The position numbers were made by a program, and so were the translations under genes. The notes under the pieces were generated by a model. That model saw only the letters and a list, made by a program, of their open reading frames with translations. It was not told the origin of the DNA and ran no database searches. Below, piece after piece: positions 1 through 42,830 of a DNA stretch of 42,830 nt. Where the stretch lies: positions 17,108 to 59,937 of the forward strand of contig NZ_MVBK01000051.1 in the NCBI RefSeq assembly GCF_002000365.1. The letters run 5' to 3'. This stretch comes from Thioalkalivibrio denitrificans. GTDB lineage: Bacteria > Pseudomonadota > Gammaproteobacteria > Ectothiorhodospirales > Ectothiorhodospiraceae. Each line of letters begins with the position of its first letter. Within the stretch, counting starts at the first letter, position 1.

Positions 1-56
1 AAGTCCGACAGGCTGCTAGACACCGGAACCCGCGCACGAAAACGCGAAACCGATCA

Positions 57-85
57 TTGACGCCCGCACCGGGGGTGCTGACAAT
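57..85 (+). promoter_or_regulatory. Candidate sigma70 promoter for the PA2779/PA2778 operon
   Basis: TTGACG at 57-62 and GACAAT at 80-85 are separated by 17 bases, giving 5/6 and 4/6 matches to the -35 and -10 consensus. Transcription would start near 92, about 30 bases ahead of the first start codon at 123, which has GGAG at 112-115. This is pattern matching only. Confidence 0.45.
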
Positions 86-122
86 TGAGTGACTATCCAT
101 CCATACGGCCCGGAGCAAGAAC

Positions 123-521
123 ATGAGAACAAGAGAAATCACCAAGCGTTTCATCGCCCTGCTGTGTGTCTTTGCCCTCGTGGGCGCGAGCCTGAGCCCC
201 GCCATCGCGAGCATGGTGGGCACTGACCAGATGATCGCCGCGGAACAGGCACAGGTGGATCGTGAACGCCTGCTGGAGACCCTCTCCCGTGACGACGTGC
301 GCAATCAGCTCACTGCCATGGGTGTCGATCCCGCTCAGGCCGAAGCACGCGTGATGCGCATGACCGATGCGGAAGTGGCCGCGCTCAACGAACGCCTGGA
401 TGAACTGCCGGCCGGCGGCAATGCCCTGCTTGGCGCGCTGCTGATCATCTTCATCGTGTTCGTCATTACCGACGCGATCGGCGCCACGGACATCTTCCCG
501 TTCATCCGGCCGGTCAACTGA
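123..521 (+). CDS. PA2779 family protein, first copy
   Basis: A 132-residue exported protein of the PA2779 family; molecular function unknown. Residues 1-29 form a Sec signal peptide ending in AIA-SMVGT. The middle (about 40-95) is charged and helical, with the family-like stretch AAEQAQVDRERLLETLSR. Residues 103-120 form a strongly hydrophobic segment, followed by a short tail ending TDIFPFIRPVN. ELPAGG lies just before the hydrophobic segment and could be a processing site. GGAG at 112-115 supports the ATG at 123. It is first in an apparent operon with a close paralogue at 572 and a C39-like peptidase at 955. The topology suggests an envelope protein whose C-terminus is membrane-inserted. 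Family assignment is from recognition of the sequence; no catalytic residues are seen. Confidence 0.85.
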   Translation: MRTREITKRFIALLCVFALVGASLSPAIASMVGTDQMIAAEQAQVDRERLLETLSRDDVRNQLTAMGVDPAQAEARVMRMTDAEVAALNERLDELPAGGNALLGALLIIFIVFVITDAIGATDIFPFIRPVN

Positions 522-571
522 GCCTGACCCTGGTCGTCCCGCGACACAACAACTCATAAGGAGACAGACCG

Positions 572-958
572 ATGATTTCAGTGCGTCGACTGACCGTGAT
601 GGCCGCCACCCTGCTCCTGTTCGCGTTGGTGACGTCCCCGCTTCATGCCTCGATGGTGGGCACGGGCGAGATACTTGCCGCCGAGCAGGCGCACGCGGAT
701 CGTGCCCAGCTGCTCAAGACTCTGTCACGGGAAGACATGCGTCGACAGATGGAACGTATGGGCGTGACGCCTGAACTGGCCGAGGAACGCGTGGCACGCA
801 TGACCGACGAGGAAGTCGCCGCCATCAACGAGCGCCTCGGCGAACTGCCGGCCGGTGCGGGCACACTGGAAGTGGTGGCCATCATCTTCCTGGTGCTCGT
901 GCTGCTGGACGCCCTGGGCGTGACCGACATCTTCGCCTTCGTCCGTCCGGTTCGATGA
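572..958 (+). CDS. PA2779 family protein, second copy
   Basis: A 128-residue paralogue of the protein at 123-521, with the same plan: signal peptide (about 1-26, ending LHA-SMVGT), charged helical middle with AAEQA and MTDEEVAAINERL, a hydrophobic segment near 98-116, and the tail TDIFAFVRPVR. The site matching ELPAGG in the first copy reads ELPAGA. AAGGAGA at 556-564 sits at good spacing for the ATG at 572. Its stop overlaps the start region of the peptidase gene at 955, so the two are probably translationally coupled. Duplication of this family beside its PA2778 partner suggests dosage or partner diversification. Function unknown. Confidence 0.85.
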   Translation: MISVRRLTVMAATLLLFALVTSPLHASMVGTGEILAAEQAHADRAQLLKTLSREDMRRQMERMGVTPELAEERVARMTDEEVAAINERLGELPAGAGTLEVVAIIFLVLVLLDALGVTDIFAFVRPVR

Positions 959-1971
959 TGAGTGCCAGCCCGGACGCCCGCCGGTCGGCGGGCGTCCCTT
1001 TTTTTTTCACCTGGACCATTCTGCTGGTGTCACTGCTGGCCATCGCCGGCTGCGCCACACCCACCCAGACCCGCGAGATCGCCCGCAGCGCGCCCGCCGG
1101 GCTGCCCGAGCGCGTCGAGCTTTCCCACGTGGACTTCTTCCCGCAGGAGGACTACCAGTGCGGGCCTGCGGCGCTGGCCACCCTGCTTACGGATCGGGGT
1201 ATCGACATCGGCCCGGACGCGCTGGTGGGCGAGGTGTACATACCCGAGCGGCGCGGCAGCCTGCAGACGGAGATGCTGGCGGCGGCCCGGGCGCGGGGCC
1301 TGGTGGCCTATGTGCTCGAACCCGAGCTGGAGGATGTGCTGGCCGAGGTCGCCGCGGGCAACCCGGTGCTGGTGTTCCAGAACCTGGGCATCAACATCAT
1401 CCCTCGCTGGCACTACGCCGTGGTGATCGGATATGACCTCGCGGACCGCGAGATCTACCTTCGCTCGGGAACCATCGAACGGCATGTGAACAGCTTCAGC
1501 CGCTTCGAGCGCACCTGGCTGCGCGGAAACCGCTGGGCGTTCGTGACGGTGCCGCCGGACACCCCTCCGGCCACCGCCAGCGCCCTGCCCTGGCTGCGCT
1601 CCGCCAACGCGCTTGAGACAACGGGACTGATCAATCCCGCCGCCACTGCCTACGAAACCGCCACGCGCGAGTGGCCCGAGCACCCCGTGGGCTGGATCGG
1701 CCTCGGCAACACACGCTACGCAGCCCGGGACCTGGAAGGCTCGGAAGAGGCCTTTCGCGGCCTCCTGGAGCATCAACCCGATGCACACGCCGGATGGAAC
1801 AACCTCGCGCACGTGTTGAAGGCCCGGGGTTGCGGCGACGAGGCCCGTGCCGCCGCCCGATGCGCCATCGCCCTGGACCCGGACAACGCCCGTTACCGGC
1901 AGACCGGCGACACAATGAGCGACGCACCCTCGGAGCACGCCTGCGCACCGGTGACCTGCCCCGTGGAGTGA
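955..1971 (+). CDS. PA2778 family cysteine peptidase, C39-like lipoprotein with TPR repeats
   Basis: A 338-residue protein. An N-region with arginines (residues 9-10) and a hydrophobic stretch end in the lipobox LAIAGC, giving lipid-modified Cys33. Residues 55-200 form a papain-like C39-type peptidase: EDYQCGPAAL carries the likely nucleophile Cys69, and RWHYAVVIGYD carries His153. The C-terminal part (about 210-310) has TPR-like helices (GWIGLGNTRYAARDLEGSEEAF and the following repeat). It probably acts outside the cytoplasm on a peptide or protein, and the adjacent PA2779 proteins are the obvious candidate substrates (inference). ATGATG at 955/958 overlaps the upstream stop. The frame runs through a perfect terminator hairpin; no better start with a plausible signal-peptide N-region exists downstream. 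Confidence 0.85.
   Translation: MMSASPDARRSAGVPFFFTWTILLVSLLAIAGCATPTQTREIARSAPAGLPERVELSHVDFFPQEDYQCGPAALATLLTDRGIDIGPDALVGEVYIPERRGSLQTEMLAAARARGLVAYVLEPELEDVLAEVAAGNPVLVFQNLGINIIPRWHYAVVIGYDLADREIYLRSGTIERHVNSFSRFERTWLRGNRWAFVTVPPDTPPATASALPWLRSANALETTGLINPAATAYETATREWPEHPVGWIGLGNTRYAARDLEGSEEAFRGLLEHQPDAHAGWNNLAHVLKARGCGDEARAAARCAIALDPDNARYRQTGDTMSDAPSEHACAPVTCPVE
972..1007 (+). terminator. Strong intrinsic terminator inside the 5' end of the PA2778-family gene
   Basis: An 11-bp perfect stem, GGACGCCCGCC (972-982) and GGCGGGCGTCC (987-997), encloses a GGTC loop and is followed by C998 and nine T residues (999-1007). This is a textbook rho-independent terminator. It starts 14 bases after the stop of the second PA2779 gene but lies within codons 6-18 of the next gene, so it may act as an attenuator that lowers expression of the peptidase relative to the PA2779 proteins. 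Confidence 0.85.
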
Positions 1972-1979
1972 CTGCGGCC

Positions 1980-2204
1980 ATGGCAGACACCATCCTCGAC
2001 TCCACCCTCACCTGCCCGCAATGCGGCCACCGCAAGACGGAACGCATGCCCGTGGATGCCTGCCAGTGGTACTACGAGTGTATGGAATGCCACACCCTCC
2101 TGCGCCCCAAACCGGGCGACTGCTGCGTGTTCTGCTCTTACGGCGACGTCCCTTGCCCACCGGTCCAACAGGCCGGCCCCGGCGCACCCTGCTGCACGTC
2201 CTGA
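1980..2204 (+). CDS. GDCCVxC-motif small protein, Cys form
   Basis: A 74-residue Cys-rich protein. It has CPQCG near residue 12, CMEC near 34-37, and the signature PGDCCVFCSYG at about 45-55, matching the group annotated as GDCCVxC domain (seleno)proteins. Here all motif positions are encoded by TGC, so this is the cysteine rather than the selenocysteine form. The spaced CxxC pairs suggest metal or mercury binding or thiol redox work; no function is proven. The ATG at 1980 lies 8 bases after the peptidase stop with GGAG in the end of that gene, so it is probably the last gene of the operon. A larger frame starting upstream is only an out-of-frame extension over the peptidase gene. Confidence 0.75.
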   Translation: MADTILDSTLTCPQCGHRKTERMPVDACQWYYECMECHTLLRPKPGDCCVFCSYGDVPCPPVQQAGPGAPCCTS

Positions 2205-2231
2205 CGGTGCCTGGGGATACATGGGCGTTTG

Positions 2232-2534
2232 TTAACCACGAAGCACACGAAGGGCACGAAGGAAAATGATTGCTGTCGGGATTGGGGTCTCGCCTGGCCG
2301 ATGCCGGTCGATTCCTCGTCCGGTGGCTTCGTCCACTTGATGCGGACATGTCTCTCGCAAAGGCGCGAAGCTCGCAAAGAGAAGCGTGAAATATGATGGG
2401 GCGGGCTGCGCCCGCCGTGCAGACGCCACGCTACCGGCAGCGGCACCCATGGATCCGGTAGCCCCGGAACACGCGGGGCCAACAGCAGGAACTTATGTTT
2501 TCCTGGCGTGCTTCGCGCCTTTGCGAGAGAACCC
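2232..2534. repeat. Nested palindromic repeat, family A, copy a
   Basis: The left outer arm CCACGAAGCACACGAAGG (from 2236) is followed by inner arms TCTCTCGCAAAGGCGCGAAG (2351-2370) and CTTCGCGCCTTTGCGAGAGA (2511-2530), which are reverse complements. Between them GGCGGGCTGCGCCCGCC forms a smaller hairpin near 2401. The right outer arm is missing. The gap from 2205 to 2648 holds no gene besides this. Confidence 0.8.
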
Positions 2535-2648
2535 TTCTTTTGATTTTTCCTGCAGCCCTCCCGATTTCCGAGAACCGTTCACGGAAACCTGGCCAGGCGT
2601 TGACCAGACTTGGAGGGTAATCCCCATGCCACGCACAGGAGGCGTCCC

Positions 2649-3182
2649 ATGAAACTGCGTCGCACCTTCATCCCACTCGCTGCCGCCCTGCTGGCCAGCG
2701 GCCCCGCCCTCGCGCAACAGACCACCGTGGATCCCGCCGTGGCCGTGCTCGGCGGCATGATGTTCCCGGACGTCCGCGGGGCCGACGACGACTTCATCTA
2801 CGGCCTCGAACTGTCCTGGAATTGCCACATCCTCCGGCCGGCACAGGGCCGCGTGCGTCATTTCGTAAGCGTCACCCGCTACGATGACAGCCCGCTCAGG
2901 ATGACCAGCGCGGAACTCAATTCCCATTACACCATGGACCTCACGCCCGACCTGGCCCTCGGTTTCGGCCCCGGCATCGGCTACGCGCGCACCGACATCG
3001 GCGACGATGACCACGGCCTGTGGTCGTTCCAGTTGGGCGCCCACATGCACCTGCGCCTCCCCAACAACCTGTTCCTGGGCGGCGAGGCCCGCTACCAGTT
3101 CACCGAGAGCGCCCGCTTCGAGGGACGCAACCAGGACGCGGACAACCTGCGCATCCTCGGCAAGATCGGCATCCATTTCTGA
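2649..3182 (+). CDS. Outer-membrane beta-barrel protein, probable
   Basis: A 177-residue exported protein of unknown role. AGGAGG at 2638-2643 favours the ATG at 2649. Residues 1-22 are a clear signal peptide (MKLRR, then LAAALLASGPALA, cleavage after ALA). The mature part alternates polar and hydrophobic residues in short strands and ends in KIGIHF, a C-terminal aromatic residue typical of Bam substrates. GFGPGIGYAR and FLGGEARYQF resemble beta-hairpins of small OmpA/OmpW-like barrels, but no specific family is recognised. It stands alone between two direct copies of the family A palindromic repeat, so it may be a transferred or rearranged single-gene unit. Confidence 0.65.
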   Translation: MKLRRTFIPLAAALLASGPALAQQTTVDPAVAVLGGMMFPDVRGADDDFIYGLELSWNCHILRPAQGRVRHFVSVTRYDDSPLRMTSAELNSHYTMDLTPDLALGFGPGIGYARTDIGDDDHGLWSFQLGAHMHLRLPNNLFLGGEARYQFTESARFEGRNQDADNLRILGKIGIHF

Positions 3183-3210
3183 GCCCGCGCCGGGGAACTT
3201 TCAGGCCCCA

Positions 3211-3486
3211 TTCACCACGAAGCACACGAAGGGCACGAAGAACTTCCAAAGAAGTATGTCTCTCGCAAAGGCGCGAAGCACGCAAAGGAAGGCGTGAATG
3301 AATGGGTGGGGCGGGCTGCGCCCGCCTTGCCGCACGGCGTCACCTGCGGCGGCAGCCAGGGCCGCCCTGTGGCCCCTGAACGCACAGGTCCAATATCAAG
3401 AACTTGTGTCTTCTTGGCGTCCTTGGCGCTCTTTGCGAGAGAAATGTCTTTTCTCATTACGATCCTTCGTGTGCTTCGTGGTCGAA
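3211..3486. repeat. Nested palindromic repeat, family A, copy b
   Basis: The outer left arm CCACGAAGCACACGAAGG starts near 3214. The inner left arm TCTCTCGCAAAGGCGCGAAG is near 3257, the inner right arm GCGCTCTTTGCGAGAG near 3426, and a shortened outer right arm CCTTCGTGTGCTTCGTGG ends near 3482. It shares with copy a the GGGCGGGCTGCGCCCGCC hairpin and the GAACTT(A/G)TG segment, in the same orientation. Confidence 0.8.
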
Positions 3487-3575
3487 CTACGGGTCTCGCG
3501 TAAGTCCGCAGCTTGCACCGAGGCACCGGATTCCCGACCATCACCCCGGAAGGCAAACCAGAACAATCGGGATTC

Positions 3576-6287
3576 ATGGACACTGCAAACGGTGAGACAC
3601 CCTCCTCCCGGGACTGGCACACCCTCTCCGCCGAGGACGCGCTGTCACACTGGCAGAGCGACCGCCAGGGGCTGAGCGCGGAGGCGGCGAAGGAACGCCT
3701 TTCCCGCTACGGACCGAACAGCCTGCCCGCCCCCGAAAAGGCGGGGCCGCTGCTGCGCTTTCTGCGTCACTTCCACAACGTCCTGATCTACATCCTGCTG
3801 GTGGCGGCGCTGGGCACGGCGTTGCTGGGCCATTGGGTGGACACGGGCGTGATCCTCGCCGTGGTGCTGATCAACACCATGATCGGGTTCATCCAGGAGG
3901 GCAAGGCGGAAAAGGCCCTGGATGCCATCCGTGAGATGCTCTCCCCCAAGGCGGCAGTGATGCGCGACGCCAAGCGTCGCGAGGTGCCCGCCAACGAACT
4001 GGTGCCCGGTGACATCGTGTACCTGCAGGCGGGGGACCGGGTACCCGCCGACCTGCGTCTGCTGGAGGTGAAGAACCTGCGCGTGGAGGAGGCGGTGCTC
4101 ACCGGTGAGTCGGTGCCGGTGGAGAAGGCCGTTGATCCCGTGGCCGCGGACGCCCCGCTGGGCGATCGCACCTGCATGGCATTCTCCGGCACCCTGGTGG
4201 CGTTCGGGCGGGGTGCGGGTGTGGTGGTGGGGACCGGCGCCCACACGGAGATCGGGCGCATCTCCGAGATGCTGGGCGAGGTGCAGAGCCTGCAGACGCC
4301 CCTGGTGCGCCAGATGGAGCAGTTCGGCCGCTGGCTGGCCGTGGTGATCATCTTCATCTCCGCTGCCACCTTCGCCTTCGGCTACTGGGTGCGCACCTAT
4401 CCCCTGGACGAGATGTTCCTGGCGGCGGTCAGCCTCGCGGTGTCCACCATACCGGAAGGCCTCCCGGCCATCATGACCATCGCGCTGGCCATCGGCGTGC
4501 AGAAGATGGCCAGGCGTAACGCCATCATCCGCCGTCTGCCGGCAGTGGAGACCCTGGGATCGGTCTCCGCCATCTGTTCGGACAAGACCGGGACGCTTAC
4601 CCGCAACGAGATGACCGTGCAGACGGTTGTCACGGCGAAACAGCGATTCGATGTCACCGGGGTGGGCTACGAACCCCGCGGGGGATTCCTGCTGGACGAT
4701 GACGACGTGGATCCCGACGACCATCCGGCGCTCAACGAGACCCTGCTCGCGGGACTGCTGTGCAACGACGCGGTGCTCTACGAACGTGCGGGCCAGTGGG
4801 TGATGGAAGGCGACCCCACCGAGGGCGCCCTGATCACCGCCGCCTGCAAGGCGGGGCTCGATCCGCACCAGCAGCACGAGCGGCTGCTGCGCACCGACGT
4901 GATCCCCTTCGAGTCGGACCACAAGTACATGGCCACCCTGCACCACGACCACGAAGGTCACGGGCGAGTGTTCCTGAAGGGGGCGCCGGAGCGGGTGCTG
5001 TCCCTGTGCGAAAGCCAGCGGGAAGGAGGCAGGAACGCGCCCGTCGACCGGGAGGCCTGGCACCGGCACATGGAGGAGATCGCGGCAAGGGGCCAGCGGC
5101 TTCTGGCGGTGGCGGTGCGCGACGCCGCGCCGAAGCAACGCGACCTCACCTACGCGCACATCGAGGAAGGCGACTTCACTCTGCTGGCGCTGCTGGGCAT
5201 CATTGATCCGCCCCGGGACGAGGCCATCGCGGCCGTGAAGGAATGCCGGGAAGCGGGCATCGGCGTGAAGATGATCACCGGCGATCACCTGGTCACCGCC
5301 CGGGCCATCGGCGAACAGCTGGGTATGGGCAACGGCATCGCCGCGCTCTCGGGCCATGAGCTGGAAGACATGGACGAGGAGGCCCTGCGCCGGGCGGTGC
5401 AGGAGGCCGACGTGTTCGCCCGCACCACGCCGGAGCACAAGCTGCGCCTGGTGCAGGCCCTCCAGGCGGACGGGCGGATCGTGGCCATGACCGGCGACGG
5501 CGTGAACGATGCCCCGGCGCTGAAACGCGCCGACGTGGGCGTGGCCATGGGAATGAAGGGCACCGAGGCCGCCAAGGAGGCGGCCGAGATGGTGCTGGCC
5601 GACGACAACTTCGCCTCCATCGCCCACGCCGTGGAGGAAGGGCGCACCGTCTACGACAACATCCGCAAGGCCATCCTGCACACCCTGCCCACCAACGCGG
5701 GCCAGTCGCTCACCATCATGATGGCCATCCTCATGGGGCTGGCCCTGCCGCTCACGCCGGTGCAGGTGCTGTGGGTAAACATGGTGACCTCGGTGACGCT
5801 GGCCATGGCGCTGGCCTTCGAGCCGGCGGAGCCGGGAGTGATGAAGCGTCCCCCCCGGCGCCCCGACGCGCCGCTGCTCTCGGGCTTCCTGCTCTGGCGC
5901 ATCCCGTTCGTGGCCATCCTGCTGTGGGCCGGCACCTTCGGACACTTCGTGTACATGGAAGAGGTCCTGGGTGTCTCCGACGAACTCGCACGTACCGTGG
6001 CCATCAACACGCTGGTCGCCGGCCAGGCCTTCTACCTCCTGAACCTGCGGCTCATCCACCAGCCGGTGCTCATCGGCTGGGAGGTGTTCCGCTCCCGGGC
6101 CATGTGGATCGCCATCGGGGTGCTTATCGTCCTGCAGTTTACGTTCACCTTCGCACCGGTCATGAACACCCTGTTCGGCACCACCCCGGTGCCACTGGAA
6201 CACTGGTGGCGTATCCTTCTGTTCGGGCTGTTGGTGTTCATCATCGTGGAGACCGAGAAGGTCGTCATCCGGAAGTTCTTTCCATGA
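3576..6287 (+). CDS. P2-type cation-transporting ATPase, first of a tandem pair
   Basis: A 903-residue P-type ATPase with the N-terminal cation-ATPase domain (WHTLSAEDAL...), about ten membrane segments, and all catalytic motifs: TGES (176-179), PEGLP in M4 (293-297), the phosphorylation site DKTGTLT (Asp336), KGAPE in the nucleotide domain, and GDGVND (640-645). It drives ATP-dependent cation export. By similarity of M5/M6 it belongs with bacterial CtpF/Pma1-like P2 pumps rather than classic SERCA: SERCA Glu771 and Asp800 positions read Gln and Ser (TNAGQ, VNMVTS), so Ca2+ specificity is uncertain. The ATG at 3576 was chosen because earlier TTG codons lie at the border of repeat b. A close paralogue follows at 6545. 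Confidence 0.9.
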   Translation: MDTANGETPSSRDWHTLSAEDALSHWQSDRQGLSAEAAKERLSRYGPNSLPAPEKAGPLLRFLRHFHNVLIYILLVAALGTALLGHWVDTGVILAVVLINTMIGFIQEGKAEKALDAIREMLSPKAAVMRDAKRREVPANELVPGDIVYLQAGDRVPADLRLLEVKNLRVEEAVLTGESVPVEKAVDPVAADAPLGDRTCMAFSGTLVAFGRGAGVVVGTGAHTEIGRISEMLGEVQSLQTPLVRQMEQFGRWLAVVIIFISAATFAFGYWVRTYPLDEMFLAAVSLAVSTIPEGLPAIMTIALAIGVQKMARRNAIIRRLPAVETLGSVSAICSDKTGTLTRNEMTVQTVVTAKQRFDVTGVGYEPRGGFLLDDDDVDPDDHPALNETLLAGLLCNDAVLYERAGQWVMEGDPTEGALITAACKAGLDPHQQHERLLRTDVIPFESDHKYMATLHHDHEGHGRVFLKGAPERVLSLCESQREGGRNAPVDREAWHRHMEEIAARGQRLLAVAVRDAAPKQRDLTYAHIEEGDFTLLALLGIIDPPRDEAIAAVKECREAGIGVKMITGDHLVTARAIGEQLGMGNGIAALSGHELEDMDEEALRRAVQEADVFARTTPEHKLRLVQALQADGRIVAMTGDGVNDAPALKRADVGVAMGMKGTEAAKEAAEMVLADDNFASIAHAVEEGRTVYDNIRKAILHTLPTNAGQSLTIMMAILMGLALPLTPVQVLWVNMVTSVTLAMALAFEPAEPGVMKRPPRRPDAPLLSGFLLWRIPFVAILLWAGTFGHFVYMEEVLGVSDELARTVAINTLVAGQAFYLLNLRLIHQPVLIGWEVFRSRAMWIAIGVLIVLQFTFTFAPVMNTLFGTTPVPLEHWWRILLFGLLVFIIVETEKVVIRKFFP

Positions 6288-6294
6288 ACGAAAC

Positions 6295-6554
6295 TAGCCC
6301 GCATATCTCACCGGTCGGACACCGGCTGGCGCACAAGAGGCGGAAACATAAGTGGAATACGTTGAAATGGTCGCCAACCTCAGCATGACAGACTGTTCCC
6401 GCCGGTGTCCTATCGCGGTTCAGGCTCGTCTTCGCGCCCGTATGCTTGCTCTTCACTCAACCCATAGCTACGGCTATGGGTTTCGCTCCAGAGCGGCGCC
6501 TACGAACGCGAATCCTTCGCCTGCTCCCGCGATCCCGGTGAGATATGCGGGCTA
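6295..6554. mobile_element. 260-bp MITE-like element with 20-bp perfect terminal inverted repeats
   Basis: TAGCCCGCATATCTCACCGG (6295-6314) and its exact reverse complement CCGGTGAGATATGCGGGCTA (6535-6554) bound a 260-bp non-coding unit. If the outermost TA is the target duplication, the true TIR is 18 bp, as for IS630/Tc1-type insertion (inference). A 10-bp stem AACCCATAGC/GCTATGGGTT with a TACG loop lies inside (6459-6482). It fills the whole gap between the two ATPase genes, starting 7 bases after the first gene's stop. A diverged second copy starts at 42709. No transposase is encoded, so it would be non-autonomous. Confidence 0.8.
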
Positions 6555-9253
6555 AGCAGGACACCGCCTGGCACAGCCGGGGGGTGGAGGACGTACTGGA
6601 GGCGCTGGAGGTCTCCGACAAGGGGCTGGGCACGGAGGACGTGAAGGCGCGCCTGGAGCGTTACGGCCCCAACCGACTGCCGCCGCCGGAACGGGCCGGA
6701 CCGCTGAAGCGTTTCCTGCTCCAGTTCCACAACGTGCTGATCTACATCCTGATCGCGGCCGCGGTGGGCACCGCCTTCCTTCAGCACTGGGTGGACACCG
6801 GCGTGATCCTCGGCGTGGTGCTGATCAACGCCGTCATCGGCTTCATCCAGGAGGGCAAGGCGGAACAGGCCCTGGACGCCATCCGCAGCATGCTCTCGCC
6901 CAAGGCGCTGGTGCTGCGCGACGGCGAGCGTCATACCGTGCCCGCCGAGGACCTGGTGCCCGGCGACATCGTGTTCCTGCAGGCCGGCGACAAGGTGCCC
7001 GCGGACCTCAGACTGCTGCGTGTCCACAACATGCGCATCGACGAGGCGGTGCTGACCGGGGAATCAGTGGCCGTGGACAAGCAGGCCGACCCCGTGGACG
7101 AGGACGCGGACCTGGGCGATCGCGCCAGCATGGCCTTCTCCGGAACGCTGGTCGCCTACGGCCAGGCACGCGGGGTGGTAGTGGGCACCGGCGCCGAGAC
7201 CCAGATCGGCCGGATCTCCACCATGCTGGGCGAGGTGGAGCAGCTCACCACACCGTTGCTTCGGGACATTGCCGTGTTCGGACGCTGGCTGTCCGTGGCC
7301 ATCGTGCTGCTTGCCGGCTTCACCTTCGTCTTCGGCTACTGGTTCCGGGATTACGACATCCTGGAGACCTTCCTGGCGGCCGTCAGCCTGGCCGTGGCGG
7401 CCATCCCCGAGGGTCTGCCCGCCATCATGACCATCACGCTGGCCATCGGCGTGCAGCGCATGGCGGCACGCAACGCCATCATCCGGCGGCTCCCGGCCGT
7501 CGAGACCCTGGGTTCCGTCACCACCATCTGTTCCGACAAGACCGGCACGCTCACACGCAACGAGATGACGGTGAAATCCATCGTCACCGCAGAGGACGTC
7601 TTCGAAGTGGGCGGCGTGGGTTACGAGCCCCACGGCGGGTTCTCGCGCGACGGTCAGGACCTGGAACCGGACGAGCACCCGGTGCTCTCCGAGGCGCTGC
7701 GCGGAATCCTGCTTTGCAACGATGCGGAGGTGCGCCAGCGCGACGGCGAATGGCGTCTGGAGGGGGACCCGACGGAAGGTGCCCTGGTCACTGCGGCCCT
7801 CAAGGGCGGGCTGGATCACAAGGAGACCAACGAACTCTATCCCCGGGACGACGTGATCCCCTTCGAGTCCTCCTACAAGTTCATGGCCACCCTGCACCAT
7901 CACCACGAGGGGAACCACAGCTTCGTGTATCTCAAGGGTGCGCCGGAACGGGTGCTGGCCGTGTGCGATCGCGAACGCACCGTGGACGGCGACCGGGAGA
8001 TCGACAACGATCGCTGGCAACAGCAGATGGACGAGATCGCCGCGAAGGGGCAGCGCCTGCTGGCGCTGGCCGTCAACGACGTGGAAGCGGACAAGCGCAC
8101 GCTGGAGTTTCCCGACATCGAGGACGGCGGACTCACGATGGTGGCCTTGTGCGGCATCATCGATCCGCCCAGGGACGAGGCCATCGAGTCGGTGGCGGAA
8201 TGCCAGTCGGCGGGCATCGTGGTCAAGATGATCACCGGCGATCACGGCGTCACCGCCCGGGCCATTGCCGACAATCTCGGCATCGACACGGCGGGCGGCG
8301 TGCTCACCGGCCACGAACTGGAGAAGATCTCCGACGAGGAGATGAAGCAGACGGTGCGCGAGGTGGACGTGTTTGCCCGCGCCACACCGGAACACAAGCT
8401 GCGGCTGGTGAAGGCCATCCAGGCCAACGGCCACGTGGTGGCCATGACAGGCGACGGCGTCAACGACGCACCGGCGCTGAAGCGCGCCGACGTGGGCGTG
8501 GCCATGGGCATCAAGGGCACCGAGGCTTCCAAGGAGGCCGCGGAGATGGTGCTGGCCGATGACAATTTCGCCTCCATCGCCCACGCCGTGGAGGAAGGGC
8601 GCACGGTCTACGACAACCTGCGCAAGGCGATCCTCTTCCTGCTGCCCACCAACGGCGGCCAGGCCTTCACCATCGTGGCCGCCATCCTGCTGGGTCTGAC
8701 CCTGCCGCTGACCCCCGTGCAGGTGCTGTGGGTGAACATGGTGACCGCGGTCACGCTGGCGCTGGCACTGGCCTTCGAGCCCACCGAGCCCGGCGTAATG
8801 GAACGCCCGCCTCGCCCACCCGAGACGCCCATCCTTTCGGGTTTTCTCATCTGGCGGGTGGCGTTCGTCTCGGCCCTGCTGGTGGCGGGCACCTTCGGCC
8901 ACTTCCTGTGGATGGAGCAGCAGGGCGTGGCCGTGGAGATAGCCCGCACTGCAGCCATCAACACCCTGGTCATGGGGCAGCTCTTCTACCTGTTCAACAG
9001 CCGCTACATCCTGGAGCCCGTGTTCAACCGGGCGGGCCTGTTCGGCAGCCGCGCTGTGCTGATCGCCATCGGCGTGCTCATCGTACTGCAGGGCCTGTTC
9101 ACCTATGCACCGCCCGTGCAGTTCCTGTTCGGCACCGCCGCCCTCGGGCTCGAGGAGTGGGGCCGCATCCTCGCCTTCGGCGTGGCCCTGTTCGTGCTGG
9201 TGGAACTGGAGAAAGCGTTCCTCAAATGGCGCGAGGTGGGGGCGGATCGGTAG
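6545..9253 (+). CDS. P2-type cation-transporting ATPase, second of the pair
   Basis: A 902-residue paralogue of the pump at 3576-6287, with long identical blocks along the whole length. It keeps TGES, PEGLP, DKTGTLT (Asp331), KGAPERVLAVC and GDGVNDAPALKRADVGVAMG. M5 reads TNGGQ and M6 reads VNMVTA, so as in the first copy the acidic SERCA ligands Glu771 and Asp800 are replaced (Gln, Ala). The pair may form homologous pumps with slightly different ion sites. The ATG at 6545 and codons 2-4 (Arg-Ala-Lys) lie in or at the end of the 3' terminal repeat of the inserted element. The only upstream purine-rich stretch, GGTGAG, is 2 bases from the ATG, so expression may be altered. An in-frame GTG at 6584 is an alternative start with no better ribosome site. 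Confidence 0.88.
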   Translation: MRAKQDTAWHSRGVEDVLEALEVSDKGLGTEDVKARLERYGPNRLPPPERAGPLKRFLLQFHNVLIYILIAAAVGTAFLQHWVDTGVILGVVLINAVIGFIQEGKAEQALDAIRSMLSPKALVLRDGERHTVPAEDLVPGDIVFLQAGDKVPADLRLLRVHNMRIDEAVLTGESVAVDKQADPVDEDADLGDRASMAFSGTLVAYGQARGVVVGTGAETQIGRISTMLGEVEQLTTPLLRDIAVFGRWLSVAIVLLAGFTFVFGYWFRDYDILETFLAAVSLAVAAIPEGLPAIMTITLAIGVQRMAARNAIIRRLPAVETLGSVTTICSDKTGTLTRNEMTVKSIVTAEDVFEVGGVGYEPHGGFSRDGQDLEPDEHPVLSEALRGILLCNDAEVRQRDGEWRLEGDPTEGALVTAALKGGLDHKETNELYPRDDVIPFESSYKFMATLHHHHEGNHSFVYLKGAPERVLAVCDRERTVDGDREIDNDRWQQQMDEIAAKGQRLLALAVNDVEADKRTLEFPDIEDGGLTMVALCGIIDPPRDEAIESVAECQSAGIVVKMITGDHGVTARAIADNLGIDTAGGVLTGHELEKISDEEMKQTVREVDVFARATPEHKLRLVKAIQANGHVVAMTGDGVNDAPALKRADVGVAMGIKGTEASKEAAEMVLADDNFASIAHAVEEGRTVYDNLRKAILFLLPTNGGQAFTIVAAILLGLTLPLTPVQVLWVNMVTAVTLALALAFEPTEPGVMERPPRPPETPILSGFLIWRVAFVSALLVAGTFGHFLWMEQQGVAVEIARTAAINTLVMGQLFYLFNSRYILEPVFNRAGLFGSRAVLIAIGVLIVLQGLFTYAPPVQFLFGTAALGLEEWGRILAFGVALFVLVELEKAFLKWREVGADR

Positions 9254-9265
9254 GCTTCGAACGTC

Positions 9266-9380
9266 AAAAGCCTTCGACGCAAAGGCGCAAAGACGCAAAG
9301 GGGCGCAAAGCTTTTCGGGTTAAAGACCAACAGACTCTTTGCGTTCCTTTGCGTCTTCGCGTCTTTGCGTCGAGGCTTTT
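9266..9380. repeat. Inverted repeat, GACGCAAAG family, probable two-way terminator
   Basis: The left arm (9266-9301, AAAAGCCTTCGACGCAAAGG onward) and the right arm (9346-9380, CCTTTGCGTCTTCGCGTC to GGCTTTT) are reverse complements apart from one indel and two mismatches. Flanking A and T runs make it terminator-like in both directions, fitting its place between convergent genes. Confidence 0.75.
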
Positions 9381-9402
9381 TTCAGTCGAGCCCCGCATCT
9401 GG

Positions 9403-9975
9403 TCAACGGGACATGCTTCCTTCGGTGATCATGTCATCGAGGGGATTGCGATCCGAGGGGGTTTCGCGCTCGCGCAGGTCCTCGGGCAGCACATCGGCAT
9501 CGGCCCGTCGGCCCAGCGCGATCACGCAGATGGCGTTGTACTCATCCGGATCGACGCCGGTGACTTCGTAGGCCTTGTCCTGATCAAAGCCGCCCATGGC
9601 ATGACAATGCAGGCCCAGCCGGTTGGCTTGCAGTGCCAGCGCCATCCACGCAGACCCGGTATCGAAATCCGCCCAGCGGTTGGGCTTGCCGTTCTTCCTG
9701 AACTGCCTGCGACTGAACGCGATGATCAGTACCGGCGCCCGGCTGGCCCATGACCTGTTCTTGTCGGTGAGTACGGATTGGAAACGCTTAAGATCTTCCT
9801 CCGACACCGCATAAACGAAATGCCAGGGTTGTTCGTTGAAGCAGGATGGGCTCCACCGGGCCGCCTCGAACAAGGTCATCAGCTCCTCGTGGCTGAGCTT
9901 GTCCGGCAGAAAGGCCCTCGGAGACCACCGTTCGATAAAGCGCGTATCGAGTCTGGAAAATGTTGTCTGTCGCAT
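9403..9975 (-). CDS. Nitroreductase family protein
   Basis: A 190-residue FMN-dependent nitroreductase-like oxidoreductase. The N-terminus RFIERWSPRAF and the following ELMTLFEAARWSPSCFNEQPWHFV form the flavin-binding signature (Arg-Ser/Trp-Arg type and Ser-Pro-Ser-x-x-Asn-x-Gln-Pro). The GSAWMALALQANRLGLHCHAM helix and the C-terminal ALGRRAD are family hallmarks. It would use NAD(P)H to reduce nitroaromatics, quinones or an unknown physiological substrate. GAGG lies 8 bases ahead of the ATG on the minus strand. It is divergent from the pirin gene at 10088, and the 112-base gap probably contains both promoters. The physiological substrate cannot be read from sequence. Confidence 0.88.
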   Translation of the reverse strand: MRQTTFSRLDTRFIERWSPRAFLPDKLSHEELMTLFEAARWSPSCFNEQPWHFVYAVSEEDLKRFQSVLTDKNRSWASRAPVLIIAFSRRQFRKNGKPNRWADFDTGSAWMALALQANRLGLHCHAMGGFDQDKAYEVTGVDPDEYNAICVIALGRRADADVLPEDLRERETPSDRNPLDDMITEGSMSR

Positions 9976-10087
9976 GGATCAGGCCTCGTACGGGTGAACC
10001 GACATCATGTCATGATCAGGCATCCGGCCGCAGGGATGGCGCGGGTGTATGATGAGAAACGCCGTCAACTGTGATGCAGGGTCCGCC

Positions 10088-11008
10088 ATGAGCATAGAAA
10101 CCACCGTCGACGAAGAACAGATCGAGCAGCCGGGCCCATGTACCGCCATTGATCTGATGATTTACCCCAAAGAACATGATCTGGGCGGCTTCTCCGTGCG
10201 CCGCGCGCTGCCGTCCGGCAGGCGGCGCATGGTCGGGCCCTGGATATTCTTCGATCACATGGGGCCGGCCATGTTCGAACCGGGTAAGGGCATTGATGTG
10301 AGACCCCACCCCCACATCAACCTGGCCACGGTGACCTACCTGTTCAAAGGCGAGATGCTGCACCGGGATTCCCTGGGCAATGAGCTGACCATCACGCCGG
10401 GCGCAATCAACCTCATGGTGGCCGGCAAGGGCATCGTCCATTCCGAGCGCCAGCGCGAGGAGGTGAAGGCCGCCAACAATATGCTGGACGGGCTGCAGCT
10501 CTGGCTGGCCCTGCCGGAGGCCGATGAAGAGATCGATCCGGCGTTCCATCACTACGACCGCGCGCATATCCCCTCGGTGACGGTGGACGGGGTTGCGGTG
10601 CGCGTGCTCATCGGTGCTGCGTATGGCGTACAGTCGCCCGTCAGGACCTTCGCCCAAACGCTCTATGTGGAAGCCGCCCTCAAGGCCGGTCAGAGCCTGA
10701 CACTGCCCGACGGTGTCGATGAACGGGCGCTCTACGTGGTCAAGGGAAAGCTCAGGGCCCTGGGCAGCCTGATCGATCAATACAGCATGGCCGTTCTGCA
10801 CAAGGGCCACACCGTGACGGTCCAGGCCGAGGAGGACACCCAACTGGCGCTTATCGGGGGCGAGGCGCTGGGCGAGCGCTACATCTGGTGGAACTTCGTC
10901 TCCAGCCGCAGGGAGCGCATTGAACAGGCCAAGGCGGACTGGAAGAACGGCGCCTTCCCCAAGGTGCCGGGGGACGAAGTGGAGTTCATTCCCCTGCCGG
11001 AGCGATAG
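10088..11008 (+). CDS. Pirin family protein
   Basis: A 306-residue bicupin of the pirin family. The N-terminal cupin has the metal-site pattern RPHPHINLATVTYLF (two His) and later IVHSERQ (His and Glu), the residues that bind iron in characterised pirins. The C-terminal domain (about 175-290) includes the pirin C region with QTLYVEAAL and the ending YIWWNFVSS. Pirins are iron-binding proteins variously reported as quercetinase-like dioxygenases or redox-sensing regulators; the role here is unknown. The ATG at 10088 is preferred over one 39 bases upstream because typical pirin N-termini begin close to it. It is monocistronic, with a palindromic repeat directly downstream. Confidence 0.88.
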   Translation: MSIETTVDEEQIEQPGPCTAIDLMIYPKEHDLGGFSVRRALPSGRRRMVGPWIFFDHMGPAMFEPGKGIDVRPHPHINLATVTYLFKGEMLHRDSLGNELTITPGAINLMVAGKGIVHSERQREEVKAANNMLDGLQLWLALPEADEEIDPAFHHYDRAHIPSVTVDGVAVRVLIGAAYGVQSPVRTFAQTLYVEAALKAGQSLTLPDGVDERALYVVKGKLRALGSLIDQYSMAVLHKGHTVTVQAEEDTQLALIGGEALGERYIWWNFVSSRRERIEQAKADWKNGAFPKVPGDEVEFIPLPER

Positions 11009-11012
11009 CCGG

Positions 11013-11346
11013 GCTGTTTGAACCACGAAGCGCACGAAGGGCACGAAGAACAGATTGTTGCTGTTCGGATCGGGGTATATCCGAGCTTGCCTCCGACCCA
11101 TGGTCCGGTTGCTTCGTCGGCCGGAAAGGAAATATCTCTCGCGAAGCCGCAAAGCCCGCAAAGAAGGCCTAAGAGCAATGAACTGATTTCCTCTTTGCGG
11201 GCTTCGCGGCTTTGCGAGAGTCCCTGCATCTTGTCATCGAAGCAACCGGACAGGCGGTCTGTCAGCAGAGCCGGGTAAGCCCTTGACCCCCACAGCACAA
11301 GTCCCTTTTTCTTCGTGCCCTTCGTGTGCTTCGTGGTTCAAACAGC
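11013..11346. repeat. Nested palindromic repeat, family A, copy c (full length)
   Basis: A 334-bp imperfect palindrome in three tiers. The outer arms of about 38 bp run from GCTGTTTGAACCACGAAG at 11013 to CTTCGTGGTTCAAACAGC at 11329-11346 with one mismatch. The middle arms are GTCCGGTTGCTTCG (11103-11116) and CGAAGCAACCGGAC (11238-11251). The inner arms are 11136-11164 and 11192-11220 (27 of 29 positions pair). The 428-base gap before chrB holds only this and the chrB promoter. Confidence 0.85.
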
Positions 11347-11399
11347 ATTTTCTGTGACCCCGGATCGCGCTTCGCCGATCTGACCCGCCACACAGCATA

Positions 11400-11427
11400 T
11401 TGTCACAGGTATTACCTGTAATGTAAT
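11400..11427 (+). promoter_or_regulatory. chrBA promoter, apparently leaderless
   Basis: TTGTCA at 11400-11405 (5/6) and TGTAAT at 11422-11427 (5/6) with 16-base spacing place the transcription start about 7-10 bases downstream, at or next to the ATG of chrB at 11437. No Shine-Dalgarno sequence is visible before that ATG. This predicts a leaderless or near-leaderless mRNA. Confidence 0.55.
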
Positions 11428-11437
11428 GTTCGTTACA
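11422..11437. promoter_or_regulatory. Candidate operator overlapping the -10 and start codon of chrB
   Basis: TGTAATGTTCGTTACA is a 16-base interrupted palindrome (TGTAA...TTACA) covering the -10 box and touching the start codon. A second palindrome, ACAGGT-ATT-ACCTGT (11405-11419), lies in the promoter spacer. ChrB-type proteins are reported to regulate chrA expression in response to chromate, so self-binding here is a reasonable inference. Confidence 0.45.
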
Positions 11438-12405
11438 TGACTTCTGTGCCGCCCCGCTGGCAAATGCTGATCCTGTCCTTCCCCGGAGGCCGGAATACCA
11501 GTCGGGTGCGGCTTTGGCGTGCCCTCAAAGCGCTGGGCGCAGGGACCCTGCGCGACGGGGTGTATGTCCTGCCGGAACGGGCCGATCTGCACGAGGCCTT
11601 GGGGGGCCTTGCGGAGGATATCCGTGCCGCGGGCGGGCAGGCCCACCACCTGGTGTTTGCGGTGCCCTCCGACGAAGACGACCGCTACAAAAAACTGTTC
11701 GACCGCACGGAGGAATACCGCGCCGTCACGGAAGCCGCAACGGCGCTGTGCGGCCGGATCGATGACCTGCCCGAGCCGGAGCTGCTCAAGCAACTGCGAC
11801 AGATTCGGCGGGATGCCGATCACCTGCACCGAATCGACTATTTTCCTGGGCCGGAACGTGACGCCATGAGCGAACAGCTTGCGGCTCTGGAAGGCGCAGT
11901 CCAGGGACGGCTGTCTCCTGATGAACCGTCTCAGGCGCCGGAACAAGCCATCGCTCGTCTCAACGTGCGTGAGTATCGGAACCGGACCTGGGCCACGCGC
12001 GCCTCCCTGTGGGTGGACCGGGTGGCCAGTGCCTGGCTGATCAGGAGATTCATCGATCCCGAGGCCCGGTTCCTGTGGCTGGCCCGTCCGGCGGACTGCC
12101 CTGCTGACGCGCTGGGTTTCGACTTCGACGGGGCCGCCTTCACGCACGTGGGCGACCGCGTCACGTTTCAGGTCCTGACAGCGGCATTTTCCCTGGAGGA
12201 CGACCCCGGCCTGGTGCGCCTGGGCGAACTGGTGCGCTTTCTCGATATCGGCGGCGCACCGATCGCCGAAGCTGCCGGTTTCGAGGCCGTTCTCACGGGC
12301 GCCAAGCAACGCTGCCCCGACGATGATGCCCTGCTGGACGCTGCATCACCGGTGCTGGACGACATGCACCGCAGCTTCTCTCCCACACAGGAACGGAACC
12401 CATGA
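11437..12405 (+). CDS. chrB: ChrB-type chromate resistance regulator
   Basis: A 322-residue protein with the ChrB N-terminal region (WQMLILSFPGGRNTSRVRLW, then RALKALGAGTLRDGVYVLP) and the ChrB C-terminal domain (about 185-310; TWATRASLWVDRVASAWLIR, RRFIDPEARFLW). ChrB controls, or is needed for, chromate resistance mediated by the ChrA efflux pump; in studied cases it acts as a chromate-responsive regulator. The gene overlaps chrA by ATGA at 12402-12405, so the two are co-translated. The ATG at 11437 is chosen because the next Met, at residue 10, would remove the conserved first residues. No ribosome site precedes it, in line with the promoter position. Confidence 0.88.
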   Translation: MTSVPPRWQMLILSFPGGRNTSRVRLWRALKALGAGTLRDGVYVLPERADLHEALGGLAEDIRAAGGQAHHLVFAVPSDEDDRYKKLFDRTEEYRAVTEAATALCGRIDDLPEPELLKQLRQIRRDADHLHRIDYFPGPERDAMSEQLAALEGAVQGRLSPDEPSQAPEQAIARLNVREYRNRTWATRASLWVDRVASAWLIRRFIDPEARFLWLARPADCPADALGFDFDGAAFTHVGDRVTFQVLTAAFSLEDDPGLVRLGELVRFLDIGGAPIAEAAGFEAVLTGAKQRCPDDDALLDAASPVLDDMHRSFSPTQERNP

Positions 12406-13763
12406 GCAACGACACCGGCACGCGACCATCACCCGCCGAAAAACCGGCACCTGTCGGCCTGCTGGAGGCCTTCCGCTGGTGGCTGAAACTGGGATTCATC
12501 AGCTTCGGTGGACCCGCCGGACAGATCAGCATCATGCACCAGGAGCTGGTGGAGCGGCGGCGCTGGATCTCCGAGCACCGCTTCCTGCACGCCCTCAACT
12601 ACACCATGGTGCTGCCGGGACCCGAGGCGCAGCAGCTGGCCACCTACATCGGCTGGCTCATGCACGGCACCCTGGGCGGCGTCATCGCCGGTACGCTGTT
12701 CGTGTTGCCGTCGCTCTTCATCCTGATCGGGCTGACCTGGATCTATCTGGCCTTCGGTGACGTGCCCGTCATTCAGGCGATTCTCTACGGCATCAAGCCG
12801 GCGGTGACCGCCATCGTCGTGCACGCCGCCTGGCGCATCGGCAGCCGGGCCCTGAAGAACGGAGCGCTATGGGCCATGGCGGCGGCGGCGTTCGTGGCCA
12901 TCTTCGCCCTGAACATCCCCTTTCCCTACATCGTCATCGGCGCAGGCATCATAGGCTGGATCGGCGGGCGCCTGTCACCGCATCGTTTCAAGCTGGGCGG
13001 CGGGCACGGATCGGCCGGAAAGGCAGGGTACGGCCCCGCGCTCATTGACGACGACACGCCTGTGCAGCCCTGGATGCGGTTCCGCTGGCCGCGGGTGATA
13101 CTTTTCGCGGTGATCGGCCTGCTGCTCTGGGTGGGCGTGCTGGGGATGCTCCTGGCCCTGTACGGCTGGGACGGCACCCTCACGCGCATGGGCGTGTTTT
13201 TCACCCAGGCCGCGCTGGTCACCTTTGGCGGCGCCTACGCCGTGCTGCCCTATGTCTATCAGGGCGGTGTGGAGACCTATCAGTGGCTCACGGCGCACCA
13301 GATGATCGACGGCCTCGCGCTGGGCGAATCCACGCCCGGGCCGCTGATCATGATCGTCACCTTCGTGGGCTTCGTGGGCGGCTGGACGCACGCATTCCTG
13401 GGCACGGAATCCCTGGTGATGGCCGGCGTCCTGGGGGCGGTGGTGGCCACCTTCTTCACCTTCCTGCCCTCCTTCCTGTTCATCCTGGTAGGCGCCCCGG
13501 CCGTGGAGGCGACGCGCCATGAACTTCACTTCACCGCGCCGCTGACCGGCATCACCGCCGCGGTCGTGGGGGTGATCCTGAACCTCGCCGTGTTTTTCGC
13601 GTACCACGTGCTCTGGCCGGAGGGCTTCGAAGGTGACTTCGAGTGGTTCTCGGCGCTGCTCGGCATTGCCGCCTTCATTGCGCTGTTCCGGTACAAGGTC
13701 GGCATCATCCCCCTTCTCATCACCTGCGCGACCGTGGGGGCCGGTTACCAACTGCTTCTCTGA
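12402..13763 (+). CDS. chrA: Chromate efflux transporter ChrA, long-chain type
   Basis: A 453-residue inner-membrane chromate exporter of the CHR family, with two homologous halves and about ten or more hydrophobic segments. The first half carries KLGFISFGGPAGQISIMHQE and NYTMVLPGPEAQQLATYIGW; the second carries ALVTFGGAYAVLPYVYQ and LALGESTPGPLIMIVTF, the conserved CHR motifs. It exports chromate (probably proton-motive-force driven), protecting the cytoplasm. The start overlaps the chrB stop. The length matches fused two-domain CHR proteins. A HRGHRGH-type repeat lies just after the stop and could end transcription. Confidence 0.93.
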   Translation: MSNDTGTRPSPAEKPAPVGLLEAFRWWLKLGFISFGGPAGQISIMHQELVERRRWISEHRFLHALNYTMVLPGPEAQQLATYIGWLMHGTLGGVIAGTLFVLPSLFILIGLTWIYLAFGDVPVIQAILYGIKPAVTAIVVHAAWRIGSRALKNGALWAMAAAAFVAIFALNIPFPYIVIGAGIIGWIGGRLSPHRFKLGGGHGSAGKAGYGPALIDDDTPVQPWMRFRWPRVILFAVIGLLLWVGVLGMLLALYGWDGTLTRMGVFFTQAALVTFGGAYAVLPYVYQGGVETYQWLTAHQMIDGLALGESTPGPLIMIVTFVGFVGGWTHAFLGTESLVMAGVLGAVVATFFTFLPSFLFILVGAPAVEATRHELHFTAPLTGITAAVVGVILNLAVFFAYHVLWPEGFEGDFEWFSALLGIAAFIALFRYKVGIIPLLITCATVGAGYQLLL

Positions 13764-13773
13764 AGATCGTTTT

Positions 13774-13893
13774 GCCACAGAGAGCACAGAGGTCACAGAG
13801 AATTTCAAAATCCGAGCTCGCTCGCCAAGGCGAGCCAGAAGTCGAGTAAGGTTGGTTTCGATCCTTCTCTGTGACCTCTGTGACCTCTGTGGC
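13774..13893. repeat. Inverted repeat, CCACAGAGGTCACAGAG family, copy 1
   Basis: The left arm GCCACAGAGAGCACAGAGGT onward (13774-13801) pairs with the right arm (13866-13893) at 26 of 28 positions. It sits between the convergent chrA and HAD genes. Translation in one frame gives the well-known spurious HRGHRGH peptide. Confidence 0.8.
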
Positions 13894-13901
13894 TAACCGG
13901 T

Positions 13902-14663
13902 TCAGATAGCCAGACCATCAACCACAGCCGACAGATCATCCACCACTCGGGAACGACCGGCTTCGATACGCCCCTCGTCGCTGGGGCGGTATTTGCCGGT
14001 CCTGACCAGGCAGGCCTGAAGGCCGGCGTCGAGGGCACCCTCCACGTCGGCCTCCACGTCGTCGCCCACCATGAGTACCTCGGCAGGCTCAAGACCCATG
14101 TCCGACACCGCAGCTTGGAAGAAGTCCGCGGACGGCTTTCCAAGCACCGTGCCCTGCATGCCGGCGGCATATTCCAGGGCCCTGAGGAACGGCCCGATGT
14201 CCAGGCTCAGGCCATCGGCCTCCCTGAAGTAGCGGTTGTTGCCCATGGCGAGCAGCGGCGCGCCCTCCATGAGCAGACGGAACGCGCGGTTCAGCCGCTC
14301 GTAGGTAAAGCTGTCTCCCGCGTCCCCGAGCACGACTGCATCGGGTTCGCCCGCGGGAAGGTCCGCGAACTCAGGCTCGAGGCCCGGATGGATGATCAGC
14401 AAGGGTGTGAGCTTCTCGCGCTCCAGCACGGCCCGCACGGCACCGGGAGCAGTGAAGATCTCCGCCTCCGGGATGGAGAATCCCATGCGCACAAGCTTCT
14501 CGTGAATCGCGCGGCGCGGGCTGCGCGTGGTGTTGGTAATGTAGCGCACCGGCATCCCCGACCCCTGCAACCGCACCACCGCATCCAGCGCCCCAGGCAG
14601 GGCCTGATCGCCCACGTACAGCACACCACTCAGATCCAGCAGGACACCTCGGATCGTCGTCAT
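13902..14663 (-). CDS. HAD-IIA family hydrolase, LHPP-like
   Basis: A 253-residue haloacid dehalogenase superfamily phosphatase. Motif I is LLDLSGVLYVGD (nucleophile Asp10, with Ser at the DxS position as in LHPP-type phosphatases), motif II includes YITNTTRSP, and motif IV is VLMVGDDVEADVEGA. The C2-type cap lies between (about 85-185). LHPP-like enzymes hydrolyse phospholysine, phosphohistidine or pyrophosphate; substrate here unknown. The ATG at 14663 has GGAAGG 7 bases upstream on the minus strand, better than an in-frame ATG 36 bases earlier that borders a repeat. It lies downstream of the PPi-dependent phosphofructokinase gene on the same strand, separated by a palindromic repeat. Confidence 0.85.
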   Translation of the reverse strand: MTTIRGVLLDLSGVLYVGDQALPGALDAVVRLQGSGMPVRYITNTTRSPRRAIHEKLVRMGFSIPEAEIFTAPGAVRAVLEREKLTPLLIIHPGLEPEFADLPAGEPDAVVLGDAGDSFTYERLNRAFRLLMEGAPLLAMGNNRYFREADGLSLDIGPFLRALEYAAGMQGTVLGKPSADFFQAAVSDMGLEPAEVLMVGDDVEADVEGALDAGLQACLVRTGKYRPSDEGRIEAGRSRVVDDLSAVVDGLAI

Positions 14664-14700
14664 TCCGTCGCCTTCCTCTTCCCATTGGGCTACAGGCATT

Positions 14701-14788
14701 CAACGCAGAGGACGCGGAGACGCAGAGGCCGCAAGATCCAGAACCAGAAAACCTCTGCGAACTCCGCGTCTCCGCGTCCTCTGCGTTG
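14701..14788. repeat. Inverted repeat, CGCAGAGGACGCGGAGACGC family
   Basis: The 23-bp arms at 14701-14723 and 14766-14788 are perfect reverse complements (CAACGCAGAGGACGCGGAGA onward). They lie between two minus-strand genes and may act as a terminator or mRNA end. Confidence 0.8.
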
Positions 14789-14797
14789 ACAGCGAGC

Positions 14798-16063
14798 TCA
14801 CGACGACTCGCTTTCAAACGCAGGCAGCTTCTTCTCCAGCAGTTCGCCCCGAATGCGCACGTAACTGGGCAGGCCGTTCTCGTAGGGGGGGTAGTCCTCA
14901 CCGTCGATGAGCGGGGCGAGGTGCCGGCGGCAGGCGGCAGAGATGCCGTAACCGTCCTCGGTGATGTACTCGCGGGGCAGGCCCTGCTCGATGTCGGCCA
15001 CCTGCTCCAGCGGCACCCGGTCCACGGTCCAGAGATAGGGCTCATCGCACAGGCGTTTGATCACGGGCATGAAGCCCGTGTGCCCTTCCACCGCGAAACG
15101 AACCGCCATGGCACCGGCGGCGTAGGCCTGCTCCACGTCCAGGCGCGAGGCGATGTGGCGTGCGGCGCGCTGGATGTAATCGGCCACCGCCCAGTGGACC
15201 TTGTGGCCGGTCTCTTCCTTGACCATGCGCGCCAGGATGGGCGCCACGCCACCGAGCTGCGTGTAGGCGAACACCTCGTGTTCCTGGGCCACGGTGAGCA
15301 GCTTGCCGTCGGGGCCCTTGAGGCCCTCGGAGGCCACCACCACGCAATAGCCGTGGGCCTTGATGATCGTGTTCAGGCGCTTCAGGAAATCCTCCTGATT
15401 GAACGGGATCTCGGCGAACAGGATCAGCATGGGCGGCGTGTTCTCCGCCTGCTGGGCAAGCGCCGCGGCCGCGGCCAGCCACCCGGCATGGCGCCCCATC
15501 ACCTCCATGATGAACACCTTGGTGCCGGAACTGGCCATGGATTCCACATCCATGCTGGCCTCGCGCACCACGGTGGCGATGAACTTGGCGGCGGAGCCGA
15601 ACCCGGGGCTGGTGTCGGTGCAGGCCAGATCGTTGTCGATGGTCTTGGGCACGCCGATGCTGCGAATGGGGTAGTCCATCTCGTCGGCGATACGCGCCAC
15701 CTTGAGCGCGGTGTCCATGGACCCTCCGCCGCCGTTGTAGAAGAAGTAGCCGACGTCATGGGCCCGGAACACCTCCACCAGACGCCGGTACTGTTCGGGG
15801 TGGGTGTCGGGATTGCCCAGGTCAAAGCGGCATGAGCCGAACGCGCCGCCGGGCGTATGGCGCAGGCCGGCGATGGTCGCGTCGCTCTCCCGTTCAAGAT
15901 CGATCAGTTCCTCCTTGAGCACGCCCAGGATGCCGTCCCGGGCGGCGAAGATGCGGCCGAAGGTCTCCGGGTAGCGGCGTACGGTCTGGATTACACCACA
16001 GGCGCTGGCGTTGATGACGGCGGTGACCCCGCCGGACTGGGCATACAACACGTTGTTGGGCAT
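14798..16063 (-). CDS. pfp: Diphosphate-type 6-phosphofructokinase
   Basis: A 421-residue phosphofructokinase family enzyme. PKTIDNDL (139-146) carries the Lys that in PPi-dependent enzymes replaces the Gly of ATP enzymes, and the catalytic Asp143. MGRHAGW (189-195) binds fructose 6-phosphate. The donor loop reads NGGGGSMDT (110-118), where PPi enzymes usually have GGxDS, so the donor-selecting pair is mixed. The length and the C-terminal half (GLPREYITEDGYGIS) match the PPi-PFK group of autotrophs and methylotrophs. It would interconvert fructose 6-phosphate and fructose 1,6-bisphosphate, possibly sedoheptulose phosphates too. It is divergent from fbp at 16361, giving opposing steps of the same node. 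PPi use is likely but not certain. Confidence 0.87.
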   Translation of the reverse strand: MPNNVLYAQSGGVTAVINASACGVIQTVRRYPETFGRIFAARDGILGVLKEELIDLERESDATIAGLRHTPGGAFGSCRFDLGNPDTHPEQYRRLVEVFRAHDVGYFFYNGGGGSMDTALKVARIADEMDYPIRSIGVPKTIDNDLACTDTSPGFGSAAKFIATVVREASMDVESMASSGTKVFIMEVMGRHAGWLAAAAALAQQAENTPPMLILFAEIPFNQEDFLKRLNTIIKAHGYCVVVASEGLKGPDGKLLTVAQEHEVFAYTQLGGVAPILARMVKEETGHKVHWAVADYIQRAARHIASRLDVEQAYAAGAMAVRFAVEGHTGFMPVIKRLCDEPYLWTVDRVPLEQVADIEQGLPREYITEDGYGISAACRRHLAPLIDGEDYPPYENGLPSYVRIRGELLEKKLPAFESESS

Positions 16064-16167
16064 CGGTATCCGGTTCCATGTTGGTGATGCGGGAGAACGC
16101 CGCCGGCAATGCTTCCCGAGGCAAAATCCGGGCCGCGGTAGGGGGATGCGCGCCGGTCAGGGCGTTT

Positions 16168-16176
16168 TGCTATGAT
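16168..16176 (+). promoter_or_regulatory. Extended -10 promoter candidate for fbp
   Basis: TGC-TATGAT is an extended -10 element (TGn plus 5/6 match). No good -35 lies 17 bases upstream. It would give a leader of about 180 bases before fbp. The rest of the 297-base divergent gap shows no gene or clear riboswitch. Confidence 0.4.
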
Positions 16177-16360
16177 ACGCGCCCTGATTTGACGGCCGCC
16201 TTGGCGCAATGTCAGTGCTTGCCCCCTCAGGTTAACAGCTTGCGGGTCCCGGGCAAGCCGGGGCATCGCGCCACCCGTCCTGCCCCGCTAAGGTGCTACG
16301 TGCACCGCCATCGATCAGGCGAGGCCCGGATTACCCTTAAACATTAGGAAGTCTGCAACC

Positions 16361-17371
16361 ATGCATATCGGCACCACGTTAACCAACTACATCATCGAGA
16401 CCCAGCGCAACTTCAAGGGCGCCACGGGTGAGTTCACCGGCCTGCTCAACGACATCGCCGTGGCCTGCAAGAAGATCTCCGACCTGGTCAACAAGGGCGA
16501 TCTGGTGGACATCCTGGGCAGCGCCGACTCGGAGAACGTACAGGGCGAGACCCAGAAGAAGATGGACGTGATCTCCAACGAGATCTTCATGGAGGCCCTG
16601 CAGCACAACGGTCACGTGGCCGGACTGGCCTCCGAAGAGGTGGACGACATCTGCCGGATGCCCAAGGACGCACCCCGGGGCCACTACCTGGTGCTGTTCG
16701 ACCCGCTGGACGGATCATCCAACATCGACGTGAACGTCTCCGTCGGCACCATCTTCTCCATCCTCAAGGCCTCGCCGCACCCCGGCGACCCGACCACCGA
16801 GGACTTCCTGCGCCCCGGCACCGAGCAGGTGGCGGCGGGCTACTGCCTGTACGGCCCTTCCACCATGATGGTGCTGACCACCGGGCAGGGCGTGAACATG
16901 TTCACTCTGGACCGCCACTTCGGCGAGTTCCTGCTCACCCACGAGAACATCACCATCCCGGAAGACACGAAGGAGTTCGCCATCAACGCCTCCAACATGC
17001 GTTTCTGGGAGGCCCCGGTGAAGCGCTACATCGACGAGTGCCTGCAGGGCAAGGAGGGCCCGCGAGGCAAGGACTTCAACATGCGCTGGGTGGCCTCCAT
17101 GGTGGCCGAGGTGCATCGCATCCTGACCCGCGGCGGCATCTTCATGTATCCCATGGACGAGAAGATCAAGGCCAAGGGCCAGGGCGGCAAGCTGCGCCTC
17201 ATGTACGAGGCCAACCCCATGAGTTTCATCATCGAGCAGGCCGGCGGTGCCAGCACCACCGGGCGCGAGCGCATCATGGACATGAAGCCCGAGCACATCC
17301 ACCAGCGCGTCCCGGTGGTGCTCGGGTCGAAGAACGAGGTGGACCTGGTTACGGCCTACCACCGGAGCTGA
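16361..17371 (+). CDS. fbp: Class I fructose-1,6-bisphosphatase
   Basis: A 336-residue class I FBPase. It hydrolyses fructose 1,6-bisphosphate to fructose 6-phosphate in gluconeogenesis and the Calvin cycle. The metal and phosphate site [20 protein letters not shown] (about 110-130), ASEEVDDI with its acidic ligands, and the late motif [20 protein letters not shown] are all intact; the length is normal. AGGAAG about 10 bases upstream supports the ATG at 16361. The divergent PPi-PFK gene makes the reverse reaction, so shared control at the intergenic region is plausible. A family A repeat begins 7 bases after the stop and probably serves as the mRNA end. Confidence 0.96.
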
Positions 17372-17377
17372 TCAATG

Positions 17378-17517
17378 TTCTCTCGCGAAGACGCGAAGCC
17401 CGCCAAGAACTCAAAAGATCGAGAATAACTTCGTCTTTCTCTGCGTGCTTCGCGGCTTTGCGAGAGAAGAATGTCGTGTCTTGTCAAAGAAGCCTTACGT
17501 CTGCTTCGTGGTTGAAC
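17378..17517. repeat. Nested palindromic repeat, family A, copy d (partial)
   Basis: The inner arms TTCTCTCGCGAAGACGCGAA (17378-) and GCTTCGCGGCTTTGCGAGAG (17447-17466) pair, and a remnant outer right arm TGCTTCGTGGTTGAAC lies at 17502-17517. The outer left arm is absent. It separates fbp from the convergent patatin gene. Confidence 0.75.
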
Positions 17518-17533
17518 ACGATTCCCCGGATCG

Positions 17534-19291
17534 TCAGCGCAACAGGCCCCGTGTGCGCAGGTCCTCCTGGATGGCGCTCAGAGCCTTGTTGCGGCTCGCA
17601 TTGCGGATCTGCCGGGTGACGATGGCGTCGATGAGGCGGCTGAGCAGGCGTCTGTCCTTGAGCCCGAGGAAGTCCAGACCCCGATGCACCATCGCCCTCG
17701 CCAGGACCTCGGCGCGCGCGTCCATGCCGTCCTGAAGGCGCGCTTTCACGTCATTCCACTTGAGTTGCGGCCAGGGGCGTTCGGGCACCGCCCGGCGGGC
17801 ATTGCCCACCAGCGGAACGAGTTGCACGAAGTCCCGGTCCACCTTCTCCGTGCCGCCCGGTCCGCGCCGTCGCGGCTGGTAGTCCTCCAGCCGACCGTCG
17901 GCCTCCATGCGCACCACCCAGTCCCGCACGATGGGATTGTTGCGGTGGATGACCAGGTGGTCGCGCAGGAACTTCTGGGCGTTGCGCCGGCCCAGCTGGA
18001 AGTCATGCATGCGCAGTTGCGCATCCACGAAGCCGGCAAACCCGCCCAGTCCACCCGAGGCGATATGGGTCTCCATTCCCTTGCGGTCGCCCCGGCGCGG
18101 CGCGATGAGAAACCGGCTGTAGATGTCCTCGTGCATGGCCAGCATCACTTCCTCGGGCTTGAACCGGGCCTGATTCTTGAGCGTCGGCAGCAACGCGAAG
18201 GCAGAGCCCAGGATGTCGGGCATTTCACCGTGCTCCGGCACACTGGGACCGATGTCGTCCGGGAAGGGATCGATCATGAGTACGGCCCGATCGGCTTTCT
18301 CCGGGTGGCGCTCGTTGTGCACATCCGGCGCACCCGACAGGGCCACCCGTGCGGCCTCCAGAGGCTCGTTGTTGATCAGCCCGCCGTCCACACTCCAGAA
18401 CTCGTAGGGTCGCATCAGGTGCGGCGGGCAGTCCGGGCGGATGCTCGGCGGCTCCTCATCCAGCGACACGCCCGCCGGTCGTGCCCACGGCCGGGCCTCG
18501 TAACAGCGCAGGTCGTTCTTCAGGGCCCGCGCCGGCAGACCCACCGGAAACGCCGAGGTGGCCAGCGCGGCGTCGCGCACGCCCTCCCAGCCGTCGTCGG
18601 GCGTGCCCAGGGTGCCTTCGAAATTCACCGCCGTGGCGCCCGGCGGCAGCCCCTCGCCCTCTCCGCCCGTGGTGCCGAACACCGCGAAGTGCGCATGATC
18701 CGCGTGACTGATGACGCGGTGGCCGCGAATGCCGTCGTCGGTGACCATGTTGATCAGGTAAGGCACGCCGCGCAGGTTGGTAACCTTGAGAAAGAGCTGC
18801 AGCGGATTGGCGAACCAGGGCATGCCGCCAAGCGGCGGGCTGTGGCGCACCGTGGCGATGGCCTCGTCGGCGATGCGCGCAACCGGGTCGCCGTTAAGCA
18901 GCGAGGGCACATGGCGCTCCCTGATATCCCCAGTGTCCAGCATCGTCGTGAGATCCACGTCGCGCACCCAACACCGGTAGAAGAGATTGCGTGATGCGTT
19001 GGCCGGTTTCGCGGCCGTGGTGGCCTTGTGCAGATCGCGCACCGGATGATGGCGAGTGAACGGCACCATGGCCGTCAGCGCCGAGGCGATGCCGCCCGCC
19101 GACGCCCCCGCCACCGCACGAATCTGTATGCGATGGTCGGGCACCTCCCCGGGCGTCTTTGCCTTCGCGTCCTCCCAGTCCTGCAGGGCCTCGAACAGAA
19201 AATCCAGGACACCAGCGGTATACGCACCTGCGGAAACGGCGCCCGCCATGACGAGGCCGAGCTCGAAAGTGCCGGGTTCGGGTTTGCGCAT
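17534..19291 (-). CDS. Patatin-like phospholipase family protein
   Basis: A 585-residue patatin-domain serine hydrolase. The N-terminus ELGLVMAGAVSAGAYTAGVL is the oxyanion/P-loop region, GASAGG gives the nucleophile Ser64, and WSVDGGLINNEPLE carries the catalytic Asp (DGG). It would hydrolyse acyl groups from lipids; the long C-terminal half is not otherwise recognised. There is no signal peptide, so it is probably cytoplasmic or peripheral at the membrane. AAAGGAGTG just upstream of the ATG at 19291 fixes the start. The same frame remains open for 57 more codons through a repeat (peptide LPLPQGEGRGEGG), which should not be included. It is the last gene of a long minus-strand run. Confidence 0.87.
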   Translation of the reverse strand: MRKPEPGTFELGLVMAGAVSAGAYTAGVLDFLFEALQDWEDAKAKTPGEVPDHRIQIRAVAGASAGGIASALTAMVPFTRHHPVRDLHKATTAAKPANASRNLFYRCWVRDVDLTTMLDTGDIRERHVPSLLNGDPVARIADEAIATVRHSPPLGGMPWFANPLQLFLKVTNLRGVPYLINMVTDDGIRGHRVISHADHAHFAVFGTTGGEGEGLPPGATAVNFEGTLGTPDDGWEGVRDAALATSAFPVGLPARALKNDLRCYEARPWARPAGVSLDEEPPSIRPDCPPHLMRPYEFWSVDGGLINNEPLEAARVALSGAPDVHNERHPEKADRAVLMIDPFPDDIGPSVPEHGEMPDILGSAFALLPTLKNQARFKPEEVMLAMHEDIYSRFLIAPRRGDRKGMETHIASGGLGGFAGFVDAQLRMHDFQLGRRNAQKFLRDHLVIHRNNPIVRDWVVRMEADGRLEDYQPRRRGPGGTEKVDRDFVQLVPLVGNARRAVPERPWPQLKWNDVKARLQDGMDARAEVLARAMVHRGLDFLGLKDRRLLSRLIDAIVTRQIRNASRNKALSAIQEDLRTRGLLR

Positions 19292-19304
19292 GGGACACTC
19301 CTTT

Positions 19305-19541
19305 GAAGTTAGAAGTGTGAATTGGGAAGTGAGAATAACACCACCCTCACCCCGGCCCTCTCCCTGAGGGAGAGGGAGAACGGCGTAACCGCCTTTTGTG
19401 CTCCCTCCCCCGCATCGCGGGGGAGGGTTGGGGAGGGGGCCTTCCCCCTTCCCAATTCCCACTTCTCACTTCACTTCCCCCTTCCCAATTCCCACTTCTC
19501 ACTTCATACCCCCCTTCCCAATTCACACTTCCCACTTTAAG
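19305..19541. repeat. Composite palindromic repeat, AATTGGGAAGTG family, copy 1
   Basis: Outer arms made of GTGTGAATTGGGAAGTGAG (19315-) and repeated CCCAATTCCCACTTCTCACTTC (19456-19540) enclose two inner hairpins: CCCTCTCCCTGAGGGAGAGG (19356-) and CTCCCTCCCCCGC...GCGGGGGAGGG (19402-). The right outer unit is present three times in tandem with spacing of about 38 bases. It overlaps the 3' end of the GIY-YIG frame. Confidence 0.8.
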
Positions 19542-19892
19542 AAGGTGTGCCCCGCACCCTGCCCTACAGTCGCTTGCGCCGAAGCCGGGAACGATCACTT
19601 CGCCCGGCACGCGCCGGTTCACGACACACTCGGCCTCGTCGAACAGCGCGACATCAACGACCGTCACCCGGGGATGCGCGAGCAGATAGTCGATGTGCCA
19701 GCGCAGGCGCTTGTCCCGCGACAGGTGCCGCTTCAGACGCGCCGCCATCCCCCGGCGCGCGCTGCCCGTGTACGTGTAGTAACCGGCGGAAAGCTCGAAA
19801 GTCCCGAGCCGCCCCACCCGAAGCCGCAGGGCCTCATCCACCACGATCAGTAGCTGGTAGGTTGCTACACGATTTTCCTTGCCACTTGCCAC
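19347..19892 (-). CDS. GIY-YIG nuclease-like (DUF123) protein with a repeat-derived tail
   Basis: A 181-codon frame. Residues 10-118 form a DUF123-type GIY-YIG-related domain: TYQLLIVVDEALRLRVGRLG, AGYYTYTGSARRG (GIY-YIG core), RLRWHIDYLLAH, and FGASDCRAGCGAHLL, the usual C-terminal Cys/His motif. From about residue 119 the frame is encoded by the neighbouring repeat (GSVNWEGG, VRSGNWEGG twice), so about 63 residues are not ancestral. The GTG start at 19892 also lies in a short repeat (GGCAAGTGGCAAG) and is only 6 bases after the in-frame TAA of the upstream thioredoxin-fold gene. Function is probably nucleic-acid related; whether the tailed protein is stable is unknown. Confidence 0.7.
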   Translation of the reverse strand: MASGKENRVATYQLLIVVDEALRLRVGRLGTFELSAGYYTYTGSARRGMAARLKRHLSRDKRLRWHIDYLLAHPRVTVVDVALFDEAECVVNRRVPGEVIVPGFGASDCRAGCGAHLLKVGSVNWEGGYEVRSGNWEGGSEVRSGNWEGGRPPPQPSPAMRGREHKRRLRRSPSPSGRGPG

Positions 19893-19898
19893 TTGAGG

Positions 19899-21482
19899 TT
19901 AGTTGCCGGCCCATCTGCGATGGGCCAGTACCCCAAGCGCCATGTCGTCGGGATCGCCGCCGCTGACCAGCTCAAGCTGGTCCAGGGCCATATCCATCCA
20001 GCGTGCGCGGCGCTCGTCCGACAGGGCCTCCTGCGGAACCTGCCCGACCCGCGCAGGACCGGTGAGCATCCAGGCGAGGGCGGCGTGGGTGCGGGATTCG
20101 GTCCAGGGCTCCAGTTCGGGATCGAGCCGCTCGGCAAAGCCGTTCACTTCCTCCACATGATGCTCGGCGATGCGCTCGAGCAGTTCGAGCCCACGCGCTC
20201 GCGCCTGCTCGTCGCCCGTGGCCTCGTAGAAACTCCACCAGGCTGCGGCCGGCCACACCTGCGCAGGGAGATACCCCGCCAGTTGGGGTTCGCCATCGTG
20301 CGGACGGAAGTGATAATAGCCGCCGTCGGCACGTGCCAGGCGTTCATCGAGACCTTCCAGCGCCTCGGCCGCCCACGCCAGGTACTCCGGCTCGTCCAGA
20401 GCACGGGCCGCACGCACCAGCGCCACGATGGCCTGGCCGCTCACGTCCGCGTACTGCACCCGCTCCACGGCGGGCGGGCTCAGTCCTTCGCGCTCTTCGG
20501 GTGGCAGGGCGTAGTAATCCGGATCCGAGTACTGGCTGTTCCAGAACGCATTGAGCTCGGAATCCCACAATCGATCGCGAAGATAGGACAACGCACTGCG
20601 TACGGCAGCGGCATCCACGTCGCGCCCGAGCACCTCATGGGCATCGGACAGCAGCCACACCAGCATGGCGTTGAGCCCCAGCACCTTCGAGGTCTCCACG
20701 GCCGTGACCGGATTGGGGTTGTCGGGGTCGTAGAAGAAGAAGAATCCGCCGTCGACCGGATCGTATAGATCCTCGCGCAGCACATCGACCATTCCGGGAA
20801 TGCGCTCCGCCCACTCGGGCTCATGGAGCAGCATCCGGTACGTCATGGGCTGGGGCCGCTTGCTCAGCGTGCCGACCACCGAGGCGCCGCTCAGGCGCCC
20901 GGTGTGCGCCTCGTAGGTCTCATCGAGAAATGCGAGAAACGAGTCCGGATCGGAATCGAGCAGACTCTCGAGCCCTTCCGGAACGGCGCCCGCGGTGGTC
21001 AGGGTGGCCACCTGCCGCAGGAGCCCCTGCAGATCGCCCGGACCGACATGCCCCGTGAAGCGCCCGAGGGGCTCAGCCTCGGAATCCATCAGAACGGTAA
21101 AGGGCAGACCCCGCCCACCGAGGCGCGTGAACAGGTCGCGGCGCTTGTCCAGGTTGATGAGCACGGGAACGAAATCCCGTTCGATGGCGACCACGGTGTC
21201 CGGGTGCTCCAGCGTCTCGTCCTGGTACTCGCGACACCAGGTGCACCACTGTCCGTGAAAGTAGACAAACAGGCCCTTTCCGTCGCGCGCCGCCGCCTCA
21301 CGCGCCTCGGCACCCCATTCCTGCCAGTCGATGGCCGACCCCCGCGGGTAGTCATCCAGGGGCACCTCGTCGACATCCGGCGCCGGCTCGGGCGGGTCCT
21401 CGTGTTCGGTCATCCAGGGCCACAGCAGAAGCACAAGGGCCACCAGGACGGCCACGATCACTATGACGGTATGTCGTCGCAT
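19899..21482 (-). CDS. Membrane-anchored thioredoxin-fold protein, YyaL/DUF255-like
   Basis: A 527-residue protein. Residues 5-22 form an N-terminal membrane anchor or uncleaved signal, followed by an acidic-proline linker and a thioredoxin-fold domain (about 50-165) with the active-site motif WCTWC (Cys80, Cys83) and the cis-Pro region GLPFTVL. The C-terminal part (about 190-520) is alpha-helical with Trp/Tyr-rich repeats (DPVDGGFFFFYDP, GGYYHFRP, WPAAAWWSFYEA), like the alpha/alpha-barrel of YyaL/DUF255 proteins. It probably works on the periplasmic side as a thiol-disulfide or unknown processing factor. The ribosome site is weak (AAAGG touches the ATG). It is coupled to the GIY-YIG frame downstream. 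Confidence 0.75.
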   Translation of the reverse strand: MRRHTVIVIVAVLVALVLLLWPWMTEHEDPPEPAPDVDEVPLDDYPRGSAIDWQEWGAEAREAAARDGKGLFVYFHGQWCTWCREYQDETLEHPDTVVAIERDFVPVLINLDKRRDLFTRLGGRGLPFTVLMDSEAEPLGRFTGHVGPGDLQGLLRQVATLTTAGAVPEGLESLLDSDPDSFLAFLDETYEAHTGRLSGASVVGTLSKRPQPMTYRMLLHEPEWAERIPGMVDVLREDLYDPVDGGFFFFYDPDNPNPVTAVETSKVLGLNAMLVWLLSDAHEVLGRDVDAAAVRSALSYLRDRLWDSELNAFWNSQYSDPDYYALPPEEREGLSPPAVERVQYADVSGQAIVALVRAARALDEPEYLAWAAEALEGLDERLARADGGYYHFRPHDGEPQLAGYLPAQVWPAAAWWSFYEATGDEQARARGLELLERIAEHHVEEVNGFAERLDPELEPWTESRTHAALAWMLTGPARVGQVPQEALSDERRARWMDMALDQLELVSGGDPDDMALGVLAHRRWAGN

Positions 21483-21566
21483 CCTTTCAGTTTAGGCAAA
21501 AATCACCCGAATCGGTTCACGTTTGCCTGCGGCCTTGCACTCCGGTGCCTTCGAAGTTCAAGGACC

Positions 21567-21898
21567 TGTTTAACCACGAAGCACACGAAGGGCACGAAGA
21601 AAAGATGATGGGCTGTCGGGATACGGGACTTATCTGACATCGCGGGCCCGCACCGCCGTTCGGTGCCTTCGTTGGCGCAAGAGATATGTCTCTCGCAAAG
21701 CCGCGAAGCCCGCTAAGAAAAGACAAGTTCAAAATTCTTGTGTTTTCTTGGCGGGCTTCGCGGCTTCGCGAGAGTCCCTGCATTTATTGTCAACAAGGCC
21801 ACCAATCGGAAAGGCGGATCGGCAACATCAACCGGAACCCGAATCTCCACAGCCCAAGATCTTTTCTTCGTGCCCTTCGTGTGCTTCGTGGTTAAACA
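21567..21898. repeat. Nested palindromic repeat, family A, copy e (full length, 40-bp perfect ends)
   Basis: The outer arms 21567-21606 and 21859-21898 are 40-bp perfect reverse complements (starting TGTTTAACCACGAAGCACAC). The inner arms 21690-21721 and 21743-21774 pair at 30 of 32 positions. The 332-bp unit lies between two minus-strand genes and matches copy c in size and order of tiers. Confidence 0.88.
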
Positions 21899-21909
21899 TG
21901 TCTTGCCCC

Positions 21910-22398
21910 TCAATCCAGATACGAATCGACAAGCTGCCAGGTGATGTTGCCGTAGGCGACCTCGTATTCGAACAGGGCCTGGCCGCGGATGTGGCCATCC
22001 TCGAACACGGCGAGCACCCAGCGGTCGTTGAGTACGTGAATGGCCTCGGGGACGAAGTACATCTGCCCGCCCAGCACGGGCTCATGGGGAATGAGTTCCG
22101 GCTGGCCGGCCAGGTCCTCCGCCAGGCGTTGCGCCGGGTTGCTCAGGCCGAGCCGGTGCAGACGACGCACATCGGCATTGGTCAGGCCCACCTGCGCCGG
22201 CACCTGGACCTCGCGGTCGGTATAGCGGGCCAGATGCATCTGCAGGCGCAGGTTCTCCTCGTTGGCCGCGGCCAGATCCTGCTCGAGTCCCGCGCCGCGC
22301 AGCATGTAGATGAACATCACCACCACGAGAAACACCATGAAACCGGCCCATACCAGGCGTTCGGCAGTGCGTGAGTGGCGGCCGTTTTCTTCGGACAT
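21910..22398 (-). CDS. Single-pass membrane protein of unknown function
   Basis: A 162-residue protein not assigned to a family. Residues 16-33 are a hydrophobic segment (LVWAGFMVFLVVVMFIYML) preceded by Arg and Glu, giving a probable N-in anchor. Residues 36-58 look like a short coiled coil (GLEQDLAAANEENLRLQMHL). The rest (about 70-162) is a soluble domain with strand-like stretches (MYFVPEAIHVLNDRWVLAVF, ALFEYEV) that probably faces the periplasm. GGAGG is about 11 bases before the ATG. It lies 43 bases downstream of the CinA/MoaB-like gene on the same strand and may share its mRNA. Confidence 0.7.
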   Translation of the reverse strand: MSEENGRHSRTAERLVWAGFMVFLVVVMFIYMLRGAGLEQDLAAANEENLRLQMHLARYTDREVQVPAQVGLTNADVRRLHRLGLSNPAQRLAEDLAGQPELIPHEPVLGGQMYFVPEAIHVLNDRWVLAVFEDGHIRGQALFEYEVAYGNITWQLVDSYLD

Positions 22399-22441
22399 GG
22401 CTGTGCAGAACCTCCGTTGCTTTCAGGGCACGATGTCCGGG

Positions 22442-23212
22442 CTATGCCGAGCCCGGAACGTCGTCGCCGGATACCTCGCGATGTTCCCAGCGCACGTGGC
22501 GCATGGACAGTTCCCGCTCCAGCCATTGCGTGGCCGCGGCGACCCGGGCTTCCACGCCACGAATGCCCAGCTCGATCTGGCGCGGAATGCGGGAACTGGG
22601 CAGGCTGGACAGGCGCACATCCGGGAAACGTTCCACCATGACTTCCATCAGCGGAACGAGTTCGCTCTCCGCGGCATCGTGCAACACCAGCAGATGCTCC
22701 ACCCGCACCACGTAAGACGCCAGATGCGCGTAGTGCGTATCCAGCACCCATTCCACCATGGGCCAGGCCATGTTCGGAAAACCCGGCACGCAGTGGTGAT
22801 CCCTGAGACTGAAGCCGGGCACCTGGTTCACCGGATTCGGAATCAGCGCGCATCCCAACGGCAGTTCCGCCATGCGGATGCGATTGGGGTAGGCGGATTC
22901 GCCGAAGCGCTTCTCGATCAAGGCCACCGCCTCCGGATGGTGTGCCAGCTCCACGCCCGCTGCCCTGGCGAAGCAGGGCCGGGTCAGGTCATCCGGCGTG
23001 GCGCCGATGCCGCCGAAACAGAACACCAGGTCACCGCCCGACAGCGTCTCGCGAAAACTGCGCACCAGCAGGTCCTCGTCATCGCCCACCAGGCGCACCC
23101 AGTCCAGCTGCAGCCCCCGGCGCGCAAGGGTCCCCATCAGGAACGTCTGGTGCCTGTCCAGACGCTTTCCGGAAAGAATCTCGTCCCCGATGATCAGTGC
23201 GCCGATGTGCAT
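22442..23212 (-). CDS. Molybdopterin-binding (CinA/MoaB-like) protein
   Basis: A 256-residue protein of the CinA N-terminal/MoaB-MogA fold. HIGALIIGDEILSGKRLDRH is the start of the domain, and VFCFGGIGATPDDLTRP is the GGxGxTPDD signature for binding molybdopterin-like nucleotides. The C-terminal region (about 170-256) is not the CinA amidase domain and is shorter than full CinA. Roles in such proteins include cofactor handling and NAD-derived nucleotide repair; the exact role here is unknown. The ATG at 23212 is used because the 17 codons before it come from the HRGHRGH-type repeat and the domain starts at MHIGA. Confidence 0.82.
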   Translation of the reverse strand: MHIGALIIGDEILSGKRLDRHQTFLMGTLARRGLQLDWVRLVGDDEDLLVRSFRETLSGGDLVFCFGGIGATPDDLTRPCFARAAGVELAHHPEAVALIEKRFGESAYPNRIRMAELPLGCALIPNPVNQVPGFSLRDHHCVPGFPNMAWPMVEWVLDTHYAHLASYVVRVEHLLVLHDAAESELVPLMEVMVERFPDVRLSSLPSSRIPRQIELGIRGVEARVAAATQWLERELSMRHVRWEHREVSGDDVPGSA

Positions 23213-23241
23213 GTCGAAATGTGTCGGTACCGATGTTCTTG

Positions 23242-23369
23242 AGCCACAGAGGTCACAGAGCAATAAACTTCGTCCCTGAAAGCAGCTTCATCCACTGGGG
23301 TGCGCCAGATCCGGAGCCCCTTGGCCCTCGCTCTTGACGATCTTTTTTACCTCTGTGACCTCTGTGGCT
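23242..23369. repeat. Inverted repeat, CCACAGAGGTCACAGAG family, copy 2
   Basis: The 19-bp perfect arms AGCCACAGAGGTCACAGAG (23242-23260) and CTCTGTGACCTCTGTGGCT (23351-23369) start 4 bases after the end of hemH. The spacer between them is unlike that of copy 1. Confidence 0.82.
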
Positions 23370-23372
23370 GAA

Positions 23373-24482
23373 TCAGTCCCTGGCCCCCATCGCCAGCGCC
23401 CGGTTGCGGCTTGCCTGCGCCTCGGCCTCGCGGGCGCCGGCGTCGTAGTCCGGCTGCGCCTCGGGCCATCCCTGGAGGTGGCGCATGGCGAGGTCGGCCA
23501 GCGCGTCCAGGTGATCCGGATTGTCGTTGAGCGCCGGAATGTAGTGAAACTCCTGGCCGCCCGCCTCCTCGAAGATCTCGCGATTCTCGCCGGCGATCTC
23601 CTCCAGCGTCTCGAGACAGTCCGCGGAAAAACCGGGGCAGACCACATCCAGGCGCTTGAGACCGTCCCTGGCCAGTGTCGATACGGTTTCATCCGTGTAG
23701 GGCTTGAGCCACTCCGCCTTGCCGAATCGCGACTGGAAAGTGACCATCCATTCCCCGTCGGCCAGCCCGAGGCGTTCCGCGAGCAGCCGCCCCGTGGCCT
23801 GACACTGGCAGTGGTAAGGATCACCCGCGAGCAGATAGCGTTTCGGCACGCCGTGGAAGGACATGAGCAGCCTGTCTCCCCGGCCGTGGGTCTCCCAATA
23901 GGTATTCACGCTGCGCGCAAGCGCATCCAGGTAACCCGGGTCGGCGTGATAGTCGCCGAGAAAACGCAGGTGTGGCACCCAGCGCCACCCCTGCAGGACG
24001 CGGGAGACCGCGTCAAAGGCCGAACCCGCGGTACTGCCGGAATACTGGGGATAGAGCGGCAGGACCAGGATGCGCCGCGCCCCAGCGGTGCGCATACGCT
24101 TCAGGCCGGATTCAATGGAAGGCTCCCCGTAGCGCATGGCCAGTTCCACCCGCACGGGGCCCGCAAGTCGTTTGCCCAGGCGCTCGGCGAGACCGGCCGC
24201 CTGCCGCCGGCTGATGGCCAGCAGCGGTGAACCGTCGTCCGTCCACACCTTCTCGTACAGGCGCGCGCTGCGCTTCGGCCGCAGGTTCAGGACAATGCCG
24301 TTGAGTATCAGCCACCAGAGGGGCCGGGGAATCTCGACCACGCGCGGGTCCCAGAGAAACTGCTTGAGGTAGCGCCGCAGCGCACCCGCGGTGGGCGCCT
24401 CCGGGGTGCCCAGATTGACCACCAGCACTCCCAGGCACTCGGGACTGCCGTGGCGATAATCGGATTCGCCGTCATAGCGCAT
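23373..24482 (-). CDS. hemH: Ferrochelatase
   Basis: A 369-residue ferrochelatase that inserts Fe2+ into protoporphyrin IX, the last step of protoheme synthesis, on the cytoplasmic side of the membrane. The N-terminus GVLVVNLGTPEAPTAGALRR is canonical. LLMSFHGVPKRY carries the metal-handling His210, and CPGFSADCLETLEEI carries the conserved Glu291. LPLYPQYSGSTAGS is the substrate-site loop. The C-terminal 30 residues are polar and variable. The gene is flanked on both sides by palindromic repeats, so it is probably transcribed alone or ends within them. Confidence 0.95.
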   Translation of the reverse strand: MRYDGESDYRHGSPECLGVLVVNLGTPEAPTAGALRRYLKQFLWDPRVVEIPRPLWWLILNGIVLNLRPKRSARLYEKVWTDDGSPLLAISRRQAAGLAERLGKRLAGPVRVELAMRYGEPSIESGLKRMRTAGARRILVLPLYPQYSGSTAGSAFDAVSRVLQGWRWVPHLRFLGDYHADPGYLDALARSVNTYWETHGRGDRLLMSFHGVPKRYLLAGDPYHCQCQATGRLLAERLGLADGEWMVTFQSRFGKAEWLKPYTDETVSTLARDGLKRLDVVCPGFSADCLETLEEIAGENREIFEEAGGQEFHYIPALNDNPDHLDALADLAMRHLQGWPEAQPDYDAGAREAEAQASRNRALAMGARD

Positions 24483-24532
24483 GGGTCGTGATCCGACGTC
24501 TTGGGGTAAACGCGCAGGATACAGAATTGGAG

Positions 24533-24802
24533 AGGGAAGTGGGAATTGGGAAGTGAGATATGAAGTGCGAAGTGTGAATTGGGAAGTGGGAATGAAACCA
24601 CCCTCACCCCGGCCCTCAAATTCCGGGCGTCCTGCCCTCCACCCTTCGGGCCAGCCTGTCGGCTGTTCAAATCCGCTCCCGGCGGATTTGTCCTGAGGGA
24701 GAGGGAGAACGGCGCAATCGCCTCTTAATACTCCCTCCCCCGCCTCGCGGGGGAGGGTTGGGGTGGGGGACTTCCCACCTCTAGATTCACACTTCTGACT
24801 TC
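24533..24802. repeat. Composite palindromic repeat, AATTGGGAAGTG family, copy 2, with an inserted piece
   Basis: The order is the same as in copy 1 (AATTGGGAAGTG arms, then ACCCTCACCCCGGCCCTC, GAGGGAGAGGGAG, CTCCCTCCCCCGC...GCGGGGGAGGG). About 73 extra bases (24618-24690) interrupt it between GGCCCTC and TCCTGAGGGAG. The extra piece ends in a 9-bp hairpin CAAATCCGC/GCGGATTTG (24668-24690). Confidence 0.8.
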
Positions 24803-24809
24803 AACGGCC

Positions 24810-25394
24810 CTACTGCAGTGCGCGGGTGCGAAGCGGGCTGGAGCGGGGGAAGTGGGACTGCAGGAACTCCATCTGGTCGGCGAGGATGCGCCGGCCCTGG
24901 AGGTAGATATACTCGGCGTGGGTGGGCACGAAGGGCACGGCCAGCAACTGCAGGCCGGCCTGTTCCGGGGTACGACCGGCCTTGTGGTTGTTGCAGCGCT
25001 TGCAGGCCGTCACGACGTTGCGCCAGTGATCGGCACCCCCTTGGCTGAGGGGCGTGACGTGATCCCGGGAAAGCTCCTGGCCCGGATGATGCTGCCCGCA
25101 GTACATGCACAGGTGGGCGTCACGCTTGAACAGGGCGTGATTGTTGAGCGGGGGCACGTACCCGGCATGGATGGCGCGATTGCTGCCGAAGGTGGCGATG
25201 ATGGAGTTGACCTCCACCACACTGCGAAGGCCGGACCGGGCATTGATGCCACCCCGGACACGGTACAGCAGGACGCCGCAGGTGTAGGCAACCTGCCCGG
25301 CGTGATAGAGCCGCACCGCCTGCTGGTAGTCGACCCACTCCAGCGGCATGCCGGCCGCGTCTGTGCGAAGCACCTGTTGGTTGAACTCAAACAC
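24810..25394 (-). CDS. HNH endonuclease family protein
   Basis: A 194-residue HNH nuclease-fold protein. A zinc knuckle is formed by CMYC (96-99) and CKRC (131-134). The active-site stretch LSRDHVTPLSQGG has Asp111-His112, with Asn126 and CNNHKAGRTP (His137) completing the HNH pattern. It resembles the stand-alone HNH proteins common in proteobacterial chromosomes, rather than a toxin or intron enzyme, and DNA nicking or cleavage is the likely activity. The start is GTG at 25394 with GAGG 7 bases upstream. It is divergent from pntAA across a 311-base gap. Confidence 0.88.
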   Translation of the reverse strand: MFEFNQQVLRTDAAGMPLEWVDYQQAVRLYHAGQVAYTCGVLLYRVRGGINARSGLRSVVEVNSIIATFGSNRAIHAGYVPPLNNHALFKRDAHLCMYCGQHHPGQELSRDHVTPLSQGGADHWRNVVTACKRCNNHKAGRTPEQAGLQLLAVPFVPTHAEYIYLQGRRILADQMEFLQSHFPRSSPLRTRALQ

Positions 25395-25705
25395 GGTTTG
25401 ATCCTCACGGGACCTCGCGGTCCCGGATCGACTTTATCCGGAAGCCGGTTTTAAAGCAATTATCAAGCCGTTCTTTCGCAAAGCCCGTCTTTCGGGGCAC
25501 AGGCGGACGCCTGACCCCACCCCGTGCAAGGGTTTTGGCTTCAAACATGTACAGGAATCCGATACCATAACGGCCTTTTTTGAGCGGACCGCGCCAGGCT
25601 TCCGCCACCAAGAAGAATGGCTTTCCGAGATTCCTGTTCCCGCCAAGCGTCCGGCGTAGGGCCCTTGAGACGCCCCCGGTGATATGCCGGCTGACGGAGT
25701 AAACC
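25395..25705. other. Divergent intergenic region ahead of HNH and pnt
   Basis: No credible gene is seen. A GGGACC-TCGC-GGTCCC hairpin lies at 25409-25424, close to the HNH gene start. GGAG at 25696-25699 is the pntAA ribosome site. No promoter could be assigned with confidence. Confidence 0.5.
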
Positions 25706-26839
25706 ATGTCCATGAAACTGGCCGTGCCCAAAGAAACAGCCCCCGGCGAGCGCCGGGTCGCACTGGATCCCAGCGTTGTCACCAAGCTGACCAAGCTGGG
25801 CCTCGAAGTCCTTGTCCAGAAAGACGCCGGCGGCTCGGCGCATTTCCCCGACGATGCCTACGGTGACGTCCGCATGGTGGACGACGCCGGTGCCCTCATC
25901 GGCGAAGCCGACATCGTGGTGCGGGTCGCGCCCCCAGGTGTCGAAGACGTCGAGCGCATGAAGGACGGCGCCACGCTGGTGGGCTTTTTCCACGCCCACA
26001 AGAGCACGGATGTGGTCAAGGCCATGCAGGCGAAGAAGATCACCAGCTTCGCCATGGAACTGATCCCCCGCATCTCCCGCGCCCAGAGCATGGACGCGCT
26101 GTCCTCCCAGGCGGCCATCGGCGGCTACAAGGCAGCCATCATGGGCGCGGACCTGTCCTGCCGCTTCTTTCCAATGCTGACCACCGCCGCGGGCACCATC
26201 CGCCCCTCCAAGGTGATCGTGATCGGCGCCGGCGTGGCCGGCCTGCAGGCCATCGCCACCGCCCGCCGTCTGGGCGCCATGGTGGAGGCCTACGACGTGC
26301 GCTCCGCCACCAAGGAGCAGGTGGAGTCCCTGGGCGCCAAGTTCCTGGACCTGGGCGTCAAGGCCGAAGGTGAAGGTGGTTATGCCCGCGAGCTGACCGA
26401 CGAGGAAAAACAGCAACAGCAGGAGGCGCTTGCCGGCTTCATCAGCAAGGCCGACGTGCTGATCACGACGGCCGCCATCCCGGGCCGCCCGTCGCCGAAG
26501 CTGATTCCCGAGTCCATGGTGGAGGGCATGAAGCCGGGGGCGGTGATCGTGGACCTGGCCGCCGAGGGCGGCGGCAACTGTGAGCTCACGAAACCCGGCG
26601 AGACCATCGAACACAAGGGCGTGATCATCCACGGCCCGCTCAACATTCCCTCCCAGGTGGCCCTGCACGCGAGCGAGATGTACGCCAAGAACCTGCTCAA
26701 CTTCCTCTCGCCGCACATCGCCGAGGGCGAGTTCAAGCCGGACTGGGAGGACGAGATCATCGCCAAGAGCTGCCTGACGCACGACGGCGAGATCAAACAC
26801 GAAGCGACCCGCAGCCTGGTGGAAGGAGGTCAGTCATGA
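25706..26839 (+). CDS. pntAA: NAD(P) transhydrogenase alpha subunit, part 1
   Basis: A 377-residue soluble NAD(H)-binding domain I of proton-translocating transhydrogenase. The N-terminus KLAVPKETAPGERRVALDPS is the alanine dehydrogenase/PntA signature. VIVIGAGVAGLQAIATARRLGAMVEAYDVR is the NAD Rossmann motif. DLGVKAEGEGGYARELTDEE is the mobile loop. The enzyme couples hydride transfer from NADH to NADP+ with proton entry, supplying NADPH. The ATG has GGAG 6 bases upstream. Its stop overlaps the next gene's start (ATGA), as in split-subunit PntAA/PntAB operons. Confidence 0.94.
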   Translation: MSMKLAVPKETAPGERRVALDPSVVTKLTKLGLEVLVQKDAGGSAHFPDDAYGDVRMVDDAGALIGEADIVVRVAPPGVEDVERMKDGATLVGFFHAHKSTDVVKAMQAKKITSFAMELIPRISRAQSMDALSSQAAIGGYKAAIMGADLSCRFFPMLTTAAGTIRPSKVIVIGAGVAGLQAIATARRLGAMVEAYDVRSATKEQVESLGAKFLDLGVKAEGEGGYARELTDEEKQQQQEALAGFISKADVLITTAAIPGRPSPKLIPESMVEGMKPGAVIVDLAAEGGGNCELTKPGETIEHKGVIIHGPLNIPSQVALHASEMYAKNLLNFLSPHIAEGEFKPDWEDEIIAKSCLTHDGEIKHEATRSLVEGGQS

Positions 26840-27131
26840 TCGGCATCGAGGGTTTCGTTGCGCTCTACATCTTTATGCTGGCCGCCTTCACCGGATACGA
26901 GGTGATCTCGAAGGTGCCGGTGATCCTGCACACGCCGCTGATGTCCGGCTCCAACTTCGTCCACGGCATCGTGCTGGTGGGCACCATGGTGGCACTCGGA
27001 CACGCAACCACGCCGCTGGAGCAGCTGATCGGCTTCGTGGCCGTGATTCTCGGCGCGGGTAACGCGGTGGGCGGTTACGTGGTGACCGAACGCATGCTCG
27101 AGATGTTCAAGAGCAGCAAGGGAGGCAAGTG

Positions 27132-27132
<1 letters not shown>
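26836..27132 (+). CDS. pntAB: NAD(P) transhydrogenase alpha subunit, part 2 (membrane)
   Basis: A 98-residue membrane part of domain II with three hydrophobic helices (about 5-25, 33-54, 60-82). FTGYEVISKVPVILHTPLMSG is the conserved loop of the alpha membrane region. In enteric bacteria this is fused to PntAA; here it is separate, as in Rhodospirillum-type operons. It overlaps pntAA by 4 bases, and its stop shares one base with the pntB ATG at 27132. Confidence 0.94.
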
Positions 27133-28532
<1,400 letters not shown>

Positions 28533-28539
28533 GGGTTGG

Positions 28540-28640
28540 CGCGTTAGGTGTGAGGTGTTAGGGGTAAGGCGTGAGGAGTAAGGCGTGGGCAGTCATCACG
28601 CCTATCGCCTGACGCCTGACGCCTGACGCCTCACACCAAA
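28540..28640. repeat. Inverted repeat, AGGCGTGAG/CTCACGCCT family
   Basis: The left side carries GTGAGG, TAAGGCGTGAGGAGTAAGGC and similar units; the right side carries ACGCCT repeated as CGCCTGACGCCTGACGCCTC (28611-). They pair imperfectly as a low-complexity palindrome between convergent pntB and the cNMP/GGDEF gene. Confidence 0.7.
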
Positions 28641-28643
28641 CCC

Positions 28644-29627
28644 TCACATCGAAGTACAGTTGCGCCCCGCGGCCTTGGCCCGGTAAAGGGCGCTGTCGGC
28701 GCGGCGGATCAGGTTCGCGGTGTCGTCTCCCGACTCGCGGATAGCAATACCGATGGACACGGTAACCCGCGGCAGCGGACCGTCGTCCATGGCCGGATAA
28801 TCCACCTCGGCCAGCGCCTGGTGCAGGCGCTCGGCAACGCCCTCGGTCTCGGTCTCGTCCGCACCCGGCAGGATCACCACCATCTCCTCCCCGCCATAAC
28901 GCACCGCGAGATCGTTCTCCCGCAGGGCCTTCTGGATGGTGCCGGCCACAGTCTGCAGCACCAGGTCTCCGGCCAAGTGCCCGTGGGTGTCGTTGTAGGA
29001 TTTGAAGTGATCGATGTCGATCATCATTAGGCAGAGTGGCTTGCCGCGCAATTCGCTGCGGGCAATCTCGAACGTCAGGCGCTCGTCCATCCAGCGCCGG
29101 TTATAGAGGGCCGTCAGCGGATCTGTCTGTGCATGCTGCCGGTAACGCTCCTGCAACGCCCTGGCGGTGCTCATGGCGCTGTTCGCGCCGGCCAGCCGGC
29201 GCGCCAGGTACTGGAGGAGATTGCAGGTGAACACCGGTTCCTGGTAGGCCATGCGCCACAGGGTGTTGCGCGGTATCTCCAGAACCTGCGTAGTGCGCTC
29301 GGCCACCACGCGCGAAAAGACCGGCGCGTTGGCGATCAGGGAGGCCGCGCCGGCCAGATCACCGGGCCCCAGGGTTCGCGACGGCCCTTCTTCGTCGGCG
29401 CCATGGAGCGCCAGGTGCCCCTTCAGGACCACATACAGGCAGTCGTTGGACTTCCCCGGAGCCAGCAGCGTGTCGCCTGCCTCGACATCCAGGATGGAGG
29501 CCCCGGCCAGCAGGGATGCCAGACCGTCGGACTCCACACCGTGAAACAGCGGCAGCCCCCGGATACCTTCCAGATCCGGAAACGCCATCGGACGGGAAAC
29601 AGGGGCGCCAGAAGCCAATGCGGTCAA
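28644..29627 (-). CDS. Diguanylate cyclase with N-terminal cyclic-nucleotide-binding domain
   Basis: A 327-residue cytoplasmic regulator. Residues 25-140 form a cNMP/CRP-like beta-roll (LPLFHGVESDGLASLLAGAS, GDTLLAPG, LYVVLKGHLALHG, PGDLAGAASLI). Residues 165-327 form a GGDEF domain with DPLTALYNRRWM, the active site GGEEM (245-249) and an RxxD inhibitory site (RENDLAVRYGGEEM). It is expected to make c-di-GMP from GTP, with output possibly set by a bound nucleotide or other ligand. The start at 29627 or the Met at residue 14 (29588) are both possible. It is divergent from priA over a 421-base gap rich in DnaA-box-like sites. Confidence 0.9.
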   Translation of the reverse strand: MTALASGAPVSRPMAFPDLEGIRGLPLFHGVESDGLASLLAGASILDVEAGDTLLAPGKSNDCLYVVLKGHLALHGADEEGPSRTLGPGDLAGAASLIANAPVFSRVVAERTTQVLEIPRNTLWRMAYQEPVFTCNLLQYLARRLAGANSAMSTARALQERYRQHAQTDPLTALYNRRWMDERLTFEIARSELRGKPLCLMMIDIDHFKSYNDTHGHLAGDLVLQTVAGTIQKALRENDLAVRYGGEEMVVILPGADETETEGVAERLHQALAEVDYPAMDDGPLPRVTVSIGIAIRESGDDTANLIRRADSALYRAKAAGRNCTSM

Positions 29628-29802
29628 TCCTCCCCACCGTGGACCCGGACCGGCGATACGAAACTCCGGCCTGCTTACAATTCTTGTACAGGATCGGCCC
29701 GACCCTGCACAACAGACCCGAACCGGAAATGGCTATAAAATCACGCTTGCACGTGCATTTATGAGAACGACGCACGGGGCACCCGGGTATTCCGGAACCG
29801 TG

Positions 29803-30015
29803 TTATACACAGTTGTTCACAGGGCGGGGCAACCCGGTTCGTGACCGGGGTCGGACACCCTGACCAAATCATTTCATCCCCGTAACCATCTGCTTTTAAA
29901 CGCGTTTACGGGGTGGTCATTTTTTGTTCAAGTTAATGATCGGCCAGTCGTCGTGCGCCTCATGGCAAGTTTATGACACGCTTTCCACACAGTTATCCAC
30001 AGGTTTTGTGGAAAA
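29803..30015. promoter_or_regulatory. Cluster of DnaA-box-like 9-mers upstream of priA
   Basis: Two perfect TTATNCACA boxes are present: TTATACACA (29803-29811) and TTATCCACA (29993-30001). Near-matches are TTGTTCACA (29813-29821), CTTTCCACA (29981-29989) and, on the other strand, TTTTCCACA (30007-30015). The gap is visibly more AT-rich than its surroundings (for example around 29915-29940). It could be a DnaA-controlled promoter, a DnaA-titration site or an origin-like region. No dnaA, dnaN, rpmH or gidA is in the window. Confidence 0.55.
29878..29913. repeat. Inverted repeat within the DnaA-box region
   Basis: CCCCGTAA (29878-29885) pairs with TTACGGGG (29906-29913), enclosing the self-complementary AAACGCGTTT (29898-29907, partly overlapping the right arm). 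It lies between the two groups of DnaA-like boxes; role unknown. Confidence 0.5.
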
Positions 30016-30048
30016 GCACATTTAGATCACGTGATTTAGAGGGTTAGA

Positions 30049-32292
30049 GTGCAATCTGTGAAATCACTTGAAGAACGCCCTCTAACATCGAAGCCCGCCC
30101 CCTCCGGGATCTGCCGCGTGGCGGTACCGGGTCCGTTCATGGAACCGCTCGACTATCTGCCGCCCCGGAACTCGCCGTCTCCCGGGCCTGGCCAACGGGT
30201 GAGGGTCGGCCTGGGCCGGCGGGACGTGGTGGGCGTGGTGATCGACGTCGCCGGGACCAGCACGCTGGCGCGGGAGCGCCTTCGCCCGGTACGCGAGGTG
30301 CTGGACGACACCCCTTTGCTGAACCCCTCCCTGCTCCGTCTGCTGTGCTGGAGCGCCGATTATTATCAGCATCCGGTCGGTGAGGTGGTGCAACAGGCAT
30401 TGCCTGTGCTGCTCCGACAGGGTAAGCCCGCACGCCCGGGCCGAACCCTGTGCTATCGACTGACCGGGACCGGTCGCGAACAGGATCCCGCCACGTTGTC
30501 CCGGGCGCCGCGTCAGGCTGCGCTCCTGGACGCCCTGAAGGATTGCCCCGAGGGACTCACGCCCTCAGAGCTGGAGTCTGTTCCTCCGGGCGGCTGGCAC
30601 GGCCCCTTGCGGGCCCTGCGTGACAAGGGTTGGGTCGAGGCATGCGAAAGGGAGAGGGCACCTGCCGGCACGGCCGCCGTCGAGACCGGTCCCGAACTGA
30701 ACCTGGACCAGACCGCCGCCGTCGAGGCGGTGCGCGCGCTGTTCGGGTCCTTCTCCTGCCACCTGCTGCAGGGTGTGACGGGCAGCGGCAAGACCGAGGT
30801 CTACCTGCAGCTGATCTGTCTGGCGCTCGACGCCGGCCAACAGGTGCTGGTGCTGGTCCCCGAGATCGCGCTGACGCCGCAACTGGTGCGCCGATTCCGG
30901 CGGCGTCTGGACACCCCCGTGGCCGTGCTGCATTCCGGGCTGACCGACCGTGAGCGCCTCGACGCCTGGCTCTCGGTCCGCGATGGCCATGCGGGCGTGG
31001 CCATCGGCACCCGCTCTGCGGTGTACGTGCCCTGGGTCCGGCCGGGGCTGATCATCGTGGACGAGGAGCACGACACCTCATACAAGCAACACGAGGGGTT
31101 TCGCTACCACGCCCGGGACGTGGCGGTGATGCGCGCGCGCATGGAGGAGATTCCGATCCTGCTGGGCTCCGCCACGCCATCCCTGGAGAGCCTCGCCAAT
31201 GTGGCGCGTGGGCAGTACGGCCGGTCGCGGCTCACCACGCGCGCCGGCGGTGCCAGCGCACCACGGGCCGAACTGCTGGACCTGCGCCGCCAGACCCTGG
31301 ACGAGGGCCTGTCCACCGGCCTCCTGCAACGCATGGAACAGCACCTGGCGGGCGGCGCACAGTGCCTGCTGTTTCTCAACCGGCGCGGCTATGCCCCGAC
31401 GCTGATCTGCCATGTGTGCGGCTGGGTGGCCGAATGCCCGCGCTGCGACGCGCGCATGACCTGGCACCACGGCGACGGGCGCATCCGCTGTCATCACTGC
31501 GGCCACGAAAAACCGCGTCCGGCCCGGTGCCCTTCCTGCGGCGGCGGGCTGGGCGGACTCGGGGAAGGCACCGAGCGGGTGGCGCAGGCCCTGGCGCGGC
31601 ACTTTCCGGGGGTCTCGATCGGCCGGCTGGACCGGGACAGCACGCGCAGGAAGGGCAGCCTCGAATCCGTGCTGGATGACGTGCGCAGCGGCAGGCATCG
31701 CATCCTGGTGGGCACCCAGATGCTCGCCAAGGGTCACCACTTCCCGGAGGTCTCCCTGGTGGGCATCCTGGACGCGGACCAGGGTCTGTTCAGCGCAGAC
31801 TTCCGCGCCGCGGAGCGCATGGCGCAACTCATGATCCAGGTGGCGGGGCGCGCCGGACGCGCCGACCGCCCCGGCGAGGTCTTGATCCAGACGCATCACC
31901 CCGACCATCCCCTGCTGCGCACCCTGGTGGAAGGGGGATACGAGGCATTCGCGGAGGCCGCGCTGGCCGAACGCCGGGCCGCCGGCCTGCCGCCGTTTGC
32001 GCACATTGCCCTGCTGCGCGCCGAGGCCACCGCCGCTGCCGCGCCCCACGACTTCCTCCAGGCTGCCCGCGCAGCCCTGCAGGCCCTGCGCCCGGATTCC
32101 GTGGACATCTGGGGGCCGGCGCCGTCCCTGATGGAGCGGCGCGCCGGGCGCTACCGGGCACAGCTCATGCTGCAGAGCGCCTCGCGCCCCGCCCTGCACC
32201 GCGCATTGCGCGCCTGGGTGCCGGAGTTGGCGCACCTGCCGGGGGCGAGAAAGGTGCGCTGGGCCGTTGACGTGGACGCGATCGAACTCTGA
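30049..32292 (+). CDS. priA: Primosomal replication protein N', helicase PriA
   Basis: A 747-residue PriA, a 3'-5' DNA helicase that reloads the replisome at stalled forks. The N-terminal DNA-binding domain begins near CRVAVPGPFMEPLDYLPP. Walker A is GVTGSGKTEVYLQ, the DEAH-like box is DEEHDTSYKQ, and SATPSLESL is motif III. Eight zinc-binding cysteines appear in CHVCGWVAECPRC and CHHCGHEKPRPARCPSCGG. The C-terminal helicase motifs (GTQMLAKGHHFPEVSLVGIL, QVAGRAGRADRPG) are intact. The GTG at 30049 has AGAGGG 5 bases upstream; the first 20 residues are not part of the conserved core, so a later start is possible. The upstream gap holds DnaA-like boxes. Confidence 0.95.
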   Translation: MQSVKSLEERPLTSKPAPSGICRVAVPGPFMEPLDYLPPRNSPSPGPGQRVRVGLGRRDVVGVVIDVAGTSTLARERLRPVREVLDDTPLLNPSLLRLLCWSADYYQHPVGEVVQQALPVLLRQGKPARPGRTLCYRLTGTGREQDPATLSRAPRQAALLDALKDCPEGLTPSELESVPPGGWHGPLRALRDKGWVEACERERAPAGTAAVETGPELNLDQTAAVEAVRALFGSFSCHLLQGVTGSGKTEVYLQLICLALDAGQQVLVLVPEIALTPQLVRRFRRRLDTPVAVLHSGLTDRERLDAWLSVRDGHAGVAIGTRSAVYVPWVRPGLIIVDEEHDTSYKQHEGFRYHARDVAVMRARMEEIPILLGSATPSLESLANVARGQYGRSRLTTRAGGASAPRAELLDLRRQTLDEGLSTGLLQRMEQHLAGGAQCLLFLNRRGYAPTLICHVCGWVAECPRCDARMTWHHGDGRIRCHHCGHEKPRPARCPSCGGGLGGLGEGTERVAQALARHFPGVSIGRLDRDSTRRKGSLESVLDDVRSGRHRILVGTQMLAKGHHFPEVSLVGILDADQGLFSADFRAAERMAQLMIQVAGRAGRADRPGEVLIQTHHPDHPLLRTLVEGGYEAFAEAALAERRAAGLPPFAHIALLRAEATAAAAPHDFLQAARAALQALRPDSVDIWGPAPSLMERRAGRYRAQLMLQSASRPALHRALRAWVPELAHLPGARKVRWAVDVDAIEL

Positions 32293-32319
32293 CGGGCCCG
32301 AACCCGAGAATCGCGCCTG

Positions 32320-35085
32320 TCAGGACTGCGGTGTCGGCACCGGCCGCTCGCCCGACACGTCCCCCGCCAGATAGTCCCGCAGCGGCACCGGATAGCCGAT
32401 GCCGTACCCCTGGGCATAGTCGAAGCCCATCTCCCGCAGGGCTTCCAGGGTATCGACATCCTCGACGAACTCGGCACTGACGGTGATCCCGAGCACACCC
32501 GCGATGTGCACCACGGACTGCACCATGGTCCGATCCACCGCATCGGCGATCATGTTGCGCACGAAGGCGCCGTCCACCTTGAGATGCTGAACCGGCAGGG
32601 TCTTCAGGTAAGCCAGCGAGGACAGGCCGCTGCCGAAGTCGTCCAGGGCGAACGTGAAGCCCTTCTCGTTCAGGGCGCCGATGAGTTCGAGCGCCGTGTC
32701 AATGTTGGCCACCGCCGACGTCTCCGTGATCTCGAAACGCAGCCGGTGTGGCGGGATGCCGAATGCCTCCGCCTGTTCGCAGATGAAGCCCGCCAGATCG
32801 TCGTCCGACAGCGACAGCCCGGAGAGGTTGATGTTGAAGACGGTCTCCGCGTACCGCTCTCCGGACGACGCCAGTGCGGCACAGGTGTGGCGAATCACCC
32901 AGCGGTCGATGTCGGTCATCAGATTGTAGCGTTCCGCGGCGGGTATGAAGGCCATGGGAGGCGTCAGTGTCCCATCGCGTTCACGCAGCCTGACCAGCAC
33001 CTCCGCGCCGTCGCACTGGCCGGGGCGCAACGCCATCAGCCGCTGACAGTAAAGCTCCATGCGGTTCTCGCGCAGGGCGTCGGTGATCTCCGTGACCCAG
33101 TTCATCTCGCCCTGGCGTCGGCTCAACTCCTGGTCGTCCGGGTGATACACCTGAATGCGGTTGCGGCCCTTGGCCTTGGCGGCGTAACAGGCGGAGTCCG
33201 CTTCGCTCAACAGTTCCGCCGTGCTGCTGCTGAGTGCGGTGATGGGCACGACGCCCATGCTCATTGTGACTTCGAACGTCTTGCCCTCCCAGGTGAACCT
33301 GAACCCCCGCAGCCCCTTGCGCAGCTCATCCAGCACGTCAATCGCCCGTTCAACGGAGCAGCTGTTCAGCAGCAGGGCGAACTCATCGCCGCCCAGGCGC
33401 GCCAGCGTGTCCGTTTCCCTTACGCGCTTGCGCAACAGGAAGGTGATCTGGCGCAGCATCCGGTCTCCCGCGGAATGGCCGCAGGTGTCGTTCAGGACCT
33501 TGAACTGGTCCAGATCGATATAGGCGAGCACGTGCTGCCTGCCGTACATTCGCGCGTTGTCCAGGGCGTCCTGAAGGCGACGATCGAACTCGCGGCGATT
33601 GATCAGTCCGGTGAGGGCATCCCGGGTGGCGTGGTAGGAGAGCAGATGGTCGGCCTGGCGGGAATTGTCGGTGGCGTAGAACACCACCACACAGCCGACG
33701 ATCGCCCCGTCCTGCCCCCGTATCGGCGCGGCCGAATCCTCAATCCGGATCGGCGGCCCGTTGCGGCGCATGAGCGAGTGGCCGCTGGTCAGCCCGACCA
33801 CCTGGCCGTCGCGCAGGCAGGTGCCCACCGGGTCCATGACCGAGGGATGCAGGGGGTTGTCCAGGCGCAGCACCTCCCTGCTGGGCCGCCCCTTCGCCTC
33901 GGCGGTGGTCCAGCCGGTCAGCTGTTCGGCGACGGGATTCAGGTATTCGACCCGGCCCTCCCGATCCGTAGTGATCACGGCATCACCGATGGAATGCAGC
34001 GTGGTCTCGGCCAGCTCCTTTTGCAGGAACAGCGCGTTGGCATTCTTCCTCACGCGCGCGAGACTGAGCACCGCCAACACCCCGGCCACCGCGGCAAACA
34101 CCAGGAAGGCGCCCAGCGCGGTGGCATTGCGGCGCGCGAGCTGGTCCAGATGCGCGACCGTGACCCGGGAGGCGGCCTCGGAGAGGTCGATCACCGTATC
34201 GATGGCGGCGGTCGCCACCTCGTACCACGCCAGGGCATCCAGCGGATAGAAACCGCTGTCCGCCTGGGCCAGCATGGCATCCAGTGCCCGCGTGAAGTCG
34301 CCCCTGATAGCCACCTCCACGGTATCCATGGCGCTCACCAGTTGCTCAGGGAATTCGGGCAGATCGGGCAGCCTCAACAGTTCGTCCAGGGTCCTGCCGA
34401 CCATGGTGCGACTGAAGTGGATCTGATCCAGATAGTCCCTGGTGATCGGCTCTCCGGCGCCCGCATAGAAGGCCACCATGCCGCGGATCTGGCCCGCATT
34501 CTCGCTGATCACCCATACGGAGCGCTTGACCGACAGATTCATGCGCGCCACGCCCGCAGGCAGGTCCATCGACATGAGGACCTCGTCGCGGAGCGCGGCA
34601 CCCGCCGCAATCAGTTCGGTGGTGACGGCCAGCCATTGGGAACCCGTGATGCCGGGGGCACCGTTCACCAGGGCCGGGTCAATGCGCTGCCGTGCCTCGC
34701 GCAGGGCCTCCCGGGCCGTTTGCACCCGGGCGACATGGGCATCAAGGCCCGAACCGGCGAAAGACGGGTCCCCCGCAAGGTTCAGGGCAGCATCCAGACT
34801 GGCGTCGCCCTCCGCCCGAAGCCGACCCAGTTCCTCCACGGTCCCGGGCGCGGGCCGGGCTCCCAGGGCCACCGAGGTCAGCCCCCGTTCCCGCGCCTGG
34901 AAAGCCGCCGCCCGGAGCAGTTCATCCACGATCTCATTTGCCTGGCGCGCCTGGGAGGTCGCCGCGTAGGACGACAGGGTCTGTAGAACCAGCGCCACGC
35001 CCAAGCCGAACACCATCACCCCTGCAATGGCGACGGCGACATTGATCAGGTTGTTGCTGAAAAAGCTGCGGATCGGGCTGGGCAA
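32320..35085 (-). CDS. Membrane GGDEF-EAL c-di-GMP protein with nitrate-sensor-like and PAS domains
   Basis: A 921-residue sensor. TM1 (12-36) and TM2 (322-344) bracket a periplasmic helical region with ARERGLTSVAL and FYAGAGEPITRDY, resembling nitrate/nitrite-sensing NIT domains. A PAS domain follows (about 355-475; TTLHSIGDAVITTDREGRVE). The GGDEF domain (about 490-650) has LARLGGDEFALLL and an RETD inhibitory site, so cyclase activity is possible. The EAL domain (from about 680) has EVLVR in place of EALLR and DDFGSGLSSLAYLKTLP, with FEITET, so phosphodiesterase activity is plausible. It is convergent with priA, with a 27-base gap. Signal identity is inference. Confidence 0.9.
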   Translation of the reverse strand: MPSPIRSFFSNNLINVAVAIAGVMVFGLGVALVLQTLSSYAATSQARQANEIVDELLRAAAFQARERGLTSVALGARPAPGTVEELGRLRAEGDASLDAALNLAGDPSFAGSGLDAHVARVQTAREALREARQRIDPALVNGAPGITGSQWLAVTTELIAAGAALRDEVLMSMDLPAGVARMNLSVKRSVWVISENAGQIRGMVAFYAGAGEPITRDYLDQIHFSRTMVGRTLDELLRLPDLPEFPEQLVSAMDTVEVAIRGDFTRALDAMLAQADSGFYPLDALAWYEVATAAIDTVIDLSEAASRVTVAHLDQLARRNATALGAFLVFAAVAGVLAVLSLARVRKNANALFLQKELAETTLHSIGDAVITTDREGRVEYLNPVAEQLTGWTTAEAKGRPSREVLRLDNPLHPSVMDPVGTCLRDGQVVGLTSGHSLMRRNGPPIRIEDSAAPIRGQDGAIVGCVVVFYATDNSRQADHLLSYHATRDALTGLINRREFDRRLQDALDNARMYGRQHVLAYIDLDQFKVLNDTCGHSAGDRMLRQITFLLRKRVRETDTLARLGGDEFALLLNSCSVERAIDVLDELRKGLRGFRFTWEGKTFEVTMSMGVVPITALSSSTAELLSEADSACYAAKAKGRNRIQVYHPDDQELSRRQGEMNWVTEITDALRENRMELYCQRLMALRPGQCDGAEVLVRLRERDGTLTPPMAFIPAAERYNLMTDIDRWVIRHTCAALASSGERYAETVFNINLSGLSLSDDDLAGFICEQAEAFGIPPHRLRFEITETSAVANIDTALELIGALNEKGFTFALDDFGSGLSSLAYLKTLPVQHLKVDGAFVRNMIADAVDRTMVQSVVHIAGVLGITVSAEFVEDVDTLEALREMGFDYAQGYGIGYPVPLRDYLAGDVSGERPVPTPQS

Positions 35086-35408
35086 AATGGCGACTCCCCC
35101 GGCATTCTGTTTTTATGTTCGGCGCAAACCATCCTTGAGTGCCTTCGTAGATAGTGGCCAAAGTATCCGGTGGGCCGCTTGATTCAGCTCAAGTCTAACC
35201 CATTGATAGTTTGTGGGTATATTAAAAGTCGGCCGACGCGGTCGAACCTTGAGGGTGCCCTGACTGGAGTGGGAACCCGGAATTGGGAAGGGGGAAGCAG
35301 TCGCGTGGTGGTGTTGCCCCCTTCCCACCTCCCAATTCCCACTTCTCACTTCAAGAGCGTTAGAATTGCACACCAATCTTTCTCACCCGATCCCCGGACT
35401 CCCCCACC
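35086..35408. other. Divergent intergenic region between the GGDEF-EAL gene and argS
   Basis: No gene is supported. The left part (35100-35260) is AT-richer and should carry the promoter of the minus-strand sensor. The right part is occupied by the repeat at 35267-35352. TAGAAT at 35361-35366 could be an argS -10, but no good -35 is seen because the repeat arm occupies that position. Confidence 0.45.
35267..35352. repeat. Short AATTGGGAAGTG-family palindrome
   Basis: Left units GAGTGGGAACCCGGAATTGG and GAAGGGGGAAG pair with CCCCCTTCCCACCTCCCAATT and CCCACTTCTCACTTC on the right. This copy has only the outer arms, with none of the inner GAGGGAGAGGG or CCCCCGCGGGGG hairpins. Confidence 0.7.
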
Positions 35409-37169
35409 TTGAAAGACCAGCTCCAGGCGCTCATTGCACAGGCCATCGGCTCCCTCATCCAGGACGGCACGCTGCCCGCGGACACGCCGGTGGACGTGCA
35501 GGTCACCCGCACGAAGGACAAGTCACACGGCGACTTTGCCACCAACGTCGCCCTGCAACTGGCCAAACCGGCACGCACCAAGCCCCGGAACGTGGCCGAG
35601 GCCATCGTCGCGCGACTGCCCGAATCCGGCCTCGTAGAGCGTACCGAAATCGCCGGCCCCGGGTTCATCAACCTGTTCCTGAGCGAGCAGGCGCGGCTGT
35701 CCGTGATTGCCACCATCCGCAAACGGGGCGCGCGTTACGGCCGCAGCGACCTGGGCAAGGGGCGCAAGGTGCAGGTGGAATTCGTGTCCGCCAATCCCAC
35801 CGGCCCCCTGCACGTGGGTCACGGGCGCGGTGCCGCCTACGGGGCCGCAGTGGCCGACCTGCTGGAAGCCGTGGGCTTCGACGTGCATCGTGAGTACTAC
35901 GTCAACGACGCCGGCCGGCAGATGGATATCCTGGCCACCAGCGTCTGGCTGCGTTACCTGGAGCTGGCGGGCGTGGAGCTGCCGTTTCCCGCCAACGCCT
36001 ACCGCGGCGACTACGTCTACGACATCGCCGCCACCCTGCACCGTGAACATGGCGACAACTACAAGCGCGAGGCCGACGAGATCCTGCGCGGCCTGCCGCC
36101 GGACGAAGCCGACGGTGGAGACAAGGAGGCATACATCGACGCCATGATCGCCCGCGCACAGGAACTGCTCGGCGACAATCACTATCGCTTCGTTTTCGAG
36201 CTGGGGCTCAACGTCATCCTGGACGACATTCGCGCCGATCTCGCCGACTTCGGCGTGACCTACGACACCTGGTACTCGGAGCGCTCGCTCACGGAGAAGG
36301 GCTCGGTGAACCTGGCCCTCGAGCGCCTGCGCGAGGCCGGTCATCTGTACGAGAAGGACGGCGCCCTGTGGTTCCGCTCCACCGACTTCGGTGACGAGAA
36401 GGACCGCGTGGTCCAGCGCGACAACGGCCAGACCACGTATTTCGCCTCCGACATCGCATACCACATGGACAAGCTGGAGCGCGGCTACGAGCGCGTGGTG
36501 GACGTCTGGGGCGCCGACCATCACGGCTACGTGCCCCGGGTGAAGGCGGCACTCCAGGCGCTGGGTGAAGACGCATCGCGCCTGGACGTGCTGCTGGTGC
36601 AGTTCGCCATCCTTTACCGGGGCGGCGAACGGGTGCAGATGTCGACGCGCTCCGGCTCCTTCGTGACCCTGCGCGAACTGCGCCACGAGGTGGGCCGGGA
36701 CGCGGCGCGCTTCTTCTACGTCATGCGCCGCTGCGAACAGCATCTGGACTTCGATCTGGATCTGGCCAAGTCCCAGTCCGCCGACAACCCGGTGTACTAC
36801 ATCCAGTACGCCCATGCGCGGGTCTGCAGCGTGATGCGCCAGATGGAGGCCAAGGGGTTCACGCATGATCCCGTCAACGGCGAGGCGAACCTCACACGCC
36901 TCACCGAGGATCACGAACAGGCGCTGCTGGCCACGCTGGCCCGTTACCCGGAGGTGATCGAAGCGGCGGCGCTGGTGGAGGAACCGCACCAGGTGGCCAA
37001 CTACCTGCGCGAACTGGCCAACGACTTTCACACCTACTACAACGCCCACCAGTTTCTGGTGGACGACGCGGCAATGCGCGACGCGCGCCTGAGCCTGATC
37101 CTGGCCGTGCGCCAGGTGATCGCCAACGGCCTGGCCCAGCTGGGCGTGTCCGCGCCGCAGGAGATGTAA
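35409..37169 (+). CDS. argS: Arginyl-tRNA synthetase
   Basis: A 586-residue class I synthetase that charges tRNA-Arg. [20 protein letters not shown] holds the HIGH-type motif (HVGH); the KMSKS loop is the usual ArgS variant ([11 protein letters not shown]). The N-terminal additional domain ([12 protein letters not shown]..., [13 protein letters not shown]) and C-terminal anticodon-binding helices ending [11 protein letters not shown] are present. The start is TTG at 35409 with no clear ribosome site; no better codon exists nearby, and the alignment of KDQL with known ArgS N-termini supports it. A weak start may limit expression. Its stop overlaps the SPOR gene start (TAATG). Confidence 0.95.
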
Positions 37170-37774
37170 TGGCAACCAGGGACTACAAGCATTCAGGCAC
37201 CCGGCGCAGAAAGAAGGGCGGCTCCGGCTTCCCCGGCTGGGCATGGGGCATCACGGGCCTGGCAGTCGGCCTGTTCGCCGCCTTTCTGGTGTATCTGGAC
37301 GGTCGCGACACAGCCCCGTCGGAGGCACGTGCCATCAGCGCGCCGGCACCCGCGTCGCGCGACACCCGCGAGGTACGCCGTCAGACCCCCGAGGAGATCC
37401 CCGCGCCGCCCCGTCCGCGCTTCGACTTCTACACCATGCTGCCGGAACTGGAAGTGGTGGTGCCGGAGCCGGAGACCGTTCCCACCCGTCCCGGCGAGCC
37501 CGCACCCGCACCCAAGAAGGTGGAGGAGCCCGGCACCTACATGCTGCAAGCCGGTTCATTCCGCCAGTTCCAGGAGGCCGACCGCATGAAGGCCAACCTG
37601 GCGTTGCTGGGGATCGAGGCCGACATCCAGCGGGTGCAGGTCAACGCCGACACATGGCACCGCGTGCGCGTCGGCCCGTTCAGCGACACCTCCGAGCTCA
37701 ACAGGGTCCGCGAGCGACTGCACTCCAACCAGATCCAGACCCTGCTGATGAGAATCCCCGAGGGCAGTGGGTAG
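37169..37774 (+). CDS. SPOR domain protein, FtsN-like
   Basis: A 201-residue bitopic membrane protein. A basic N-terminus (YKHSGTRRRKKGGSGF) is followed by one membrane segment (about 23-43), a long Pro/Ala/Glu-rich periplasmic linker (45-120), and a C-terminal SPOR domain (122-196; GTYMLQAGSFRQFQEADRMK, WHRVRVGPF). SPOR domains bind denuded septal peptidoglycan, so a role in cell division like FtsN is likely. The argS-FtsN-like gene order is typical of gammaproteobacteria. The ATG overlaps the argS TAA by one base, suggesting coupled translation. Confidence 0.9.
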   Translation: MATRDYKHSGTRRRKKGGSGFPGWAWGITGLAVGLFAAFLVYLDGRDTAPSEARAISAPAPASRDTREVRRQTPEEIPAPPRPRFDFYTMLPELEVVVPEPETVPTRPGEPAPAPKKVEEPGTYMLQAGSFRQFQEADRMKANLALLGIEADIQRVQVNADTWHRVRVGPFSDTSELNRVRERLHSNQIQTLLMRIPEGSG

Positions 37775-37929
37775 GCAGTGGCAAGTGGCAAGTCTCAAGT
37801 GGCAAGGGCCCCCTCCCCATCCCTCCCCCGCAAGCGGGGGAGGGGGTTTTCACCCCCTCTCCCTCAGGGAGAGGGCTGGAGTGAGGGTGGTTTTCCTTGC
37901 CACTTGAGACTTGAAACTTGCCACTGCCC
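37774..37929. repeat. Composite palindromic repeat, GGCAAGTGGCAAG outer arms
   Basis: The outer arms GGCAGTGGCAAGTGGCAAGT onward (37774-37807) and CCTTGCCACTTGAGACTTGA to CCACTGCCC (37895-37929) pair. The inner hairpins CCCTCCCCCGC-AAGC-GGGGGAGGG and CCCTCTCCCTCAGGGAGAGGG match those of the AATTGGGAAGTG copies, so the same core is wrapped in different outer arms. Confidence 0.8.
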
Positions 37930-37936
37930 TTAAAGC

Positions 37937-38614
37937 ATGAACGACAAGCGCAGCCAATACGTCCAGTCCCTGATCAAGACCCTCAAGCGGGACTTCCGCG
38001 AGACGGCCGGAAGTACCGGCATTGAGGCGCCGGACGAGCGGGTTCTGGAGGCCATCCGCAAGGTGCCCCGGGACCGGTTCGTGCCGGATCGGGATATGGG
38101 CATGGCCTGGGAGAATACGGCGCTGTCCATCGGCTACGGTCAGACCATCTCCCAGCCCTTCGTGGTGGCACTCATGACGCAGCTCCTGGAGCTGACGCCG
38201 GAGAGCCGTGTGCTGGAGATCGGCACCGGTTCGGGCTACCAGACGGCGTTGCTCGGCGAACTGGCCGGCGAGGTCTACAGCATCGAGGTGGTGCCGGAGC
38301 TTGCCGCGCAGGCCGAGACGCGCCTGCGGGAGTTGGGTTACGACAACATTCGCGTGCGCAGTGGGAACGGCCGCCGGGGCTGGCCGGACGCGGCCCCCTT
38401 TGACGCGGTGATCGTCACCGCAGCGGCCGAGGACATCCCGCCTGCGCTGGTGGAACAACTGCGCCCGGGCGGACGCATCGTCATCCCGGTGGACACCGGC
38501 TGGTATGGCCAGGACCTGCTGCTGGGCATCCGCACCGAAGACGGTCAACTGGACACACGCAGCGTCCTCCCGGTGGTGTTCGTGCCGCTGGTGGGGAAGG
38601 AGGGTGGGAAGTAG
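37937..38614 (+). CDS. pcm: Protein-L-isoaspartate O-methyltransferase
   Basis: A 225-residue PCMT, which methylates L-isoaspartyl residues in aged proteins using S-adenosylmethionine to start their repair. The SAM-binding motif is VLEIGTGSGYQTALLGEL, preceded by SIGYGQTISQPFVVALMTQL, and followed by AVIVTAAAEDIPPALVEQL and LRPGGRIVIPV. The ATG at 37937 begins 8 bases after a repeat with only a weak upstream purine stretch. The last residues (GKEGGK) run into the next repeat (GGAAGGAGGGTGGGAAGTAG), so the native C-terminus may have been altered by repeat sequence. Confidence 0.93.
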   Translation: MNDKRSQYVQSLIKTLKRDFRETAGSTGIEAPDERVLEAIRKVPRDRFVPDRDMGMAWENTALSIGYGQTISQPFVVALMTQLLELTPESRVLEIGTGSGYQTALLGELAGEVYSIEVVPELAAQAETRLRELGYDNIRVRSGNGRRGWPDAAPFDAVIVTAAAEDIPPALVEQLRPGGRIVIPVDTGWYGQDLLLGIRTEDGQLDTRSVLPVVFVPLVGKEGGK

Positions 38615-38754
38615 GAAGTGGGAATTGGGAAGTGGGAATAAAACCACTCTCAGCCCGGCTGGCGCTCGCGTCGCGGAGTGCTGGGGACAGGGCCTTTTCC
38701 ACTTCGCACTTCCAAATTCCCACTTCCTACTTCTTAACCCCCACTTCCTGCCTC
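38603..38754. repeat. AATTGGGAAGTG-family palindrome at the pcm 3' end
   Basis: The left arm GAAGTGGGAATTGGGAAGTG (38615-) pairs with AAATTCCCACTTCCTACTTC (38713-) on the right. The core here (CCGGCTGGCGCTCGCGTCGC) differs from that of the other copies. The arm overlaps the pcm stop codon at 38612-38614. Confidence 0.72.
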
Positions 38755-38762
38755 AACGTCAC

Positions 38763-38829
38763 CCTGTAGGAGCCCGGCCCTCCGGGCGAACGACCCAACG
38801 ATTCGCCCGGAGGGCCGGGCTCCTACAGG
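38763..38829. repeat. REP-type palindrome, GTAGGAGC class
   Basis: The 28-bp perfect arms CCTGTAGGAGCCCGGCCCTC onward (38763-38790) and their reverse complement (38802-38829) surround an 11-base loop. GTAGGAGC is the usual head of REP elements in pseudomonads and relatives. It ends at the stop codon of the minus-strand gene at 38830 and could be that gene's terminator or mRNA-stabilising end. No RAYT transposase is in the window. Confidence 0.88.
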
Positions 38830-39519
38830 TTACCCCACCACCACCACCGTGCAGCCCAGGCGTGCCAGCAGCGGGTGCAGGATCGGCGCATGGCGGGCGA
38901 GCACTGCGGCCGGCAGGATCAGGGTACCGGGCCTGAGGGACAGCAACCGGGCGGCCACGCGGGCCATCCGTTGCGGCTCCGCAGACGTCACCTCGATGCG
39001 CTGCGCACCCGTATCGACCGCCTCGGCAATCGCCAGCGCGTCCTGCCCTGCGGGCGTGTCGTCGTAGACGACGCATGCGCCGCTGCTTGCTCGCGCGCCG
39101 GGCGCCGCCGCATACCGGCCATCGTGCCCCGACACCAGAAGACTGCCTGCATCCAACTCGGCGAGCAGGTCCTCCCATCCCCGCTTCGCGGCCGTCTGCA
39201 GCGTCCAGCGAATGCGTGCCGGGCCGGCCAGCTCGGCCATCATGGTCTGAATGCGCGCGGTCAGACCCCGCAGGCTCCGTTCCATCAACGCCCCGCTCAG
39301 ACGCCGTTCCATCCCGGCGAGCAGGCTCACCTCGCTGGCAAACGGCAGCGTGGCTGCCCGGCTCAATTGCGACTGCGCAAGCAGCATGGCTTCCAGTTCT
39401 GCCTCGAAATGCGCCGCCAGCGTGACGGCAAAGGAGAGCATGGCCGGGGGCGCCCCGACCACGTCCAGCGCCAGCAGGACACGGCGCAGGCGCCGTTCAG
39501 AGAGTACGGTGGTCGCCAT
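38830..39519 (-). CDS. Usp-like alpha/beta protein overlapping the Lon-like protease gene
   Basis: A 229-residue protein (or 230 from the preceding ATG). RRVLLALDVVGAPPAMLSFAVTLAAHFEAELEAML resembles the first strand-helix unit of universal stress proteins. Later LLVSGHD, CVVYDD and AALARHAPILHPLLARLGCTV-like stretches fit a second half-repeat, so it may be a tandem Usp-like fold; this is a weak assignment. The double ATG at 39522/39519 lies within the 3' end of the Lon-like gene (stop at 39497), giving a 23-base overlap and probable translational coupling. A longer N-terminus read in this frame is only the antisense-free overlap with the protease gene. A REP palindrome follows the stop. Confidence 0.6.
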   Translation of the reverse strand: MATTVLSERRLRRVLLALDVVGAPPAMLSFAVTLAAHFEAELEAMLLAQSQLSRAATLPFASEVSLLAGMERRLSGALMERSLRGLTARIQTMMAELAGPARIRWTLQTAAKRGWEDLLAELDAGSLLVSGHDGRYAAAPGARASSGACVVYDDTPAGQDALAIAEAVDTGAQRIEVTSAEPQRMARVAARLLSLRPGTLILPAAVLARHAPILHPLLARLGCTVVVVG

Positions 39520-41962
39520 CATTGGGTCTCGAATAGGCCTGGCGCAGACGCGCCAGCGCCGCGAGCCGTTCCTGGACGCGGCCGTTGAGGCCATCCGGCG
39601 GCCACTGGCCCGCGGCATCGGGTTCGCCGGCGCTCAGGCCGGTCAGCAGGCCGGCCGCCTGGTCCACGTGGCTGACCGCGTACACGTGGAAACGCCCCTC
39701 GCGCACCGCCTCCACCACGTCGCGGCGCAACATCAGGTGCGGCTTGTTGCTTGCCGGTATGATCACCCCCTGCCGCCCGGTCAGTCCGTGCGCCGCGCAC
39801 ACGTCAAAGAATCCCTCGATCTTTTCATTGACGCCGCCGATGGCCTGAACCTGGCCATGCTGGTTCACCGAACCGGTGACAGCCAGGGACTGGCGGATCG
39901 GGGCATCGGCCAGCACCGAGAGCAGGGCGCACAGTTCCGCCACCGAGGCGCTGTCGCCCTCCACCGGCCCGTAGGACTGCTCGAATGTCAGGCTGGCAGC
40001 CAGCGACAGGGGCTGGTTCATGCTGAAACGCCAGGCCAGGTAGGAACCCAGGATCAGCACGCCCTTGGAATGGATCGCACCGCCCAGCTCCACTTCCCGC
40101 TCGATATCCACCACCTCGCCTTCTCCCAGGCGCGCCGTGGCGGTGATGCGCGAAGGCCTGCCAAAGCTGAACTCGCCCAGGGAGATCACAGACAGGCCGT
40201 TGACCTGCCCCACCTGTTCGCCATCCAGGTCCACCAGCTGGATGCCACGCACAATCTCCTCGTGCACCCGCTCCCTGATCCGGCTCGCACGCCGGATGCC
40301 GGCGGCCACCGCCTGCTCCACGTGGACGGCCTCCACCCGGGACGCCTGCGCCTGCCCTGCCCAGTAGTCGGCCTCCCTCAGCAGGTCGTCGAGCCCGCCC
40401 ATGTGCAGTGACAGACGCTCACCGTCGGAGACCGTGCGTGCGGCCTGCTCGATGATCCGGGCCACCGCGTCCCGGCTCAGCGGCCGCAACCCGCCCGCAC
40501 GCTGCTGCATGGCAATGAGCCGGGCGTAGAGCACCGTGGTGTCGCCGTCACGGCGGATGTCCTCCGAGAAATCGGCGGCCACCTTGAACAGGCGGGAGAA
40601 TTCGGGATCGTATTCCTGGAGGAGGTAGTAGAGCAGCCGGTCGCCCACCAGCACCACCTTGAGATCCAGGGGGATGGGCTCCGGCTCCAGCGTGGTCGTG
40701 CTGGCAAGACTGAGCATGGCCTCCAGCGACTCGATGCGCACCTCCCGGGCGCGCAGCGCGCGCTTGAGCGCCTGCCAGGCAAAGGGGTGCGAGAGCACCT
40801 TCTCCGCATCCAGGATCAGGTAACCGCCGTTGGCCCTGATCAGCGCCCCCGACTTGATCAGGCTGAAATCGGTCACCAGGGTGCCGAACTGCACCGTGTG
40901 CTCCACGCGGCCCACGAGGTTCTGGTAGGTGGGGTTGTCCTCGTAGACCACCGGCGCGCCCTCGGTGTGCGCATGATCCACCAGCACGTTGACCTTGTAG
41001 CGATTGAGCTGGCGTGCGGCCTGGCCGGCCGGGTTCGGTCCGGCGCCCTCTTCTTCCCCGAGGCTGCGGATCTGGTCGGCGTTTTCCAGGATGTCCTTGC
41101 GCAGCGCGTCGATGAAGGCCTGCACCGCCGGCAGCTCCCCGTACTTGGTGCGCAGCTCCCCCAGATGCTGATCCACCGTCAGGCTGGAGACGCTCAGATT
41201 CAGCTCCTTGTGGCGTTCGCGCATCTCGCGCTGCCAGAGCGGGATCTGGGAAATGAGCTGCTTGAGGTCGCGCTTGAGCGCTTCCACTGCCGCCTCGATG
41301 GCCTTCTGGTCATCTTCCGGCAGCTTGGCGAATTCATCCGCGTCGAGGATCTCGCCGTCGTGGACCGGCGCCAGGGTGTAACCGCCCGGCGTGCGCAGCA
41401 TGGCCACATGCTGCTGCTCGGCCTTTTCCCTCAGTTCCGCGAAGGCCTGTTCCTCGCGCTCCTTGAATTCATCGTGGATTTCCTGGGCCTGGCTGCGATA
41501 GGCCTCGCTCTGCAGGGCCGCCGCCAAGGCGCCGATGATGTCCTCCATGACTTGCTGCATGTCCCGGCGCAGCGCCTGGCCGACCCCCGCCGGCAGACGC
41601 AGGGCGCGGGGGCGGTGCGGGGAGTCGAAGTCGTTGATGTAACACCAGTCGTTCGGCACCGGCATCCGGGCCGACTCTTCCGACAGCAGGCGGTTGACCA
41701 GGGTGCGCTTACCCAGCCCCGTGGACCCCAGCACATAGAGGTTGTATCCCTCGTGGGGCATCCCGATACCGAAGCTGAGCGCCTCCAGCGCCCGCTCCTG
41801 GCCGATCACCCGCTCCAGGTCCTCCAGTTCGTCGGTGGAATCAAATTTCAGCAGCGCCGTATCGCAGGCATGAAACAGTGCATCCGGTGCCAGTGCCTCC
41901 GGTGCCAGTGCCTCCGGCACCGGGCCGGTGGACCGGTCGTGCTCCTCGCGATGATCAGGCAT
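39497..41962 (-). CDS. Lon-like (S16) ATP-dependent protease, AAA family
   Basis: An 821-residue protein of the LonB/YcbZ-type S16 group rather than classical Lon. Walker A is GSTGLGKRTL (79-88). A long coiled-coil insertion (about 150-300; EAYRSQAQEIHDEFKEREEQ) follows. GGYLILDAEKVLSHP and the sensor region LDLKVVLVGDRLLYYLLQEYD mark the AAA core. The C-terminal protease domain has VEGDSASVAELCALLS with the nucleophile Ser, and GGVNEKIEGF with the catalytic Lys. It probably degrades misfolded or specific cytoplasmic proteins. The N-terminus contains a tandem PEALA repeat, encoded by a 15-bp DNA repeat. It is downstream of the YiiX-like gene with a 106-base gap, and coupled to the Usp-like gene. 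Confidence 0.9.
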   Translation of the reverse strand: MPDHREEHDRSTGPVPEALAPEALAPDALFHACDTALLKFDSTDELEDLERVIGQERALEALSFGIGMPHEGYNLYVLGSTGLGKRTLVNRLLSEESARMPVPNDWCYINDFDSPHRPRALRLPAGVGQALRRDMQQVMEDIIGALAAALQSEAYRSQAQEIHDEFKEREEQAFAELREKAEQQHVAMLRTPGGYTLAPVHDGEILDADEFAKLPEDDQKAIEAAVEALKRDLKQLISQIPLWQREMRERHKELNLSVSSLTVDQHLGELRTKYGELPAVQAFIDALRKDILENADQIRSLGEEEGAGPNPAGQAARQLNRYKVNVLVDHAHTEGAPVVYEDNPTYQNLVGRVEHTVQFGTLVTDFSLIKSGALIRANGGYLILDAEKVLSHPFAWQALKRALRAREVRIESLEAMLSLASTTTLEPEPIPLDLKVVLVGDRLLYYLLQEYDPEFSRLFKVAADFSEDIRRDGDTTVLYARLIAMQQRAGGLRPLSRDAVARIIEQAARTVSDGERLSLHMGGLDDLLREADYWAGQAQASRVEAVHVEQAVAAGIRRASRIRERVHEEIVRGIQLVDLDGEQVGQVNGLSVISLGEFSFGRPSRITATARLGEGEVVDIEREVELGGAIHSKGVLILGSYLAWRFSMNQPLSLAASLTFEQSYGPVEGDSASVAELCALLSVLADAPIRQSLAVTGSVNQHGQVQAIGGVNEKIEGFFDVCAAHGLTGRQGVIIPASNKPHLMLRRDVVEAVREGRFHVYAVSHVDQAAGLLTGLSAGEPDAAGQWPPDGLNGRVQERLAALARLRQAYSRPNDGDHRTL
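41886..41915. repeat. 15-bp tandem repeat in the Lon-like gene
   Basis: GGTGCCAGTGCCTCC occurs twice in direct tandem (41886-41900, 41901-41915), coding for PEALA-PEALA near the protein N-terminus. It is in frame, so slippage would add or remove five residues without a frameshift. Confidence 0.85.
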
Positions 41963-42068
41963 CTGCCCAGGCTCCCCTGCTCGGTTCTCGGACGGTCAAG
42001 CTATTTATGAAACATAGCAGACGCTCCATGAGCGCCATACAGGAGGCGGGCGTCTACGGGGTGACAGG

Positions 42069-42680
42069 TCAAGGCGCGTGCACCTTGCGCAGCTGCGGCG
42101 AATGGAACAGCGCGGCGGGCGAGACCACCTGCTCCTCCAGGGGCACGTCGACGCCGAAGCGCTCACGAAGCTGGGCGCGCACCTCGGGGTGACCCAGATC
42201 ATAGTCCCCCATGGGCCGGGGATCGCTCAGCCGGATGCCGAGCCCCTTGTCGTAGGCCTTCCACACCAGCTCGGAGCAGTACAGCGCATCGCTGGACCAG
42301 CTGAAGCGAAAATCGTAGGGACGCCCGGCAAACGCCTTCACGGCCCGGCGCAGGGCCGCGGCCCCTTCTTCGTCCAGGGTCTCGTCGGCATTCTCCAGAC
42401 GTTTGACCACGAAATGGCCGTCCGGGTCGCGCGCCACCCACGCATCGAACGGGGTGGCTCGAACCGGGTTCACCGCTTCCCAGACCACCGGCTCACCGTC
42501 CACCATGAATACGATGCCCACGTGACTGTAGGGAGAGTCCGTTGCCAGCTGGATGGCCAGGGACTCGGGCGCCCCGGAATCCTGGAAGACGATGTCCCCG
42601 TCCCGGGGTTCGTATCCCCCTGCCGCAAGATTCAACAGGGCGGCCAGCACGGTGACGAGAAGACGCAATCGTGTGCTCAT
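42069..42680 (-). CDS. YiiX/YebB-like permuted NlpC/P60 hydrolase
   Basis: A 203-residue exported protein with a signal peptide (1-20, RLRLLVTVLAALLNLAAG). The domain starts with PRDGDIVFQDSG, with SPYSHVGIVF (His53), VVWEAV (Glu68) and LYCSELVWKAY (Cys135) in the order expected for circularly permuted papain-like (YiiX/LRAT-type) enzymes. Such proteins act on amide or ester bonds in envelope components; the substrate is unknown. The GYDLGHPEV and VVSPAALFHS region after the Cys is also typical. The start is 29 bases from a copy of the 260-bp element, so its promoter may lie in that element. Confidence 0.85.
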   Translation of the reverse strand: MSTRLRLLVTVLAALLNLAAGGYEPRDGDIVFQDSGAPESLAIQLATDSPYSHVGIVFMVDGEPVVWEAVNPVRATPFDAWVARDPDGHFVVKRLENADETLDEEGAAALRRAVKAFAGRPYDFRFSWSSDALYCSELVWKAYDKGLGIRLSDPRPMGDYDLGHPEVRAQLRERFGVDVPLEEQVVSPAALFHSPQLRKVHAP

Positions 42681-42708
42681 GAAAACTCCTGCCTATGCCC
42701 TGACAGGC

Positions 42709-42830
42709 TAGCCCGCATATCTCACTGGTCGGACACCGGCTGCCGCACAGCAGGCTGAAACATAGGTGGAATACGTTGAAATGGTCGTCAACCTCAGCAT
42801 GAGACTGTTTCCGCCGGAGTCCTATCGCGG
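42709..42830. mobile_element. Second copy of the MITE-like element, cut by the window end
   Basis: It starts TAGCCCGCATATCTCACTGG, differing at one base from the terminal repeat at 6295, and continues collinear with 6295-6417 (for example GGAATACGTTGAAATGGTCG and CCTATCGCGG) with scattered substitutions and small indels. Only the first 122 bases are in the window. The divergence shows that the two copies are not recent duplicates. Confidence 0.8.

Follow-up and report, generated by a model that had tools for sequence, protein, structure and literature searches.

Substrates of double-glycine peptidases end in GG, GA or GS at positions -2/-1 and typically carry Leu at -7 and -12, Glu at -8 and a hydrophobic residue at -4 (PMC6959990; PMC6363468), with Ala nearly always at -3 in the substrates of LahT (PMC6363468). 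The catalytic Asp of the corresponding C39 domains is D115 in PCAT1 and D117 in LahT (PMC6959990; PMC6363468). In other bacteria a different enzyme, rhombosortase, processes Gly-rich motifs that immediately precede a C-terminal membrane helix (PMC3237569). The PA2779 family (NF033919; DUF6627, PF20332) and the PA2778 family (NF033920) are already named in NCBIfam under consecutive accessions, from which we would conclude that the curators probably knew of their pairing. In the literature that we searched there is no functional study, cleavage or structure of PA2779, PA2778 or DUF6627; one paper places a PA2779 gene among strong promoters, the promoter picked in Stutzerimonas stutzeri DSM4166 being about equal to a gentamicin-gene promoter used as yardstick (PMC10155442), and another mentions the PA2779-PA2780 intergenic region.

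Members of both families stand at the start of the window analysed here, a stretch of 42,830 nt from Thioalkalivibrio denitrificans (NZ_MVBK01000051.1, 17,108 to 59,937). Three plus-strand genes form a tight, operon-like run: two PA2779-family genes (123..521, 132 aa, NF033919 146 bits, PF20332 215 bits; and 572..958, 128 aa, 130 and 156 bits; both of the long form), followed by a gene for a PA2778-family cysteine peptidase (955..1971, 338 aa, NF033920 352 bits in a full-length match, 1-255) with a lipoprotein signal, a C39_2 domain (38 bits) and a TPR domain. The cut-offs are 40 bits for NF033919, 27 bits for DUF6627, 150 bits for NF033920 and 24 bits for C39_2. This agrees with the initial annotation, which had placed two PA2779-family proteins in 123-1971, each with a signal sequence and with ELPAG(G/A) directly before a C-terminal hydrophobic segment, and had read the next gene as an extracytoplasmic C39-like peptidase. 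The stop codon of the second PA2779 gene and the start codon of the peptidase gene share the four bases ATGA (955..958), and translational coupling of the two is possible. A sigma-70-like promoter match, TTGACG-17-GACAAT (57..85, plus strand), lies 37 nt ahead of the start codon of the first PA2779 gene; with 9 of 12 consensus positions, and one match found against 0.2 expected in shuffled sequence, it is weak evidence. The same genome has one more PA2779 copy, on a different contig, and its only PA2778-family peptidase over the cut-off is the one in the window.

Several other features of the window are recorded here in passing. Directly after the peptidase gene is a small GDCCVxC-domain protein (1980-2204; NF041374, 109 bits) whose position beside the pair is not conserved, followed by an outer-membrane beta-barrel protein (2652-3182; OMP_b-brl, 31 bits, cut-off 28.7) and by two tandem genes resembling cation-transporting P-type ATPases (3513-6287 and about 6467-9240, by reading of the first open reading frame), the second of which has blocks 75-87% identical to the first at a start-to-start spacing of 2954-2957. 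The interspersed repeats ACCACGAAGCACACGAAGGGCACGAAG and TCTCTCGCAAAGGCGCGAAG occur between genes in both orientations (2232-2261, 3211-3240, 11019-11048 and, inverted, 11306-11338; also 2348-2390, 3256-3298 and 11132-11174).

The two families are inherited as a unit. Over the cut-offs, PA2779 is found in 97 and PA2778 in 93 of 370 genomes, and all 93 genomes with PA2778 carry both (Fisher p about 2e-83, ignoring relatedness). In the four genomes with PA2779 only, the gene is at a contig end twice, PA2778 is broken by frame changes once, and once PA2779 is without a signal peptide. The pair occurs in Pseudomonas and in roughly one in four genomes sampled from its class, and at least 24 bacterial families hold genomes with and without it, always with both genes or neither as read from the presence tables. 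Each of the 82 named loci carries PA2779, these loci having by construction been found through PA2778. Gene order is equally constant: of the copies that share a strand with a peptidase gene and are no more than 2.5 kb from it, 100 precede that gene and none follows it, with a gap between the profile matches that is mostly about 150 nt. There are multiple PA2779 copies per peptidase, some of them distant in the genome. Among the neighbours of the 82 loci there is no third conserved gene, and no recurring transporter, beyond lineage synteny. Two plasmid records carry the pair, and PA2778 was not found in phage records. Covariation between PA2779 and PA2778 (MI-APC, 131 pairs, effective 107) gave scattered signals and no clear interface.

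What the PA2779 proteins have most firmly in common is the short motif before their membrane helix, ELPAGG in protein 1 (402..419, with P96-A97-G98-G99) and ELPAGA in protein 2 (842..859), which we regard as a putative cleavage motif. In an alignment of 153 distinct relatives (about 101 effective), drawn from the 370 genomes of the class and 397 of the phylum, P96 is conserved at 95%, A97 at 97% and G98 at 95%, and position 99 is Gly, Ala or Ser in 94% (50%, 29% and 15%); PAGG occurs 69 times, PAGA 43 and PAGS 18, leaving 23 other forms. No other four-residue run of the mature alignment reaches the mean information of residues 96-99; earlier in the protein, G67 and R76 (window numbering) do not vary and E84 is conserved at 95%. 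The initial annotation had made its reading depend on conservation of a Gly-Gly or Gly-Ala site across the family, and Gly-[Gly/Ala/Ser], the -2/-1 pair of double-glycine substrates, is present in 139 of the 153. A profile built from the C-terminal motif and helix hit PA2779 proteins alone in those pair-bearing genomes that were searched, the next matches having E >= 0.08, and we have therefore set aside the idea of a general sorting signal.

The remaining positions follow the double-glycine rule in part. With G98-(G/A/S)99 taken as -2/-1, PA2779 fits at -1, -2, -3 and -12 and fails at -4, where it has Pro, at -7 and at -8; with A97-G98 as the pair, -4 and -7 fit, and Gly at -2 and the residue at -12 do not. 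The hydrophobic positions are -5, -8 and -12 rather than the -4, -7 and -12 of known substrates, and the full set of hydrophobic residues at -4, -7 and -12 with Glu at -8 is absent. A caution expressed earlier was that the preceding residues do not have exactly the classical leader spacing; the register is mixed, with -5 and -8 hydrophobic in place of -4 and -7.

Both window proteins have a signal sequence that closes with a signal-peptidase-I-like A-x-A/S; in protein 1 it comprises residues 1-29 (123..209) and ends A-I-A, with A27 at 70% and A29 at 92% in the family. After it, protein 1 continues with periplasmic helices, PAGG, a membrane helix at about residues 101-117 (423..473) and the tail TD-x-x-G-x-T-D-I-F-P-F, which in the family alignment of long forms reads T-D-x-x-G-x-T-(D/N)-(I/V)-F-x-F. 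An AF2 model of the mature protein, with a pLDDT of only 69, has helices at 4-25, 28-36, 41-50, 53-65 and 73-89, the last being the membrane helix, and it puts the motif in a low-confidence linker between this helix and the last periplasmic one; no structure in the PDB matched PA2779 with E below 3. The 20 residues before the helix have a mean net charge of -2.7 (negative in 148 of 153), and the tail has a mean of +0.7 (zero or positive in 121 of 144 long forms). Because of the signal peptide, and of this acidic stretch set against a neutral-to-positive tail, the predicted topology is N-outside and C-inside, with the hydrophobic segment in the inner membrane and the tail on the inside. A cut in the periplasm would then free the N-terminal helices, four in the model, and leave the hydrophobic part behind.

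Membrane helix and tail are together conserved as well as or better than the N-terminal domain (identity 42% against 34%; mean information 2.5-2.8 against 2.1 bits), which is odd for a mere anchor and counts against a cleavage model. There are also eight short forms, all of which stop right after the helix, keeping AG(G/A) and the helix and losing the tail. One of them is the third copy of the genome studied here, PAGGSLSTIQLLLIIIIIILLV (contig C35, 3048-3353, minus strand), which has PAGG and a helix without a tail, is not beside a peptidase, and has an NF033919 match that extends beyond its stop codon. Most short forms are encoded away from a peptidase gene or stand first in a tandem of two, with the peptidase elsewhere in the genome; one is the sole PA2779 upstream of its peptidase. 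Since the short forms keep motif and membrane helix without the tail, these two are the common C-terminal core of the family. The RPV(N/R) ending to which attention had been drawn is real in the window, where the proteins end RPVN and RPVR, and is not family-wide, its Pro being conserved at only 46%.

The peptidase, which is about 60% identical to its nearest named relatives, has its lipobox Cys at residue 33 (LLAIAGC; 1051..1053), followed by Ala at +2. Among 137 relatives the Cys is present in 100%, and +2 is Ala in 64%, Thr in 11% and Ser in 10%. Under the Lol rule a lipobox Cys followed by Ala is of the outer-membrane type, and the sequence thus suggests an outer-membrane anchor. Such an anchor, set against a proposed cutting site at the surface of the inner membrane, is a distance problem for cleavage. 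The C39-like domain (1129..1461) is followed by a TPR domain (1594..1890; TPR_2 and TPR_14 over cut-off, TPR folds at Z about 17). Near the C-terminus, Cys residues 330 and 335 (window 1942-1959) are conserved at about 90% where this stretch exists and may form a disulfide.

In an AlphaFold model of the mature protein (pLDDT 97, pTM 0.92), the peptidase has the fold of double-glycine leader peptidases. VIA-align superposed it on 3erv, a C39-like protein (Z 18.4, 151 aligned, 2.0 A), on 6mpz, a double-glycine protease with leader peptide (Z 17.2, 135 aligned, 2.2 A), and on the ComA peptidase 3k8u (Z 16.9, 133 aligned, 2.0 A); a sequence profile found 3erv with E 1e-6 and, weakly, 6mpz (E 0.02) and ComA (E 0.3). 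A stretch GSLQxEMxAAxR is strongly conserved in the peptidase family; as we read the alignment, it corresponds to the part of ComA and 6mpz that precedes the second strand and on which leader helices dock. The oxyanion Gln (Q64, 1144-1146), the catalytic Cys (C69, 1159-1161) and the catalytic His (H153, 1411-1413) are conserved at 97%, 99% and 100% in the 137 relatives, and because of this we infer that the peptidase is active. The position of the catalytic Asp, by alignment to 3erv, 6mpz, ComA and AvrRpt2, is S171 (1465-1467), just past the Pfam match, and is Ser in 88% and Thr in 9% of the relatives (97% together). This is a real departure from C39; activity is therefore less certain, and our confidence in it is lowered.

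Inside the first codons of the peptidase gene there is a terminator-like hairpin with a T-run (972..1007, plus strand), having 11 pairs of which 10 are G-C. A comparable element is found in other pairs, mostly 34-63 nt past the PA2779 stop: a strict hairpin search detected it in 32 of 131 pairs and in none of 131 coding controls, and a minimum free energy of -15 kcal/mol or lower was reached in 32 of 130 pairs, where shuffles would give 2.4, and in no coding control; with the limit at -10 kcal/mol it was 44 of 130, with 11.6 expected. The hairpin is a probable attenuator. Its enrichment at this position, where between a quarter and a third of relatives have one, suggests partial termination between the substrate and enzyme genes, and hence more substrate than enzyme.

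We consider cleavage of PA2779 by the PA2778 peptidase, at PAG(G/A/S) in the periplasm, to be the best explanation of this putative processing module, and a reasonably probable one. The three genes would then form a self-contained two-component module working outside the cytoplasm. PA2779 would be exported by Sec, lose its signal peptide and become anchored in the inner membrane by its C-terminal helix, its small helical domain lying in the periplasm; the C39 domain of the PA2778 lipoprotein would dock on the helix just before this anchor and cut at Pro-Ala-Gly-(Gly/Ala/Ser), in the linker between domain and anchor. The cut would free the helical domain of about 70 residues into the periplasm, or pass it to the TPR domain, while the conserved hydrophobic stub would remain in the membrane; the hairpin and T-run at the start of the peptidase gene may hold the enzyme scarcer than its substrates. 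The export-and-process idea of the initial annotation survives in this form as to the conserved site, the linked genes and the fold of the peptidase, and not as to the product it named: a short hydrophobic peptide freed on the outer face of the membrane is at odds with the charge pattern and signal peptide, which would put the hydrophobic piece in the inner membrane.

It may be instead that PA2779 and PA2778 form a stable complex without cleavage, in which PA2779 is a tether or regulator of a peptidase acting on another substrate, a cell-wall peptide or another protein, and PAG is a flexible, helix-breaking hinge beside the membrane that docks in the peptidase groove. The near-obligate pairing would suit a cofactor as well as a substrate, and the replaced Asp, the strongly conserved membrane helix and tail, and the TPR domain, a typical protein-binding fold, all speak for it. 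A hinge would however tolerate Asn, Asp or Pro at position 99, which is instead almost confined to the three residues allowed at -1 by double-glycine peptidases, behind a nearly fixed Ala and Gly; and several PA2779 copies per peptidase, together with the terminator-like element, favour an excess of substrate over a one-to-one subunit. On balance we think a stable complex unlikely, and less likely still that the product is the C-terminal hydrophobic peptide, helix plus tail, as a small membrane-active or signal peptide. By analogy with double-glycine systems the cargo would be the part after the cut, and helix and tail are more conserved than the N-terminal domain (T116-D117, G120, T122 and F125 in long forms), but the predicted topology spans the inner membrane with the tail inside, the eight short forms have no tail at all, and the loci offer no exporter or other conserved neighbour. 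Peptide signals and bacteriocins, moreover, usually diversify and seldom stay conserved as this sequence has.

Least probable, and only barely credible in our view, is that some other protease, of the rhomboid or site-2 type for instance, cuts at the motif, and that PA2778 has an unrelated role in the same operon. The rhombosortase precedent would allow it, but a C39 peptidase shares both phylogenetic profile and operon with PA2779, the C-terminal signal is in no other protein of the pair-bearing genomes searched, and the 82 loci have no third recurring neighbour beyond lineage synteny, one rhomboid lying about 3.4 kb off in Azoarcus. Classical bacteriocin or microcin export was rejected, since the peptidase comes without an ABC transporter, the putative substrate carries a signal peptide for Sec, and there is no recurring third gene.

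Cleavage of PA2779 by PA2778, if it occurs, would be the work of a double-glycine-type peptidase outside the cytoplasm, without a transporter and on a membrane-anchored protein. We would go further only tentatively, and with less confidence than we have in the cleavage itself, in proposing a new periplasmic maturation system, defined by a C39 lipoprotein peptidase with a Cys-His-Ser/Thr site, Sec-exported and anchored substrates with PAG(G/A/S) beside the membrane, and enzyme dosage set by a terminator. Such a system would unite the processing of double-glycine substrates with C-terminal sorting signals in a single module. DUF6627 and PA2778 would gain a function from an enzyme, a substrate and a cutting site that can be tested.

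Among described systems, the C39 domains of PCAT1, ComA and LahT are alike to the window peptidase in fold (Z about 17) and in Cys, His and Gln, and PA2779, like their double-glycine leaders, has Ala-Gly-(Gly/Ala/Ser) after an amphipathic helix. In contrast to PCAT/AMS, the peptidase lacks a fused ABC transporter, is an extracytoplasmic lipoprotein with TPRs and has its Asp replaced, and PA2779, unlike the substrates of those systems, is Sec-exported and membrane anchored, with hydrophobic spacing -5/-8/-12 and Pro at -4. GlyGly-CTERM proteins likewise have a signal peptide and a Gly-rich motif directly before a C-terminal helix, and are co-distributed with, and often adjacent to, rhombosortase (PMC3237569). 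That enzyme is an intramembrane serine protease, whereas PA2778 is a cysteine peptidase with a soluble domain and hence not a rhomboid partner; PA2779 and PA2778 are moreover a dedicated pair rather than one enzyme with many targets, with another motif and with a conserved tail in long forms. As to the basic C-terminus of GlyGly-CTERM proteins, the PA2779 tail carries a net charge of at least +1 in 79 of 144 long forms, and short forms have no tail. LapG (PMC4694147, PMC3032545) is a periplasmic cysteine protease that frees an anchored protein, the adhesins LapA and CdrA, as we propose for PA2778; it belongs to another protease family, its substrate is a large surface adhesin, and its control by c-di-GMP through LapD has no counterpart seen at PA2779/PA2778. 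Compared finally with the annotated relatives of NF033919, NF033920 and DUF6627, the window has the same gene order, with tandem PA2779 copies and a third, short copy elsewhere in the genome; what is added here to these known families is the motif statistics, the topology, the Asp-to-Ser change, the short forms and the probable attenuator.
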